Part shown: in pieces, positions 1 through 64,000 of the stretch | Numbering within the stretch: position 1 is the first letter of the stretch | Layout: each line of letters opens with the position of its first letter | Assembly: GCA_025056175.1 (NCBI GenBank) | Contig: JANWWK010000063.1 | Span: forward strand, 1-64,000 | From: Anaerolineales bacterium | Lineage (GTDB): Bacteria; Chloroflexota; Anaerolineae; Anaerolineales; Villigracilaceae | Direction: 5' to 3' | Length of the DNA: 64,000 bases | Made by a program: the position numbers and the translations under genes | Notes under the pieces: model-generated | What the model was told of the DNA's origin: nothing | Seen by the model: the letters and a program-made list of their open reading frames with translations, nothing else | The model's database searches: none

Positions 1-2254
1 CAGAACCGATGTACGAGGCGACCTGGTCACCCAGATGCGGGCGGGCAACGGCTACGATGGCCTGGTTCGACTGAATGGCAATCCCACCCACCCAGGGGTT
101 GGGAATCTCAGGTACATATTCCACTGCGCCAATGTCGCAAACCAACACACTGTCCAGGTTACCATCCTGTGGACGCGCCGCGCCGCGCTGGTCTTGATTA
201 GCGCAGAAGTTATTCACAATCGCATCAATCGCAGGAGAACCCCGCAGCAAGGCATGCGTGCGCGTGAAACCACCGTTATTGGCAAGCGGCCCCAATTGGG
301 GGTTCTGCCCCACGATAAAACCGTTGATGCCATGTATTGCTCCACAGGCATTCGCGCCGGTTCCTTGTATCAGGGAATACTCTCCGGCGATGCTGCCGCC
401 CGCACCGTTGACGCAATCGCCGTTCACGCTGCCCGCCAGGATAACGCCGCGCAGGAAGGGCTGACTGCTGCTCAGATTGTACATGCCGCCGCCCCCGCCA
501 GCATCCTCAGCCGTATTGCCATAAAATGTGACATTCATCAGGTTGGGGCTGCTCTGGTAGTTCATCATCCCGCCGCCCTGCCGCTGGGCCAGGTTGCCGG
601 AGAAGGTCACGTTCGTCAGCGTGGGGGTGCTGTTATCGTTGGACATGCCCCCGCCATAAGCGGCTTCGTTTCCAGAGAAGGTAACGCGGTTGAGCTGCGG
701 CTGATTGTTGCCGAGGTGATTGCGCATCCCGCCGCCGTTGTAGGCGCCATTTCCTGAAAAGGTGACATCGGTGAGGAGCGGATTGCTGCCCTGGTAGTTG
801 TACATGCCGCCCCCCGCGCCGGGCGTGCTGTTGCCGGTGAAGTTGACTCGCTCCAGGGTAGGACTGCTGGTGTAGTTATACATCCCACCCCCACCTACCG
901 TAGAGGAAGAGGTCCGGTTGTTGAGAAAATCTACGTTTTTGATGAACGGATGACTGACATAGTTGTACATCCCGCCACCCACGTTGGCCTGGTTGCTCTG
1001 GAAAGTGGTCATTTGCAGATTCGCATTGCTGCCATTGGAATTGAGCAGCCCGCCGCCAGCCTGGGTTGCAATATTGGATGTGAAGGTAGTCACCCAGACA
1101 TACGGTCGGCTGTTGTCGTTGTACGCGCCGCCGCCAAAATCGGCCTGATTACCGCTGAATGTGCTGAAAAGAATATCGGGATTGCTCTTCAGGTTATACA
1201 TCCCGCCGCCTGAAACGGATGAATTGCTTTGGAACGTGACATTCGAGAGACCCGGGCTGCTGTTGTCGTTATACATGCCCCCGCCCTTGTCGCTGGCAAC
1301 ATTGGAATTAAAACTCACATTGGTGAGATTGGCGGGGCTGTTAAAGCGGTTAGCCATTCCGCCGCCCACAGGCGCCTGATTAATAAAAAAGGTGACATTC
1401 TCCAGCGAGGGCGCGCTATTGGAGTTATCCATGCCCCCGCCAAAAGACAGGCTGGCGATGTTGTTGGTGAAAGAGCCGTTCGTAAGCGAAAGCGTGCTGT
1501 TGATATTCGCGAGGCCGCCGCCAACATAGAAAGCGTAATTATTGACGAACTCGACTGCGGTCAGCGAGAGCGCTGCGCACGCGACGCAAACCATGCCGCC
1601 GCCCAGACTCGCGTAATTGCCTGAGAATTTCAGGTTGCGCAAGGTTGCGCTGCTCTGATAGGCATATACGCCGCCGCCTTTGTTATTTGGGTCGGCGTTA
1701 TCGTTGGCCTGCCCGGCGGTCAGGATAAAGCCATCCAGAATGGCCGTACTGGCGTTGCCGCCGGTGGAGACGACGTGGTAGGCATTGTCCCCGATAATGT
1801 CGTTGACCAGTTCGACAATGAAGTTACCATCGCTGTTGGCATCGTTGTTGTCCACATCGCCGCTCAGAATGGTAGGATTGGCAGCGAGATTGCGCTGGGA
1901 AAGGAGCGTCTCAGTTCCGACAAAGCCGCCGTAAATTGCCACGCCGTCTTCCAGCGTAAAGGTGGCAACGCGCGAACCGGGGGGGTAAACGCCTCCTTCA
2001 TCGGGATAATACACCCCCCTGGCGACCCACACTTCATCGCCGCTGTTGGCAACCGTCAGCGCGGCCTGCAAGGTTCGAAAGGCTTGCGCCCAGCTTAAGC
2101 CACTGTTCGAGTCGTTGCCACCGCTGGCGCGAACGTAGTAACGAGCGCCCGCCGCGCGTGCATTTTGTCCCAAGGGAGCCAAGACCAGGCTGCCCAGCAA
2201 CAGGAAAACGAGAAGCAAACGATGCGAGATGCGAGAAAAAGAATCAGGGTTCAT
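1..2254 (-). CDS. Secreted parallel beta-helix (pectate-lyase-fold) surface protein, 3' end outside window
   Basis: Reading the minus strand from an ATG at 2254 gives an open frame of about 751 codons that runs off the window edge, so the C-terminus is missing. GGAGG lies 7 bases before the start. A signal peptide (hydrophobic LLLVFLLLGSLVLA, then ARA) is followed by YYVRASGGNDSNSG and a Leu/Ala segment typical of right-handed beta-helix proteins. About 14 imperfect repeats of roughly 30 residues follow, built around GGGM(Y/S)N, S-P-L and NVTFSGN; one repeat maps near 1900-1600 and others continue to about 500. After the repeats come AIHGINGFIVGQNPQLGPL and RGSPAIDA, the usual end-cap of 'choice-of-anchor' polymorphic repeat proteins. 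The likely location is the cell surface. Polysaccharide binding or lysis is possible, but no catalytic residues can be assigned. Confidence 0.85.
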   Translation of the reverse strand, partial: MNPDSFSRISHRLLLVFLLLGSLVLAPLGQNARAAGARYYVRASGGNDSNSGLSWAQAFRTLQAALTVANSGDEVWVARGVYYPDEGGVYPPGSRVATFTLEDGVAIYGGFVGTETLLSQRNLAANPTILSGDVDNNDANSDGNFIVELVNDIIGDNAYHVVSTGGNASTAILDGFILTAGQANDNADPNNKGGGVYAYQSSATLRNLKFSGNYASLGGGMVCVACAALSLTAVEFVNNYAFYVGGGLANINSTLSLTNGSFTNNIASLSFGGGMDNSNSAPSLENVTFFINQAPVGGGMANRFNSPANLTNVSFNSNVASDKGGGMYNDNSSPGLSNVTFQSNSSVSGGGMYNLKSNPDILFSTFSGNQADFGGGAYNDNSRPYVWVTTFTSNIATQAGGGLLNSNGSNANLQMTTFQSNQANVGGGMYNYVSHPFIKNVDFLNNRTSSSTVGGGGMYNYTSSPTLERVNFTGNSTPGAGGGMYNYQGSNPLLTDVTFSGNGAYNGGGMRNHLGNNQPQLNRVTFSGNEAAYGGGMSNDNSTPTLTNVTFSGNLAQRQGGGMMNYQSSPNLMNVTFYGNTAEDAGGGGGMYNLSSSQPFLRGVILAGSVNGDCVNGAGGSIAGEYSLIQGTGANACGAIHGINGFIVGQNPQLGPLANNGGFTRTHALLRGSPAIDAIVNNFCANQDQRGAARPQDGNLDSVLVCDIGAVEYVPEIPNPWVGGIAIQSNQAIVAVARPHLGDQVASYIGS

Positions 2255-2377
2255 AGGTTCCTCCGGCATTTTTCACACCAATCGAAGTAAAACGTAGGGC
2301 AAGTCTCCAACCTGATGGTAATTCCGCCCACGCCCGTTTTGGGCGTCATCTTTCTTTTCGCGCAGATTTGATAATTT

Positions 2378-3331
2378 TTATGGGCAGGCGCCGGTTGCCG
2401 GGTCAATCACGCAACCGGGCTGGGCATTGTCATCGGTATTGGGCTTAGCATCATTTTTGTTGTTGGGGCCGCAAGTTCCCAAGGTAATTTTGTAACTTTG
2501 CGTAGCGGTCGTATCCAAGAACGCAGACCTGCGTTGGCAGATAAAGCCACCACCATCCCGGTTTAGAGATATGTCATAGCCTTTGGGACAGGGAGAAAGA
2601 TTCAGCGCTTTGACATCCAGGCAACAGTTATAAGCGGATGAGAAGACTGTGCCTGTTGGGCAAAAAGGGGCATTGGAGACAACAACGTATTCGCAAACGC
2701 CGTCGTAATTCAGTTTAAAATCAGGCGGGCAAGACGGCTCTACCTTCACAGGCAGATTGGCATCTGGCGGCGTACAGTAATCCTGGACCGTGATAGTCAC
2801 CTTCGAACCGACTGGGCCGTAACAAGCCACCTTTTTGGAATACAACTTTTCTTCTTCGACAACCGCACTGCAATTTGGCGGCAAATTGACGTATGTGGAT
2901 GTTCCCTGCGGCAGAACGACTGTGGCCCCACCCAGTTTGGTAACCGGGTTGAGGCAATAGGAATTGACCTGCAAGGTTTGGGGAAACATGACCGTGCAAG
3001 TGTATAAGTCGTGGGTCTTGATATCTTTGGGCGGCTTGGTGGGCGTTGGAACAACGCACATCGCCGGCAGAGCCGCCGGTTTTTGAATCACCGATTGGTC
3101 CGAAGTCGGTTCTGACTCAAGTCCATTGCCTCCTCCGCGCGGGAAAACCTGATAGCCCTGAAAGGCTACCAGCAGCAGAGCAAATGCCGCCAGCAGCGCG
3201 CCGCCACCCCCCAGCAGAAGCGGAAGTAGGCGCACCGATCCATCCGCCATATATCGTGCACGGATGAATCCGAGTATGCCTATTAAAATCAACGCGCCTG
3301 CGGCGGAAAACAATAAAATGATTGCTTTCAT
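2378..3331 (-). CDS. Cys-rich extracytoplasmic protein with N-terminal membrane anchors
   Basis: This 317-residue protein is unknown by name. The start is ATG at 3331 (MKAIILLF), with AAAGGAA about 9 bases upstream; a longer in-frame extension would run into the preceding gene and looks unreal. Two hydrophobic segments (residues about 2-20 and 36-62) are separated by a short polar loop. After a Gly-rich linker the rest is polar and probably outside the cell. That part holds many cysteines in pairs, including APFCPTGTVF, YNCCLD, LSPCPKGY and GGGFICQRR, which suggests several disulfides. It ends DPATGACP. It sits 16 bases after the lipoprotein at 3348-3968 and is probably in the same transcript. 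A binding or adhesion role is a guess. Confidence 0.8.
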   Translation of the reverse strand: MKAIILLFSAAGALILIGILGFIRARYMADGSVRLLPLLLGGGGALLAAFALLLVAFQGYQVFPRGGGNGLESEPTSDQSVIQKPAALPAMCVVPTPTKPPKDIKTHDLYTCTVMFPQTLQVNSYCLNPVTKLGGATVVLPQGTSTYVNLPPNCSAVVEEEKLYSKKVACYGPVGSKVTITVQDYCTPPDANLPVKVEPSCPPDFKLNYDGVCEYVVVSNAPFCPTGTVFSSAYNCCLDVKALNLSPCPKGYDISLNRDGGGFICQRRSAFLDTTATQSYKITLGTCGPNNKNDAKPNTDDNAQPGCVIDPATGACP

Positions 3332-3347
3332 TTGGCATGTTCCTTTC

Positions 3348-3968
3348 TCACCTGCCAGACATCCGCTCGAAAATCCGCTGCGCCATATCAATGATTCCCG
3401 ATTCCGTTCCCATGAACAGAATTTCCTGCGGGTTATAGCGGAAGATGAGCGTTTGACTGCCCTGGCGAACGTAAACCACATACTGCCCGGTCACGTTCGA
3501 CCTCCAGGTGTAACTTTCGTCTCCCAAACCATCAATGCTGTTGACCACGATATCGGATGGCTCATTCGAGAGTTCAGATTTGCGCGTCGATTCCCACACG
3601 GACGTGTCGCCGGAGAAGCCTGCCTGCAGGTAAAACAGGCTCTCTTGCGTCCCGCCCTTGGGGGTGTACTTCCACTCACAGGAAGTGATTCCGGGAGAGG
3701 CGTTCTCTACCAGCGTGGAAGCAGCCCCAAACACCAGGTTGTTCCACTCATCGGCAGGGATGAGTTTGGCGCAGGGGATGACCACATTCGGGTTGGGACC
3801 GCTCTCTGCTGGCGCGCTGACAGGCGGTTCGGTCGGCGCGGGGGGAACGGATGGGGCGGATGAGGCAGGCGGCTCACCGGCTTGCGGCGCGGAGAAAAAT
3901 CCGCAGGCCAGGCTGCTCAACACCAGGACAAGAACGGCCAGAAGTAACGGTAAACGAAGCCGAGACAT
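3348..3968 (-). CDS. Lipoprotein of unknown function
   Basis: This 206-residue protein has a lipoprotein signal peptide (MSRLRLPLLLAVLVLVLSS) and lipobox SLAC, with the lipidated Cys at residue 22. A Pro/Ser/Thr/Ala-rich linker (PPASSAPSVPPAPTEPP) follows, then a globular domain of about 140 residues containing VIPCAKLIPADEW, SCEWKYTPKG and ESTRKSELSN. Two cysteines in the domain could form a disulfide. ATG at 3968 is preferred over the upstream GTG at 3974 because GGAG lies 5 bases before the ATG but touches the GTG. The domain resembles DUF3558-like lipoproteins in general layout, but I cannot confirm this. It lies between other extracytoplasmic proteins on the same strand. Confidence 0.8.
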   Translation of the reverse strand: MSRLRLPLLLAVLVLVLSSLACGFFSAPQAGEPPASSAPSVPPAPTEPPVSAPAESGPNPNVVIPCAKLIPADEWNNLVFGAASTLVENASPGITSCEWKYTPKGGTQESLFYLQAGFSGDTSVWESTRKSELSNEPSDIVVNSIDGLGDESYTWRSNVTGQYVVYVRQGSQTLIFRYNPQEILFMGTESGIIDMAQRIFERMSGR

Positions 3969-4016
3969 ATTCACTCCTTTCGCAATTTGAACAGGGATTA
4001 CACTGTCCCTTATCCT

Positions 4017-4790
4017 CTAAGGGATGCGATAAGAGACAAGTTCTGAAATATACGTGCCCTCCAGCCCCGATTTGACCACGCCAACGCCCTGGGCATACCA
4101 CAAAAAGCCATGCGTATCGAACGGCGGTGAGCCGTGAATGGTCATCGAGCCGTTTTGTTCGACCTTGAGCGCGTAGAAGGTTCCGGCGGGGACGGTTATG
4201 GTTTCATAGCCCAGTGCTTTGTAAGTGGTTTTGATGGTCGCCGAAAGAGTCACTTCGCCGTCTGAACTGCCCACTACGGTGATGGTCTGCGACCAATCAT
4301 CGCCGACCTGCATGTCGTCGGGGACGGTCACGCCGTCATCGTTGGTGGTAGAAAGGGTAGAGCTGCCGCTTTCGTCAGAATACGTCGCCGAGATGCCTGG
4401 CACATTCAGCAGGATGACGCCATCCTTGCCGCACGTGCCATCGAGCGTAAAGACACTCCCAACATCCCGAACGGTCAATGTAAACGAGCCGTCATCCACA
4501 ACAGACATGGAATGCGTTGCCGTGGTGGGAGTTTCCTGCTGCACCTGAATCTGATATGTCCAGGTAGCGCCATCCACCACCGGATAATACGGATTGTTGC
4601 AGCGGTCCTTCGGGTTGAGGGGAGCTGCCTGGGGCGTGGGTGTCTCTGTAATGACCGCCGTCACCACCGGGACGGCAAAGCCTGACGTTGCAGTGGGGGG
4701 CATCGGGATTGAATCCGGTGGGAACGCGCCCAGCGAACAGGCGCTGGTGACCAGAAAAACCAACAACAAAAATGCCATCATTTTTTTCAT
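4017..4790 (-). CDS. Lipoprotein, paralogue of the downstream-numbered gene at 4906-5670
   Basis: This 257-residue lipoprotein starts at ATG 4790 (MKKMMAFLLLVFLVTSAC; lipid Cys at residue 18). GAGG lies 5 bases upstream; the GTG at 4808 lacks this spacing. A Thr/Pro linker leads to a beta-rich domain starting CNNPYYPVVDGATWTYQI and ending GFLWYAQGVGVVKSGLEGTY. The body contains GYETITVPAGTFYALKVEQ. The same landmarks, in the same order, occur in its neighbour at 4906-5670, so the two arose by tandem duplication. The overall pattern (measured 'content' domain, then 'PAGTF-ALKVE') recalls DUF3108/TapB-like secreted proteins. The function is unknown. Confidence 0.82.
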   Translation of the reverse strand: MKKMMAFLLLVFLVTSACSLGAFPPDSIPMPPTATSGFAVPVVTAVITETPTPQAAPLNPKDRCNNPYYPVVDGATWTYQIQVQQETPTTATHSMSVVDDGSFTLTVRDVGSVFTLDGTCGKDGVILLNVPGISATYSDESGSSTLSTTNDDGVTVPDDMQVGDDWSQTITVVGSSDGEVTLSATIKTTYKALGYETITVPAGTFYALKVEQNGSMTIHGSPPFDTHGFLWYAQGVGVVKSGLEGTYISELVSYRIP

Positions 4791-4905
4791 CCTGTCCTCG
4801 CTTTTCACTCACTGCCCGGCATTCTTTGGAACGAACGCCACCAGAAAACGGGCAAACCAAAACGAAAGTGCGCAGGTTTCATATTCTTCTCCAAAGCATT
4901 GAAGT

Positions 4906-5670
4906 TTAAGGAAAATCGTACACGGTCAATTCCAGCACCGGAGCGCCATCCATAGCCGAACGCACCACTCCCACCCCTTCGGCGTACCACAGGAAGCCGT
5001 GCATGCTCACTTGCTGTCCAAACACCGTCACATAACCACTCTGCTCCACCTTGAGCGCGCGGAAACTTCCCGCCGGTACGACGATGTTCTCGAAGCCAAC
5101 GGCAACATAAGTTGCCTCAATCAGTGAAGTCCCTGCTTCGGTGGTGACATGCAACGTTTGCGACCACTGACTGCCCGGCGCGACATCGTTAGGCAGGCTC
5201 ACTCCGCTGTTCGAGAAAGAGACCGTCGTCGAAGACCCGGATTCGGCGGAAGTGGTGGTCCTGGAACCAGGAACTTGCATCAGAACGAGTCCCTCGCGGG
5301 TGCATTGTCCCTCAATGTAAGCAGTCAGGTCTGAGCTCTCCACCTTTATCGTGAAAACGCCCGAGGGATTATCGGCCACCATTGTTTGAATGACATTTTG
5401 ACCCGTTGAGACGTGGTAAAAGAACGTTGCATTGTTGACCACCGGATAGTAGGGGTTTTTGCATGGCGCAGGCTGGTCGAGCGGGCCGCTGCCAATCGCC
5501 GCTGGGGTTAGTGTTGGCGTCGCCGAAGGGGTGACAATCGGACTGGCCTGAATCTGAATGACGGGAGTCACCGGCGCGGGCGGAATGGGAAGACCGGTTG
5601 GAACAGGTTGGGGCAGCGAGCATCCGCTCAAGAACAACCAACCAAGAAGATAAGTGAATAACTTTTTCAT
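4906..5670 (-). CDS. Lipoprotein, tandem paralogue of 4017-4790
   Basis: This 254-residue lipoprotein begins at ATG 5670 (MKKLFTYLLGWLFLSGC; lipid Cys at residue 17). GGGTGAG sits just before the start, and the stop codon of the small gene 5672-5908 lies one base upstream, which suggests translational coupling. The domain runs from CKNPYYPVVNNATFFYHV through GFENIVVPAGSFRALKVEQ to GFLWYAEGVGVVRSAMDG, matching its paralogue landmark by landmark. Differences are concentrated in the linker and the middle of the domain. It is probably anchored on the outer face of the membrane. No enzyme motif is seen. Confidence 0.82.
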   Translation of the reverse strand: MKKLFTYLLGWLFLSGCSLPQPVPTGLPIPPAPVTPVIQIQASPIVTPSATPTLTPAAIGSGPLDQPAPCKNPYYPVVNNATFFYHVSTGQNVIQTMVADNPSGVFTIKVESSDLTAYIEGQCTREGLVLMQVPGSRTTTSAESGSSTTVSFSNSGVSLPNDVAPGSQWSQTLHVTTEAGTSLIEATYVAVGFENIVVPAGSFRALKVEQSGYVTVFGQQVSMHGFLWYAEGVGVVRSAMDGAPVLELTVYDFP

Positions 5671-5671
5671 C

Positions 5672-5908
5672 TCACCCTTTCTTGATTTTCGGGTCATTTT
5701 CTACGTCTGTTGGCACATCAAACGCTGGCGGCTTCCATTCCAGGCCGGGCGCAAAACGGCGGACGAACTCTCCGGCCTGCTCCCAACTGGCAAAGTGACT
5801 GGATTCCCGGCTGGGCAAGTGAACGATTTCGCCGCGCCACGTTCCGGTGGTCGTGTCATTCCAGAGACGAAGCACGAACGTATTCCACTGAATCGAAGTC
5901 GTGGTCAA
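5672..5908 (-). CDS. Small conserved-looking hypothetical protein (78 aa), TTG start
   Basis: The frame starts at TTG 5908, with GAAGG 6 bases upstream, and ends at a TGA one base before the ATG of the lipoprotein at 5670. The protein has no signal peptide or membrane segment. Its sequence (FVLRLWNDTTTGTWRGEIVH, then HFASWEQAGEFVRRF) looks like a small compact beta-beta-alpha domain. It is the first gene after the direct-repeat promoter at 5951-5995, so it would lead the secreted-protein transcript. I recognise no function. The good ribosome site and the coupling support it being real. Confidence 0.68.
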   Translation of the reverse strand: MTTTSIQWNTFVLRLWNDTTTGTWRGEIVHLPSRESSHFASWEQAGEFVRRFAPGLEWKPPAFDVPTDVENDPKIKKG

Positions 5909-5950
5909 AGGCAGCCTTCTTTCGTTGGAATGAATGATTCAGATGTCTTC

Positions 5951-5995
5951 AGTGTAGGGGAAAGGTGCTTCCAGAAGTGCTTCTACCAGCGCTTC
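5951..5995 (-). promoter_or_regulatory. Promoter with three heptamer direct repeats, SARP-operator-like
   Basis: Read on the minus strand, three heptamers GAAGCGC (5989-5995), GAAGCAC (5977-5983) and GAAGCAC (5965-5971) are separated by 5-bp spacers, giving a strict 12-bp period. The last repeat ends 8 bp before a -10 box TACACT (5951-5956), and there is no good -35 box. SARP-family activators are known to bind heptamer direct repeats spaced about one helical turn (usually 11 bp), with the proximal repeat 8 bp from the -10. The adjacent gene 6037-9273 encodes a protein with the SARP DNA-binding pair of domains. The site would drive the 5908-to-1 gene series. No binding has been shown. Confidence 0.55.
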
Positions 5996-6036
5996 GGAAA
6001 GGGGAGAATTAATAGGAAATTTGGGGGAATTTTGCG

Positions 6037-9000
6037 CTACACGTCATCGCCGCGGCGCAAACGCTCGAACAGAAAGGTGGTTTCGGGCGCGGGCTGGGTC
6101 CGGAGTTCTGTGGAAAGCAGACGGCTCAAGCGCTGATAGTGCTGAACGGCCTGCGCGGTTTCCCCCAGGCGGGCCAGGCAACGCATCAGTTCGCGGTGCG
6201 CCGTTTCGAGATACGGTTCGAGCGCAATCAGGCGGCGATAGACTTCGGCGGCCAGCCCGTAGCGGGCATCGGAAAAATACAATTCCCCCAGCGTCAGACG
6301 CGCTTCGAGACTGCGCCGCCGCAATTCCTCCCGCCTCGAAATGGCCCATTCGCCCGCGTCCATATCGGCCAGGAAATCGCCCTGATACAGCGAGAGGGCC
6401 TCCTCCAGGCGGCGGGCGGCTTCGGCACGCCCCGCCGGAGTGACCGCCGATTGCAATGCGCGCCCGGCCTGCGTCAGAGCCGCCTCGAAGGTCTGGACGT
6501 CGAACCAGTGCGGCAGGGCGCGGTTGAGCGCGTAGGCTTCGTTCTCGAAAACCACCCATTCCGCTTTCCCCAAGGCGCGCCGCAGGTGGTGCATGGTGCG
6601 ATGGAACGCGCTGCGGAGTTGGGTGGGCGAAGCCTCCGGCCACAGGTCGAGACCAATTTGCTCTTTGGTCGCCGCAGGGTGCAGAAGCAGGTAAAAGAAC
6701 AATTCCTTCGCTTTGAGATACGTCCAGTCCGTATCGGTCAGGTTGCGTTCCCCCACCAGTACGCGAGAGGCGCCCAACGCAAACGCGCGCCATTCCGGCA
6801 CAGGCGCAGCGGCGGGGACTTCCGTTGGACGCTCTTCGCCCAGGGCTTCGGCCACGATTTGTTCCAACGATACTGCGTGTCCTTCTGACCAGGCAGACTC
6901 GAAAGCGGCCTGACCGAGCGCGGTGCGCAAAGCAGCAAGCGTCTGCTCATGGCGTCCACGTTCCGGCGGCAGGACGGGCATCTCCAGCGCTTCGCGTTGG
7001 GCTGCTGCGGCGGCCTGCCAGCGGGCGGCGCGCTGCGGCTGACCCTGCCGCCGGGTGGCTTCGGCCAGCGCTTCCAGCGATTCCACCAGGCCAGATGGCA
7101 ACGCCAGGGAGTGGTAGAGCGACAGGCTTTGCCGCAGCAAAGATTGAGCGTGCTCCTCGTCCTGGCGGGCCAGCGCGGTCAGACCAAGCGCATAGAGCGC
7201 CAGGGCGCGGCCTGCCTGGTCACCGATGGCTTCTAACTGCGCCAGGGCATCGGCATACAAACTCTGCGCCTGCGCCAGGTTGCCTTCGTCACGCGCCAGG
7301 TCGCCCAAATTTATCCAGACGAAGCTCAGCCGCATGCGGTCGTTCATCCCCTGGCACAATGCCACCGCTTCTTCGAGGCAGGCGCGTGCCCGGGCGGCTT
7401 CTCCCGAACAGCGCGCCGCTGCCCCCAGGTTGTTGAGCGCCGAGACCATGCCAGCCTTGTTGCCCAATTCGCGGTACAAGAGCAAACTCTCCTCCAGCGC
7501 CGCCAGCCCACGCGCAATTTTGCCCTGAGCGATGAGAATATCGCCCAAATTGCTGAGCGCCAGCGCCACGCCGGAGGTGTCGCCTATCTGCCGCTTGAGA
7601 TTGAGCGCTTCTTCATAGCACTCCAACGCGCGGCGATACGCTCCCTGCCGCCGGGCCAGCGCCCCCAGGTTGATGAGCGCATTGCTCGTGCGTACTCCAT
7701 CCCCCAGGCGGCGATAGAGCGCCAGGGACTCTTCGTGTAAGGCGGCGGCACGGGCATAATCTCCCTGTTCGGTTGCCAGGATTCCCAACAAGGTAAGCGG
7801 CGCGCCCAACCGGGCCAGGTCTTGCGCTGCACGCGTGACCTCCAGACTGGCCTCGGCCAGGGTTGTGGCGCGCGGGAAATCGGATTGTCGAAAGGCCAGC
7901 GCGGCGGCGGCATATTGGGCTTTGGCCAGCACCGGCGGGGAAACGGAGGCAGAATCGGCGGGCAAAGCGGCCTGTAAGCGGAGCAGTTCCTCCAGCCAGT
8001 TGCGGCCTTCAGTCAGATAGCCCCGGCTTTGCCAGAACATCCACAGCGACCCGGCCAGCCGCAGGCCGGTTTCCATCTCGCGGCTGACGCGTACCCACTG
8101 CAACGCCAGGCGCAGGTTGTCCAGGTTGGCATCGAGCAAGGCCAGCGCCGGGCGGGCTTCGGGGCCGGCCAATTTTGCTTCGAGCTGCGCGGCAAAGGAG
8201 GCGCACCACGCCAGATGCCGCGAGCGGGTGGCAGCAGTTTCTCCCGCCGCTTCCAATCGTTCGCGGCTATATTGACGGATGGTCTCCAGCAGGCGGAAGC
8301 GCGGCGGCGCTTCGGCTTCGCGCGGCAACATCGAGACCCATGATTTCTCCACCAGTTCGGTCAACAGGTCGAGGACGCCCGGTTCGGTCAGTTCCGCGCC
8401 GCACACCGCTTCGGCCATCTCCAACGTGAACGAACCCGCAAACACGGAAAGCCGCCGGAGCAGAACCTGCTCCGGTTCGGTCAGGAACTGATAACTCCAA
8501 TCCATCGTCGCGCGCAGGGTTTGGTGGCGCGGCAGCGAATCGCCCGCGCCCCGCGTCAGAAGACGGCAGGCATCGTCCAGGCGTTCGGCAATTTGGGCAA
8601 GCGAAAGTACCTTCACCCGCGCAGCAGCCAGCTCGATGGCAAGCGGCAGTCCATCCAGACGGCGGCAGATGGATGTCACTGCATCCAGATTGTCGGATGT
8701 GAGTTGAAACGACGGCAAAGCGCGGGCGGCGCACCCGGTAAACAATTGAACGGCATCCGATTCGCGCGCTGTATCGGCTCGTTCCGGCAGGGCGAGGGGC
8801 GGCGCCTGCCAGACCTGCTCCTGCGGCAGGCCGAGCGGCTGAAGGCTGGTCGCCAGCACGCGGACATTCGGACAGCCCTCCAGCAAGGCGCGGGTCAGCG
8901 CAGCGCAGGCGGCCAGCACATGCTCGCAGTTGTCCAGAATCAATAAGACGCACTGCGAACGCAGTGCGTCGGTCAGCGCATCGAGCAGGGAACGGTCGGG

Positions 9001-9273
9001 AGGTTCGCTCAGCCCCCAAACGGCAGCCACAGCACGGGGGACATAAAGCGGGTCGGTGACGGGGGACAAATCGCACCACCAGGCGCCATCGCCAAACTCC
9101 GGCAAGAGCAGACTGGCGGCGTGCAGCGCCAGGCGCGTCTTCCCGCATCCGCCTGCTCCGGTCAGGGTCAGCAGGCGCGTCGAGCGCATCTGCCGGCAAA
9201 CCTGCGCGCTCTCCCGCGCGCGCCCGACAAAGGGGGTGGAAAAGACGGGCAGGTTGTGATTGGATGGTATCAT
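6037..9273 (-). CDS. SARP/AfsR-like transcriptional regulator (ATPase-TPR-winged helix-BTAD)
   Basis: This 1078-residue protein starts at ATG 9273, with GGGGGAT just upstream and the preceding gene's stop one base away. An N-terminal P-loop ATPase of the STAND/NB-ARC type has GAGGCGKT at residues 39-46 and a Walker B-like VLLILDNCEH; its sensor region includes GLPLAIELAAARV. Roughly residues 400-760 are tetratricopeptide repeats, with repeated NLG...RRQG and ALNNLG units. From about 832 comes an OmpR-type winged helix (LKAKELFFYLLLHP) and from about 925 a BTAD domain (YQGDFLADMDAGEW to LSTELRTQPAPET). In classic AfsR the DNA-binding part comes first; here it is last, as in other known STAND regulators. 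It probably activates nearby operons when a ligand frees the ATPase switch. Confidence 0.88.
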   Translation of the reverse strand: MIPSNHNLPVFSTPFVGRARESAQVCRQMRSTRLLTLTGAGGCGKTRLALHAASLLLPEFGDGAWWCDLSPVTDPLYVPRAVAAVWGLSEPPDRSLLDALTDALRSQCVLLILDNCEHVLAACAALTRALLEGCPNVRVLATSLQPLGLPQEQVWQAPPLALPERADTARESDAVQLFTGCAARALPSFQLTSDNLDAVTSICRRLDGLPLAIELAAARVKVLSLAQIAERLDDACRLLTRGAGDSLPRHQTLRATMDWSYQFLTEPEQVLLRRLSVFAGSFTLEMAEAVCGAELTEPGVLDLLTELVEKSWVSMLPREAEAPPRFRLLETIRQYSRERLEAAGETAATRSRHLAWCASFAAQLEAKLAGPEARPALALLDANLDNLRLALQWVRVSREMETGLRLAGSLWMFWQSRGYLTEGRNWLEELLRLQAALPADSASVSPPVLAKAQYAAAALAFRQSDFPRATTLAEASLEVTRAAQDLARLGAPLTLLGILATEQGDYARAAALHEESLALYRRLGDGVRTSNALINLGALARRQGAYRRALECYEEALNLKRQIGDTSGVALALSNLGDILIAQGKIARGLAALEESLLLYRELGNKAGMVSALNNLGAAARCSGEAARARACLEEAVALCQGMNDRMRLSFVWINLGDLARDEGNLAQAQSLYADALAQLEAIGDQAGRALALYALGLTALARQDEEHAQSLLRQSLSLYHSLALPSGLVESLEALAEATRRQGQPQRAARWQAAAAAQREALEMPVLPPERGRHEQTLAALRTALGQAAFESAWSEGHAVSLEQIVAEALGEERPTEVPAAAPVPEWRAFALGASRVLVGERNLTDTDWTYLKAKELFFYLLLHPAATKEQIGLDLWPEASPTQLRSAFHRTMHHLRRALGKAEWVVFENEAYALNRALPHWFDVQTFEAALTQAGRALQSAVTPAGRAEAARRLEEALSLYQGDFLADMDAGEWAISRREELRRRSLEARLTLGELYFSDARYGLAAEVYRRLIALEPYLETAHRELMRCLARLGETAQAVQHYQRLSRLLSTELRTQPAPETTFLFERLRRGDDV

Positions 9274-9274
9274 T

Positions 9275-9532
9275 TCATCCCCCGGCGCGCAAAGTTTTCA
9301 GGCGAAATCGTTCCAGGAAATCTTCAGCCACATCGTCGCGCAGTTCCATCGTCAACCGCGTCTGGCCGACTTCGAGTGAACCCAGCCGAAAGGGCTCCAT
9401 CCGCTCCAGACGCACGCTCCAGCCGTCACCGGCAACCGTATCTTCGGCGGTTAACTGCCCCCCAAGTTCCTGCAAATACTCCTTGAGCAGAAAGAACGGA
9501 ATTCCGCGCATTTCGTGAACGAGGGTTTTCAT
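9275..9532 (-). CDS. Small DUF1952-like (MoaD-associated) protein, start uncertain
   Basis: Starting at ATG 9532 (MKTLVHEMRGIPFF) gives 85 residues ending KTLRAGG, next to the regulator start. The start has only a weak AAGCGG upstream. The same frame is open further, back into moaD, so a longer product starting at a Met inside the moaD 3' end cannot be excluded. The sequence (LKEYLQELGG, then RLERMEPFRLGSLEVGQTRL) resembles the C-terminal DUF1952 domain that I recall being fused to MoaD in a Thermus protein. Here it would be a separate protein right after moaD. The C-terminal Gly-Gly is notable because MoaD-type proteins are activated on such an end. Function unknown. Confidence 0.55.
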   Translation of the reverse strand: MKTLVHEMRGIPFFLLKEYLQELGGQLTAEDTVAGDGWSVRLERMEPFRLGSLEVGQTRLTMELRDDVAEDFLERFRLKTLRAGG

Positions 9533-9617
9533 CCGCTTGCTGGCTGGTTTTCCGGTATCAGGCGTCAGGTTCTCTGTTTTCTCGGCGTCATCCGCTGTCG
9601 AATCCGCTTCTCCATTC

Positions 9618-9899
9618 CTAACCCCCTCCCACCGCCGGGAAGACATCCAGTTTATCGGTGCGCGAGACTCTGGTTTCGAGAACATCCGGCAGATACGGCA
9701 CATCGCGCCCGTTGACGAAGAAATGTACGTGCCCAAGCATCTCGTGTTCGTTTTTCATCAGTTCGGCCCGTAAAGGCGGATAGAGTTTGAAACACTCCTC
9801 CAGCACTTCGCGCACGGTCACGCCATCTGGCAGGTGGTCGAGCGTCACAGTCTTTTTGCCGGTAATCAGCCGCAAGGTGGCATAAAAATTGACGTTCAT
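9618..9899 (-). CDS. moaD: MoaD/ThiS-family sulfur-carrier protein (molybdopterin synthase small subunit-like)
   Basis: This 93-residue beta-grasp protein starts at ATG 9899 (MNVNFYATLRLITG), preceded by AGGAGAG. An upstream in-frame start lacks a ribosome site. The features of MoaD are present: YATLR near the start, VREVLEECFKLYPPLR for helix 1, VHFFVNGRDV, and a C-terminal end in GGG after DKLDVFPAV. The terminal Gly-Gly is adenylated and thiocarboxylated in the family, donating sulfur for the dithiolene of molybdopterin or tungstopterin. No moaE, moaA or moeA lies in the window. A radical SAM protein resembling tungsten-enzyme maturases at 11394-12656 suggests a role in a tungsten cofactor enzyme, by inference only. 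Confidence 0.82.
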   Translation of the reverse strand: MNVNFYATLRLITGKKTVTLDHLPDGVTVREVLEECFKLYPPLRAELMKNEHEMLGHVHFFVNGRDVPYLPDVLETRVSRTDKLDVFPAVGGG

Positions 9900-9937
9900 G
9901 GCACTCTCTCCTAAAAAAACGACCGAATATCTCTTAA

Positions 9938-9966
9938 ATTGTATCATGAGCGGTTCAGGTCAGGAA
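9938..9966 (-). promoter_or_regulatory. Candidate promoter for moaD operon
   Basis: On the minus strand TTCCTG (9961-9966) and TACAAT (9938-9943) are spaced by 17 bp. The predicted start gives a leader of about 30 nt with AGGAGAG before the moaD ATG. The -35 lies over the stop codon of the FAD oxidoreductase. The -10 is good and the -35 weak. Confidence 0.4.
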
Positions 9967-11375
9967 TCGAACCCCAGGCCAAGCGCATCGAGCAATTTCA
10001 GCCAGGCATTGCGGCGGCCTTCGTTGCGGTCTGCCTGGTCGAGCGAAATGCGCGTGAGATGGATGACCAGAGAACGGAGCGGTTCCGGGGGGAAAGGTAT
10101 CGGCTTCTGGCGCACCATCGTCAGGCGGGTACGTTCTGTTTCGCGCCGGTCGAGCAAATCGAGCATCACCTGCGCCCCAAAACGCGCAGCGCCCACGCCC
10201 AGACCGGTATAGCCCATGCAATAGGCCGTGCGCCCGCCATGCGCCGTCCCCCAAAATGCGCTGAAGCGCGAACACGTATCAATGACGCCGCCCCAGCCGT
10301 GCGTAAAGCGCACCCCATGCAATTGAGGAAAGGTCTGAAAGAAATGCTCGGCCAGCCGCCCAAACGACTCGGCGTTGACCTCGAACTGCGGTCCCACGCC
10401 GTTGTTGGGATAGTAAATCGCATCGTAACCGCCCCACAAAATGCGTCCATCTGCTGTGCGGCGGTAATAGTGGAATTGATTGCCTGAATCGCCCACGCCC
10501 TGGCGTCCCTGCCAGCCAATGTCAGCCCATTGCGCCGCCGAAAGCGGCTCGGTGACCAGTACATAATCATAGACCGGGACGACGTAAAACGAAAGACGCT
10601 TGAGCAGCGGCGGAAAGGCATTGGTCGCCAGCGCAACCCTGGCGGCCAGCACCTGCCCCTCGCGCGTTTGCAGACGTACCCCTGTCGTTTCTTCGCGCAT
10701 CGAAAGCACCGGAGTCTGCTCGTAGAGCCGCACGCCCGCCCGCAGACAGGCCGCCCGCAGTCCCCAAGCCATACGCGCCGGGTTGACCATCGCCACATTG
10801 TGGTCGAGATACGCGCCCAGATAGGTGGGAGAATTGACCAGCCGCCGCACCTGGTCGGCCTCCAGCCATTCAACCGATTCCCCCACACGCAGGCCGGCTT
10901 CGACCGATTGACGCAGTTCTTCCACCTGATACGGCTCGGTTGCCACATGCAATTCGCCCGAACGCACCCAATCGCAGTCAATCTCCCAGCGCTTCAGGTC
11001 GGCCTCCATCGCATCCAGGTTGCGATGACCGAGCGAAACAAGCAGGGGCATCTCGTTGGGCCAGCGGGCCAACCCATTCTCGAAACCATGCGTCAGCGAA
11101 GCCGCAACGAAGCCGCCGTTGCGCCCACTGGCAGCGCAGGCAGTCGTCTCCCGCTCCAGCAAAACGACATCCCATTCGGGATGAAGCTCTCTGGCGAGTA
11201 GAGCGGTCCACAAGCCGGTAAAACCTGCGCCGACGATGACCAGGTCGGCAGTTGTTGTTTGGGTGAGGGAGGCGGCAGGGTCGGGCCGGGCGGGGTCATC
11301 CAGCCAAAAGGGCGTAAAGCACAGCTCCGAAAGAGTGCGCAGGGTTTGGGGTTGAGCAAAAGGAGCAAACGGCAT
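9960..11375 (-). CDS. FAD-dependent oxidoreductase, DAO family (gamma-glutamylputrescine oxidase/glycine-oxidase-like)
   Basis: This 471-residue protein is a DAO-superfamily flavin amine/amino-acid oxidase. The dinucleotide-binding motif VGAGFTG is at residues 48-54, followed by the acidic-ended strand VVLLERE and the family signature CAASGRNGGFV, which binds the FAD pyrophosphate. Later landmarks are VNPARMAWGL, LATNAFPPLL and GYTGLGVGAARFGAQVM near the C-terminus. Together these resemble PuuB-type gamma-glutamylputrescine oxidases that deaminate a primary or secondary amine with O2, but the substrate cannot be read from the sequence. There is no signal peptide, so it is cytosolic. The start at ATG 11375 has no Shine-Dalgarno but a TAGAAT 6 bases upstream (see the promoter entry). 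Confidence 0.85.
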   Translation of the reverse strand: MPFAPFAQPQTLRTLSELCFTPFWLDDPARPDPAASLTQTTTADLVIVGAGFTGLWTALLARELHPEWDVVLLERETTACAASGRNGGFVAASLTHGFENGLARWPNEMPLLVSLGHRNLDAMEADLKRWEIDCDWVRSGELHVATEPYQVEELRQSVEAGLRVGESVEWLEADQVRRLVNSPTYLGAYLDHNVAMVNPARMAWGLRAACLRAGVRLYEQTPVLSMREETTGVRLQTREGQVLAARVALATNAFPPLLKRLSFYVVPVYDYVLVTEPLSAAQWADIGWQGRQGVGDSGNQFHYYRRTADGRILWGGYDAIYYPNNGVGPQFEVNAESFGRLAEHFFQTFPQLHGVRFTHGWGGVIDTCSRFSAFWGTAHGGRTAYCMGYTGLGVGAARFGAQVMLDLLDRRETERTRLTMVRQKPIPFPPEPLRSLVIHLTRISLDQADRNEGRRNAWLKLLDALGLGFDS

Positions 11376-11387
11376 ACCCCGATTCTA
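11376..11387 (-). promoter_or_regulatory. Extremely start-proximal -10 box (leaderless promoter) of FAD oxidoreductase
   Basis: Minus-strand TAGAAT (11382-11387) is separated by 6 bases from the ATG at 11375, and no Shine-Dalgarno is present. Transcription would begin at or next to the start codon. Only a weak -35 (GTGATT, 18-bp spacing) is visible. Confidence 0.5.
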
Positions 11388-11393
11388 CTCGAT

Positions 11394-12656
11394 TCACGGG
11401 CATTGAATCACCCCCTGCGCCCACAGGCATCCACCACAGACCGGAAATACCGTATTGCCCAAACAATCTTCCAGATTCGATTCCGAAAGGTCACAACCGC
11501 CGCAAAAGGTGCAAGGCGCAAAGACAAAATTATGCAGGCGCTCGCGGTAGGCAACGTATTCCGGGTCGAGCCACAAATCCTTCAGGCTTTTTTCGTGAAC
11601 ACTGCCGATGACATGCCGTCGAACCAGGCGCCGTTTGCCGTGTAGATAGGTGGTATGGGTGTGCATGAGCGGCCAGCACGGACTGACTTCGCCCGTCCAG
11701 GCAATGGACATTGTGCCATTTTCGACGAAGTTGCACGTGTCGTTTGCGCCGCCCCAATTGTTGCCCGCATAACTGACGTTACAACCGCTGTTGAAGGCCG
11801 CCATCAGGGCATCGCGCGTGGTGTCATCGAAGTCCATTTTGGGCAGGCTCAGGCGCGGCAGGTGCGGCGCCTGCATATAAGCAATGTTATTGCTGACGCG
11901 GTGATACAGCGCCTCGGCTTGCATCTCTTCGGTGGCGGGCTGGAGGTTGCTGATGGAAAAATGCTGTGCGCGCAGCGAACGCCCAAGTTTAAGAATCTGC
12001 GGCAAGTCGGCAATGTTACGCTTCATGGCCACGAAAGCAATGCCAATCTCCGGCTTGGGGTAATGCCCGGCCTTGCGCATCTTGGTCAGGCGGCGCAGGT
12101 TGGCAACGATGGTCGGCAGTTCCGCGCCCAGGCGCACATCGGCGTAAGTTTCAGGGGATGCCCCGTCAATCGAGACCCACAAAATATCCAGCCCGCTCTC
12201 TACCAGTTTGCGGGAAACTTTTTCGGTCAGCGTGGTACCGTTGGTAATCAACTCCACCTTTGCGCCCAATTCCTTCACCTGCGCCACCCACTCAACCGTT
12301 TTGGGGTGAAAGAGCGGTTCACCGATACCGCCAAAATACACGTCCGGCAGGGGGTCAAATTCCTTGAGTCCATCCAAAATGCGCGCAAAAGTCTCCCCGG
12401 TCATGCGGCCAATGGGCTGTTCCCAGTCGTTGCGGAAGCAGGTAATACAATCCAGATTACAGGCCACCGTCGGTTCGATATAAACTTTCCGCAACTGAGT
12501 CACCGGGCGGTGCAGACGGATGAAATTTTCCCCTTCATCGATGCGTATTTTGGAACCAGGCTTCAGACCAAAGCGCATCGCTGCTTCTGGCGGAATTACC
12601 AGCCGCCCCTGCGCATCCACTTCGGCCCAGGCGGTCGTTTGTTTTGCAGAAATCAT
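11394..12656 (-). CDS. AbrB-fused radical SAM/SPASM protein, probable tungsten-cofactor oxidoreductase maturase
   Basis: This 420-residue protein has ATG 12656 (MISAK) with AAGGAG 6-8 bases upstream. Residues about 8-47 form an AbrB/SpoVT swapped-hairpin domain (EVDAQGRLVIPPEAA). A radical SAM core follows, with the CX3CX2C cluster ligands C66, C70 and C73 (CNLDCITC), the GGIGEPL strand-2 motif and SIDGASPETYADV. The C-terminal part is Cys-rich (FCGGCDLSESNLEDC, CGGCLW), as in SPASM domains carrying extra 4Fe-4S clusters. This AbrB-plus-rSAM order is what I know from the maturases of tungsten aldehyde oxidoreductases. moaD lies 1.5 kb away, but no such oxidoreductase is in the window. It could instead mature a peptide or another metalloenzyme. 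Confidence 0.8.
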   Translation of the reverse strand: MISAKQTTAWAEVDAQGRLVIPPEAAMRFGLKPGSKIRIDEGENFIRLHRPVTQLRKVYIEPTVACNLDCITCFRNDWEQPIGRMTGETFARILDGLKEFDPLPDVYFGGIGEPLFHPKTVEWVAQVKELGAKVELITNGTTLTEKVSRKLVESGLDILWVSIDGASPETYADVRLGAELPTIVANLRRLTKMRKAGHYPKPEIGIAFVAMKRNIADLPQILKLGRSLRAQHFSISNLQPATEEMQAEALYHRVSNNIAYMQAPHLPRLSLPKMDFDDTTRDALMAAFNSGCNVSYAGNNWGGANDTCNFVENGTMSIAWTGEVSPCWPLMHTHTTYLHGKRRLVRRHVIGSVHEKSLKDLWLDPEYVAYRERLHNFVFAPCTFCGGCDLSESNLEDCLGNTVFPVCGGCLWAQGVIQCP

Positions 12657-12693
12657 GTTCCGCTCCTTACCCATCAAAACCAGCCCGCGCTGG

Positions 12694-12747
12694 TAATTAA
12701 CACCAATCTTACCCAAATTCAACGAGATGACCAGTAACAAAAGTTAC
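12694..12747 (-). promoter_or_regulatory. Promoter and upstream GTAAC-N4-GTTAC operator of the radical SAM gene
   Basis: On the minus strand TTGAAT (12717-12722) and TAATTA (12694-12699) are 17 bp apart. A perfect inverted repeat GTAAC-AAAA-GTTAC (12734-12747) lies just upstream of the -35. It matches the GTA-N8-TAC pattern of CRP/FNR-family half-sites, the position where an activator would bind. A small stem ACCAGC/GCTGGT followed by TTTTG (12676-12694) lies in the leader and could attenuate. Confidence 0.4.
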
Positions 12748-12780
12748 AAGATTACAGGTGAGATGTAACCAGCATCGCCT

Positions 12781-12923
12781 CCCTCACCCCTGCCCCTCTC
12801 CCTATGGGAGAGGGAAGAAATTACGCGGATTTTTGCCATTTGCGGCAGCAAAAGCACCGATTTGCAGACGTTTCCCTCTCCCGCTTGCCCCCGTAGGGAG
12901 TCGGGAGAGGGTTAGGGTGAGGG
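12781..12923. repeat. Two GC-rich palindromic repeats in inverted orientation
   Basis: Copy A has CCCTCTCCC (12794-12802), a 3-nt loop and GGGAGAGGG (12806-12814), with CCCTCACCCC on its left. Copy B has CCCTCTCCC (12874-12882), a 20-nt loop and GGGAGAGGG (12903-12911), with TTAGGGTGAGGG on its right. The flanks show that the two are inverted relative to each other, so 12781-12923 can also fold as one long hairpin. The whole 355-bp gap between the radical SAM gene and gpmA holds only these repeats, the radical SAM promoter and the gpmA terminator. A third copy lies inside mutS. Confidence 0.75.
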
Positions 12924-12942
12924 TAGATAGACACCCAGCATC

Positions 12943-12974
12943 AAAAAAACAGGGTGGATTGTTCATCCACCCTG
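12943..12974 (-). terminator. Rho-independent terminator of gpmA
   Basis: On the minus strand a 10-bp stem CAGGGTGGAT/ATCCACCCTG (12965-12974 and 12950-12959) with a 5-nt loop is followed by seven T residues (12943-12949). It lies 38 bases past the gpmA stop. Confidence 0.85.
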
Positions 12975-13012
12975 CAAGGAGCAAGCCGCTCACTGCTCAC
13001 TGCTCCCTGGCC

Positions 13013-13771
13013 TCACTTTGCCTTGCCCTGATTCGCCACTGCCGCCGCCGCTTTAGCAACCGCTTCGGCATCGCCCAGGTAGTAACTCTTGACCGGTTTC
13101 AGGTCAGCCGTCAATTCATAGACCAGCGGGATACCAGTCGGGATGTTGAGTTCAGTGATTTCGGCATCCGAAATGTTATCGAGGTATTTGACCAGGGCAC
13201 GCAGGGAGTTGCCATGCGCCGCAATCAACACCCGCTTGCCCGATTGGATGGTGGGAGCAATTTCGCTGTGCCAGTAAGGGAGAACGCGCTCCAGCGTAAT
13301 TTTGAGCGATTCGGTCGCCGGCAGTTCTTCGGGTTTGAGACCAGCATAACGGCGGTCGAAGCGCGGATGGCGCTCATCATCCCATTCCAGCGCGGGCGGC
13401 GGGACATCGTAACTGCGCCGCCAGATTTTGACCTGCTCCTCGCCAAATTTGACGGCCATTTCGGCCTTGTTCAAGCCCTGCAAAGCGCCATAGTGCCGCT
13501 CATTCAACTGCCAGGCGCGCACGACGGGAATCCATTCCAATCCCATCTCTTCCTGGATGATGTTGAGGGTTTTGATGGCGCGTTTCAGCACCGAGGTATA
13601 GGCAATGTCGAACTCATAGCCACCCTCTTTGAGCAGTTTGCCGGCATTGTGGGCTTCGGCAATCCCTTGCTCGGTCAAATCCACATCGGTCCAGCCAGTG
13701 AAGCGATTTTCCAGATTCCATGTACTTTGTCCATGACGGACGAGAACCAGTTTGTATTTCGTTTCGGACAT
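13013..13771 (-). CDS. gpmA: 2,3-bisphosphoglycerate-dependent phosphoglycerate mutase
   Basis: This 252-residue enzyme interconverts 3- and 2-phosphoglycerate in glycolysis and gluconeogenesis. The catalytic RHG (RHGQSTWN) begins at residue 12, with the phosphorylated His at 13. Other family motifs are [13 protein letters not shown], the substrate loop [14 protein letters not shown] and the second catalytic His in [14 protein letters not shown]. The C-terminal tail is Ala/Lys-rich ([16 protein letters not shown]). ATG 13771 has AAGGAG with a 9-base gap; a TTG two codons upstream has a gap that is too short. It has its own terminator and is separated from the ABC ATPase by another terminator, so it is probably monocistronic. 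Confidence 0.95.
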
Positions 13772-13813
13772 ATTCAAAGTCTCCTTGTACCAGGAAATTG
13801 TACTCGATTTGCA

Positions 13814-13841
13814 AGAAAAACCGCCAGAGCGAGTCTGGCGG
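13814..13841 (-). terminator. Rho-independent terminator of the UgpC-type ATPase gene
   Basis: Minus strand: an 8-bp stem CCGCCAGA/TCTGGCGG (13834-13841 and 13821-13828) with a 5-nt loop is followed by TTTTTC. It lies 23 bases after the stop of the ABC ATPase gene and separates it from gpmA. Confidence 0.8.
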
Positions 13842-13864
13842 TGAAGGGGGCGAACGTCGAACAG

Positions 13865-14965
13865 TTACCGAATCGCCATCTCGGTATCGGGGTCGAAGAT
13901 GTGGAAGTTGTCCATGTTGAAGGCAATTTGCACATCCTCGCCCACTTTGAACTTGGTGCGCGGGTCCACGCGGGCAACAAAGTTGTTGGAGCCACTGACC
14001 AGGTAGAGGAAGATTTCGTTGCCCATCAATTCGATGACATCCACCTTGCATCCAAAGGTTTCAGCGTGAATGTTCGGCGGCAGGAAGTGCGGGTTGTGAA
14101 TATCTTCCGGGCGAATGCCAAAGACAACTTTCTTGCCATCCAGGTCCTGATAGGGTTTAGCGCGGTTTTCGGGAATGGGCAGGGCGAATTCGCCGGTATC
14201 CACATAAAGACGCCCACCCTCGCGCTTGATTTTGGCCGGGAAGAAGTTCATGGCCGGAGAGCCGATGAAGCCCGCAACGAACATGTTGGCGGGGCGGTCG
14301 TACAGTTCCTGCGGCGTATCCAGCTGCTGGAGTTTGCCTTTGTTGATGACCGCAATGCGGGTCGCCATCGTCATCGCTTCGACCTGGTCGTGGGTGACGT
14401 AGATGAAGGTGGTCTGGAGGCGTTGATGCAGTTTGCTGATGTTGGCGCGGGTTTCGACGCGCAGTTTGGCATCCAGGTTGGAGAGCGGTTCGTCGAAGAG
14501 GAACACCTTCGGGTGGCGGACAATGGCGCGGCCTACCGCTACGCGCTGGCGCTGACCGCCAGAGAGTTGGCGGGGCTTGCGGTCGAGCAGTTCGTTGATG
14601 CCCAGCAGTTCCGCCGCCTCGTACACACGCTTCTTGATTTCCTCTTTCGGCGTGCCGCGCAGTTTCAGGCTGAACGCCATGTTATCGAAGACCGAAAGGT
14701 GCGGATAAAGCGCGTAGGATTGGAAGACCATCGCAATGTCGCGGTCCTTGGGAGCCACATCGTTCACCACGCGGTCGCCAATCAAAATCCGTCCGCGCGT
14801 AATCTCTTCGAGACCCGCCAGCAGGCGCAGAGCGGTGGTTTTACCACAACCCGAAGGGCCAACGAACACCAGGAACTCTTTATCCTGGATTTCCATGTTC
14901 AGGTCGTTGACGGCCAGAACATTGCCAAACTCTTTCGTGACGTGGTCATACGTTACACTTGCCAT
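13865..14965 (-). CDS. ugpC: ABC transporter ATP-binding protein, UgpC/MalK/MsmK type
   Basis: This 366-residue ATPase powers a CUT1-type sugar or polyol importer. Walker A GPSGCGKTT starts at residue 36. The Q-loop lies in MVFQSYALYPHL, the signature is LSGGQRQRVAVGRAI, Walker B is VFLFDEPLSNLDAKLR and the H-loop is THDQVEAM. The C-terminal TOBE/OB region (FGIRPEDI, DVIELMGNEIFLYL) marks the MalK/UgpC subgroup. ATG 14965 follows GGAGG by 5 bases; a more upstream ATG overlaps that ribosome site. No permease or binding protein is next to it. Such a lone ATPase commonly serves several sugar transporters (MsmK-like), which is the likeliest role here. The exact substrate is unknown. Confidence 0.88.
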   Translation of the reverse strand: MASVTYDHVTKEFGNVLAVNDLNMEIQDKEFLVFVGPSGCGKTTALRLLAGLEEITRGRILIGDRVVNDVAPKDRDIAMVFQSYALYPHLSVFDNMAFSLKLRGTPKEEIKKRVYEAAELLGINELLDRKPRQLSGGQRQRVAVGRAIVRHPKVFLFDEPLSNLDAKLRVETRANISKLHQRLQTTFIYVTHDQVEAMTMATRIAVINKGKLQQLDTPQELYDRPANMFVAGFIGSPAMNFFPAKIKREGGRLYVDTGEFALPIPENRAKPYQDLDGKKVVFGIRPEDIHNPHFLPPNIHAETFGCKVDVIELMGNEIFLYLVSGSNNFVARVDPRTKFKVGEDVQIAFNMDNFHIFDPDTEMAIR

Positions 14966-14985
14966 TTCAGCCTCCATTTCTTGAA

Positions 14986-15072
14986 AGTATAGTGATTTTA
15001 TTATACGCGATTTTTCGTTTCATGAAACAGGATGAATGTCATGTAACAAAATGTAACGAAATATGTAACGAA
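14986..15072 (-). promoter_or_regulatory. ugpC upstream region: -10 boxes, 12-bp palindrome and triple ATGTAACRAA repeat
   Basis: Minus-strand -10 candidates are TATAAT (15000-15005) and TATACT (14986-14991). The perfect palindrome GTTTCATGAAAC (15017-15028) covers the matching -35 position, as an operator would. Further upstream, the plus strand carries three direct copies of ATGTAACRAA at 15041-15050, 15051-15060 and 15063-15072, about one helical turn apart. Together they suggest regulated expression. The regulator is not known. Confidence 0.45.
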
Positions 15073-15188
15073 TCAAAAGCCCTGCCTGCGGCGTTAAAAA
15101 CTCTTCATGTTTTCCGCATTTTCCGGATACGAATGCCAAAGTATTATCCAGAGTCCACAGGTTTGGGGCTGCGCGCCTGATAACCATT

Positions 15189-15216
15189 TTGCATTTCCCT
15201 CTTTACGTTGTAGAAT
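15189..15216 (+). promoter_or_regulatory. Leaderless-type promoter of mutS
   Basis: TTGCAT (15189-15194), a 16-bp spacer and TAGAAT (15211-15216) place transcription start at or beside the ATG at 15223, 6 bases past the -10. No Shine-Dalgarno precedes this ATG. Confidence 0.6.
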
Positions 15217-15222
15217 CAGCCC

Positions 15223-17847
15223 ATGAGTAACGACGAAGTCACCCCTGTCCGCCAGCAATATCTCGATACCAAACGCCAGTACCCGGATTGCATCCTGCTC
15301 TTCCGGCTGGGAGATTTCTACGAAACGTTCGACGAGGACGCTGAAATTGTAGCACGCGAACTCGACATTGTGCTGACTTCGCGCCCGGTAGGGAAAGGCA
15401 TTCGCGCGCCGCTGGCCGGAATCCCCTATCACGCTCTCGATAACTATCTGCTCAAGCTGGTGCAAAAAGGCTACCGCGTGGCCATTGCCGAGCAGATGGG
15501 TGACCAGCCGGTAAAAGGCATTTTTCCACGCAAAGTGGTGCGCGTGGTCACCCCTGGCACGCTCATTGAACCCAACCTTTTGCCGGGTGATTCCAACAAC
15601 TATCTGGCTTCGGTGGTATTGGATGCTGGCGGTTTTGCCGCCGGAGCAGGCACCCCCCCTGCTGCCACCAACAGCCGCGCCGCTATCGCCTATGCCGACA
15701 TCACGACTGGTGAGTTTGCCGTCACCGAACTGGATTTTGCCGATGGCGCTCCCTTGCGCGCCGAACTGACCCGCCTGCGCCCCGCCGAAATCATCCATCC
15801 CGATACGCTCCTTCTCCCTCTCCCTGCGGGAGAGGGCCGGGGTGAGGGCGGCCACGCCACCGCCCTCCCCGCCTGGCGCTTCGAGCCGGGGCGCTGCACC
15901 GACCTGCTGCTGCGTCACTTTGGGACCAAAACACTGGAGGGCTTTGGTCTCAAGCATGCCCCGCTGGCTGTCCGCGCCGCCGGGGCCATCCTGGATTATC
16001 TCAAAGATACCGAACCCGGCGCACTGAATCTGCTGACCAGCTTACGCTTCTACAGTCTGAACGAATTCATGACGCTGGATGCAGCCACCCGCCGCAACCT
16101 GGAACTCACCGAAACCCTGCGCGGTGAAACGCGCGGTTCTCTGCTCGGCGTGCTGGATTGCACCCTGACCCCCATGGGCAAACGCCTGCTGCGCCATTGG
16201 GTCAGCCAGCCCTTGCTCGACCCCGCCAAAATCCGCGCCAGGCACGATGGCGTGGAATTCTTCTTTGCCAACAGCCTCACCCGCGCCGAATTACGCGCCG
16301 CGCTCAGACCGCTGGCCGACCTGGAACGCCTGACCAACCGCATCGCAGGCGGACACGCCCAACCACGTGACCTGGCCTCTCTGCGCGAAACGCTTCGCCG
16401 TCTGCCGGCCATTCTCGCCGCACTGCCTTCGCAGGAAGCAACACTTCAGCCTTTGCTCCGACGGCTTTCGCCCTGCTCCTCGTCGCTCGCTCTGCTCGAA
16501 GCCGCTCTGGCCGAGGAACCGCCTGCCACCACCCAAAACATCGGCATTATCCGCCCCGGTTACTCCGCCGAACTGGATGGGGTCATTCAGGCTTCGGCCC
16601 ATGCCCGTGAGTGGATAAACAACCTGGAAGCCATCGAGCGCGAACGCACAGGCATCAAAACCCTGAAAGTGGGTTACAACAAAGTCTTCGGTTACTACAT
16701 TGAAATTTCTGCCGGACAGGCCGCCAACGCACCTTCTCACTACATTCGCAAACAGACTCTGGTCAACGCCGAGCGGTTTATCACGCCGGAGATGAAGGAG
16801 TACGAAACACTGGTGCTGAATGCTGAGGAGCGCATCCGCGAAATTGAACTCCGCCTGTTCAAAGAAACCTGCGCTGCGCTGGCCGCCCAAAGCGCCGAGT
16901 TACTGGAAACCGCCCGCGCACTGGCCGAGCTGGATTGCCTGGCTGCCCTGGCCGAGACCGCAGCCCGCAACGGCTACACCCGCCCGGAAATCACCACCGC
17001 GCCGGTTTTAGACATTCGTGAGGGACGCCATCCGGTGGTAGAAACCAGCCTGCAAGGCGAACGCTACGTTCCGAACGATGTGGTCTTTGAGCCAGGGGAA
17101 ATTGTACGGGTCATCACCGGTCCCAACATGGCAGGAAAAAGCACCTTCCTGCGTCAGGCTGCACTGATTGTTCTGATGGCGCAGATGGGCAGCTTCGTCC
17201 CGGCAGTGTCGGCCAAAATCGGTCTGGTAGACCGCATCTTCACCCGCATCGGCGCGCAGGATGAAATTCACGCTGGGCAATCGACCTTTATGGTCGAGAT
17301 GATTGAGACCGCCAACATCCTGCATCACGCCACCCCGCGTTCGCTGCTGATTCTGGATGAAATCGGGCGCGGAACAAGCACCTACGACGGCGTTTCGATT
17401 GCCTGGGCGGTGGTCGAATACATTCACAATCACCCGCATCTGCGCGCCAAGACGCTCTTCGCCACGCACTATCACGAACTCACCCAGCTGGCCGAATTGC
17501 TGCCAGGCGTACGCAACTACAATGTCGCCGTCACCGAAGCCGATGGTAACGTGGTTTTCCTGCACAAAATCATCCCCGGCGGGGCCGACCGGAGTTACGG
17601 TATCCACGTGGCTCAACTGGCCGGCCTGCCGCGCCCGGTCATCCAGCGCGCCGGAGAAATCATGGCCGAACTGGAGCGTACTTCGGGGCGGGCCGTCAAA
17701 ATTAACCCGCTGGCGGCCCAGCAAATCGCCCTCTTCCCCGAAACCAATCCCCTGCTCGACGAGTTGAAAAAGATAGACATCAATAACCTTTCGCCCATCG
17801 AGGCGTTGAATAAGTTGTTCGAGTGGCAGAGGAAGTATGGAAAATAA
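15223..17847 (+). CDS. mutS: DNA mismatch repair protein MutS
   Basis: This 874-residue protein recognises mismatches and small loops in DNA as a dimeric ATPase. The mismatch-contact FYE motif (GDFYETF) is at residues 32-34. Walker A GPNMAGKST begins at residue 633 and the Walker B region reads LLILDEIGRGTSTYDG. The helix-turn-helix dimer part (YGIHVAQLAGLP) and the short tail follow. Residues about 197-209 (LPLPAGEGRGEGG) are encoded by an inserted GC-rich palindromic repeat and look foreign to the family; they fall in the connector region and keep the frame. The 3' end overlaps the next gene by 11 bases. A standalone MutS1 with leaderless-type start at 15223 is the best reading. Confidence 0.96.
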   Translation: MSNDEVTPVRQQYLDTKRQYPDCILLFRLGDFYETFDEDAEIVARELDIVLTSRPVGKGIRAPLAGIPYHALDNYLLKLVQKGYRVAIAEQMGDQPVKGIFPRKVVRVVTPGTLIEPNLLPGDSNNYLASVVLDAGGFAAGAGTPPAATNSRAAIAYADITTGEFAVTELDFADGAPLRAELTRLRPAEIIHPDTLLLPLPAGEGRGEGGHATALPAWRFEPGRCTDLLLRHFGTKTLEGFGLKHAPLAVRAAGAILDYLKDTEPGALNLLTSLRFYSLNEFMTLDAATRRNLELTETLRGETRGSLLGVLDCTLTPMGKRLLRHWVSQPLLDPAKIRARHDGVEFFFANSLTRAELRAALRPLADLERLTNRIAGGHAQPRDLASLRETLRRLPAILAALPSQEATLQPLLRRLSPCSSSLALLEAALAEEPPATTQNIGIIRPGYSAELDGVIQASAHAREWINNLEAIERERTGIKTLKVGYNKVFGYYIEISAGQAANAPSHYIRKQTLVNAERFITPEMKEYETLVLNAEERIREIELRLFKETCAALAAQSAELLETARALAELDCLAALAETAARNGYTRPEITTAPVLDIREGRHPVVETSLQGERYVPNDVVFEPGEIVRVITGPNMAGKSTFLRQAALIVLMAQMGSFVPAVSAKIGLVDRIFTRIGAQDEIHAGQSTFMVEMIETANILHHATPRSLLILDEIGRGTSTYDGVSIAWAVVEYIHNHPHLRAKTLFATHYHELTQLAELLPGVRNYNVAVTEADGNVVFLHKIIPGGADRSYGIHVAQLAGLPRPVIQRAGEIMAELERTSGRAVKINPLAAQQIALFPETNPLLDELKKIDINNLSPIEALNKLFEWQRKYGK
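15816..15848 (+). repeat. GC-rich palindromic repeat inserted in frame inside mutS
   Basis: CCCTCTCCC (15816-15824), loop TGC and GGGAGAGGG (15828-15836), then CCGGGGTGAGGG (15837-15848). It matches the core and right flank of copy B at 12874-12923 and, inverted, copy A. It adds about 13 codons without a frameshift. Confidence 0.75.
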
Positions 17848-19012
17848 AAGAGAGACCGGCGTGGAAATCAGCATCGTCCTGCCCTGCCTGAACGAGGAAA
17901 AAACGCTCGGCACCTGCATTCGCAAAGCGCAAGGCTTTCTGGCGCGGCACAACATTTCAGGCGAGGTGGTGGTAGCCGATAACGGCAGCACCGACCGTTC
18001 CATCGAAATTGCGCAATCGCTGGGGGCGCGCGTGGTACACATCCCCGAAAAAGGGTATGGGAGCGCCCTGCGGGGCGGATTCGCCGCCGCGCAGGGAAAA
18101 TACATCCTGATGGCCGATTCCGATGACAGTTATGACCTGGAACATCTCGAACCGTTCCTGGAAAAACTGCGCGAGGGATATGACCTGGTGATGGGCAACC
18201 GCTTCCAGGGTGGCATTGCGCCCGGCGCCATGCCCTGGCATCACCGTTATATCGGCAACCCGGTGCTCTCGTTCATTGGCAAACTCTTCTTTCGCACCCC
18301 GGCCAACGATTTTCACTGCGGAATTCGCGCGTTTACGAAAGAAGCCATCGAGCGCATGAATCTGCAAACGACCGGCATGGAACTCGCCAGCGAAATCGTT
18401 ATCAAGGCTTCGATTTTGGGAATGAACGTCTGCGAAGTGCCAACCCGCCTGTTCCCCGATGGGCGCGGACGACCGCCCCACTTGCGAAGTTTTCGGGATG
18501 GCTGGCGGCACTTGCGCTTTTTGCTGCTTTACAGCCCGGCCTGGCTGTTCCTGTACCCCGGCCTGTTTCTGTTGACGGCGGGCGGGTTGCTCTCGCTCCT
18601 GCTCTTTTTCGGCCCGGTAGACATCGGCTTTCGCTACATTGACTTCCATACCTTCATCGCCGCCGGGTCACTCTCGTACCTGGGGCTGAACATGGTTTCG
18701 TTTGCGGCCATCACGCGCGTCTATGCCTATCGCAGTGGTCTCTTGCCAAACCAGCCGCGTCTGTTTTCGCTCTTCCGCTTCCTGAACCTGGAAAAAGGGC
18801 TGCTGGCGGGTGGGTTGCTCACCCTTTTTGGGTTGATTCTGCTCATTCGCGCGCTGCTGCTCTCCAACAACTTTGCCCAAATCGGCTACGACAACAGCGT
18901 GCGGCTGGTCTTCGGCGGTGCGCTGGCACTGGTCAGCGGCGTGCAGGTGATTTTGACGAGTTTTGTGTTGAGCATGTTGGGGATGAAAACCAGCGGAAAG
19001 GAGATGCTGTGA
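17837..19012 (+). CDS. Family 2 glycosyltransferase with C-terminal membrane segments (GtrB/DPM1-like)
   Basis: This 391-residue protein starts at ATG 17837, inside the end of mutS, with GAGGAAGT before it. The GT-A core begins ISIVLPCLNEEKTL, with the nucleotide-binding VADNGSTD and the metal-binding ADSDDSYD (D94-D97). NRFQGG and the acceptor-side HCGIRAF follow. After about residue 230 there are four hydrophobic segments. The family typically transfers a sugar from a nucleotide donor to polyprenyl phosphate at the inner membrane face, providing precursors for cell-surface glycans. The next start codon (19012) overlaps its stop (TGATG), so a following nucleotidyltransferase was once part of this transcript. 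Confidence 0.88.
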   Translation: MENKRETGVEISIVLPCLNEEKTLGTCIRKAQGFLARHNISGEVVVADNGSTDRSIEIAQSLGARVVHIPEKGYGSALRGGFAAAQGKYILMADSDDSYDLEHLEPFLEKLREGYDLVMGNRFQGGIAPGAMPWHHRYIGNPVLSFIGKLFFRTPANDFHCGIRAFTKEAIERMNLQTTGMELASEIVIKASILGMNVCEVPTRLFPDGRGRPPHLRSFRDGWRHLRFLLLYSPAWLFLYPGLFLLTAGGLLSLLLFFGPVDIGFRYIDFHTFIAAGSLSYLGLNMVSFAAITRVYAYRSGLLPNQPRLFSLFRFLNLEKGLLAGGLLTLFGLILLIRALLLSNNFAQIGYDNSVRLVFGGALALVSGVQVILTSFVLSMLGMKTSGKEML

Positions 19013-19068
19013 TGACAGTTGCTATCCTGGCCGGTGGATTGGGAACCATTTTCATCCCAACGGACTGA
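19012..19068 (+). pseudogene. Truncated sugar nucleotidyltransferase (first codons only)
   Basis: ATG 19012 begins MTVAILAGGLGT, the invariant N-terminal strand and nucleotide-binding loop of sugar-phosphate nucleotidyltransferases (normally followed by RL...P). After GGLGT the frame turns to IFIPTD and stops at 19066-19068. The gene has been cut about 36 nt after its start and joined to the transposase fragment. The 5' overlap with the GT2 gene (TGATG) is intact. Confidence 0.75.
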
Positions 19069-19215
19069 AATGTCCACATTGTGGTGCAGACCGCAAGCGC
19101 GCTTTGTTCTTTCGCAAGACCAGGCGCAGCGACCTGGATGTTTACCGTTGCCGAGATTGTAAAGGCATTCACAATCTCTACAGCAAAACAGTGTTTGAAG
19201 GATCGTCAAAGAGCA
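19053..19215 (+). pseudogene. Transposase N-terminal zinc-ribbon fragment (IS1595-like)
   Basis: In the frame starting at 19053 the DNA reads HPNGLKCPHCG, then KTRRSDLDVYRCRDC and NLYSKTVFEGS. This CPHCG...YRCRDC zinc ribbon followed by an F-x-G-S/T strand is the N-terminus of IS1595-group (ISSod11-like) transposases. The catalytic DDE domain is absent. The right boundary, near 19205-19215, is only estimated. The rest of the element has been deleted, and no terminal inverted repeats are visible. Confidence 0.65.
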
Positions 19216-19272
19216 CTTGTTCTAAACATGAGCCTATAGATATTTGTGCGTCTCTAACTCCCCAGGAGAAAA

Positions 19273-20115
19273 ATGGCGGATATCAACCTGCTTACCCAAT
19301 TCTTACAAGTCTACGCCTTTCAACCCGCTACTGCTTTTTGGCGGGCGGTAGAAATCGAAGTCCTGCGCCATTATTTGCCCGAAACAGGACAAGGACTTGA
19401 TTTAGGTTGCGGAGACGGAAAATTGACCGCTATTTTGTTCGGAGAGAAACTATCGCACTTCCAACTCGTTGGGATTGACAGTGACCCCGGTGAAGTGGAA
19501 GAAGCCGGACGAACAGGCATTTATCAGCGTCTTCATGTGTGCGATGCGGCGCAGATTCCGGAACAGTCGCGCTCATTTGATTTCATCATCTCGAATTCTG
19601 TCCTGGAACACATCGAAGCGATTGAACCCGTTATCCAGGAAACAGCAAGACTATTGAAACCAGGAGGAAAGTTTGTTTTTACCGTTCCAGGTCCCAATTT
19701 TCACGCGTGCCTGCGTGGCCCATTCGGACTTGGCACACCGCGTGCTGCCTATTTGGAACAGCTAGACCAACGATTAGCTCATGTCCGATATTGGAGTCAG
19801 GAAGAATGGCACACATGTCTCTCAAAATACGGATTCCAAATCACAGGTCACGAAGAATATCTATCATATTATGAAGTCCGGCGCTGGGAAGATATTTCAC
19901 GTATGACCGCCGGCATCTTGTACAGTCTGACACGACGCACACAAACGCCAATGCAGATTCAAAAACGGTGGGGACTACGCCGCACTCAGCATCGTATCCG
20001 TTTGCCCCCCTGGGTTGCGAGGATACTTGCCGGATTGCTCTGTTTGGGACTGAAACATCCTCAAACAGAACTTTTCGGCTGCCTTTTGATACAAGCAGAA
20101 AGGACGCAAGAATGA
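19273..20115 (+). CDS. Class I SAM-dependent methyltransferase
   Basis: This 280-residue protein starts at ATG 19273 after CAGGAGA. The SAM-binding glycine loop DLGCGDG is at residues 43-49. The acidic strand-2 end is VGIDSDP, motif post-II is CDAAQIP and the strand-4 region is FDFIISNSVLEHI. LLKPGGKFVFTVPG is the usual Methyltransf_11 strand 5. The C-terminal 60 residues are basic with a hydrophobic patch, perhaps for membrane contact. Its position before a Gfo/Idh oxidoreductase and a GT4 enzyme, all overlapping, suggests methylation of a surface-glycan or lipid-linked intermediate. The methyl acceptor is unknown. Confidence 0.85.
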   Translation: MADINLLTQFLQVYAFQPATAFWRAVEIEVLRHYLPETGQGLDLGCGDGKLTAILFGEKLSHFQLVGIDSDPGEVEEAGRTGIYQRLHVCDAAQIPEQSRSFDFIISNSVLEHIEAIEPVIQETARLLKPGGKFVFTVPGPNFHACLRGPFGLGTPRAAYLEQLDQRLAHVRYWSQEEWHTCLSKYGFQITGHEEYLSYYEVRRWEDISRMTAGILYSLTRRTQTPMQIQKRWGLRRTQHRIRLPPWVARILAGLLCLGLKHPQTELFGCLLIQAERTQE

Positions 20116-21167
20116 CTAACATACGCAAAATCAATGTTGCGGTTGTCGGGTTAGGCTGGGTGGCTACAGAACGCCACATCCCTATCATTTTGCGAAATCC
20201 ACATCTCTACTTTTACGGTGTCGTAGATAAACGCCCAGAGCGATTAGCAAAAACCAAAAGCCGCTATCCCTGGATACAAACTTCACATTCCGACACAGCC
20301 GACATGCCCTGGAAAGAAGAAGTACAGGCCGTCCTGATTGCGACCGACCCTTTAAGTCATTACACCCTGGCAAAAAAAGTTTTGTTGGAAGGCAAGCACG
20401 TTCTGATGGAAAAACCACTGACAATGACAGTTGAAGAAAGCCAGGAACTTCTGGAGATTGCGCGTCAAAAAAACGTCTCCTTTTGTGTTGTGCATAATTT
20501 TCAATTCGCGCGTTCCACGCTAAAGTTGAAAGAACGTCTTGCCAGACAAGAATTAGGAGAAATTATCAGCATTGAAGCCGTGCAATACTCTAATCCGCGC
20601 CGCAGATTGCCAGCATGGTATGAAAAACTGCCTTTTGGCCTGTTTTATGATGAATCGCCCCATCTGTGTTATATGCTGCAAAGCCTGGCCGGACGTTCTT
20701 TGTCTTATGTCTCTTCGCAGGTGCTCAAACGACCTGACAGAAATACTCCCGCGTTTGTGAGCGCGCAATACACAGCAGGGTCTCTCCCGGTACGAATGAC
20801 GATGAACTTTGAAGCCGGCCTGAGCGAATGGCATGTGATTGTCATGGGGACAAAACAGACGGCCATCATAGATATTTTCCGCGATATTCTTGTCACCATA
20901 CCGAATGACGGTTCGCACCGTGCGCGAGAGATTCTGACGACCAGCGCTTCGGCCATTAGAACGCACGCGATGGGCTTCTTACAGGCTGGCCTTTTACTTG
21001 TTGCCAGGAAATTGTTTTACGGCGCAGATGTCGTCTGGCAAAAGTTCGTTGACGAAATTGAAAATCAACGTCCTGCGTCAGAAATCTCTGCCGAAAGGGG
21101 GGCGGAGATTGTCAGAATGCAACATGAAATTATGCAAAAAAGCGCGATTCACGAAATTTCGGCATGA
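20112..21167 (+). CDS. Gfo/Idh/MocA-family sugar oxidoreductase
   Basis: This 351-residue NAD(P)-dependent dehydrogenase begins at ATG 20112, which overlaps the previous stop (ATGA); a longer frame reading back into the methyltransferase is a shadow. The Rossmann loop is VGLGWVATERH (residues 12-22). The conserved catalytic EKP (LMEKPLTMT) occurs near residue 100, and VVHNFQFARS is the typical next strand. The FEAGLSEWHVIVMG segment belongs to the C-terminal beta-sheet domain that forms the active site. Members oxidise or reduce sugar-nucleotide or free-sugar ring carbons. In this neighbourhood it likely builds an unusual sugar for the glycan. Confidence 0.85.
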   Translation: MTNIRKINVAVVGLGWVATERHIPIILRNPHLYFYGVVDKRPERLAKTKSRYPWIQTSHSDTADMPWKEEVQAVLIATDPLSHYTLAKKVLLEGKHVLMEKPLTMTVEESQELLEIARQKNVSFCVVHNFQFARSTLKLKERLARQELGEIISIEAVQYSNPRRRLPAWYEKLPFGLFYDESPHLCYMLQSLAGRSLSYVSSQVLKRPDRNTPAFVSAQYTAGSLPVRMTMNFEAGLSEWHVIVMGTKQTAIIDIFRDILVTIPNDGSHRAREILTTSASAIRTHAMGFLQAGLLLVARKLFYGADVVWQKFVDEIENQRPASEISAERGAEIVRMQHEIMQKSAIHEISA

Positions 21168-22279
21168 AAATCCTTTCATTGAGCAACTACTTTCCCGAAC
21201 ATCACGGAGGCATTGAGTTTGTTGCACTTAATTTAGTCACTCGCTGGCGCAAGAACAATCAGGTGCGATGGATGGCGTGTGATGTGCATGACCGCCCTCA
21301 CCAGGCGATGCCCGATGATGTCCCTTTGGCGGCAATCAATTTCACGGAAGAACGGCTTGGCTTTCCCTACCCCATTCCTTTGCCTGTCGAAATCTGGCGA
21401 ATTTTCGAGCAGGTTCGCTGGGCTGAAGTCGTGCATCTTCACGACTGTCTGTATATGGCAAACGCCATCGCCGCCCTGGCGGCCAGGTTTTATCAAAAAC
21501 CCCTGGTCGTAACGCAGCATATCGGACTGGTTCCCTATTCCCAAAACTACAAAAACCACCTGCAAAACCTGGCCTATCACACCCTTGGAAAGAGCATTTT
21601 ACAAGCCGCGCAACAGGTTGTGTTCATCAGCCAGAAAACAAAGGAGTGGTTTGAACAGCGTTTTCCATTCTCGAAACCGCCTTTGGTTATCCCTAACGGC
21701 GTAGATAGCACTCTGTTTTATCCTGCGGATACGACAGAACGAGAAACAACCCGCCAGTCATTAGATTTACGCCATAATCAAAACGTTTTGCTCTTTGTTG
21801 GCCGCTTTACTCACAAGAAAGGGATAGAGAAAATTCAACCGCTGGCAGAAAAGTATCCAGATTGGCTATGGATTTGCGTTGGAGATGGAGAAATCAGACC
21901 GGAGAGATGGGGGCTGCCAAATGTGCGCGTTGTGCCAGCCCTTCCTCAATCCGACTTAAGAACATATTACATTGCGGCAGATTTGTTCTTCTTGCCTTCG
22001 GTTGGCGAAGGTTTTCCACTCGCAGCGCAAGAGGCCTTATCGTGTGGATTGCCGGCGGCACTCGACCATGCGACGGCAAGCGCCTTCCCGGATGCGCCTG
22101 TTTTACGCTTCGATGCCAGTCATCTGCATAACATTGCATTTGAGCTGGAACGTTACTTCAACAACCCGCTAGTTAGCGCACATCTCAAACGTGCGTCCAC
22201 CGAATATGCTCAACGCTGGAATTGGGACATAACCGCTCTTCGGTACGAAGAAATTTTCTCTTCACACGTAAAAACATGA
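21164..22279 (+). CDS. Family 4 glycosyltransferase
   Basis: This 371-residue GT-B enzyme starts at ATG 21164, overlapping the previous stop by 4 bases. The N-terminal domain opens MKILSLSNYFPEHHGGIE, with the Gly-Gly loop for donor phosphate binding, then VVHLHDCLYMAN and VVTQHIG. The C-terminal domain has VIPNGVD, LLFVGRFTHKKGIEKIQ and the donor-binding PSVGEGFPLAAQEALSCG, where the Glu of EGF/E-x7-E is conserved. It should add one sugar from a nucleotide donor to a lipid-linked acceptor in the cytosol. The gene is compact and translationally coupled with its neighbours. Sugar specificity cannot be inferred. Confidence 0.88.
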   Translation: MKILSLSNYFPEHHGGIEFVALNLVTRWRKNNQVRWMACDVHDRPHQAMPDDVPLAAINFTEERLGFPYPIPLPVEIWRIFEQVRWAEVVHLHDCLYMANAIAALAARFYQKPLVVTQHIGLVPYSQNYKNHLQNLAYHTLGKSILQAAQQVVFISQKTKEWFEQRFPFSKPPLVIPNGVDSTLFYPADTTERETTRQSLDLRHNQNVLLFVGRFTHKKGIEKIQPLAEKYPDWLWICVGDGEIRPERWGLPNVRVVPALPQSDLRTYYIAADLFFLPSVGEGFPLAAQEALSCGLPAALDHATASAFPDAPVLRFDASHLHNIAFELERYFNNPLVSAHLKRASTEYAQRWNWDITALRYEEIFSSHVKT

Positions 22280-24366
22280 CCAGGCTGCGTTTTCTAACCG
22301 TTGCTTCTTTGTACAGCTGGCTATTCGTTAGCCTGGCGCTGTTTGTACTGTCAAACCGCGTAACCTATCTGCAGCTTTTCTTATTCCCCGACATGCTGCC
22401 CTGGCAGCAAGCCTCGTTGCGCGCGCTGAACGAGTGGGTGTTCCTGAGAGAGATTCTGCGCGCCCTGCTGGGAGTGGGGCTGTTTTCGCTGGCAGCTTTT
22501 CTCACGGGGGCGGCTTTCTTTCGCTGGGACAAGATTTCGCTCCTCCCTGTGTTGAGCTCCTTTGCATTGGGACAAGTTGTATTCTCCCTGATATTTCTCG
22601 CCTTGCTTTCAATAAATGGCCTTCCGGCGCACCGAACGACTCTCCTGGTCATATTGTGCGCACTTCCCGGCGTGTTTCGATTCAGATGGGCGCTTCGAGC
22701 GAATCTGTTTTTACGCCGGGCTGTCACCACAGAATCAGTTTCCGCCGCCATCCCATCCGCTTTCTCTGTTGCCACCTCCGTTTTCATTTTGATTGCAGCC
22801 CTGGGACTTTCCTCCAGCCGGTTGGGATATGACGCTACGGCCTATTACTTCTCGCATGCCCGGCTGATGGCCGTGACAGGTCATCCCCTGTTCACCTACG
22901 CCGGCGACGCTTTCGTAGTGAGTTCGTTTCATCCGGGCATCCTGTTCACGGTCATCATCCAGCTCTTCGGCGACCAGGCCGCGCGGATGCTCTCGTGGGT
23001 CAACGGCGGGGTTCTCCTGTTGGCGGGGTGGGCAATGGGCAACAAGGTTGGGCTATCAGCACGGGCGCGATGGTTTTTTATCACGCTGCTGCTCACCTCC
23101 ACTGCTTTTGTAGATTTACTTGGCGATGGCAAAGTGGAACTTATCAGCACCGCCCCGCTGGTAGTTGCGCTCTGGTGGATGGCAGACAGCCTGCAAACGC
23201 CCTCGCGCGGGCGCTTTCTGCTGATGGGCGCGCTGCTTGGCTTCGCCATCATTGCCCGGCCATATAACCTCTTCCTGGTGCCGGTCTTTACTATCGCGTT
23301 TTACCTGTTCCAACTGTGGCCGGTTTTCCGCGCGCAGGGGCTGAAAGCCGCTTTGGCAGCCGCCCGTCCGGTCTTGTGGATGTTCCCCACACTGCTGCTG
23401 ATGGGCGCCTTTCATCTGTGGCAAAACAACCTGTGGCTGGGTTCGCCGCTCGCGCCGCTGGCCTATGCCCGCGAGCTGGATTCCGGCGATTGGCAGTGGC
23501 AATTTGACCCTGCCATGCTCAACGCCTTGCGCCTGTTCTACCCGCTCACCATCACGTTCCTGAACACCCCGCAGAGTTTGGGCAATATTTCGCCGCTATT
23601 CGTGGGCTTCCTGCCGTTTTTGCTGCTGCCGGGCATTCGGAAGCGCCTGGTTCTCTCTGAATCCTTGCGTTCCCTGCTCCTGCCCGCCCTGCTGACGCTG
23701 GTACTCTGGGTAACTCTGTTCTTCACCGTTGTCGAAATCCGTTACGTTTTCTTTCTCTGGGTTCTGTTCTTCCTATTCGGCGCGCAAGTCATCGAAGCGG
23801 CCTTCGACGCCCTCGAAAGCGGTTACCGGACAATTCTTCGCGCCGCGCTCGCCGTATTGCTGGCCTTCACCCTGGTTCGCACGCTGGTCATTTCTCTGGC
23901 AACCTACTCTCCCATCGATTCCAACGGACGGGCGCATTGTTACGACATTCCTTTTTGCACTTTCTTCGACCCGCTCAACGAGAGCGCCCCGCTGGGAGCG
24001 CGCGTCTTTGTCCTGAACGCTTACCGCTACTACCTGCGCGCGGATTTGTTTGCCTGCTCCTCTCAGGCCGGAGAATACGCGCCCTTGCAGGCATTCGCCA
24101 AACAAAAAAGCGGACAATTCTGGGCTGAACTTTACCGGCAGGGATTCCAGTATATTACCTACGAAAAAAATTTTGCCGAAGTCCACTCCCATTTTGGCGC
24201 GCTGCCACCGCTTGAAAGCGCGCCAGCGTGGATGCGTATCGAAACCATTTCGTCCATCGGAGACCAGGCAGTTTACCAGTTAAGCGCCATCAACCCGCCC
24301 GTTTCTCCGCTCAAAACCTGCCTCCAAACGAACGATGGCCTGTGGCGGGTTACGGAAAGACGATGA
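22276..24366 (+). CDS. Large polytopic membrane protein, GT-C-like
   Basis: This 696-residue protein starts at ATG 22276 (MTRLRFL), overlapping the previous stop (ATGA). It is very hydrophobic, with about 12-13 membrane segments, and has a soluble C-terminal domain of roughly 130 residues ending GLWRVTERR. The first periplasmic-side loop holds YDATAYYFSHARLM, reminiscent of the acidic catalytic loop of GT-C (GT39/GT83-like) glycosyltransferases, and the FHPGILFTVIIQLFGDQAAR stretch after TM5 is also GT-C-like. It is the last gene of the overlapping glycan cluster, so it may transfer a sugar from a polyprenyl carrier outside the membrane. No close family is named with confidence. Confidence 0.75.
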   Translation: MTRLRFLTVASLYSWLFVSLALFVLSNRVTYLQLFLFPDMLPWQQASLRALNEWVFLREILRALLGVGLFSLAAFLTGAAFFRWDKISLLPVLSSFALGQVVFSLIFLALLSINGLPAHRTTLLVILCALPGVFRFRWALRANLFLRRAVTTESVSAAIPSAFSVATSVFILIAALGLSSSRLGYDATAYYFSHARLMAVTGHPLFTYAGDAFVVSSFHPGILFTVIIQLFGDQAARMLSWVNGGVLLLAGWAMGNKVGLSARARWFFITLLLTSTAFVDLLGDGKVELISTAPLVVALWWMADSLQTPSRGRFLLMGALLGFAIIARPYNLFLVPVFTIAFYLFQLWPVFRAQGLKAALAAARPVLWMFPTLLLMGAFHLWQNNLWLGSPLAPLAYARELDSGDWQWQFDPAMLNALRLFYPLTITFLNTPQSLGNISPLFVGFLPFLLLPGIRKRLVLSESLRSLLLPALLTLVLWVTLFFTVVEIRYVFFLWVLFFLFGAQVIEAAFDALESGYRTILRAALAVLLAFTLVRTLVISLATYSPIDSNGRAHCYDIPFCTFFDPLNESAPLGARVFVLNAYRYYLRADLFACSSQAGEYAPLQAFAKQKSGQFWAELYRQGFQYITYEKNFAEVHSHFGALPPLESAPAWMRIETISSIGDQAVYQLSAINPPVSPLKTCLQTNDGLWRVTERR

Positions 24367-24396
24367 CCGATTTTCCTCGTTAATGGCGTGGGGTAC

Positions 24397-25668
24397 CTAT
24401 CTCCCCTCAGGCTCTCGCGGATTTGCCGTGAACGAGGGTAACGCATCCCTCCGGGAAGCCGTGTGCGGAGCATCGGCCCGCCGCGAGAGCAGGAACAAGC
24501 CAAAGGCGCTCACCAGCCCAATCAGCATCCCGCCGACCCAGATGGCGCGCGGCCCAAAATGGTCATTCAGCAACCCGCCCAACACCGGGCCAACGCCCTG
24601 CCCAAAAGACCAGGTCAGGCCAAAGATGCTCATGTAGCGTCCGCGCATATCGGCGGGGGCGATGTTGGCCGTGTGCGTGCTGGCCGTCGGCACAATGACC
24701 AGTTCGCCCAACGTCATCACCACCATTGCCAGCCAGAAACCCCAAAACCCACTGCTCAAAGCCACCAGGCCATTGGCAAGCGCATAGAGGAACATGCCAA
24801 ACGCAATCATCGAGAGCGGACGATGGCGGCGCGTGAACATGGTGACGAACATTTGCAGGAAAACCACCATCAGGGCGTTGGTGGCCGGAATGGGGCCATA
24901 AACATTTTCGGTGATGCCAAAATTATCGTAGGCGTATTTGGGCATGATTATCCACATCAGGGTAGCTGTCACCCAGCCAAACATCACCAGGCTGATGAAC
25001 GGCATGAAGCGCAGGTCGGTCAACACCTGCACGTATGCCCAGCGCAGGCTGGAGGGTATTTTTTCTTCGTGACGCTTCCAGTCGCGCGCCAGCGTTTCAC
25101 GCGCAAAGAAGGTGAGCAGCAAGCCGTAGAGCGCCATCCCCGCCGCGGCGACGTAAAACGCCAGGTTGTACGATTGCGCCGCCAGCATTCCGCCGGCAAT
25201 CGGGCCGATGGCAATCCCGGCGTTGTTAATCATGCGAATCAGCGAATAGGCTTCTGCGCGCTGTTCCTGCGGAATCAGGTCGGCCAGCATGGCATCGGCA
25301 CCCACGCGATAGAGCGGGTTGGCAAAACCGCGCAAGGCCATCAAGACGGCAAACTGCGGGTAGGTCTCGGCCCAGGCCAGTGCGATGAATAGCCCGGATT
25401 CTGCAAACAAACTCACCAGCATCACGCCTTTGCGCCCCAATCGGTCCGCAATAAAGCCAGCCACGAACGAGGCAGCGACGCTGCTGACGGCGTTGATGGT
25501 CATCAACGTAGCAACCTGCGCCAGCGGCAGGTCGAGCCGTTTACTGACGTAAATCATCAGGAAGGGCCAAATCATACTTGCGCCACTGGCGCTGAGGAGC
25601 AATCCCCAAAACAACAGCCAGAATTGAGAAGGGTAAGCAGGAAAACGGTTAGATAATTGTCGAAGCAT
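24397..25668 (-). CDS. Major facilitator superfamily transporter (probable drug/metabolite exporter)
   Basis: This 423-residue protein has about 12 membrane segments and starts at ATG 25668 (MLRQLSNRFPAYPSQF). Between TM2 and TM3 lies GFIADRLGRKGVML, the MFS loop 2-3 signature (G-x3-D-R-x-G-R-K). In the second half ADMRGRYMSIFGL and RRHRPLSMI match the same family. The arrangement suggests a DHA1-type H+-driven exporter, substrate unknown. Its -10 box lies 7 bases from the ATG with no Shine-Dalgarno, and its promoter overlaps that of the Trp T-box transcript on the other strand. An exporter of an aromatic amino acid or indole is one possibility, given that neighbour, but this is speculation. 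Confidence 0.82.
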   Translation of the reverse strand: MLRQLSNRFPAYPSQFWLLFWGLLLSASGASMIWPFLMIYVSKRLDLPLAQVATLMTINAVSSVAASFVAGFIADRLGRKGVMLVSLFAESGLFIALAWAETYPQFAVLMALRGFANPLYRVGADAMLADLIPQEQRAEAYSLIRMINNAGIAIGPIAGGMLAAQSYNLAFYVAAAGMALYGLLLTFFARETLARDWKRHEEKIPSSLRWAYVQVLTDLRFMPFISLVMFGWVTATLMWIIMPKYAYDNFGITENVYGPIPATNALMVVFLQMFVTMFTRRHRPLSMIAFGMFLYALANGLVALSSGFWGFWLAMVVMTLGELVIVPTASTHTANIAPADMRGRYMSIFGLTWSFGQGVGPVLGGLLNDHFGPRAIWVGGMLIGLVSAFGLFLLSRRADAPHTASRRDALPSFTANPREPEGR

Positions 25669-25675
25669 AAGCCCT

Positions 25676-25704
25676 ATTCTATCAGGTCTGCCTTGACAAA
25701 TCAC
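25676..25704 (-). promoter_or_regulatory. Leaderless-type promoter of the MFS gene
   Basis: Minus strand: TAGAAT (25676-25681) lies 7 bases before ATG 25668. A weak -35 GTGATT (25699-25704) is 17 bp upstream. The -35 sits inside the plus-strand Trp leader promoter, so both promoters cannot be filled at once. Confidence 0.5.
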
Positions 25705-25720
25705 CCCACGAGCATATAAT
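25693..25720 (+). promoter_or_regulatory. Strong sigma-70 promoter of the T-box/trpB transcript
   Basis: TTGACA (25693-25698) and TATAAT (25715-25720), both perfect, are separated by 16 bp. Transcription would start near 25727, just before the T-box RNA. Confidence 0.8.
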
Positions 25721-25740
25721 CACGCCCAATACACACAAAA

Positions 25741-26094
25741 ACGGCGAAGAGGACGAGTACGCGCCCTACGACGGCCCAGAGAGCAGGCGACACGTGGTGA
25801 AAGCCCTGCCCGAAACGGCGGCGCGGAATGGCCCTCAGAGTTGCAGGGTGAACGTTGTAACCGGCAACCCGAACCAGCGTGGCTGGAAAGGGAAACGGAT
25901 ACAGACCAGTAGCCTGTGCCGGGAGGCTCCCGTTACAGGGTCAGGGTATAACTCGCCTCCGCGAGCGTACCCGCAACGAGTGAGGCTGGCTTCTTTCCCC
26001 GCAACACCGCGGGGTTTTCATTTCAGGCAGCCTAATTCGGGTGGCACCACGAACTCACGCGTTCGTCCCGGTTTTGGGATGAACGCGTTTTTTT
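25741..26094 (+). promoter_or_regulatory. T-box riboswitch, probably tRNA-Trp-specific
   Basis: This 461-bp gap before the coding region holds a T-box leader. Stem I contains AGAGAGC at its top and GGTGAAAG, and near its 3' side GGAATGGCCC, where TGG (25829-25831) would be the specifier codon for tryptophan. The T-box itself, GGGTGGCACCACG (26038-26050), preceded by AATTC, can pair with the discriminator end of uncharged tRNA. It is followed by a strong terminator at 26057-26094, and the antiterminator would form with the T-box. Uncharged tRNA-Trp should allow read-through into trpB. The specifier reading is inferred from position plus the downstream gene; an AAT or GGC register is less likely. 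Confidence 0.82.
26057..26094 (+). terminator. T-box terminator
   Basis: A stem of 13 pairs (ACGCGTTCGTCCC with GGGATGAACGCGT, one G-T pair), a 6-nt loop and seven T residues. It competes with the antiterminator of the T-box leader. Confidence 0.9.
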
Positions 26095-26129
26095 ACACCG
26101 TCCGACCGCAAAAACGTAAGGAGGAAGAA

Positions 26130-26309
26130 ATGAACCCCGAACTCACACCATCGTTCCACCAACCGCGCGAACGGGAATTGCCCGCCCAGGAACAGGGTGT
26201 CATCGCTGGAGAATTCATTGCAGTCCTTTCGGCAGAACAGGTATATGCCCAGCGCCTGGCTGAAACATCTCAACGCAGCGATGTTCCCGGACCGGCGTTC
26301 GTGCCATAA
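26130..26309 (+). CDS. Small ORF (59 aa) between T-box leader and trpB
   Basis: ATG 26130 follows TAAGGAGG with a 5-base gap, one of the best ribosome sites in the window. The peptide (MNPELTPSFHQPREREL..., rich in Pro, Glu and Gln) has no Trp and no membrane segment, so it is not a classical attenuation leader peptide. It ends at 26309, 143 bases before the trpB start. It is transcribed only when the T-box reads through. Possible roles are a trp-linked regulatory peptide or translational help for trpB. No family recognised. Confidence 0.5.
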   Translation: MNPELTPSFHQPRERELPAQEQGVIAGEFIAVLSAEQVYAQRLAETSQRSDVPGPAFVP

Positions 26310-26452
26310 AAGAATGCGCGTCCTTGCCCGGAAAAGCGCACACACCCGCCTGTCTGACACAATCCAAAACCAAATTGCGCTGCCTGTAGCGCCGGTCTCT
26401 GCCCGGTGCATACCCGCCAACTGCCCGCGCCAACCATGAAAGGAGAAGTACC

Positions 26453-27826
26453 ATGTCCGAACAAACCCGTTTCACCCTCTCACAAGCCGACCTGCCCAAA
26501 TTCTGGTACAACGTCAACGCCGATAACCCTGTGCCGCCTGCTCCTGTTCTGCATCCTGGCACACTGGAGCCGGTCACGCCCGATTTTCTCTCCGTTCTGT
26601 TTCCGATGGAGTTGATTCTTCAGGAAATCAGCACCGAACGATACATCGAAATCCCGGAAGAAGTGCGCGAAATTTATAAACTGTGGCGTCCAACGCCGCT
26701 GATTCGCGCCGCCCGGCTGGAAAAGGCGCTCGATACACCCGCCCACATCTACTTCAAATACGAAGGCTCCTCGCCGGTCGGCAGCCATAAACCAAATACG
26801 GCTGTAGCACAGGCGTTTTACAACAAAATCAGCGGTACACACGCCATGACCACAGAAACCGGCGCCGGGCAATGGGGCACCTCGCTGGCAATGGCCTGCA
26901 ACTACTTCGGCCTGGACCTGGAAGTGTACATGGTGAAGGTCTCTTATCACCAAAAGCCGTATCGTCGCATTTTCATGGAAACCTTTGGTGCCAAAGTCTA
27001 TGCCAGCCCCACACCGCACACTCAATACGGGCGTTCGTTATTGGAAAAAGACCCCGAAAATGCCGGTTCGCTCGGTATTGCCATTTCAGAAGCGGTCGAA
27101 GCAGCCGCGACCTCCGGCGGAAAGAAAAAATATGGACTGGGGTCGGTTTTGAATCACGTCCTGTTGCATCAGACCGTCATCGGGGAAGAAGCTCTCAAGC
27201 AGATGGACCTGGCCGGAGAATATCCGGACGTGGTCATCGGCTGCGTGGGCGGCGGCTCAAATTTTGCGGGGCTTGCCTTCCCCTTCCTGCGCGAAAATCT
27301 CAAGCACGGACAGCGTACCCGCCTGCTGGCTGTCGAACCAACTGCTACGCCCTCGCTAACCAGGGGCGTTTACACGTTCGATTATGGCGATACTGCCCAG
27401 ATGGCGCCTATCGTCAAAATGCACACACTGGGGCATACCTTTATGCCGCCGGGCATTCATGCCGGAGGCCTGCGCTATCACGGCATGGCACCCACCATTT
27501 CGGCGCTGTACGATGCCGGTCTCATCGAAGCAGTCGCGGTTAAACAGCGCGCCACGTTCGAGGCCGCCGTGCAGTTCACCCGTGCCGAGGGCATCCTGCC
27601 TGCACCAGAAAGCGCGCACGCCGTCCGCGCCGCCATTGACGAGGCGCTCGACGCCAAAGTCAAAGGAGAAAAACGCGTCATCCTGTTCAACCTTTCAGGA
27701 CACGGCCATTTCGACATGCTGGCCTACGAAAAATATCTGCACAATGGGCTGGAAGATTACGAATATCCCGCCGAAGCTGTGCAGGAAGCCATGCAGCACC
27801 TGCCTCAGGTGCCGTTGCCGGCCTGA
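26453..27826 (+). CDS. trpB: TrpB2-type tryptophan synthase beta chain
   Basis: This 457-residue PLP enzyme joins indole and serine to make tryptophan. ATG 26453 follows AAGGAG by about 8 bases. The PLP lysine lies in VGSHKPNTA (K113), and the phosphate-binding loop is CVGGGSNFAG. The long N-terminus (FWYNVNADNPVPPAPVLHPGT) and the extended length, against about 400 in TrpB1, are TrpB2 traits. TrpB2 enzymes usually lack the residues for a TrpA partner, and no trpA or other trp gene is present. It may therefore recycle indole from outside or from catabolism. Control by the T-box, with tRNA-Trp as sensor, fits that role. Confidence 0.93.
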   Translation: MSEQTRFTLSQADLPKFWYNVNADNPVPPAPVLHPGTLEPVTPDFLSVLFPMELILQEISTERYIEIPEEVREIYKLWRPTPLIRAARLEKALDTPAHIYFKYEGSSPVGSHKPNTAVAQAFYNKISGTHAMTTETGAGQWGTSLAMACNYFGLDLEVYMVKVSYHQKPYRRIFMETFGAKVYASPTPHTQYGRSLLEKDPENAGSLGIAISEAVEAAATSGGKKKYGLGSVLNHVLLHQTVIGEEALKQMDLAGEYPDVVIGCVGGGSNFAGLAFPFLRENLKHGQRTRLLAVEPTATPSLTRGVYTFDYGDTAQMAPIVKMHTLGHTFMPPGIHAGGLRYHGMAPTISALYDAGLIEAVAVKQRATFEAAVQFTRAEGILPAPESAHAVRAAIDEALDAKVKGEKRVILFNLSGHGHFDMLAYEKYLHNGLEDYEYPAEAVQEAMQHLPQVPLPA

Positions 27827-27845
27827 ACATCGTTTCCGCCGTTCG

Positions 27846-27881
27846 AGCAGCCGGGGTAAGCACGCCGCTCCGGCTGTTTTT
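27846..27881 (+). terminator. Rho-independent terminator of trpB
   Basis: CAGCCGG (27848-27854) pairs with CCGGCTG (27870-27876) across a 15-nt loop, followed by five T residues. It lies 21 bases after the trpB stop. Confidence 0.65.
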
Positions 27882-27968
27882 AATCCCCCTCTCATCACCG
27901 GCTGGACAAAACCGGCGGGGCATGGGAAAATTTCTTCAACTTCGTCTTTTCGAAAGGAACGTAAAAAA

Positions 27969-28664
27969 ATGAGCAAACGCCAGGAATTGCGCGAACGCCG
28001 CGCAAAGCAGAAAAGAACACAGCGCATCCTGCTTATTGGTGGTGGGTTGCTGGTTGTAGCCGCCATTGCGCTGTTTTTCATTCTCTCCGCCAATCAATCG
28101 GTGGGAGAAATTGCCCAACCTGAACCGATTAACCGCCCCAACGTCAACTTTAATGCCATGGGTGACCCCAACGCGCCCGTCAAAATGGTGGTGTATTCCA
28201 ACTTCCTCTGCGGTCACTGCGCCGATTTTGCCTTTGGGAGCGAGAAAAAACTGATTGAAGATTACATTGCCAGCGGCAAACTATATCTGGAATACCGCAG
28301 TATTGGCGGCGGCGATAGCCTGGCCGGGCGCACCGCAGAAGCCGCCTATTGCGCGGGAGACCAGGGCAAATTCTGGGAAATGCACGATTATTTATTTGCC
28401 AACCTGAAGTATGCAAACTTTTCGGATGCCCGTATCTTTGCCTTTGCCAACCGCATTGGACTGAATGCCGCGCAATTCAAAGATTGCTACAATAACCGCA
28501 AACATGCCGCCACCGTTCAACAAGATGCGGTGCGCGCCAATCAGGATGGCGTACAGGCTACTCCCACGTTCATTTTGAGCAACGGCGACGTCATCACCGG
28601 CAACATGCCCTATACAGAATTTCAGACCAAAATTGAAGCCGCACTGGCTTCTGCCGGGCAATAA
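27969..28664 (+). CDS. DsbA-like thioredoxin-fold protein, membrane-anchored
   Basis: This 231-residue protein starts at ATG 27969 with AAAGGAA upstream. A basic cytosolic N-terminus (residues 1-18) precedes one membrane helix (ILLIGGGLLVVAAIALFFIL, residues 20-39), and the rest lies outside. The thioredoxin-like domain has active-site CGHC (C81-C84) after MVVYSNFL, the DsbA-type helical insert with GKFWEMHDYLF, and the cis-Pro loop VQATPTFIL. It is related to the Thioredoxin_4/BdbD group that oxidises or isomerises disulfides in secreted proteins. Several Cys-rich secreted proteins in the window could be clients. No VKOR/DsbB partner is adjacent. Confidence 0.9.
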   Translation: MSKRQELRERRAKQKRTQRILLIGGGLLVVAAIALFFILSANQSVGEIAQPEPINRPNVNFNAMGDPNAPVKMVVYSNFLCGHCADFAFGSEKKLIEDYIASGKLYLEYRSIGGGDSLAGRTAEAAYCAGDQGKFWEMHDYLFANLKYANFSDARIFAFANRIGLNAAQFKDCYNNRKHAATVQQDAVRANQDGVQATPTFILSNGDVITGNMPYTEFQTKIEAALASAGQ

Positions 28665-28696
28665 AAAAGCACTGCTCGCGACTCTGCACCCCTGTC

Positions 28697-28738
28697 AACC
28701 AACAAGCGACCGTCCCTTTTGGCGGTCGCTTGTTGGTT
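28697..28738. terminator. 16-bp perfect hairpin between convergent genes
   Basis: AACCAACAAGCGACCG (28697-28712) and its complement (28723-28738) enclose a 10-nt loop. It lies between the convergent dsbA-like and metK genes and is probably a bidirectional transcription end, although no long T-run follows on either strand. Confidence 0.65.
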
Positions 28739-28760
28739 CACTCATTCAAGCAGCGACTTC

Positions 28761-29972
28761 TTACAATCCCGCGGCGCGGCGGAGCGCCTCGGCGCGGTTG
28801 GTCTCTTCCCAAGGGAACAGAACATCATCGCGCCCAAAGTGACCATACGCAGCGGTTTTACGGTAAATCGGGCGACGCAGGTTCAAATCACGAATAATCG
28901 CGCCGGGACGCAGGTCGAAATGTTCCAACACCAGCTGGCCGATTTTTTCATCACTGATTTTGCCCGTTCCAAACGTTTCGACATTAACCGAAAGCGGGTG
29001 CGCCACACCAATAGCGTATGCCACCTGAATTTCGCAGCGGTCGGCCAGGCCGGCAGCCACCACATTTTTGGCCGCCCAACGTGCGGCATATGCAGCAGAG
29101 CGGTCTACCTTCGTCGGGTCCTTGCCGGAGAACGCGCCGCCGCCATGCCGACCCATGCCGCCGTAGGTATCTACGATGATTTTGCGCCCGGTCAGGCCGG
29201 CATCACCCATCGGCCCGCCAATCACAAAGCGTCCGGTGGGGTTGACGTAGATTTTCAAGTCTTTATCCACCATCTCAGCAGGCAAAACAGGGGTAATAAC
29301 GTGTTCAATGACCGCGCGGCGAATTTCTTCCTGCGAAATTTCCGGCGCATGCTGGGTAGAAATCAGCACCGTATCAATCCGTTTGGGTTTGCCATAAGCA
29401 TATTCCACCGTCACCTGGCTCTTGCCATCGGGACGCAGCCAATCGAGCGTGCCATTTTTGCGGACTTCGCTCAAGCGACGGCTGAGTTTATGCGCCAGGT
29501 AAATCGGCATGGGCATCAAGGTGGGGGTTTCGTTGCAGGCAAAGCCAAACATCATACCCTGGTCGCCGGCCCCAACCAGTTCGATGTCTTTGTCCTTCAT
29601 CTCGCCGGTCTTTTCTTCCAGGGCATGGTCAACCCCCATCGCAATATCGGGGCTTTGGCTGGCAATGGCCGAAAGCACACCACAGGTATTGCCGTCAAAG
29701 CCTTTCTTGGCGCGGTCGTAGCCGATTTCGATGATAACCTGACGCACAAGTTCATCAAAATTAACGAAGGCACGGGTAGTGATTTCGCCCAATAACATCA
29801 CGTAGCCGGTTTTGGTGGCGGTTTCGCAGGCCACGCGCGAATAGGGGTCTTGTTCCAGACAGGCATCCAACACGGCGTCCGAAATCTGGTCGCACATTTT
29901 GTCGGGATGCCCCTCCGTCACCGATTCGGACGTGAACAAGAGTTTGGGCGAAGTCATGAAGGTACTGCTCAT
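28761..29972 (-). CDS. metK: S-adenosylmethionine synthetase
   Basis: This 403-residue enzyme makes SAM from methionine and ATP. ATG 29972 ([12 protein letters not shown]) has AAAAGGAG about 10 bases upstream; the longer frame runs into the riboswitch and is not used. Family motifs are [16 protein letters not shown], the catalytic loop [10 protein letters not shown], the second-domain [20 protein letters not shown] (cation and triphosphate binding) and [11 protein letters not shown]. It is under a SAM-I riboswitch, so its product turns off its own synthesis. The gene appears monocistronic. Confidence 0.97.
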
Positions 29973-29998
29973 TGAAATTTTTCTCCTTTTAGAAAATG

Positions 29999-30032
29999 AA
30001 ATTGCCCCTCCAGCGGATTGAAAGGGCAATTT
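29999..30032 (-). terminator. Expression-platform hairpin of the metK riboswitch
   Basis: Minus strand: AAATTGCCC (30024-30032) pairs with GGGCAATTT (29999-30007) across a 16-nt loop. The T-run after it (TTTCATTTTC) is imperfect. It lies between the riboswitch and the metK Shine-Dalgarno. Confidence 0.65.
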
Positions 30033-30048
30033 GCAAGAAGCGCGGCTG

Positions 30049-30160
30049 CCCTCTCATCTTCCAGAACATCCGTCTGTCGGAATTGGCACCGTGTTCGGCT
30101 AAGCCGACCGGTTGTCGAGGCTTCACAGGGCCGTTCCCTCCGCCTCTCTGGATAAGAGTT
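30049..30160 (-). promoter_or_regulatory. SAM-I (S-box) riboswitch of metK
   Basis: Minus strand: CTTATCCAGAGAGG with GGAGGGAACGGCCC opens the aptamer, then TGAAGCCTCGACAACC, the GGTGCCAATTCC segment and a closing GATGAGAG. These are the invariant parts of SAM-I, including the kink-turn and the pseudoknot arm. SAM binding should favour the terminator hairpin and stop metK transcription. It occupies the 283-bp gap between metK and the GH2 gene, together with the promoter. Confidence 0.93.
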
Positions 30161-30190
30161 GCCGTTTTGGGGCTGTTGAATTGTGGAGCG

Positions 30191-30219
30191 ATAATACCAC
30201 ACCCTTAAATGCGCGTCAA
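30191..30219 (-). promoter_or_regulatory. metK promoter
   Basis: Minus strand: TTGACG (30214-30219), a 17-bp spacer and TATTAT (30191-30196). The predicted start near 30184 lies about 25 nt before the riboswitch. Confidence 0.7.
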
Positions 30220-30255
30220 CTTTACGATGAGAGGGCGCGCGCAGGAGCGGCGCGT

Positions 30256-36413
<6,158 letters not shown>

Positions 36414-36556
36414 GTTGGGTCTCCTGGAAAACGGTTCAAGTCAACCATTTTTACGGCGCAATTATAAGAGTAAAACGACCGAATGGGGTGTCGGAAATGC
36501 ACGCGCTGACCTGGATTGAGGCTCTGGAATTGGAACGAATCAGCGTGACAAAATCC

Positions 36557-36585
36557 TTGATACAGGCCATGGGCGGTGATATAAT
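36557..36585 (+). promoter_or_regulatory. Sigma-70 promoter of tRNA-His
   Basis: TTGATA (36557-36562), a 17-bp spacer and TATAAT (36580-36585). The tRNA begins 17 nt downstream of the -10. Confidence 0.85.
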
Positions 36586-36602
36586 CCTCCCGCTAAAAAT
36601 AT

Positions 36603-36675
36603 GGCGGCTGTAGCTCAATGGCAGAGCACTTGACTGTGGATCAAGGTGTTGTGGGTTCGAGCCCCATCAGCCGCC
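36603..36675 (+). tRNA. tRNA-His (anticodon GTG)
   Basis: The acceptor stem GCGGCTG (36604-36610) pairs with CAGCCGC (36668-36674). The anticodon stem-loop reads CTTGA-CTGTGGA-TCAAG, with anticodon GTG, and the T loop has GGTTCGAGCCCC. A G at 36603 faces the C73 at 36675, the special G-1:C73 of tRNA-His. CCA is not encoded. Confidence 0.95.
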
Positions 36676-36681
36676 CAGTGG

Positions 36682-36704
36682 CCCTCCGCCAGGAGGGTCT
36701 TTTT
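36682..36704 (+). terminator. Terminator of tRNA-His
   Basis: CCCTCC/GGAGGG stem (36682-36687 and 36692-36697), loop GCCA, then TCTTTTT. Confidence 0.85.
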
Positions 36705-36759
36705 CAAGGTGTTGTCCCCCTGCGGGGCACTTTGGGTTCCAGCCCCATCAGCCGCCCAG
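36704..36759 (+). pseudogene. Duplicated, interrupted 3' half of tRNA-His
   Basis: TCAAGGTGTTG (36704-36714) and TGGGTTCCAGCCCCATCAGC plus CGCCCAG (36733-36759) repeat tRNA-His positions 36641-36678, with one base change (G to C) in the T loop. An 18-nt palindrome-like insert (36715-36732, core CCCC-TGC-GGGG) splits the copy. It lies just after the tRNA terminator, as a leftover of a site-specific integration would. Confidence 0.65.
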
Positions 36760-36850
36760 GCAGGCCTCGCTTTCGGCGCGCTTCGCAGCCTCTGATTTGC
36801 GCCACGATTTTGTGTTACACTAGCAACAATTCATGCAACAGGAGGTTGTC

Positions 36851-37093
36851 ATGCGATTCTTCGATGGATTCCATGCCGGGTTCATGTTTTTTCAGGCGCT
36901 CAATTGCCTCGTCCTGCTGACCTGGCTGGGGCTGAGCATTGCTGCACTATTAGGCCTGCGAAAGAAACACATCGGCGAAACCGCTCGTGTTTTGTGGACG
37001 CTGGTGATTCTGATTGTGCCAATTATGGGCGCCGTCTCATTCTGGATTGTCAACCCCAAAGACGAAAGCACACAAGACCAGAGTGTTGGCTAA
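36851..37093 (+). CDS. Small membrane protein, PLDc_N-like
   Basis: ATG 36851 follows AGGAGG with a 6-base gap. The 80-residue protein has two membrane segments (residues about 13-32 and 43-62) joined by LRKKHIGETARVLW. The second segment, WTLVILIVPIMGAVSFWIV, with the preceding basic loop, matches the PLDc_N domain found alone or before cardiolipin synthase domains. It has no catalytic HKD part. Role unknown, presumably membrane-associated. Confidence 0.75.
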   Translation: MRFFDGFHAGFMFFQALNCLVLLTWLGLSIAALLGLRKKHIGETARVLWTLVILIVPIMGAVSFWIVNPKDESTQDQSVG

Positions 37094-37122
37094 AGAAAAA
37101 GGCAACATCCGCCATCCTCATC

Positions 37123-37148
37123 CCGCCCGGGCATTCATGTCCGGGCGG
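37123..37148 (+). terminator. Stem-loop after the PLDc_N-like gene
   Basis: CCGCCCGG (37123-37130) and CCGGGCGG (37141-37148) form an 8-bp stem with a 10-nt loop, but only TTCG follows. The rest of the gap, 37149-37292, holds nothing I can name. Confidence 0.45.
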
Positions 37149-37292
37149 TTCGTCCATAACCACTAAAGACGTCTAATCGCTGGTTGTTTTGGTTTATCGC
37201 CAGGTGCTGCAGAGCAACCCTTGATGGGGTCACGCGGAGAGAAAAGTCCAGGCACAGCAGACGCCACGTGAAATTTCGGATAGGCTCAAAGA

Positions 37293-38126
37293 TTAACAGC
37301 GGGCTTCGAGCCAGGCCGCCATATCTGCAAAGACCTGTTCTCGTTCGGGTTCATTAAAGACTTCGTGGTACAGGCCGTCGTACACCTTGAGTGTCTTGTC
37401 TGTTGAACGAGCATGTTCATAGAGCATGCGTGCTCCGCCGGGGTCGACCAGGCGGTCAGCACTGCCTTGCAGGAGCAAGAGAGGTAGACGCAGGGTCCTG
37501 GCCTCAGCAGTGACGCGCTGCATGGCGGCGAGCATTTCGGCCCCCAGCCGCGCCGTCACTTTGCCCGTATAGACGAGCGGGTCATTAACATAGGCTCTGA
37601 CCACCGCTTCATCTTTGGAGATGGCCGTTGCATCCAGCGCCAGGATGCCGGCCCTGGGCAACAAACGGGAGAGAATTTTTCCGATGGCAATGGTGGCTGG
37701 AGAAATGCTATCGGAGATTTTGACTGCTGGAGCCGAAAGGATAGCGCCCCTGAACTGTTCCTGGTGTTCCAGAAGATAAACTGACGCAATTAAGCCGCCC
37801 AGACTATGGCCGACCAGAAAGACCGGCGTTTCTGGATGCCAGGCGCGTAACATCTCGAAATACGTTTCGAGCGGTCTGATATAGTCAGCGAACTGCTCGA
37901 CATATACCCGCGTTCCCTCGGATTTGCCATGCCCGATGTGGTCCAGTCCATACACAGCATACCCACGCGGGACGAAGGAATTGACCACGTTCAGGTAGCG
38001 TCCGCTGTGTTCGGCCAGGCCATGCACCAGCAACAGCAGTGCCTTTGGAGGGCTTTGCGGTTGCCAGTGTTGGTAGTAGATTTTCGCGCCTTGCGGAGTC
38101 TGGAACTGGCCTTCTGCATGCATCAT
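37293..38126 (-). CDS. Alpha/beta hydrolase, monoacylglycerol-lipase-like
   Basis: This 277-residue protein starts at ATG 38126 (MMHAEGQF), with AAAGGAG 8 bases upstream and a TATAAT at 38150-38155. The Ser nucleophile is in the elbow GHSLGG (S108), the oxyanion region is LVHGLAEHSGRY, the acid is in GSADRLVDP (about D222) and the His in GLYHEVFNE (about H252). The pattern HGLAEHSGRY...GHGKSEG is that of the Hydrolase_4 lipase/lysophospholipase group, which cleaves monoacylglycerol or lysophospholipid. No signal peptide is seen. Substrate is inferred from the family only. Confidence 0.85.
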   Translation of the reverse strand: MMHAEGQFQTPQGAKIYYQHWQPQSPPKALLLLVHGLAEHSGRYLNVVNSFVPRGYAVYGLDHIGHGKSEGTRVYVEQFADYIRPLETYFEMLRAWHPETPVFLVGHSLGGLIASVYLLEHQEQFRGAILSAPAVKISDSISPATIAIGKILSRLLPRAGILALDATAISKDEAVVRAYVNDPLVYTGKVTARLGAEMLAAMQRVTAEARTLRLPLLLLQGSADRLVDPGGARMLYEHARSTDKTLKVYDGLYHEVFNEPEREQVFADMAAWLEARC

Positions 38127-38197
38127 CTGTGCGTCTCCTTTCGGTGTTGATTATAGCATTCCGCACAGCAGATTGCCCGAAGAGCAAAAACGCAAAT

Positions 38198-38243
38198 AAA
38201 AAAACCGGCCGCAGAAGCGCTCTACAGGCGGATGAAATCCGGC
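38198..38243 (-). terminator. Terminator after the SufT-like gene
   Basis: Minus strand: a branched GC-rich stem closed by GCCGG/CCGGT is followed by seven T residues (38198-38204). It ends the regulator-SufT transcript before the hydrolase promoter. Confidence 0.55.
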
Positions 38244-38255
38244 AAAAAGGGGGAC

Positions 38256-38603
38256 TCAGGCGTACAGTCCCCAATCCAGGGCAGAGGGGTCTTCCATCAT
38301 CGAAAAATCCCAAACTTCCATGCCCATTTCGACGGTGACAGGCATTTTCAGCGCATCCTGGGCTTTTTGGCGGGTCATATCCACCATTGCCGGCCCATAG
38401 GGACAAAAAGGCGTGGTCAAAATCATCTTTAAGCGGGCTGTGTTTTCTTCGATGGTAATATCGCGCACCAGTCCTAACTGGATGATGTTCATGCCAATTT
38501 CCGGGTCCACCACTTCCGAAAGTTTCTCGCGCGCGGTTTGAACCAGTTCTGGATGGGTATCGTGGATAGTCCACTTGATGATATTCAGGGATTCCTCGCT
38601 CAT
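38256..38603 (-). CDS. SufT/MIP18-family Fe-S assembly protein (DUF59)
   Basis: This 115-residue protein has ATG 38603, overlapping the stop of the regulator (ATGA). The DUF59 pattern is VDPEIGMNIIQLGLVRDI, then TTPFCPYGPAMVD, where C67 is the conserved Cys of SufT-type proteins, and a C-terminal WDFSMMED. Family members help mature iron-sulfur proteins, often beside suf genes. No sufBCD is here, but the overlapping SufR-like gene supports this role. The DUF59 domain also occurs in other settings (PaaD), so the exact client is unknown. Confidence 0.85.
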   Translation of the reverse strand: MSEESLNIIKWTIHDTHPELVQTAREKLSEVVDPEIGMNIIQLGLVRDITIEENTARLKMILTTPFCPYGPAMVDMTRQKAQDALKMPVTVEMGMEVWDFSMMEDPSALDWGLYA

Positions 38604-39229
38604 GAAGCGCTCTCCAAAGCAGAAGTTCGAACGACGTAGGTACAGTGCGTTGCGCCGCTCAGCACACACTGTACTTTGTTGGCCGGAACGGCCAGCATTT
38701 TGGAAATCAGGGTTTGGTCTACAGTGCAGACTTCAGGATGCGCCTGACCAACCTGGAGATACGGGCAGGTAATTTCGTGGATGTGGTATTCCTCTCCCTT
38801 TTTCTCCCACTCAACCACAAAGCCTTCTGCCGCCAGCAGTTCTTTGACTGTCTCCAGGCGTTCTTCGACACTCAGGCCTTCCAACTGCTCTTTGTGTTCT
38901 TCCACCAGACCTGCGGCCACTTCTTTGAATAGTTCACCTACGAGCGGCTCTGGTAGTTTTTCTTTCATTTGGGAAAGCAGGCGCGTGGTCAGGCGCAGGT
39001 AGCGGGTGGGAAATCGCTCCAGGCCGTCTTCGGTCAAAAAATAAACCAAACGCGGACGGCCTACGCCATGACGTTCTTCTTCGGCGTCCACCAGGCCTTC
39101 TACTTGTAAATTTGTCAGATGGTGGCGCACCGAAATCGGGTTGATTCCCACTGCTTCGGCCAACTCATTAATAGTGGTGCGCGGTCGGCGCAGAAGGGTG
39201 TGTAAAATCCGGTCGCGGGTGCTTTTCAT
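38600..39229 (-). CDS. SufR-like Fe-S cluster-sensing winged-helix regulator
   Basis: The ATG at 39229 (MKSTRDRILHTLL) gives 209 residues. A winged helix (INELAEAVGINPISVRHHL, then RHGVGRPRLVYFLTE) is followed by an effector domain with four Cys: C155, C168, C188 and C196, in HEITCPYLQV, HPEVCTV, KVQCVL and THCTYV. This arrangement resembles SufR, which binds a 4Fe-4S cluster and represses Fe-S assembly genes. It overlaps the SufT-like gene. The start is uncertain: a TTG at 39268 lies 5 bases after a -10 box and would add 13 residues without a Shine-Dalgarno, while the ATG has only GTGAGCG upstream. It likely autoregulates. Confidence 0.82.
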   Translation of the reverse strand: MKSTRDRILHTLLRRPRTTINELAEAVGINPISVRHHLTNLQVEGLVDAEEERHGVGRPRLVYFLTEDGLERFPTRYLRLTTRLLSQMKEKLPEPLVGELFKEVAAGLVEEHKEQLEGLSVEERLETVKELLAAEGFVVEWEKKGEEYHIHEITCPYLQVGQAHPEVCTVDQTLISKMLAVPANKVQCVLSGATHCTYVVRTSALESAS

Positions 39230-39273
39230 ATCGCTCACTTTGGATTCGGTCGGGTCGGCTGATTCCAAAGCGG

Positions 39274-39302
39274 AGTATATCAGTCTTGTTCCTGTCTGTC
39301 AA
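39274..39302 (-). promoter_or_regulatory. Promoter of SufR-like operon
   Basis: Minus strand: perfect TTGACA (39297-39302), a 17-bp spacer and TATACT (39274-39279). Confidence 0.8.
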
Positions 39303-39364
39303 TAAAGTAGATAAATATCATAAAAATTTAGAGCGAGGGTGTTGCACCCCTCGCTGCAGTAGAT

Positions 39365-40396
39365 TTACCAGTCGTATGAAGTTTCGTAGCCCCACCGTCT
39401 CAGCACCTCTCCGGCTGTCTCTTTGAAGACCTGCCGATCGCGGAGCGTGAACAGGTTGCGCCAGTTACCGGCTTTGCCCTTGGGCAGAAAACCGGCAATA
39501 TCGCCGGCGCGGCGCGCCTGCCATTCTTCATCCAGATTTTGTCCCATTTCTTTTTGAATTTCGGTTTCGAGAGATGGCTCTGCGGCAACACCCAGAAAGT
39601 TCCACAATCTGGACATTTCCTGAAAGGGAGCCGCCAGCAGGTCTTCGTAGCGCAACGCATGATAGGCATTGGGATAGAGCCGCCGGGCTTCGTCGTCTAT
39701 TTCGTTCACGTCATCAGCCCAGCGCTGACCGATTTGGCGGAGAAAGGTTTCAGTGAAAATGGAACGCCGCCCATCGGTGAAAGGGGTTTGGTCGCGTTTC
39801 AGGTCTTCCAGAATGCGGCGGTCTTCAGGGGTCAGAAACTTCGAGTCTTCCACAAAATTGCGGAAGCGCTCACTTATCAGCACGTCGCGCCCGTCACGCA
39901 CGATGTAAATCAATTTGGCATCGGGGTACAGGGCGTGCATCTCGCGCACGACCTGTCCATGAATGGTGGATGACGGGCTTTTGTCGCCAACGATGCGTTT
40001 TCCAGCGCGGGCGGCATCTCGTTCCATGATAAAGTCGGCGGCAGCACGCAAAACGAGCGGCGAAAGGTCTCGTCCGGCATTCCAGCGGTTCGATTTGCGC
40101 GTCAGCCACTCTTCAATTTCGACCGAATTGACCAGCGCTTTGAGCAGGGGCGGACGGGTAAAAAAGTGCGCCTGATAATTGCAATGTACCTCCGGGTGCA
40201 GGCGAGTCAGGCGCATGAGGATGGTGGTGCCGGAACGCGCGTGGCCGAGAATAAAGAATTTCGGGCGTGGAAAGAATTGCCGGATTTCCTCCACTTCTTC
40301 GGCAGTGAGCGGAGGAATTTGGGCGCGTTTTTGCACAATAGTTTCGCCCTGAAGCAAAATGCGGGCGGCAGATTTCAAACGTTGGAAAAGGTTCAA
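39365..40396 (-). CDS. Sulfotransferase-family protein, TTG start
   Basis: This 343-residue product starts at TTG 40396 (MNLFQRLKSAARILL), with GAGGG 6 bases upstream and a TATAAT at 40428-40433. A longer frame starting near 40489-40498 would contain that -10 and lacks a ribosome site. The 5' phosphosulfate-binding loop is LGHARSGTT (residues 50-58). The 3' phosphate loop is YIVRDGRDVLISERFR. The enzyme likely transfers sulfate from PAPS to a sugar or lipid hydroxyl. The long helical insert and MRLTRLHP are common in bacterial Sulfotransfer_3 proteins. The acceptor is unknown, possibly a surface glycan. Confidence 0.8.
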   Translation of the reverse strand: MNLFQRLKSAARILLQGETIVQKRAQIPPLTAEEVEEIRQFFPRPKFFILGHARSGTTILMRLTRLHPEVHCNYQAHFFTRPPLLKALVNSVEIEEWLTRKSNRWNAGRDLSPLVLRAAADFIMERDAARAGKRIVGDKSPSSTIHGQVVREMHALYPDAKLIYIVRDGRDVLISERFRNFVEDSKFLTPEDRRILEDLKRDQTPFTDGRRSIFTETFLRQIGQRWADDVNEIDDEARRLYPNAYHALRYEDLLAAPFQEMSRLWNFLGVAAEPSLETEIQKEMGQNLDEEWQARRAGDIAGFLPKGKAGNWRNLFTLRDRQVFKETAGEVLRRWGYETSYDW

Positions 40397-40506
40397 GCGG
40401 GTCCCTCGAAAAAGAGTTTGTTTTTCGATTATAACGTCCAATCGGTGTTCCGGGCTGGTTTGTTGAAGCGTGTGCCATCGAAGGCTCATTCTGTCCAAAA
40501 TTTCGC

Positions 40507-40536
40507 TTGCGTCTGGGCGGCTTTCTCATATACAAT
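40507..40536 (+). promoter_or_regulatory. Leaderless-type promoter of trmD
   Basis: TTGCGT (40507-40512), an 18-bp spacer and TACAAT (40531-40536). Six bases separate the -10 from ATG 40543, and there is no Shine-Dalgarno. Confidence 0.6.
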
Positions 40537-40542
40537 CGGTTC

Positions 40543-41286
40543 ATGCGCTTCGATGTTTTCACTCTTCTGCCAGAAGTGTTTCCACCCTATCTGCAAGCCA
40601 GCATTTTGCAAAAGGCGGCCGCGCGCGGTCTGGTCGAATTTCGCATTCACAACATCCGCGACTACACCCACGATAAACATCACACAACCGATGATATGCC
40701 CTACGGCGGCGGCGGCGGCATGGTGATGAAACCGGAACCAGTCTTTGAGGCAGTCGAAAGCGTTTTGGGCGCGCCGCCTGCCTGCCCCGTGATTTTGCTC
40801 ACCCCACAGGGACGTCTGTTTACCCAAAGCGTAGCTGCCGAACTGGCTGCACTTCCACAAATTGCGCTGCTGTGCGGACGCTACGAGGGGTTCGACGAAC
40901 GCATCCGCGAACATCTTGCGACCGATGAACTTTCAATTGGCGATTACGTCCTGACCGGGGGCGAACTGCCTGCGTTAATTGTGATCGATGCCGTCTCGCG
41001 CCTGATACCAGGCGTGTTGGGCGACCCAACTGGCGCCGAAGATGACTCACACGCTTCGGGTCTGCTGGAATACCCGCATTACACTCGTCCACCAGAATTT
41101 CGCGGCTGGCGTGTGCCAGACGTATTGCTGAGCGGTGACCACGCCCGCATTGCCCGCTGGCGGCGTGAGCAAGCCCTGCGGCGCACCCTGCTCCGCCGTC
41201 CCGATATGCTCGCCACCGCTGCCCTCAGCCAGGAGGACCGCAAGTTTTTAGCGCGACTGGAAACGGACGGAGAGGGGGGCAGATAA
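40543..41286 (+). CDS. trmD: tRNA (guanine-37-N1)-methyltransferase TrmD
   Basis: This 247-residue enzyme methylates G37 of tRNAs with a G at 36, using SAM, and prevents +1 frameshifting. The trefoil-knot fold is signalled by [31 protein letters not shown] (active-site loop), [25 protein letters not shown] and [20 protein letters not shown]. The C-terminal domain (LPHY-like [20 protein letters not shown]) is complete. TrmD normally lies with rpsP, rimM and rplS; here it stands alone. The start at 40543 matches the family N-terminus. Confidence 0.97.
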
Positions 41287-41397
41287 TCGCGAGAAGAAAC
41301 AAAATTTCTAAGATGCTTCCGGCTTTGCCGCGACCACCCGGCTATCGAATACCGGAAGAAATTCGGAAGAAACAATTTCTAACCCTGAGGAGTTGTT

Positions 41398-42657
41398 ATG
41401 AAGTTCAATTACGGAAAAATTTTTCTGCTCGGCTTTGGGTTCTTCGGCGTCAGTGTCATCTGGAGCGTGTATAACGCCTTCGTGCCGCTTTTTCTCGAAG
41501 GGCGCTTTGGGCTGCCATCTACGGTGGTCGGTTTCTTCATGACGCTCGACAACATCGCGGCGTTATTCATTCAACCGCCGGTGGGGGCATGGTCTGACCG
41601 CTTGCGCACGCCGATTGGACGGCGGATGCCCTTCATCCTGATTGGCGCCCCGGTCGGCGCGCTCGTCTTCGGGCTGATTCCGCTGGCGAGCGTTTTGCCA
41701 CTGTTCGTGGCCTGCACCACCACCCTGCTCCTGAGCATGGCTTTGTGGCGTACACCGGTCGTGGCGCTGATGCCAGATATTACCCCCTCGCAATACCGTT
41801 CGCAGGCCAATGGCATCATCAACTTCATGGGCGGCCTGGGAGCCATCATTGCCTTTCTGGTAGGTGGCCGGCTTTATGCTTCCAACCCGGCTTTTCCGTT
41901 CTGGATGGGGTCGGGACTGGTTCTGGCTGCCGTTCTGCTCCTGTTTTTGTTTATCAAAGAACCCAGGGAATACGAACCCACAGAACATCGGCCCGCGCTG
42001 CTTCAGAGCTTGCGCGAAGTGCTGGCCGAAGACGATAAGAGCGCGCTGCGCCTGTTTCTGGCGATTTTCTTCTGGTTCGTGGGCTATAACGCCATCGAAG
42101 CCTTTTTTACGCTGTATGCCACCAAACATTTGGGACTGAGCGAGAGCGATGGCGCCGGCTTGCTGGGACATCTTTCGCTGTTCTTCGTCTTGTTTGCGCT
42201 CGTTTCTGGCTTCATTGGAGCGCGCCTGGGACGACGACTGACCATTTCTATCGGCATCATCTTGCTCGGCGGGCTGATTTTGACTATTTTCCTGCTACCT
42301 GCGGCAACACTGGCTGCCCCGCTAGCCAGAGTACCTTTGCTCGGCACGGTGCGTGTCATCAGTCTGTTCCTGATGGGGGCCGGGGTCGCCTGGGCGCTCA
42401 TTAACATCAACTCTCTGCCGATGGTGGTGGATATGGTCGAAAATGCCCGTATCGGCACATACACCGGCCTGTACTATCTCTTTTCCACCCTCGCGGCGAT
42501 TGCAGGGCCAAACATCAACGGCTGGGTCATTTATCTGAACAATAACAACTACAATACCGTTATGATGGTTGCACCAGTGTTCATGGCCCTGGCGCTCTTG
42601 ATGATGCTCGGTGTGCGGCGCGGTGAAGCCCGGCGCGTTCCGGTGGAAGCGTTGTGA
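41398..42657 (+). CDS. MFS transporter, sugar/H+ symporter-like
   Basis: This 419-residue protein has about 12 membrane helices and ATG 41398, with GAGGAG 5 bases upstream. The loop 2-3 motif SDRLRTPIGRRMPFILIGAP resembles the SLC45/sucrose-H+ symporter group, which has D-R-x5-GRRRPF. The second-half loop EPREYEPTEH is cytosolic and FFWFVGYNAIEAFFTLY matches that group's TM7. Sugar uptake is likely, for example glucose or disaccharide, but the direction is not proven. A 110-bp gap before it contains two related direct repeats (41293-41311 and 41366-41382). Confidence 0.8.
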   Translation: MKFNYGKIFLLGFGFFGVSVIWSVYNAFVPLFLEGRFGLPSTVVGFFMTLDNIAALFIQPPVGAWSDRLRTPIGRRMPFILIGAPVGALVFGLIPLASVLPLFVACTTTLLLSMALWRTPVVALMPDITPSQYRSQANGIINFMGGLGAIIAFLVGGRLYASNPAFPFWMGSGLVLAAVLLLFLFIKEPREYEPTEHRPALLQSLREVLAEDDKSALRLFLAIFFWFVGYNAIEAFFTLYATKHLGLSESDGAGLLGHLSLFFVLFALVSGFIGARLGRRLTISIGIILLGGLILTIFLLPAATLAAPLARVPLLGTVRVISLFLMGAGVAWALININSLPMVVDMVENARIGTYTGLYYLFSTLAAIAGPNINGWVIYLNNNNYNTVMMVAPVFMALALLMMLGVRRGEARRVPVEAL

Positions 42658-42668
42658 CATGCTTTCAC

Positions 42669-42697
42669 TTGCCGAAAGGTTGGAGAGGCTGTATACT
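42669..42697 (+). promoter_or_regulatory. Promoter of the BMP nucleoside transporter operon
   Basis: TTGCCG (42669-42674), a 17-bp spacer and TATACT (42692-42697), 63 bp before ATG 42761. Confidence 0.7.
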
Positions 42698-42760
42698 TTC
42701 AACATCGCTCGTGGCGTTGGTCACGACAACTTACTCTATTCTTTCACGAGGAGAAGAATT

Positions 42761-43816
42761 ATGAAGAAACTGTATGCAGTATTGGTTGCCCTGCTCGTTG
42801 CAGCGATGCTGCTGCCGGCGTGCGCCCCGGCACAAACCGGTCCGGAATGCGCCAAACCGGAAGTCTTCTGCGTGGGCGTGGTGACGGATGTCGGCAAAAT
42901 TGACGACAAATCCTTCAACCAGTCCGCCTGGGAAGGCGTGAAACTGGCCGAGAAGGAACTTGGCGCCAAAGTGCAGTACATCGAAACCACCGATGCCAAA
43001 GACTATGACAAGAACATCGCTACCTTCGCCGATGAAGGCTATGATGTGATTGTCACCGTTGGCTTTGCGCTGGGCGAGGCGACAGTTGCCGCTGCCAAGA
43101 AGTACCCGAACACCAAGTTCATCGGCGTAGACCAGTTCCAGGCCGAAGTGACCCCCGGTGTGGCGGGACTCATCTTCCCCGAAGACCAGGCGGGCTTCCT
43201 GGTGGGTGCGCTGGCAGCCCAGATGACCAAGACCGGGAAAATCGGCGGCGTCTTCGGCACCGATGTTGTTCCGCCCGTCTGGCGCTTTGGTGAAGGCTAC
43301 TGCGCGGGCGCGAAGTACATCAACCCCAACATCGAACTGTTCATCGTCTATCACAGCGACGTGGGCTTCGATAAAACCTTCACCGACCCGGAATGGGGTT
43401 CGGCCACCGCCAAATCTATGATTGAAAAAGGCGCCGACATCATCTTCGGTGGCGGCGGCAAGACCGGTAACGGCGCGGTTATCGGCGCAGTGGAAGCCGG
43501 GGCCCTGGCAATCGGCGTAGATACCGACCAGTACTACACCCTGCCCGAAGCGCAGAAGGGTCTGCTCTCCAGCGCCATGAAGCTGATTACCCCAGGTGTG
43601 TTCGATTTGATTAAGGCCGCCAAAGAAGGCAAATTCCCGGATGGCAACTACGTCGGCAAGGCTGCGTATGCGCCGTATCACGACCTGGACAGCCAGGTGC
43701 CTGCCGAAGTGAAGGCCAAGATGGAAGAAATCAACAAGGCCCTGCTTGATGGCACGCTGAAGACCAACGTCACCCCCGCCAAGACCGAAGACGGCAAGGG
43801 CTTCTGCACGCCCTGA
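42761..43816 (+). CDS. BMP/PnrA-family substrate-binding lipoprotein
   Basis: This 351-residue lipoprotein begins at ATG 42761, after GAGGAG, with lipobox LPAC (C21). The BMP domain has VVTDVGKIDDKSFNQSAWEG, where Asp and Asn contact the ligand base or ribose in the family, VTVGFALG, GFLVGALAAQM, KIGGVFG and GGGGKTGNGA (TM0322/PnrA style). Members bind purine nucleosides, or riboflavin in some spirochaetes. The two following permeases and the double ATPase complete one ABC importer. A strong hairpin after the gene, before the permeases, would keep the binding protein more abundant. Confidence 0.9.
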   Translation: MKKLYAVLVALLVAAMLLPACAPAQTGPECAKPEVFCVGVVTDVGKIDDKSFNQSAWEGVKLAEKELGAKVQYIETTDAKDYDKNIATFADEGYDVIVTVGFALGEATVAAAKKYPNTKFIGVDQFQAEVTPGVAGLIFPEDQAGFLVGALAAQMTKTGKIGGVFGTDVVPPVWRFGEGYCAGAKYINPNIELFIVYHSDVGFDKTFTDPEWGSATAKSMIEKGADIIFGGGGKTGNGAVIGAVEAGALAIGVDTDQYYTLPEAQKGLLSSAMKLITPGVFDLIKAAKEGKFPDGNYVGKAAYAPYHDLDSQVPAEVKAKMEEINKALLDGTLKTNVTPAKTEDGKGFCTP

Positions 43817-43836
43817 TGTCTGACAATTGCACCCGC

Positions 43837-43867
43837 AAGGGGAAAGAGGCCAGCCCTCTTTCCCCTT
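43837..43867 (+). terminator. Partial terminator/mRNA-stabilising hairpin after the binding-protein gene
   Basis: A perfect 13-bp stem (43837-43849 and 43855-43867) with a 5-nt loop, then TGTTGTT. It lies inside the transporter operon, as often seen between a binding protein and its permeases. Confidence 0.7.
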
Positions 43868-43920
43868 TGTTGTTATAATTCAGGGGATACCATCGAACAA
43901 CTTGATTCCGGGAGAACGCT

Positions 43921-45054
43921 ATGCAAAATGCGGATGAGAAGCAACCCCAACCCGGCTGGCAGCAGGCCGTTCGGGCTGGCTTGAATGCCGCGCTCGTGCC
44001 ATTCCTGGCAATTGTCACTGCCGTCATCGTTGGTGGCGTGATTATTGCGCTGGTGGGCGGAAACCCATTTGCGGCTTATCTCGGTCTGGCACAGGGCGCA
44101 TTTGGTTCAGCGCGCGCCTGGAGCGAGACCTTCGTGTGGGCCACGCCCTACATTTTCGCCGGGCTGGCAGTGGCACTGGCCTTCAAAGGTGGCCTGTTCA
44201 ACATTGGCGCAGAGGGACAACTGGCGTTTGGTGCTGTTGCAACCGCCTGGGTAGGGTATGCCCTGCCCGAAGTATTGGGAATTGAAATTCCCGGCATTCT
44301 GCACCTGCCGCTGGCAATTGGCGCGGGCATTCTGGCCGGTGCGCTTTGGGCCGCCATTCCAGGCGCGCTCAAAGCCTATGCGGGCGGCCACGAGGTCATT
44401 AACACGATTATGATGAACTACATCGCCCTCAACATTACCAGTTACCTCTTGAACGGGCCGATGAAAGACAAAAATCCGCTCAATGTGATTGCGCGCACCC
44501 CAGAAATTGCCGAAGGTGCGCGTTTGCCGGTCATCTTTGACGGGCTGCGCGTGCATTGGGGCTTTCCGCTTGCCTTACTGGTGGCGCTGGGAGTGTGGTA
44601 TCTGCTCTGGAAAACCACTCTGGGCTTCGAAATTCGCACGGTTGGCGCAAACCCCGATGCCGCCCGTTATGCCGGCATCAATTTCAGGCGCATTCTCATC
44701 GTGACGATGGCGCTCTCCGGGCTGCTGGCGGGGATGGCTGGAGCGGTGGAAGTGACCGGGCTGAACTACCGGCACGAATTGGGCTTCTCGATTGGTTACG
44801 GCTTCGATGCGATTGCCATTGCCCTGCTCGGCAAGACTCATCCCTTCGGTGTTGTATTGGCATCCATCCTGTTTGCCGGAATGCGAAACGGCGCAACGCG
44901 GATGCAGTTCCTGACGCAAATTCCAGTGGACATCATCTCAGTCATTCAATCGCTTATCCTGTTATTCGTGGCTGCAGATGCGATTATCCGCTATCTCTAC
45001 CGAATCAAAGCCAAAGAAGAACGGCTGGTTCTCACACGCGGCTGGCGGGGTTAG
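43921..45054 (+). CDS. Nucleoside-type ABC transporter permease (BmpB/NupP-like)
   Basis: This 377-residue permease of the LivH/LivM (BPD_transp_2) type has about nine membrane segments. ATG 43921 follows GGGAGA. Conserved parts are GLAVALAFKGGLFNIGAEGQ, YAGGHEVINTIMMNY and LSGLLAGMAGAVEVTG, with IALLGKTHPFGVV near the coupling helix. It forms the channel with the next permease and is powered by the ATPase at 46178-47743. TATAAT at 43875-43880 could give an internal start. Confidence 0.88.
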   Translation: MQNADEKQPQPGWQQAVRAGLNAALVPFLAIVTAVIVGGVIIALVGGNPFAAYLGLAQGAFGSARAWSETFVWATPYIFAGLAVALAFKGGLFNIGAEGQLAFGAVATAWVGYALPEVLGIEIPGILHLPLAIGAGILAGALWAAIPGALKAYAGGHEVINTIMMNYIALNITSYLLNGPMKDKNPLNVIARTPEIAEGARLPVIFDGLRVHWGFPLALLVALGVWYLLWKTTLGFEIRTVGANPDAARYAGINFRRILIVTMALSGLLAGMAGAVEVTGLNYRHELGFSIGYGFDAIAIALLGKTHPFGVVLASILFAGMRNGATRMQFLTQIPVDIISVIQSLILLFVAADAIIRYLYRIKAKEERLVLTRGWRG

Positions 45055-45063
45055 GAGGCAGGC

Positions 45064-46167
45064 ATGGATTGGCGTCGTTTCAGTTTTATCGGGTTCATCA
45101 TCGTTTTTCTCTTCACGGTTGTGGTATTGATTGGCGGCAGCCGTGTTTCACCCACCATCATCATCTCCAGCATGTTGACCACCACCATCGCCGTTGCCAC
45201 ACCGCTTACCTTGGGGGCGCTTTCTGGTGTGTTTTGTGAACGCGCGGGTGTGGTGAACATCGGCATCGAAGGCATGATGCTGGCAGCAGCTTTCTTCGGC
45301 TGGCTGACGGCCATTTACATGAACACCGTCTTCAAATTCGACCCCAACCTGAGTTTGTGGACGGGCGTGCTGGCGGCCATTCTCACCGGTGGACTGTTCG
45401 CCCTGCTGCATGCCTGGCTCTCTATCACCTTCAAGGTAGACCAGATTATCGGCGGCACGGTCATCAACATCCTGGCGGTGGGGATTACTGGCTTTCTCAA
45501 TCGTCAAATGTTTTTCGGCGAAGGCAGTATCTTTGGCGGCAACGTGCCGCACGCGCCTGGCCTGCTGCCCTCACTCTCTAAATGGCTCGCGCCGCTTTGT
45601 GGCGGCCCAGAGGGTTGCCTGGGCCTGCCGGGTCTCATTCAAGGTACATTTTTAGACCAGAAACCCGTCGCTCTGGCGGCGATTGCGCTGGTTCTCGTCT
45701 CCCACTACGTCTTGTTCAATACCCGTTGGGGCTTGCGAACCCGCGCAGTGGGCGAACACCCCAAAGCGGCCGATACGGTCGGAATCAACGTCTATCGCAT
45801 TCGCTATGTCAACGTCATCATCGGCGGAATGCTGGCCGGGCTGGGCGGGGCCTATTTCACCATCGAATCGGTGCCATCCTTCGAGCCGCTCATGACCAAC
45901 GGACGCGGATTTATCTCATTGGCTGCGATGATTTTCGGCAACTGGACACCCTTCGGTGCCTGGGCTGCCGCACTCGTGTTTGGCGCTTCGCAAGCCCTGC
46001 AAATCAACCTGCAATTCTTCCGCGATGCCATCCCACCGCAGTGGGCCTTTTTGCAACATGCCTACATCGTCGGGCTGGCGCCCTACGTCCTGACCATGCT
46101 CATCCTGACCGGCATCATCGGCAAAACCATTCCACCGGCTGCCGATGGGCAACCCTACGAGAAATAG
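45064..46167 (+). CDS. Nucleoside-type ABC transporter permease (second subunit)
   Basis: This 367-residue permease starts at ATG 45064 after TTAGGAGG. It has the RbsC/LivH-type motifs TLGALSGVFCERAGVVNIGIEGMML, KVDQIIGGTVINILAVG and GVNVYRIRYVN-like VGINVYRIRYVNVI, then GLGGAYFTIESV. About eight membrane helices. It overlaps neither neighbour but is only 9 bases from the first permease and 10 from the ATPase, so the three are co-transcribed. It pairs with the first permease as a heterodimer, typical of this family. Confidence 0.88.
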   Translation: MDWRRFSFIGFIIVFLFTVVVLIGGSRVSPTIIISSMLTTTIAVATPLTLGALSGVFCERAGVVNIGIEGMMLAAAFFGWLTAIYMNTVFKFDPNLSLWTGVLAAILTGGLFALLHAWLSITFKVDQIIGGTVINILAVGITGFLNRQMFFGEGSIFGGNVPHAPGLLPSLSKWLAPLCGGPEGCLGLPGLIQGTFLDQKPVALAAIALVLVSHYVLFNTRWGLRTRAVGEHPKAADTVGINVYRIRYVNVIIGGMLAGLGGAYFTIESVPSFEPLMTNGRGFISLAAMIFGNWTPFGAWAAALVFGASQALQINLQFFRDAIPPQWAFLQHAYIVGLAPYVLTMLILTGIIGKTIPPAADGQPYEK

Positions 46168-46177
46168 GAGGCGCGCT

Positions 46178-47743
46178 ATGTCTGAAAAACCCATCGTTCT
46201 CGAGGCGCGCGGCATCACCAAACGTTTTCCGGGCGTGCTTGCCAACGACCACGTAGATTTCGACCTGCGACAGGGCGAAGTGCATGCCTTGCTGGGCGAG
46301 AACGGAGCCGGAAAATCTACGCTGATGAACATCCTGTACGGGCTGTACACCGCCGATTCGGGCGAAATTCTCGTCAATGGCAAGCCACTCACGCTCAACT
46401 CACCACGTGATGCCATCGAACACGGAATCGGCATGGTACATCAGCACTTCATGCTCATCCCGGTCTTTACAGTGACCGAGAACATCATGCTCGGCGCAGA
46501 AACCGACCACCGTCCCCACAAGAGCGAAGCCCCCCTGGTCAAACTGGACCGCAAGCAGGTCTCCCAAATTGTGCGCGATTTCTCGCATCAATACGGGCTG
46601 GATGTGGACCCGGATGCCATCGTGGGCGACCTGCCGGTGGGCGTGCAACAGCGCGTCGAAATCGTCAAGGCGCTTTACCGCAAAGCCAACATTTTGATTT
46701 TGGATGAGCCCACCGCCGTTTTGACCCCGCAAGAGGCCGAAGAACTGTTCCGCATCATCCGCGAACTGACAACGCGCGGTGTTTCGGTGATATTTATCAG
46801 CCACAAGCTCAAGGAAGTTCTCTCAATTGCTGACCGCATTACCGTCATGCGCGCCGGGCGCGTGGTGGGGGCAACCACCCCCGCCGAGAGCGATGAACAT
46901 CAGCTGGCGGCCATGATGGTGGGACGAGAGGTGATTCTTTCGGTAGAGAAAGAACCTGCACAACCCAAAGAAGATGTTTTGGTGGTCGAAAACCTGCGCG
47001 TGCGCGATGTGCGCGACCTGGAGGCAGTGCGCGGTGTCTCTTTTACCGTGCGCGCTGGTGAAATTTTGGGCATTGCGGGCGTGCAGGGCAACGGGCAGAC
47101 CGAGCTGGCTGAGGCCCTCACCGGCCTGCGGCGCATCGAAAGCGGCTCAGTCAAATTGGCCGGGCGCGACCTGACCAACTGTCCCCCGCGCCTGTTTACC
47201 GAAACTGGCCTGGCGCATATCCCCGAAGACCGCCAGCGGCATGGCCTGGTGCTGGGCTACACCATCGCCGATAACATGGTTTTGTGTGATTACTACCGCC
47301 CGCCCTTTAGCGCGCGCGGCGTGCTTCAGACCCAGGCATTGGATGAACACGCACGTAAGTTGATTCAAAATTTTGATGTGCGCACGCCTTCCCCGTATGT
47401 AGCAGCGGGCAAACTTTCGGGCGGTAACCAGCAAAAAGTGATTGTGGCGCGCGAACTCAGCCGTCCCAGCGTTCGGCTGGTGATTGCCAACCAGCCCACG
47501 CGCGGCCTGGACGTTGGCTCCATTGAGTATATTCACAAGGAAATTGTGCTGATGCGCGACCAGGGTGTGGCCGTTTTGCTCATCTCCGCCGAACTCGATG
47601 AAATCATGTCGCTTTCCGACCGGATTGCGGTGATGTATCACGGACAGATTGTGACCACCGTCGAGGCTCACGCCGTGACGCGCGAACAACTGGGCTTGTG
47701 GATGGCTGGTGCAAAGCCAGAGCAAACTGCAACTTCGGTCTGA
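46178..47743 (+). CDS. ABC transporter double ATP-binding protein, BMP/NupO type
   Basis: This 521-residue protein has two ATPase domains and ATG 46178, after ATAGGAGG. Domain 1 has Walker A GENGAGKST (residues about 42-50), the divergent signature LPVGVQQRVEIVKAL and Walker B ILILDEPTAVLTPQEAEE. Domain 2 has a degenerate Walker A (GVQGNGQTELAEAL), the signature LSGGNQQKVIVAREL and ANQPTRGLDVG in place of a normal Walker B. This pairing is typical of RbsA/MglA-type and BMP-family importers for ribose and nucleosides. It energises uptake with both permeases. Confidence 0.92.
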   Translation: MSEKPIVLEARGITKRFPGVLANDHVDFDLRQGEVHALLGENGAGKSTLMNILYGLYTADSGEILVNGKPLTLNSPRDAIEHGIGMVHQHFMLIPVFTVTENIMLGAETDHRPHKSEAPLVKLDRKQVSQIVRDFSHQYGLDVDPDAIVGDLPVGVQQRVEIVKALYRKANILILDEPTAVLTPQEAEELFRIIRELTTRGVSVIFISHKLKEVLSIADRITVMRAGRVVGATTPAESDEHQLAAMMVGREVILSVEKEPAQPKEDVLVVENLRVRDVRDLEAVRGVSFTVRAGEILGIAGVQGNGQTELAEALTGLRRIESGSVKLAGRDLTNCPPRLFTETGLAHIPEDRQRHGLVLGYTIADNMVLCDYYRPPFSARGVLQTQALDEHARKLIQNFDVRTPSPYVAAGKLSGGNQQKVIVARELSRPSVRLVIANQPTRGLDVGSIEYIHKEIVLMRDQGVAVLLISAELDEIMSLSDRIAVMYHGQIVTTVEAHAVTREQLGLWMAGAKPEQTATSV

Positions 47744-47752
47744 TTTTTCCCA

Positions 47753-47807
47753 CGCCGCAGGCAGGTAGCCAGTTGACTGTATCGGCCAACCTGCTGCGGC
47801 GAATTTT
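47753..47807 (+). terminator. Terminator of the nucleoside transporter operon
   Basis: CGCCGCAG-(G)-CAGGT (47753-47766) pairs with ACCTG-CTGCGGCG (47789-47801), with one bulge and a 22-nt loop, then AATTTTC. It lies 9 bases after the stop. The rest of the 210-bp gap before the next gene has no clear promoter. Confidence 0.65.
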
Positions 47808-47953
47808 CATCATGCAATGAGGCCATTGGTGAAGGCGCTCGAATGCGTCAGCCTGTCGTGGCCCTATCCCGCTTTCCACTTGAACCAAAGGGGGATGGAA
47901 AGCATTGTTTGTTTTGACGATAATCAAAAACGACACACAAGAGAGGAGAGAGT

Positions 47954-49132
47954 ATGATGTGGAGAGTTGCCCGTTCGCTTCTGATTCTCCTGGCGGCTTC
48001 GTTGGGGCTTGCAGCCTGTAACCTGCCCCGCGCCACCCCTACCCCGGCCAATCCCAACGCCTTTCTGACCGCCGCGGCGCAAACGGTGGAGGTGCAATTG
48101 ACCATGAATGCGCTCCAAACGCCGCAGGCGACCCTTACCTCGCCACCAAGCGCGACGCCTCCACCGCCCCTGCCTCCGACCTTTACGAACACGCCTCCCA
48201 GCACGCCCAGCCCCACCCCTATCTGTGACCTGGCACAGTTCGTGGCCGATGTCACCGTGCCGGATGGTACCACCTTTCAGCCAGGTGAGACGTTCGTCAA
48301 GACCTGGCGGCTCAAAAACATCGGCGTCTGCACCTGGACGAACGGCTACCAACTGATTTTCGACAGCGGCGATGCGATGAGTGGCCCGGCCTCGCAGGCG
48401 TTGGCTGGCTCGGTCGCGCCCGGACAAACGGTGGATATTTCCGTCACCCTCAAAGCGCCAACCGCGCCCGGCACCTATCGCGGCTACTGGCGCTTGCGAA
48501 ACGCAGCAGGCGTGCTGATGCCGGTGTCCAATGGCTTCAAAGGCACATCGTTCTTCGTTGAAATCAAAGTTAACCCGCCCACCCCAACGGCCTCGCTCAC
48601 GCCCAGTCCCACGCCTCCTTCGGCGCCGGCGGTAACGCAAATCATCCTGACACCGGTCGCCGCCGAAAGCGGCCAGGTGCGCTCCAGTGGCTCGGTTCTC
48701 TCACCGCCGAACACCGGTGATTTGGATACCAACGAGACCGCTCAGGCTTTCCTCAGCTTTAATATCTCCGGTATCCCTGTGGGGGCAACCATTACCCAGG
48801 TGAAGGTAGATTTCAGCTCGTATGATACGTTAGGTAATCCCTGGAGTTTGGGAGATGGATGTCTGCGCGCCTACATTCAAAATTACGGCACGCCCGATGC
48901 AGGTGACTTCTTCCCTGGCGACCCCCTGGGTGCGCTGATGCGCTGGTGCGGCCCGGCGGAATTGAGTTCGGTCTTCGAGGATAACAACGTCAAGAGCGCC
49001 CTGCAGGCTGCCATCGGCACTTCACGCTTCCAGCTGCGCGTACAATTCCGTCCGCCCACAACCAACAATAACGGCATTGCCGATATGATTCGGCTGGGAG
49101 CGGTGAAACTCATCGTGACGTATCAATACTGA
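47954..49132 (+). CDS. Lipoprotein with NBR1-type Ig-like domain, 1 of 5 tandem paralogues
   Basis: This 392-residue lipoprotein starts at ATG 47954 (AGAGGAG upstream), with lipobox LAAC (C22). A Thr/Pro-rich linker (TPPSTPSPTP) leads to the Ig-like domain: CDLAQFVADVTVPDG, FVKTWRLKNIGVCTW, TLKAPTAPGTYRGYWRLR and FFVEIKV. This is the pattern of the eukaryotic NBR1 four-Trp Ig-like domain, known in many Anaerolineae lipoproteins. A second domain of about 160 residues follows, ending IRLGAVKLIVTYQY, with paired Cys in LGDGCLRAY and MRWCGPAEL. It is the only copy with this domain. Probable surface scaffold or binding protein; ligand unknown. Confidence 0.87.
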   Translation: MMWRVARSLLILLAASLGLAACNLPRATPTPANPNAFLTAAAQTVEVQLTMNALQTPQATLTSPPSATPPPPLPPTFTNTPPSTPSPTPICDLAQFVADVTVPDGTTFQPGETFVKTWRLKNIGVCTWTNGYQLIFDSGDAMSGPASQALAGSVAPGQTVDISVTLKAPTAPGTYRGYWRLRNAAGVLMPVSNGFKGTSFFVEIKVNPPTPTASLTPSPTPPSAPAVTQIILTPVAAESGQVRSSGSVLSPPNTGDLDTNETAQAFLSFNISGIPVGATITQVKVDFSSYDTLGNPWSLGDGCLRAYIQNYGTPDAGDFFPGDPLGALMRWCGPAELSSVFEDNNVKSALQAAIGTSRFQLRVQFRPPTTNNNGIADMIRLGAVKLIVTYQY

Positions 49133-49164
49133 ACTGTATCCATCAGGCAAACTCAATCCATTTC

Positions 49165-49198
49165 GCAGGGCGGGAACGTTTCCCGCCCTGCGCTTTTT
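49165..49198 (+). terminator. Rho-independent terminator between first and second Ig-like lipoproteins
   Basis: Twelve-bp stem (49165-49176 and 49180-49191), 3-nt loop, then GCTTTTTGC. Confidence 0.75.
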
Positions 49199-49254
49199 GC
49201 TGGCTTGAGAAAGATGGGTATAATCCTCCTGTGAAACATGAAAGGACACACAAC

Positions 49255-50235
49255 ATGAAACGACATCTTCTCCAAATTTGCTCTCTGCTGACGGCAGGCG
49301 CGCTCCTTATCGGGGCCTGTGGCGCGCCCACACCGCCAGAACCCACCCCCGATGTGGCGGCAGTGGCAACCGCTGCCGTGCAAACCGCCGAAGCGCGTTT
49401 TACCCAGCAGGCGCTGGTGGAACTGGCAACCCGCGTGGCCTCTACACCAGTCTTCACCGCCACACCTCTCCCCGAAGCGGCTGTGCCAACCTCCACACCA
49501 AGTACAGGCACAACCCCCTCTTACGAATACTCGCCCGGCTGTGTCTATGCTACCTATGTCGCCGATGTCACCATCCCCGATGGAATGCTGATGTTGCCCG
49601 GAACCACCTTCGTCAAGACCTGGCGAATCAAGAACAGCGGCAGCTGCAAATGGGACTCCAGCTTTGCAATGATACAAATCGGCGGTGACAAAATGGGAGA
49701 ACAGACACGCTTTCCCCTGACACGGGTAGTGTATCCAGGCCAGGAAGTGGATGTCTCCGTCACCCTCACTGCGCCTGCCGCTAACGGCAAATATGCCAGC
49801 CAGTGGCGACTGGCCATGCCAGGCGGCGGCAGCGCCGGTGTTGGCCCGCAGGATGTCAATCTAACCGTCTTAATTGAAGTTGCCAGCAAGCCCAAAGATG
49901 CCTTTGCTGTCACAAAAATCGTTTATGGCCCGGTGGTGCGCGACCCCAAAACTGGCTGTGATGCCAACGGCGCGCGCTACACCTTTTCGGCCACCATCTT
50001 TGTCAACGGCCCCGGCGAACTGGTCTATCAGTGGGACCGCGAACCCTTCGACGGCGTCTTCGAGGGCGGCAGGCTCAAGTTTACCGAAGCCGGCTCCAAA
50101 CAGGTCTTTTTTACCTGGACGATGACCCGCGACCATCCGCAGAATTGGGAGCGCTGGGTTGCCTTGCACGTCACCTACGAAGGCACCGATAAGCAGTACG
50201 ACCGCGTTCGCTTTACCTACACGTGTGATGGATGA
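49255..50235 (+). CDS. Lipoprotein with NBR1-type Ig-like domain, 2 of 5
   Basis: This 326-residue lipoprotein starts at ATG 49255 (AAAGGA upstream), with lipobox IGAC (C22). An in-frame GTG at 49231 lies 6 bases after a TATAAT and could start a leaderless form. A helix-prone linker (DVAAVATAAVQTAEARFTQQ) precedes the Ig-like domain with CVYATYVADVTIPDG, FVKTWRIKNSGSCKW and TLTAPAANGKYASQWRL. The C-terminal domain (KIVYGPVVRDPKTGC, then VNGPGELVYQWDREP and DRVRFTYTC) has another beta-sandwich look. The N-terminal repeat of TAA-x-TAEA is shared with copies 3-5 and could form a coiled coil. Confidence 0.86.
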   Translation: MKRHLLQICSLLTAGALLIGACGAPTPPEPTPDVAAVATAAVQTAEARFTQQALVELATRVASTPVFTATPLPEAAVPTSTPSTGTTPSYEYSPGCVYATYVADVTIPDGMLMLPGTTFVKTWRIKNSGSCKWDSSFAMIQIGGDKMGEQTRFPLTRVVYPGQEVDVSVTLTAPAANGKYASQWRLAMPGGGSAGVGPQDVNLTVLIEVASKPKDAFAVTKIVYGPVVRDPKTGCDANGARYTFSATIFVNGPGELVYQWDREPFDGVFEGGRLKFTEAGSKQVFFTWTMTRDHPQNWERWVALHVTYEGTDKQYDRVRFTYTCDG

Positions 50236-50290
50236 GCCGTTCCAGTGGTTCCGGTACATGCTGTTCACAATGCGGCAGGAGATGGGCGCC

Positions 50291-51244
50291 ATGTCACCAA
50301 AGCAATTGACTCTCTTGCTCCTCTGGATGATGTTTCTACTCAGTGCGTGCAATCTTTCTGCCGCGCCGTCTGTTACGCCGTCTGTCCATCCGAACACCGT
50401 CTTTACCGCCGCCGCGCAGACGGTGGAGGCGCAATTGACCCAAAACGCCCTGTTGCGGCTGACCACCCCACGCCCGGCCGAGTCTCTGCCGACGGCTACG
50501 CTTGCACCTTTACCGTCAACCCAGTCCCCACCGGCTGCAATTTTTCCGACCCCCGACCCCTCTCTGCCGTGCGATGCCGCCCGCTTCGTGGCCGATGTCA
50601 CCGTGCCAGATGGAAGCCTCTACGCTCCCGGCGCGACCTTCATCAAGACCTGGAAGATTCAGAACATCGGTGCCTGCGTCTGGGATACTTCCTACAGCCT
50701 GGTTTTCGATTCTGGCGAAAGAATGGGCGGCCCGGACAGTCTGCCTCTGCCTGGGACGGTTGCCCCCGGCGAGGAGATAGACCTTTCCATCCCGCTGACA
50801 GCGCCTTCCAAAACCGGAAAATATCGCGGCTACTGGCGCTTGCAAAACCCTGCCGGGCAGACCGTTCCCATCGAACAAGGCTACAATGGCCGTTCCTTCT
50901 TTGTGGAAATTCAGGTCAGGCCGGGTACTGGCGGAGGGACACCTTCCCCTTTCACCGTAACCACAGTGACGTTCGCCGTATCCCATAGCGGCAGCTGTGC
51001 GGCAGGCAAATATACCGTCACCGCCACCATCACGGTCAACAAGGCTGGCACAGTGACGTATACCTGGATTCGCAGCGATGGCGCAACAGGTGCAGCCCAT
51101 CGCGGCTCGCTGACGTTCGACAAAGCAGGGACGCAAACCATCACGTTCGAATGGCCGACCGGAGCCAGCGGCTTATGGGTAGATTTGTACATCGAAGAGC
51201 CGAACCAGCAGCAGTTCGGTCGTGCCTTGCTGAATTGTCCCTGA
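50291..51244 (+). CDS. Lipoprotein with NBR1-type Ig-like domain, 3 of 5
   Basis: This 317-residue lipoprotein starts at ATG 50291, after CAGGAG, with lipobox LSAC (C20). Upstream in-frame Met codons read into the previous gene's 3' end and lack a spaced ribosome site. The linker NTVFTAAAQTVEAQLTQN matches copy 1. The Ig-like domain is CDAARFVADVTVPDG, FIKTWKIQNIGACVW, GKYRGYWRLQN and FFVEIQV. A second domain from VTTVTFAVSHSGSC to NQQQFGRALLNC has a Cys at each end and contains GTVTYTWIRSDG, related to the second domain of copy 2. Confidence 0.87.
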   Translation: MSPKQLTLLLLWMMFLLSACNLSAAPSVTPSVHPNTVFTAAAQTVEAQLTQNALLRLTTPRPAESLPTATLAPLPSTQSPPAAIFPTPDPSLPCDAARFVADVTVPDGSLYAPGATFIKTWKIQNIGACVWDTSYSLVFDSGERMGGPDSLPLPGTVAPGEEIDLSIPLTAPSKTGKYRGYWRLQNPAGQTVPIEQGYNGRSFFVEIQVRPGTGGGTPSPFTVTTVTFAVSHSGSCAAGKYTVTATITVNKAGTVTYTWIRSDGATGAAHRGSLTFDKAGTQTITFEWPTGASGLWVDLYIEEPNQQQFGRALLNCP

Positions 51245-51344
51245 CACATTCGGATTGTTGCAGAGGCAGGCTGGTTGGGGAACTTCCCGCACACACCTGG
51301 CGTCTCCTTGAGTGATTGTTTTGCTCAATTTAGACGAGGTGTAT

Positions 51345-52754
51345 ATGCGTGCGCTCAAATGGTTCTCGTTTGTTCTTTTAACTGCCCTGATGCTTTCTGC
51401 CTGCTCGTTCCCTTACGGCACACCCGATGCCGCCGCCACGCTCCAGGCTGTTTATACGGCGCAGGCAGCAACCGTTTCGGCCATTCAGACGCAAACCGCC
51501 CCAACGGCAACACCGTTGCTGCCAGCCTCGCCGACCTTTCAATTCCCTACCCTTCCCCCTCAGCAGACAGCATTTCCTACCATCACTGCCGTACCACTGT
51601 TTACCTTCACACCAATCCCACCCATAACGCGCTGTGACCAGGCGGTCTTTGTCAAGGATGTAACCGTGCCTGACGGCACAGTGATAAGCCCAGGCGCACA
51701 GTTCGTCAAAACCTGGCGGCTGCAAAACACCGGTTCGTGTACCTGGACGACCGCTTACGCGCTGGTCTTTTCTGGCGGAGAGCGGATGAACGGCCCGGCA
51801 GCAGTGAACCTGCCCGGAGCGGTCGCACCGGGGCAATTCGTGGATGTTTCGGTCACGCTGAAAGCCCCTGCTGCCGATGGCCGCTACACCGGCTATTGGA
51901 TGTTGCGGAACGCCGCAGGCGGGACTTTCGGACTGGGTGAGAATGCTCAAAAACCGTTTTTCGTCACCATCAAAGTCGTTGGCGATATGACCACTGTGTT
52001 CGACTTCGTGGCCGAATACTGCTATGCCGATTGGCGTTCCGGTGCAGGCGATTTGGGCTGTCCCGGCAACGTCGGCGCAAAAAACGGCTATGCCATCGAA
52101 GTAGATAAGCCCCAACTCGAAAACGGTCAGAAATTCAACGGCAAGGGATTGCTCACCGTGCCACAGCGGGTAAACAACGGTTATCTTTCGGGCTATTACC
52201 AGCCCTTCAAAGTCCAAAAAGGCGACCGTTTCCGCGCGCTCGTCAACTGCGAATATCTTGCGAATGGTTGTAATGTGGTCTTTCGGCTCGACTACCGCAT
52301 TGGGGATGGCAAAATCAAGACCTTTTGGAGTTTCAACGAAGCCTATGATGGCCTGTATTACACGGTGGATGTAGATTTAAGCGCACTGGCAGGCAAAGAG
52401 GTCACTTTTATTCTCACCGCACATGCCAACGGCAAAGCCGACGCCGACAAGCCTCTCTGGGTTGCGCCGCGCATCGAACGCCCCTCCAACCTGGTGACGC
52501 CCTCCGCCACGCCCACGCGCACACCCACCGTCACCCTGACCGGCACAGTAACGCCCACACGCACCCCTACCGTCACGGCAACAATCACCTTCACCCCCAC
52601 GGTGCTGCCGCCAAGCGCCACTCCAACGGTTACGGCAACAGCAACCATCACGGCGACCGCAACGATAACACCCACACCCAGCGAAACCCCCACCCCAACG
52701 GTCACAGCCTCACCCACCGAAACACCGACTCCCACCGAAACGCCAACACCGTGA
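51345..52754 (+). CDS. Lipoprotein with NBR1-type Ig-like domain and Thr/Pro tail, 4 of 5
   Basis: This 469-residue lipoprotein starts at ATG 51345, after GAGGTG, with lipobox LSAC (C20). Its Ig-like domain is CDQAVFVKDVTVPDG, FVKTWRLQNTGSCTW and GRYTGYWMLRN. A third segment (FVAEYCYADWRSGAGDLGCPG to VTFILTAHANGK) resembles a carbohydrate-binding-like beta-sandwich. The last 85 residues are almost only Thr, Pro, Ser and Ala (TPTRTPTVT, TATITATATIT), ending ETPTP at the stop. This stalk-like tail is at the C-terminus, while the lipid anchor is N-terminal, so it would be free, possibly reaching outward or heavily glycosylated. Confidence 0.87.
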   Translation: MRALKWFSFVLLTALMLSACSFPYGTPDAAATLQAVYTAQAATVSAIQTQTAPTATPLLPASPTFQFPTLPPQQTAFPTITAVPLFTFTPIPPITRCDQAVFVKDVTVPDGTVISPGAQFVKTWRLQNTGSCTWTTAYALVFSGGERMNGPAAVNLPGAVAPGQFVDVSVTLKAPAADGRYTGYWMLRNAAGGTFGLGENAQKPFFVTIKVVGDMTTVFDFVAEYCYADWRSGAGDLGCPGNVGAKNGYAIEVDKPQLENGQKFNGKGLLTVPQRVNNGYLSGYYQPFKVQKGDRFRALVNCEYLANGCNVVFRLDYRIGDGKIKTFWSFNEAYDGLYYTVDVDLSALAGKEVTFILTAHANGKADADKPLWVAPRIERPSNLVTPSATPTRTPTVTLTGTVTPTRTPTVTATITFTPTVLPPSATPTVTATATITATATITPTPSETPTPTVTASPTETPTPTETPTP

Positions 52755-52821
52755 GTGATTGCGTTATAATCGTGCCTACGCGGCCTGCTGTTTTGACTGC
52801 GCTGTATCCTTTGGAGGTCTG

Positions 52822-53589
52822 ATGAAACGTTTCTCGAAAATTATCCAGGTGTTCTCCACCCTTGTGCTGTTCACCGTTCTGACGGGTTGTAACCTGGCGC
52901 AACCGGCTCAACCAACGCCAACCGAAGTAGACGTCAGCATTGTGATGACATCGGCAGCGGCAACGGCCTTTGTGCAATTGACCCAAATCGCTGGTATGGC
53001 AACAGCTACACTTCCGCCAACAGCTACGCTGACCCCCACACCACAAGCCACCGCACCTGCTGCCGAAACACCTGCCGCAGGCGGGGGAACGACATCCACA
53101 CCGCCGCCGCTGGTGATTGGCATGACCGATACGCCCGCCCAGCCTGCTCAAACGGCCCAACCCGGCCTGCCCACGCCCATTCCCTCGTTTACCCCGCTTC
53201 CGGCAGTTGGCGGAGGGCCTACGGTGGCCGCGCCGCTGTGCAAAAACTCGCTGTATATTGCGGATATTACCGTCCCCGATTACACTCAGTTCAAGCCCTG
53301 GGAGAAGTTCTACAAAGTCTGGCGCATGCAGAACACCGGCACCTGTACCTGGGACGAAGGTTTCTACTTTGCGGCGTGGGCCGGGCCGCCCAGCATGGGC
53401 TTAAACCTTCAACCCTGGAAGATTAAAGAAAAACATCAATTTGTGCCGCCCGGCGGGGTGGTGGACATCGGCATCAACATGTATGCGCCCGGTGACCCCG
53501 GCGAGTATGTGGCGCATTGGAGCTGGTACGATGACAACGGCAAGCCGTTCGGCCAGAGTGTGACGGTCGTGATTGTGGTCGTGAAGTAA
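52822..53589 (+). CDS. Lipoprotein with NBR1-type Ig-like domain, 5 of 5
   Basis: This 255-residue lipoprotein is the shortest copy. ATG 52822 follows TGGAGG by 6 bases, with lipobox LTGC (C23). The linker is long and Pro/Thr/Ala-rich. The Ig-like domain differs most: CKNSLYIADITVPDY, FYKVWRMQNTGTCTW, YAPGDPGEYVAHWSWYDD and GQSVTVVIVVV. It has no further C-terminal domain, so the Ig-like fold alone is displayed. A TATAAT at 52765-52770 suggests an own promoter. Confidence 0.86.
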   Translation: MKRFSKIIQVFSTLVLFTVLTGCNLAQPAQPTPTEVDVSIVMTSAAATAFVQLTQIAGMATATLPPTATLTPTPQATAPAAETPAAGGGTTSTPPPLVIGMTDTPAQPAQTAQPGLPTPIPSFTPLPAVGGGPTVAAPLCKNSLYIADITVPDYTQFKPWEKFYKVWRMQNTGTCTWDEGFYFAAWAGPPSMGLNLQPWKIKEKHQFVPPGGVVDIGINMYAPGDPGEYVAHWSWYDDNGKPFGQSVTVVIVVVK

Positions 53590-53619
53590 GCATCCCCTGC
53601 ACCTGCCCAGCAACGTTTC

Positions 53620-53654
53620 AGGCCGCCGGAAATACTTCGGCGGCCTGGTATTTT
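53620..53654 (+). terminator. Terminator of the Ig-like lipoprotein cluster
   Basis: AGGCCGCCG (53620-53628) pairs with CGGCGGCCT (53638-53646), 9-nt loop, then GGTATTTT. The next gene's promoter overlaps it. Confidence 0.75.
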
Positions 53655-53659
53655 GCCCG

Positions 53660-53665
53660 TATAAT
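53660..53665 (+). promoter_or_regulatory. Perfect -10 box of a leaderless-type rsmF promoter
   Basis: TATAAT ends 6 bases before ATG 53672. No Shine-Dalgarno is present. The expected -35 falls in the terminator stem and is weak. Confidence 0.6.
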
Positions 53666-53671
53666 GTTCCT

Positions 53672-55090
53672 ATGCCAATAGAGCCACAAATTCCGCCGCT
53701 GTTTTTTGAGCGCATGTCCGGCTGGCTGAGAGAAGAATTCCCCGCTTTTCGTGCGGCGCTTGCTGAGCCTGCGCGCACAGGACTGCGGGTGAATACGCTC
53801 AAGCTCTCACCCGAAGCCTTTGCACGTCTCTCTCCGTTTGCGCTGGGTGAGCGCATTCCCTGGTGTTCCTCCGCTTTTTTGCTGGATGGAGAGGAGAAGC
53901 CAGGCCGCCATCCGTATCATCTGGCCGGATTGTATTATCTGCAAGACCCCTCTGCCATGGCGCCGGCAGAATTGTTGTTCTCGCTTCCGGCGCGCGAAGG
54001 AGAGCGGGTTCTGGACCTTTCGGCAGCCCCGGGCGGAAAAACCACGCATCTGGCGGCACTGATGGGCGGTAAGGGACTGCTGGTTGCGAATGAAATCAAG
54101 CACAAGCGGGTCGGACACCTGGCTCAAAACGTGGAACGCTGGGGGGCGGGCAATGTGGTCGTGACCAACGAATCGCCAGAGCGGCTGGCCGACCATTTTG
54201 GCGCGTTTTTTGACCGTGTTCTGGTAGATGCGCCCTGCTCCGGCGAGGGGATGTTCCGCAAGGAGAAAAGCGCGCGCCTCGACTGGTCACCGGAGATGGT
54301 GGCCGGGTGTGCCGTCCGTCAGGGCAACATTTTGCGGGTGGCAGCCAAACTGGTGAGGCCGGGGGGCTATCTGCTATATTCCACCTGCACTTTTGCGCCC
54401 GAAGAGAACGAAGGCGTTCTCGAGGAATTTTTGCAGGCGTTTCCAGAGTTTCAGGTGGTTGCATTGCCGCAATTGCAGGGCTTTTCGCAGGGACGGCCAG
54501 AGTGGCTGGCAAATGCCCGTGCTGCACTGAGCGGGGCCGTGCGGCTGTTTCCACATCGTCTCAACGGCGAGGGACACTTCGCCTGTCTGCTGAAGCGGAA
54601 TCTGAATGCAGAAGAAGCGGTAGGGAGAAAAGATGGCAAAGCGGAGAAACGAATGGAGAAGCACAGGAAAGCCCGCAAAACGGAATTCACCGATTTGCGG
54701 TTTTGGCGGGAGTTTGCCCGGGATGCCTTAACGGTTGATTTGGCGGAAGAACGCCTGTACGTGACCGGTGAGCGGTTGTATTATCTCCCAGAAGAAAATC
54801 CTGGTTTCGGCACTTTACGGGTAGTGCATCCTGGCGTTTGGCTGGGGAGTCTCAAAAAAGACCGTTTTGAGCCAGCGCATCCACTGGCATTGTTTTTGAA
54901 GCCCGACGAAGTGAAGCGGTGCGTCAATTTTCCTGCCGATTCACCCGAAATTGCGGCGTATTTGCGCGGTGAAAGCCTGGAAGCGAATGTCAATGGATGG
55001 GTGGTGGTTTGCGCTGATGGCTGGCCGCTGGGCTGGGGCAAAGGGGTGCAGGGAACGCTAAAAAATCACTTTCCGCGCGGCTGGATGTAG
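53672..55090 (+). CDS. rsmF: RsmF-type 16S rRNA m5C methyltransferase
   Basis: This 472-residue NOL1/NOP2/Sun-family enzyme makes 5-methylcytosine in rRNA. SAM motif I is LDLSAAPGGKTTHLAAL. Motif IV, VLVDAPCSGEGMFRK, and motif VI, LLYSTCTFAPEENE, each carry a catalytic Cys. The N-terminal FLLDGEEKPGRHPYHLAGLYYLQDPS is RsmF/YebU-like. The C-terminal extension (FTDLRFWREFAR, then LPEENPGFGTLRVV, GWPLGWGKGVQGTLKN) is the PUA-like RsmF_C domain. Between them is a basic, low-complexity stretch (KDGKAEKRMEKHRKARK). It ends 4 bases from the convergent LOG gene. Confidence 0.9.
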   Translation: MPIEPQIPPLFFERMSGWLREEFPAFRAALAEPARTGLRVNTLKLSPEAFARLSPFALGERIPWCSSAFLLDGEEKPGRHPYHLAGLYYLQDPSAMAPAELLFSLPAREGERVLDLSAAPGGKTTHLAALMGGKGLLVANEIKHKRVGHLAQNVERWGAGNVVVTNESPERLADHFGAFFDRVLVDAPCSGEGMFRKEKSARLDWSPEMVAGCAVRQGNILRVAAKLVRPGGYLLYSTCTFAPEENEGVLEEFLQAFPEFQVVALPQLQGFSQGRPEWLANARAALSGAVRLFPHRLNGEGHFACLLKRNLNAEEAVGRKDGKAEKRMEKHRKARKTEFTDLRFWREFARDALTVDLAEERLYVTGERLYYLPEENPGFGTLRVVHPGVWLGSLKKDRFEPAHPLALFLKPDEVKRCVNFPADSPEIAAYLRGESLEANVNGWVVVCADGWPLGWGKGVQGTLKNHFPRGWM

Positions 55091-55094
55091 CAGC

Positions 55095-55679
55095 TCAGCT
55101 ATCCTGCCGCATCCAGCGGCGCACGGCTTCGCTGGGGTGGCGGTGATTTTTCATGCAGTCGAGTAAGGTTTGGGGTGTCTCAGCCAGGCAAATCATACGG
55201 CGGTGTTCGGGGAAGATGAATCCTTCGCGTTCGGCATGTTCGATGGCCGCCCAGAGCGGGCGAAAGTAGCCGCGTGTATCGAGCAGACCAATTGGCTTTT
55301 GGTGAACCCCAATTTGTCCCCAGGTGATGGTCTCAAAGAGTTCGTCGAACGTGCCAAAGCCGCCCGGCAGGGCGATGTAGCCGTCGGACAGGGCGTACAT
55401 GCGAGCTTTGCGGGTGTGCATATCAGGGGCAACTTCGAGCCGGGTAAGGCCAGCATGCGCTAAAGCGGGGGTGTTCATGCTTTCGACGATGACGCCAATG
55501 ACTTCGCCACCGGCTTCCAGGGCGCCATCGGCTACCGCGCCCATTATGCCGGTCTTGCCGCCACCAAAGATGAGACGGATTCCGTTTTCGGCCAGCACAC
55601 GCCCCATCTGCCGACCCGCTTGTTTATATGCGGGGTGAATGGAATCGGAAGAACCACAGTAAACGCAAATCGAATTCAT
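55095..55679 (-). CDS. LOG-family nucleoside 5'-monophosphate phosphoribohydrolase (TIGR00730)
   Basis: This 194-residue protein starts at ATG 55679 (MNSICVYCGSS), with GAGG 5 bases upstream. A longer frame overlaps tRNA-Ser DNA and is not coding. The family nucleotide motif PGGFGTFDELFETITW is complete, and FGGGKTGIMGAVADGAL and MHTRKARMYALSDGYIALPGG match. These enzymes release ribose 5-phosphate from adenosine-type or cytokinin monophosphates. In bacteria the role is often nucleotide salvage. The gene is convergent with rsmF and downstream of two tRNA genes. Confidence 0.92.
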   Translation of the reverse strand: MNSICVYCGSSDSIHPAYKQAGRQMGRVLAENGIRLIFGGGKTGIMGAVADGALEAGGEVIGVIVESMNTPALAHAGLTRLEVAPDMHTRKARMYALSDGYIALPGGFGTFDELFETITWGQIGVHQKPIGLLDTRGYFRPLWAAIEHAEREGFIFPEHRRMICLAETPQTLLDCMKNHRHPSEAVRRWMRQDS

Positions 55680-55733
55680 GGTTGCCTCGCTGTAAAGGAT
55701 GGAAAGATAACAGGTGCGGCTTGAGCGCAAAGC

Positions 55734-55759
55734 AAAACACGCCCCCGCCGGGGCGTGTT
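55734..55759 (-). terminator. Terminator of the tRNA-Ser pair
   Basis: Minus strand: AACACGCCCC/GGGGCGTGTT stem of 10 bp with a 4-nt loop, then TTGCTTTGC. Confidence 0.75.
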
Positions 55760-55763
55760 GGAG

Positions 55764-55854
55764 CGGGAAGGGCGGGATTCGAACCCGCGGCGGAGGTTTA
55801 AGCCCCCGCACTCACTTAGCAGGCGAGCCCAATCGGCCTCTCTGGCACCTTCCC
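55764..55854 (-). tRNA. tRNA-Ser (anticodon GCT)
   Basis: Minus strand: acceptor GGGAAGG (55848-55854) pairs with CCTTCCC (55765-55771), and the discriminator is G. The anticodon loop CTGCTAA gives GCT. A long variable arm (GTGCGGGGGCTTAAACCTCC) and a T loop with GGTTCGAATCC make it class II. CCA is not encoded. 91 nt. Confidence 0.95.
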
Positions 55855-55901
55855 AAGATTTAGATGTCGTGGAATCAATTCCACGTTGCGGATGAGCCTG
55901 G

Positions 55902-55987
55902 CGGAGGGAGTGGGATTCGAACCCACGTAGGGGGTAACCCTAACATGTTTTCAAGACATGCGCCTTAAACCGCTCGGCCATCCCTCC
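55902..55987 (-). tRNA. tRNA-Ser (anticodon TGA)
   Basis: Minus strand: acceptor GGAGGGA (55981-55987) pairs with TCCCTCC (55903-55909), and the discriminator is G. Anticodon stem CATGT/ACATG, loop CTTGAAA, anticodon TGA. Long variable arm and GGTTCGAATCCC. CCA is not encoded. 86 nt, 47 bases upstream of the GCT gene. Confidence 0.95.
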
Positions 55988-56139
55988 CTGGCCTTGAACG
56001 TGGCAACGTTCAAGGGAGAGCGCACCCGATTTTACCATAAAGTTGGGCAATTCTCGGTGAAACTTTTGGGGGCTGTGCCAGATTTTCCCGCTATGCAGGC
56101 GACCGAGTAGATGCGGCAGAGAACGACGTGCAGAAATGC

Positions 56140-56174
56140 GCGTTGGGACGGCGCAATCTCTGCCGTCCCAACGC
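56140..56174 (-). terminator. Hairpin terminator after ftsZ
   Basis: Minus strand: a perfect 13-bp stem (56162-56174 with 56140-56152) and a 9-nt loop, followed by GCATTTCTG. It is 20 bases after the ftsZ stop; the T-run is poor. Confidence 0.6.
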
Positions 56175-56194
56175 AAGCCGCCTCACCGGTTCTT

Positions 56195-57400
56195 TTAACG
56201 GCGGTTTCTTAAGAACGTCGGAATATCCAGGTCTTCCTGGTAGGAAGTTTGTGGTTTGAAATCGGGCTGTTTGACGGGCGGCGGAGGCGGAGTGACCGGT
56301 GCTGTGTTGAGGCTGACCGTCTCCGAAGGGCGCTCCACCGGGATGGAGGGTGGCACAATCGGACGTTGGGGTTCGGAGCGATGTTCAAGCCTTGATTCGA
56401 CCCGCGAAACCGGCGAGGGGCGCTCCATGATGCGGCGCGGAATGCCAGCGCGCTCGAAACCGGTGGCAATGACTGTAATGCGGATTTCGTCGCCCATGTT
56501 CGGGTCTATCACGGCGCCAAAAATCATGTTCACATCGGGGTGTGCTGTTTCGCGGATGATGGCCGCCGCCTGGTTGACCTCGAAGAGGGTCATGTTCGGG
56601 CCGCCTGTCACATTGAACAGGACGCCGCGTGCGCCGTCAATGGTAATATCGAGCAACTGGCTGGAGATGGCCTGTTCTGCCGCCACCCGTGCGCGGTCTT
56701 CGCCAGCGGCATGGCCAACCGCCATGAGCGCCGCGCCGCCTTCGGACATGATGGCTTTTACATCGGCAAAGTCCAGGTTAATCAGGCCCGGCACGGTAAT
56801 CAGTTCCGAAATGCCCTGAATGCCCTGTCGCAGCACGTCATCGGCCAGGCGGAAGGCATCTTGCAGGCTGGCGCGTTTGTCTACGATTTGCAGCAGACGG
56901 TCGTTGGGGATGACAATCAGCGTATCGGCATGTTCTTTCAGTTGTTCCATGCCAGCTTCTGCTGCCTGCATACGCCTGGCGCCCTCAAAGGTGAACGGAC
57001 GGGTGACGACGCCAATGGTGAGCGCACCGCATTCTTTGGCAATTTGCGCTACCACCGGAGCGGCGCCAGTGCCGGTGCCGCCGCCCAGCCCGGCGGTGAC
57101 AAACACCATGTCCGAGCCTTTGAGGACGTTATACAGTTCATCGGCGGTTTCTTCAGCCGATTTACGCCCGATGTCGGGGTTGCCGCCTGCACCCAGACCG
57201 CGCGTCAGTTTATCGCCAATCTGGACTTTGGTGGGGGCTTTGGATAGGAGGAGCGCCTGGGCGTCGGTGTTGACGGCAACGAAGTCAACGCCCTGAATGC
57301 CCTCCTGAATCATGCGGTTGACGGCATTGGTGCCGCCGCCGCCCACCCCAACCACCTTGATACGGGCAAAGGTTTCAGCGTTTTTGTTGGGTTCCATCAT
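56195..57400 (-). CDS. ftsZ: Cell division GTPase FtsZ
   Basis: This 401-residue tubulin-like GTPase forms the division ring. ATG 57400 follows AGGAGGAG by 2 bases, and a second ATG directly after it is also possible. GTP-binding parts are [15 protein letters not shown], the signature [13 protein letters not shown] (residues about 105-117) and the T7 loop [20 protein letters not shown], which triggers hydrolysis. A Pro-rich linker ([11 protein letters not shown]) leads to the C-terminal [12 protein letters not shown], the peptide that binds FtsA and other partners. It is the last gene of the dcw cluster. Confidence 0.98.
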
Positions 57401-57437
57401 TACTCCTCCTGAAAATGAGACCAAAGGATTGATAAAT

Positions 57438-58673
57438 TTACGGAAGCAGACGCTTGAGCAGACTGGCTAAGGTATTCCAATTCTGGCTTCCTTTCTGCCC
57501 CGCGCGCCCCTTCCGGGAATAGTCGGAAAGAGGCAGGGACTGCAATGCCGCCGCCCATGTGAGCAGGCCGACACTGGTGGAATAGGCCGGTGAGTTGAGT
57601 TTATCGGCCAGACCGAGCAGTTTTTCGGGCTGTGCCGTGCGGACGGGCATGCCCAGCACTTTCATCGCCAGCTGGCGAATGCCCGGCAGCAGGCTGGTGC
57701 CGCCCGTCAGCACCATGCCGGCTGGAAGCAGATTGTCGTAGCCGGAACGTTTAATCTCCTGAAGCATCAAGTCGAACATTTCGGCCACACGCGCTTCGAT
57801 GATATGCGCCAGGTCGCGGCGGCTCATCTTCACCGGCTGGGTCTCACCGAAGGGTTGAATGGTGAAGGTTTCTTCCAGTCCGATTTCCGATTGCAGGGCG
57901 TAACCGTGCGCTTTTTTCACTTCTTCGGCCTGCGGCAGGGGCAGGCGCAGGCCATGCGCAATATCTTGCGTGATGTGATTGCCGCCAACCGCCAGCACCA
58001 TCGTGTGCCATACATCGCCGTTGACGTAAATTGCCATGTCGGTCGTGCCGCCGCCAATATCGCACACCACAGCGCCCATGTTGCGCTCGCTTTCGGTGAG
58101 AACCACTTCGGCAGAAGCCAGGGGGTTCAGCACAAACTGTACCACCCGCACGCCAGCGGCAGCAACGGCCTGGCGAATGTTCTCCACAGTCGCTGAGGCC
58201 GCCGTAATGACGTGCGCTTCCACTTCCAGGCGGTAGCCGTGCATTCCAATTGGCTGGTGAATGCCATCTTCTCCATCCAGTGTGAAACCGCGTTGAATGA
58301 CGTGAATGATTTCGCGGCTGGAGGGGATGGCAATACTGCGGGCGGCATCCATGGCGCGTTCTACGTCTAAATCGCTGACGTTATGCCCACTGACGGCCAC
58401 CACGCCGCGGCTGTTGACCGAAGAGACGTGCGCTCCCGCCAGGCTGACCAGCGCCGAATCGATTTTCAGTCCCGAAGTCTGCTCGGCTTGCGCCACCGAG
58501 CGCGCAATGGACTGCGAGGCAGCGGTCAAATCTACAATCACGCCTTTGCGAATCCCTTCCGAAGGCTCGATGCCGACTCCCATGATGCGCAGGCGGTCAT
58601 TGGCCTCCACGCGCGCCACCAGCGTGCAGATTTTGGTTGTTCCGACATCAATTCCAACGACGATATTCTCCAT
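57438..58673 (-). CDS. ftsA: Cell division protein FtsA
   Basis: This 411-residue actin-like ATPase tethers FtsZ to the membrane. ATG 58673 ([14 protein letters not shown]) is 8 bases after the ftsQ stop and lacks a clear Shine-Dalgarno, so it is probably coupled. Phosphate-loop and adenosine motifs are [28 protein letters not shown] and [12 protein letters not shown]. The 1C domain with [17 protein letters not shown] is present. The C-terminal [12 protein letters not shown] is the amphipathic membrane-targeting helix. It lies between ftsQ and ftsZ, as in other dcw clusters. Confidence 0.97.
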
Positions 58674-58681
58674 AAACAAAC

Positions 58682-59695
58682 TCAATCGTTCTTGCTGATT
58701 CGGTAGAACGGGGCATCGGGGTACTCCACATTGATGACCGTGGGTTGAACACCGCGCGCCGTCAGGTTCTCGACCAGAGCCTGGTACACCAGCAGTTTGA
58801 CGTGCATATTCTGGTTGTTGTTGCCAAAATAGGCCTGCCAGCCGCGTGGGTCGCTCCAGCCCAACCCATATTTCGGGTCATACACCAGCGTTGCGCCTTC
58901 TGGTATCTGGGGCGCCAGGGTGGCAATGGCTGCCGAAAGTTCAGGCCGCAGAAAAGGCCGTGCGCCCACCGTCTGCGAGGGGTCGGCCTCTGGCGCAGGC
59001 GGACTGCCGGTGGCGTTGACTGTTATCAGGCCTGCCGCTTCACCGCGCGGTGGAAAGGCATACCCCTGGGCATCTACCCACAGGACTTGCCCATCTTGCT
59101 GCCAGGCCGCGACTGGCTGACGTTCGACAACGGTGATAGTCACACGGGCAGGCAGCTCCACCTGCACATAAGCGCCGTAAATTTCGGGGAAACTTGCCCT
59201 GATATTGTATTCGATTTGCGCCGGATTGAGAAAGGCTGCCGGGCGGTTCCTTATTCCTAATACGGTGTTGATTTCCTGCGCCGAAACACGGCCATTGCCC
59301 AGAATAACCGCTTCCTGCGCCAGGAAAACCGGCTCGGTGACGTAAAAATAGAGCATCAGCACGCACGCAATCACCAGCAACAGAGAAAACCAGCGCGGCC
59401 CAAACGTAATTTTTGGCAACGAGAACGCCGCACCCTGCCAGCGGGTACTGGTCTGCGGGCGAACCTGTTCGCGAAGCGGCATGGCCGCCACATCGTAACG
59501 CGCACGAAAGCGGCTGCGGGCAACCGTAGGCGAAACACGCGGCGCAACCTGAGTCGGACGGTCGGCAGGTGGTGCAGAAGGCGGCTCAGCAACCTGAACG
59601 CGCTTTTGAGTCAGCTTTTCTCTGCGCTTCTGCTCTTCTTCTTTGCGGCGGCGGATGGCCTCCGCACGGGTGAGGGTCAGCCGGTCTGGACTCAT
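58682..59695 (-). CDS. ftsQ: Cell division protein FtsQ/DivIB
   Basis: This 337-residue protein starts at ATG 59695, overlapping the ddl stop (ATGA), with GGAGG 5 bases upstream. A long basic cytosolic tail (residues 1-100, rich in Arg/Glu/Lys/Gln) precedes one membrane helix (WFSLLLVIACVLMLYFYV). The POTRA domain begins with FLAQEAVILGNGRVSAQEIN and includes GIRNRPAAFLNPAQIEYNIRASFP, followed by the beta-domain with RVTITVVERQPVAAWQ. It links FtsL/FtsB and septal synthases. FtsL, FtsB and FtsI are not in the window. Confidence 0.92.
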   Translation of the reverse strand: MSPDRLTLTRAEAIRRRKEEEQKRREKLTQKRVQVAEPPSAPPADRPTQVAPRVSPTVARSRFRARYDVAAMPLREQVRPQTSTRWQGAAFSLPKITFGPRWFSLLLVIACVLMLYFYVTEPVFLAQEAVILGNGRVSAQEINTVLGIRNRPAAFLNPAQIEYNIRASFPEIYGAYVQVELPARVTITVVERQPVAAWQQDGQVLWVDAQGYAFPPRGEAAGLITVNATGSPPAPEADPSQTVGARPFLRPELSAAIATLAPQIPEGATLVYDPKYGLGWSDPRGWQAYFGNNNQNMHVKLLVYQALVENLTARGVQPTVINVEYPDAPFYRISKND

Positions 59696-60813
59696 GCGTT
59701 CCTCCGATACACTCGCACGGTGCGGTCGCGTTCACGTTTGCGTTCCATCGCCAGTTCGATGAGCCGGTTGACGAGTTCAGAATAGGCCAGGCCGCTGGCC
59801 TCCCACAGTTTCGGATACATGCTGATTTTGGTAAAGCCCGGAATGGTGTTGATTTCGTTTAAGAACACCTCTCCATCTTCGCTCAGAAAGAAATCTACAC
59901 GCGCCATGCCACAGGCATCTACCGCGCGGAAGGCGCGCAGGGCGTAATCGCGCACCTGGTCGGCCTGCGTTTCGGTCAGCGCAGCAGGGATGACCAGGCG
60001 GGAATTGCCGAGAATGTATTTGGCGTCATACGAATAAAAATCGGCGCCGGGGATGATTTCTCCAGCCACAGAGGCTTGCGGGTGGTCATTACCCAGCACA
60101 GAAATTTCGATTTCGCGCGTGCCTGGCACGCCGCGTTCCACCAGCACCCTCCGGTCGTATTGTGCGGCTTCTATCAGCCCTTCGGCCAGGTCGGAACGGC
60201 TGCGGCACTTGGTGACTCCCACCGAAGAACCCAGATTGGCCGGTTTGACGAAGAGAGGGTATTCGCTCAGCGCTTCGGCGCGGCGCACAACGGCCTCCAG
60301 GTCGGCCTCAATTTCTGAGCGCAGAACAAGAATGGACTCGACCACCGGAATACCCTGTGCGCGCATCACTTCTTTGAACACGCCTTTGTCCATGCCAACT
60401 GCCGAACCCACCACGCCCGCGCCTACATACGCGGCATCGGCCATCTCGAACAGGCCCTGGATTGTGCCATCCTCGCCATAGGAACCATGCAGAACAGGGA
60501 AGTACACATCCACATCGGCTAATTTTTCCAGAATTTCGCGCCCGCTTCCATTGCGGATGACGTACAAACCCGGCCGGGAACGGTCTGGGTGCAGGGTGAC
60601 GGGAAGCAGTTCGTCGGTTTGTCCCTGCTCAAAGGCAGCCAGTGCGTTTTCGCCGGTCAGCCATGCGCCCTCATGCGTGATGCCGATTTCGATGACGCGG
60701 TAACGCGCCCGGTCCAACACCGAAAGCACCGAGCGGGCCGACATGAGCGACACTTCATGTTCGCCGGAACGACCACCAAAGAGCAGAGCAAGAGTCAACA
60801 CAGAAGAAGGCAT
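59692..60813 (-). CDS. ddl: D-alanine--D-alanine ligase
   Basis: This 373-residue ATP-grasp enzyme joins two D-Ala for the peptidoglycan stem. ATG 60813 (MPSSVLTLALLFGGRSGEHEVSLMSA) has no clear Shine-Dalgarno; a TTG two codons earlier exists. The signature region is FPVLHGSYGEDGTIQGLFEM, the lysine of the grasp is in FVKPANLGSSVGV, and the omega loop has FYSYDAKYI, whose Tyr marks D-Ala-D-Ala rather than D-Ala-D-Lac ligases. Mg-binding EVFLNEINTIPGFTKISMYP is intact. The gap to murB is 132 bp, with no convincing promoter. Confidence 0.96.
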   Translation of the reverse strand: MPSSVLTLALLFGGRSGEHEVSLMSARSVLSVLDRARYRVIEIGITHEGAWLTGENALAAFEQGQTDELLPVTLHPDRSRPGLYVIRNGSGREILEKLADVDVYFPVLHGSYGEDGTIQGLFEMADAAYVGAGVVGSAVGMDKGVFKEVMRAQGIPVVESILVLRSEIEADLEAVVRRAEALSEYPLFVKPANLGSSVGVTKCRSRSDLAEGLIEAAQYDRRVLVERGVPGTREIEISVLGNDHPQASVAGEIIPGADFYSYDAKYILGNSRLVIPAALTETQADQVRDYALRAFRAVDACGMARVDFFLSEDGEVFLNEINTIPGFTKISMYPKLWEASGLAYSELVNRLIELAMERKRERDRTVRVYRRNA

Positions 60814-60945
60814 GGGCAATTTCGTAATTCGTAAGGCGTTATCCAGTGATAGGTTCTGTGCGAAAGGTCAGATAAATCTGTTTTTTCGTACATTTCCATC
60901 GAGAAACGGGTGGGAGAGGGCAATCCAGATTATGGATTCTGTTTC

Positions 60946-61860
60946 TCACCACTCGCCGATGAGTTCTACTTCCAATTCCATCTTCACGCCGAATTTTTCC
61001 AGCACAGTCTGTTGAGCCAGTTCGATGAGTGCCTTGATGTCGGCGGCGCGGGTGTTGCCAGTGTTGAGGAAGAAATTGGCATGAACCGTGCTGATTTCGG
61101 CATTGCCGATGCGCGTGCCTTTCAGGCCGGCGGCCTCAATGAGCCGTCCGGCAAAATCGCCCGGAGGGTTCTTGAACATCGAACCCATGCTGGCGCCGGG
61201 GGGTTGTGTGGCCTTACGGCGGCGCGTGAATTGTTCGATTTTAGCCTGTATCTCAGCGGTGTTTCCGTATTTTAAGTTGAACTTTGCCGAGAGAACAACG
61301 GCCTGCAAGCCACCACGCTTGAGAATGCTGGTGCGGTAGCCATACTCCAGGCGCTGAGGCGGCCACCAGTCTCGCCCCAAAGGGGTGAGCAGTTCTGCAG
61401 CCAGCAAGTCGTGCGCCACATCTCCGCCAAAGGCGCCAGCGTTCCCGTAGACGGCGCCACCGACCGTGCCAGGTACGGTCACAGCCCATTCCAGGCCGGT
61501 GTAGCCCTGCGCCGCAGCGCGATGCGCCACATTGGCAAAAGCCGCACCCGATTCGGCCCACACGTGTTTTTCAGCCCCGCCGACGAATTCCACCGCGCGC
61601 GCCCGGTTGAGCAACACCACGCCGCGCACGCCGTTATCGCTCACCAGCACGTTCGACCCCGCCCCAAGCAACAGATACGGTTGTTCGGTCTGCCAGCAAA
61701 TGGTTACAGCGCGAGCCAGTTCATCGGCAGAACGTACCGTCACCAGCAAGTCGGCCGGGCCACCAATGCGCGCAGAGGTATAGGGCGCGAGGAGAACGTT
61801 CTCCTGCGCCTGGTCGCCAAAAGCGGCGCGCAAGGCGGTTCGTGCAGCAGGGCGAAGCAC
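60946..61860 (-). CDS. murB: UDP-N-acetylenolpyruvoylglucosamine reductase
   Basis: This 304-residue flavoenzyme reduces the enolpyruvyl group to form UDP-MurNAc. The start is GTG 61860, 3 bases past the stop of the small ORF, with GGAG about 12 bases upstream. FAD-binding parts are YTSARIGGPADLLV and LLLGAGSNVLVSDNGVRGVV. The catalytic Ser region is ASMGSMFKNP and the third domain has GRLIEAAGLKGTRIGNAEIS and HANFFLNTGNTRAADI, with a type II (shorter, no Tyr loop) layout. ELIGEW ends the protein. Confidence 0.96.
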   Translation of the reverse strand: MLRPAARTALRAAFGDQAQENVLLAPYTSARIGGPADLLVTVRSADELARAVTICWQTEQPYLLLGAGSNVLVSDNGVRGVVLLNRARAVEFVGGAEKHVWAESGAAFANVAHRAAAQGYTGLEWAVTVPGTVGGAVYGNAGAFGGDVAHDLLAAELLTPLGRDWWPPQRLEYGYRTSILKRGGLQAVVLSAKFNLKYGNTAEIQAKIEQFTRRRKATQPPGASMGSMFKNPPGDFAGRLIEAAGLKGTRIGNAEISTVHANFFLNTGNTRAADIKALIELAQQTVLEKFGVKMELEVELIGEW

Positions 61861-61863
61861 GCT

Positions 61864-62055
61864 TTATTCTTTCTCCTGGATGCGTCCGATGAGTTTGCGC
61901 ACCATACCGCGCGCTTCTTCGTCATCTTTAATGCCTTTCACGCGGAAAGGACGGTGTCCTTCGCCGGGGTCTGGTTCGGGCAGGTCGCCCAACACCATCT
62001 TGAGCGGCGGGAGCGCCATGGTTTCGGCCTGGTAGAGCTTCTTCTTTTCAGCCAT
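61864..62055 (-). CDS. 63-residue unknown protein between murC and murB
   Basis: ATG 62055 follows GAGG by 6 bases and overlaps the murC 3' end by 8 bases. The stop is 3 bases from the murB start. The peptide (MAEKKKLYQAETMALPPLKM, then PEPDPGEGHRPFRVKGIKDD) is charged, has no membrane segment and ends with a helix-like EEARGMVRKLIGRIQEKE. The tight overlaps indicate a real, co-translated gene. I do not recognise a family. A role in peptidoglycan synthesis or its control is only inferred from position. Confidence 0.65.
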   Translation of the reverse strand: MAEKKKLYQAETMALPPLKMVLGDLPEPDPGEGHRPFRVKGIKDDEEARGMVRKLIGRIQEKE

Positions 62056-63457
62056 GTTTTGCCTCGCTTTCTTTCAGGTGAGCCAGCACTTCGGCGCTGA
62101 CCCAATCGGCATCTCCGGCAGATAGCACCAACAGCACATCGCCGGGTTTGAGATGAGAAAGAAGATAATTGCGAATTTCGGGCAAGGTGGGTAAGAAGCG
62201 CGCTGCACGATGGTACATTGCCTGCACCACCTCGCGCGCCGAAAACGATTCGCTCGGTTCGCGGGCGGCGTAAATTTCGCTCACAATGACTTCGTCGGCT
62301 TCGCCAAACGACACAACGAATTCATCAAACAAGGCGCGGATGCGTGAGTAGGTATGCGGCTGCCAGACCACCACCAGCCGCCGCGAGGGGTAACGTGCGC
62401 GGGCGGCATCCAGGGTGGCGCGAATTTCGGTCGGATGGTGGGCGTAATCGTCAATCACAACCACGCCTTTTGCCTCTCCTTTTATCTCGAAACGGCGGCT
62501 GGTGCCACGAAACTCACCCAGCGCGCGTCCGGCGGCTTTCAAATCCAATCCCAACAAACCGACCACCGCCAGCACAGCCAGCGCATTGCGGACGTTGTGC
62601 AAACCCGGTACACGCATTTGCACGCCCGAAACATACGTGGCATTGCCTGCCAGTCGAATCAGGGCATTGAAGGTGAACCCTCCCAGCCGATTTGCCATGA
62701 CGTTTTGCGCCAGCACCCATTCGCCGGCTTCGGTACGCTGGTTTTCAGCAATGCGGTAACCTACCACACGTTTGCGCAAGCGGCGGGCTTCTTCCATTAA
62801 GTCGCTGGCGCCTTTATCTTCGCCACAGGCCACCAGAGCGCCTTCGGGCGGTATCAACTTCATGAACTCGAAGAACGCCGCACGAAAATCGGCAGGCGTG
62901 GGGAAGCAATCGGGATGGTCATGCTCGATGTTGGTGACCACTGCATAGCGTGGCTGCAACCCCAAAAACATTCGGTCATACTCATCTGCTTCGATAACAA
63001 ACGTCTCGCCCTGCCCGGCATGGGCATTCAGCCCCAGGTTTTGCAACACGCCCCCCACGATGAAAGAGGGGTCGGCACCCAGCGCATGTAAAACCCACGC
63101 AATCATAGCACTCGTGGTGGTTTTTCCATGCGTACCGGCCACTGCAACCCCCGTTTTGTCACGCATGAGTTGACCCAAAAAATCGGCACGTTTGTAAACA
63201 GGAATGCCCGCAGCCAGCGCCGCCTGCACTTCGGGGTTGTCATCGGGGATGGCCGAAGAGCGCACCACAAAATCTGGCGCGGTCAGATGTTCTGCGGCAT
63301 GGCCCTCGAAGACCACTGCCCCCAGGCGCCGCAGTTCCAGCGCCAGCGGAGAAAGAACGCGGTCGGAACCGCTGACGGTGTGTCCCTGCTCCATCAGCAG
63401 CCGCGCAATGGCCGAAAGGCCACTCCCTCCAATACCGATTAAGTGAATGCGCGCCAT
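62048..63457 (-). CDS. murC: UDP-N-acetylmuramate--L-alanine ligase
   Basis: This 469-residue enzyme adds L-Ala to UDP-MurNAc. ATG 63457 (MARIHLIGIGGSGLSAIARL) matches the usual N-terminus; a longer frame overlaps cvpA. The P-loop GTHGKTTTS starts at residue 108, the central-domain strand is FVIEADEYDRMF and VTNIEHDHPDCF is present, with the C-terminal YAHHPTEIRATLDAAR and WQPHTYSRI characteristic of MurC. No Shine-Dalgarno is clear. It is 7 bases after the cvpA-like stop, so probably coupled to it. Confidence 0.97.
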   Translation of the reverse strand: MARIHLIGIGGSGLSAIARLLMEQGHTVSGSDRVLSPLALELRRLGAVVFEGHAAEHLTAPDFVVRSSAIPDDNPEVQAALAAGIPVYKRADFLGQLMRDKTGVAVAGTHGKTTTSAMIAWVLHALGADPSFIVGGVLQNLGLNAHAGQGETFVIEADEYDRMFLGLQPRYAVVTNIEHDHPDCFPTPADFRAAFFEFMKLIPPEGALVACGEDKGASDLMEEARRLRKRVVGYRIAENQRTEAGEWVLAQNVMANRLGGFTFNALIRLAGNATYVSGVQMRVPGLHNVRNALAVLAVVGLLGLDLKAAGRALGEFRGTSRRFEIKGEAKGVVVIDDYAHHPTEIRATLDAARARYPSRRLVVVWQPHTYSRIRALFDEFVVSFGEADEVIVSEIYAAREPSESFSAREVVQAMYHRAARFLPTLPEIRNYLLSHLKPGDVLLVLSAGDADWVSAEVLAHLKESEAKHG

Positions 63458-63464
63458 AATTCGA

Positions 63465-63992
63465 TTAGATGAACACGACCAGAACGAAGATGAACGCAAA
63501 CGCCAGGGCGAAGAAAATCCACGGCACACCGAGCAGGTTGGGCGAGAGGAGCGGAATCAACCGCAGGGCGGCATCTCCTTCCACCGTGCCGGGGACAGGA
63601 GCCTTAATGTAAGAGAACGGATACCCGGCCTCGGCCATGTAGAACCACACCGCGCCGATAATCAGGTAGCCGTTGAAGGCGCCTAAAATGAACCCCAACA
63701 GGCTATCCTGAAATTTTTCGCGCACGGCTTTGGAGGCAAAACGCTGAAGCGAGACCGTCTGATAGCCGAAGTACACCAGCACACCCAGGATAACGGTGCG
63801 AATCCAGAACAGCGTCAGACTGTTAGAGTCCAGGTTGTTCACGCCGGGGATATACATGCGGAGCAGCATGTTGACCGTCAGCGCGACAATCACGCTGAAC
63901 AAAACCAGCAGTTCTTTGGCCCAGCCTCGAAAAATACCCACCAGGCCAAAGAAGATGACCAGCATCCAGAAGACAAAGACCAGGCTAACCAT
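63465..63992 (-). CDS. CvpA-family membrane protein
   Basis: This 175-residue protein starts at ATG 63992; the 8 bases before it to the window edge show no ribosome site, so an earlier start beyond the edge cannot be excluded. It has four hydrophobic segments (residues about 2-20, 26-46, 62-82, 103-122) and one more at the C-terminal end. The loop GIFRGWAKELLVLFSVIVAL is typical of CvpA/colicin V production proteins. In other bacteria CvpA relates to membrane integrity or bile and antibiotic tolerance. Placement beside murC is common in Chloroflexota-like clusters only by inference. Confidence 0.75.
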   Translation of the reverse strand: MVSLVFVFWMLVIFFGLVGIFRGWAKELLVLFSVIVALTVNMLLRMYIPGVNNLDSNSLTLFWIRTVILGVLVYFGYQTVSLQRFASKAVREKFQDSLLGFILGAFNGYLIIGAVWFYMAEAGYPFSYIKAPVPGTVEGDAALRLIPLLSPNLLGVPWIFFALAFAFIFVLVVFI

Positions 63993-64000
63993 GTTGTTCT

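Follow-up and report, generated by a model that had tools for sequence, protein, structure and literature searches.

The window, i.e., the whole 64,000-nucleotide stretch of DNA analyzed here, contains a real, conserved SARP-like operator and, very probably, its regulator (Table 1). We consider it very probable that the three heptamers at 5951-5995 serve as binding sites for the product of the regulator gene at 6037-9273, which, in the SARP manner, activates the gene of a 78-aa protein and the surface-protein genes from the hexamer TACACT, a reading that extends the behavior of AfsR to this DNA by analogy. The SARP operators reported among the literature matches listed, in the excerpts available, come from actinomycetes and mostly from antibiotic clusters. 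What is new here is a SARP-like operator outside the actinobacteria that co-varies with its regulator. An earlier note on this DNA had proposed a SARP regulon for surface proteins, and the comparative tests described below support a SARP-like one, in which the binding of the regulator to the operator would follow the AfsR model. The Anaerolineae-like affiliation given in that note fits as well.

Table 1. Features of the putative regulon in the window
Feature	Coordinates	Strand	Remarks
Regulator, 1078 aa	6037..9273	minus	AAA/NB-ARC-like NTPase, TPR repeats, C-terminal winged helix and BTAD (SARP-like)
Distal heptamer GAAGCGC	5989..5995	minus	12 bp from middle copy
Middle heptamer GAAGCAC	5977..5983	minus	pair motif at period 12 kept in type-B relatives (see text)
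Proximal heptamer GAAGCAC	5965..5971	minus	8 bp before -10; kept in type-B relatives
-10 hexamer TACACT	5951..5956	minus	without -35
78-aa first gene	5672..5908	minus	TTG start inferred, AGAAGG in front
DUF3108-like lipoprotein, 263 aa	4906..5697	minus	Pfam PF21347 4.3e-9; LSGC lipobox by eye
DUF3108-like lipoprotein, 263 aa	4017..4808	minus	Pfam PF21347 3e-11
DUF3558-like lipoprotein, 208 aa	3348..3974	minus	Pfam PF12079 2.5e-4, below cut-off; similar proteins at other type-B stretches
ORF, N-terminal membrane segment, then cysteine-rich part	2378..3481	minus	no Pfam match at 1e-3; true start probably internal (MKAIILLF...)
Signal-peptide-like protein with beta-helix-type repeats	1..2269	minus	translation, by eye; off contig end

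Read 5' to 3' on the minus strand, the promoter region consists of GAAGCGC, TGGTA, GAAGCAC, TTCTG, GAAGCAC, the 8-bp stretch CTTTCCCC, and TACACT. Direct reading thus agrees in full with the original description of two GAAGCAC and one GAAGCGC copies at a period of 12 bp, 8 bp from TACACT, coordinates included. The claimed absence of a good -35 is likewise borne out, the best match to TTGACA at 16-18 nt being 1/6, and, as is to be expected of a promoter lacking this element, a scan with the sigma-70 consensus does not flag it. Terminator-like sites in positions 1-6400 show no excess over shuffles.

Triplets of the quality seen in the window, defined as one neighboring pair identical and the other at least 6/7 at any period of 8-22, arise in two cases when the 128-bp intergenic stretch is dinucleotide-shuffled 5000 times. 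Matches of 13/14 in the 64-kb window fall at three distinct places, namely that of the 5951-5995 triplet, 3169 (CAG-rich), and 9524 (the same count is eight when tallied over both strands). The heptamer triplet by itself is therefore rare but not unique, and the weight of the case rests on its position and conservation. A chance repeat in an intergenic stretch would be in line with the two other triplets of similar quality, but it fits poorly with the shuffle frequency and with the recurrence of period-12 repeats in 12 distinct places; conservation rules it out, and we give this explanation practically no weight.

The conservation was followed through the small protein. Relatives of the 78-aa protein (E ≤ 1e-3) are found in 41 of 152 family genomes and in 127 of 298 class-sample genomes when the loose group C is counted. 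The 80 distinct places whose upstream DNA was examined divide by protein motif into 49 of type A, 9 of type B, and 22 of the looser group C, repeats of the same place (L111-L115, L136) being left out of the counts. The close kin of the window protein constitute type B and share a motif like I[IV]HLP[DS]R. Nine type-B places, with the window counted, occur among the 396 sampled genomes (L117/L165 being one place, and a more distant one), and a profile scan adds three more (L182, L184, and L185), which gives 12 distinct type-B places. That scan of contigs with the profile of the 78-aa family yielded 10 loci, which apart from L182, L184, L185, and L187 are places already counted, while the same scan with the single 78-aa sequence gave no match. 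L187 (Ruegeria), a 22-residue match without a heptamer pair, looks like a chance match and was dropped.

The type-B operator pattern, [GT]AAGC twice at period 12 followed by 7-8 bp and TANNNT, is present in 8 of the 9 sampled B places. The conservation of the repeats in related genomes, on which the earlier note had made its proposal depend, is confirmed, as period-12 heptamers of the [GT]AAGC type occur in all 12 distinct type-B places. The strict core with TANNNT at 7-8 bp is found in 11 of these (8 bp in six, 7 bp in five), and the twelfth, L164, has TAAGCCC-N5-TAAGCGC without a good -10. The heptamer first described, GAAGCAC/GAAGCGC, is accordingly real in the window, but its conserved form is better written as [GT]AAGC[AG]C. 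A regulator gene is visible upstream in 11 of the 12 places, the contig of L161 beginning too late. From the regulator stop to the first heptamer there are 41 nt in the window, 7-114 nt in six other type-B places, 416 nt in L182, and 911 nt in L160. In L158 (8171-8177) and L159 (8962-8968) the first heptamer, TAAGCGT, opens with the regulator stop codon TAA, and in L163 short tandem repeats (GAGCGGT units) lie directly after 2482, between the regulator stop and the operator.

In the type-A operator pattern, GTAAC is followed by GT-any-[AT]-C at period 11, 8 bp, and TANNNT. This pattern is present in 43 of the 48 A places that have 150 nt or more upstream; L080 and L093, with less than 150 nt, were left out of the operator count. 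The five misses comprise two places with GTACCC as the second copy (L052 and L056), one with TATTGA (L090), one in which the gap is 7 bp (L105), and one, L098, where GTACCCA is followed after 8 bp by TATTGT at a site further upstream. When the strict type-A core is considered, TANNNT stands at a gap of 8 in 38 of 40 places, and the -35 positions of 38 A operators give a mean of 1.61 matches vs 2.33 for the background. In 21 of the 43 type-A promoters (e.g., L053, L055, L057-L060) the -10 hexamer is followed at 6-8 nt by an ATG or GTG, an arrangement that suggests leaderless transcripts.

Several controls bear on these patterns. The full A and B operators were found neither at other periods between 8 and 15 nor on the opposite strand (0 in both cases). 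Bare type-B core pairs appear in A or C places once at period 11 and once at period 15, bare type-A core pairs in B places twice at period 15 and twice on the opposite strand, and, for A or C places, the opposite strand has one bare type-A pair, at period 9. When pairs of 7-mers (6/7) are counted without any motif, period 12 yields them in 6 of the 9 B places, where 20 shuffles give a mean of 2.0 and a maximum of 3; period 11 yields them in 47 of the 71 A or C places, where 20 shuffles give a mean of 16.1 and a maximum of 20. Both operator patterns had been drawn up after inspecting the first loci. In 20 places fetched later, the frozen type-A pattern is present in 6 of the 9 classed A and 1 of the 11 classed C, the latter being L199, whose protein reads like type A, and in these 20 places it occurs at no other period and not on the opposite strand. 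The three type-B places fetched later, which are not fully independent because they are close kin of L160 and L163 in the tree, all carry the period-12 operator, the gaps being 7, 8, and 8 bp. Type B has therefore held fully in the later places and type A in part.

Within the 1.4-1.5 kb examined upstream, 51 of 71 places (7/7 B and 44/64 A or C) have a BTAD-like gene on the same strand, and 2 further A or C places have one on the other strand. In the group C places L104 and L118-L135, where neither operator is present, the small protein has looser relatives, some of them next to BTAD-like genes. In group C as a whole such a gene is upstream at six places (L104, L118, L124, L125, L131, and L135) and on the other strand at two (L121 and L137), and the regulators concerned may use other sites. 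An operator is present in only one of 21 group C places, L101, and the protein there resembles type A, so the small protein can occur without a type-A or type-B operator.

Operator type follows the regulator. The 36 regulator domains compared in a tree include 10 of type B and 25 of type A, which a single branch with support 100/99 separates from each other; L149 stands in the tree without a group, and L146, L153, L154, and L048, unaligned in the winged helix, were not used. Two of the 25 A regulators (L138 and L143) come from places without a strict core match (L082 and L098). The recognition helices, compared by eye in the alignment, read S-x-x-QLR-x-x-x-HR in B and A-x-R-[ND]-F-[KR] in A. 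Taken together, the clade split, the differing helices, and the operator types show that heptamer and period change jointly with the regulator clade, while the distance to the -10 stays.

This joint shift also weighs against the idea that another protein of the cell binds the repeats and that the neighboring BTAD gene is linked to them by chance. The genome of 3.57 Mb does have BTAD matches at five places, and the binding of the adjacent regulator is itself deduced from analogy. However, it is with the clade of that adjacent regulator that heptamer and period move together, and the stretches around three other BTAD places of the genome (L048, L049, and L050) contain no pair with a -10 at 7-8 bp, L048 having a single bare type-B pair, at period 12 and with no -10. 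We therefore regard a different binder as very improbable and retain the regulator at 6037-9273 as the protein that would act on the heptamers. In the same genome, KAAGCR-N6-KAAGCR-N9-TANNNT has one site without mismatch, which is the window operator. With one mismatch allowed there are 4 sites vs 6 for the reversed control. A wider regulon in this genome was thus considered and rejected, the three extra sites not exceeding that control, and no further targets of the regulator are claimed. The looser GAAGCNC-N5-GAAGCNC, with at most one mismatch, has fewer sites (71) than its reversed control (112), so a bare heptamer pair is uninformative alone.

The gene upstream of the repeats had been described as ending in a winged helix and a BTAD, and this description is upheld. 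Pfam matches are BTAD (5.7e-27), TPR_12 (1.1e-30), and AAA_22 (9.1e-5, below its cut-off), with the BTAD at residues 923-1072 of the 1077 scanned and the NTPase and TPR parts preceding it; the C-terminus is an OmpR-type winged helix followed by the BTAD. A profile of nine C-terminal domains, run against the PDB, matches AfsR at 3.9e-12 (16-266, winged helix and BTAD) and EmbR at 1.3e-8, and also many TPR proteins, designed and natural. The AlphaFold2 model of the last 268 aa (pLDDT 88.1) aligns by VIA-align with AfsR at Z 21.8 (rmsd 3.3, 242 residues) and with EmbR at Z 19.1, and TPR proteins reach Z 12.3 and below, which makes AfsR and EmbR the folds nearest to the model. A phmmer search of the PDB with the winged helix and half of the BTAD as the query gave no match, whereas a longer query did. 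The N-terminal NTPase and TPR parts are also common to the MalT-type regulators (STAND), and the type-A regulator L046 matches the MalT model over 16-533 at 3.6e-60 (below its cut-off). MalT and LuxR-LAL regulators have a C-terminal LuxR-type helix-turn-helix, a place that in the window regulator is taken by the winged helix and BTAD.

The closest known system is AfsR of Streptomyces coelicolor (a large SARP; 8hvr, 8k60, and 8jke), which has in common with the window regulator the winged helix and BTAD, the NTPase, and the TPR, and whose operator has direct repeats with the 3' copy 8 bp from the -10 and a poor -35 (PMC10936776, excerpt). The domain order differs. In SARPs the SARP domain is N-terminal with further domains behind (PMC10936776, excerpt), while in the window regulator the SARP-like domain is C-terminal and the NTPase/TPR part N-terminal. 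The claim of a SARP DNA-binding pair stands as to its AfsR-like character, by sequence and predicted structure, with the correction that the pair sits at the C-terminus, unlike in known SARPs. The claim of a SARP-type repeat layout stands in part. Heptameric direct repeats are present, and the 8 bp between the 3' repeat and the -10 equal those of AfsR, Aur1PR4, and FdmR1 (PMC7040171, excerpt), but the SARP period is 11 or 22 bp (PMC10936776, excerpt), compared to 12 in the window and type B and 11 in type A. The window further differs from AfsR in its heptamer, [GT]AAGC[AG]C, in the surface-protein-like genes behind the operator, and in its Chloroflexota host. The usual setting of SARPs, the control of secondary-metabolite clusters in actinomycetes, is not strictly defining, and here the downstream genes are lipoprotein-like. 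As domain order and period were both tested and differ, we do not claim strict SARP membership.

The SARP-LAL regulators offer a second comparison. PimR is likewise a large multidomain regulator with three heptameric direct repeats, and it also binds a unit other than 11 bp, namely a 10-bp unit in its secondary operator (PMC5930380, excerpt). Unlike the window, it has a main operator without -35 overlap, an N-terminal SARP domain, and an antibiotic cluster as its setting (PMC5930380, excerpt). EmbR of Mycobacterium tuberculosis (2fez and 2ff4) has the same winged helix and BTAD fold, with an FHA domain instead of the NTPase/TPR (PMC10936776, excerpt). Spacers of 4-15 nt are given for SARPs in a review (PMC10972967, excerpt), so the 5-nt spacer of type B is not outside everything reported, and a 12-bp repeat unit may well have been seen elsewhere. 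The titles and opening abstract lines of the matches listed, which cover few subscription papers, contain no report of 12-bp SARP repeats or of Chloroflexota SARP operators. Two papers that mention SARP with Chloroflexota (PMC13248718) or BTAD with Chloroflexi (PMC12791661) deal, by their titles, with other matters.

For AfsR, two SARP protomers sit side by side on adjacent direct repeats, sigma region 4 is docked by them in lieu of the -35, and inhibition by the NOD and TPR domains lasts until ATP binds (PMC10936776, excerpt). Since the window fits the AfsR layout, we infer the same mode of action for its regulator. The C-terminal winged helix would bind the three heptamers, with protomers probably side by side, one per heptamer, and the BTAD would offer a docking place for sigma region 4 as a substitute for the missing -35. 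Transcription by RNA polymerase would then begin from TACACT and cover the 78-aa gene together with the surface-protein genes that follow, and in the absence of a signal the SARP-like domain would be kept inactive by the NTPase and TPR part at the N-terminus. Binding, activation, co-transcription of these genes, and gating by a signal are all ascribed to the regulator by analogy with AfsR (PMC10936776, excerpt).

We have also considered that the heptamers are indeed the operator of this regulator but serve repression or autoregulation rather than SARP-style activation. The heptamers overlap the place of the -35, where a bound protein could block the polymerase, and the regulator gene is just upstream of them; yet there is no -35 to block, the -10 stands at the fixed distance from the proximal copy that characterizes the AfsR activator layout (PMC10936776, excerpt), and the operator follows the regulator gene instead of preceding its start. 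Such a role therefore appears improbable, and SARP-style activation remains the preferred reading. More tentatively, and with rather less than even confidence, the window may exemplify a module of the Anaerolineae-type Chloroflexota with three parts, namely a STAND regulator that ends in a SARP-like domain, a promoter without a -35 that co-evolves with the regulator clade in its heptamer and its period (11 or 12 bp), and a dedicated small protein produced early that feeds back on the regulator; type B would then rely on a dimer stepping 12 bp. No description of such a dimer geometry was found for SARPs in the excerpts of the matches listed. The places compared here form a natural regulator/operator series outside the actinobacteria, in which the distance to the -10 is kept while heptamer and period vary with the regulator, so that SARP recognition and dimer spacing become directly testable through swaps of regulators and sites. 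The series also supplies a pattern for predicting Chloroflexota regulons, and it brings to light a small protein family without a name that is a marker of many such promoters.

The model of the 78-aa protein has three strands and a helix (pLDDT 78.5), and comparisons of this fold gave nothing convincing (best Foldseek E 0.47, best VIA Z 3.5), so that we assign it to no fold family; no Pfam family was found for the sequence at 1e-3 and no NCBIfam family at 0.1. The statement that the six downstream genes comprise the small gene and genes for surface or secreted proteins agrees with our inspection, in which signal sequences were judged by eye: three products have lipoprotein-like N-termini, one has a membrane segment, and one is a truncated secreted protein of beta-helix type. 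This last gene is cut by the contig start, which puts the end of the gene series out of view. Eleven of the 12 distinct type-B places, L165 being the exception, have a DUF3558-like lipoprotein in their stretch. It was found by phmmer at nine places (L158, L159, L160, L161, L163, L164, L182, L185, and the query locus L184), and in the window and L162 through Pfam scores below the curated cut-off. In L158, L159, and L161 this gene lies between the operator and the small gene.

Of the 35 non-B stretches examined, 25 contain a relative of KAS III, frequently accompanied by an acyl-CoA ligase, thiolase, or SDR. The type-A modules (L045, L046, L047, L138-L148, and L166-L177) combine a BTAD regulator, a GTAAC operator of period 11, the small protein, and relatives of KAS III and acyl-CoA ligase, and may represent an uncharacterized acyl or polyketide-like pathway, possibly under SARP-like control.
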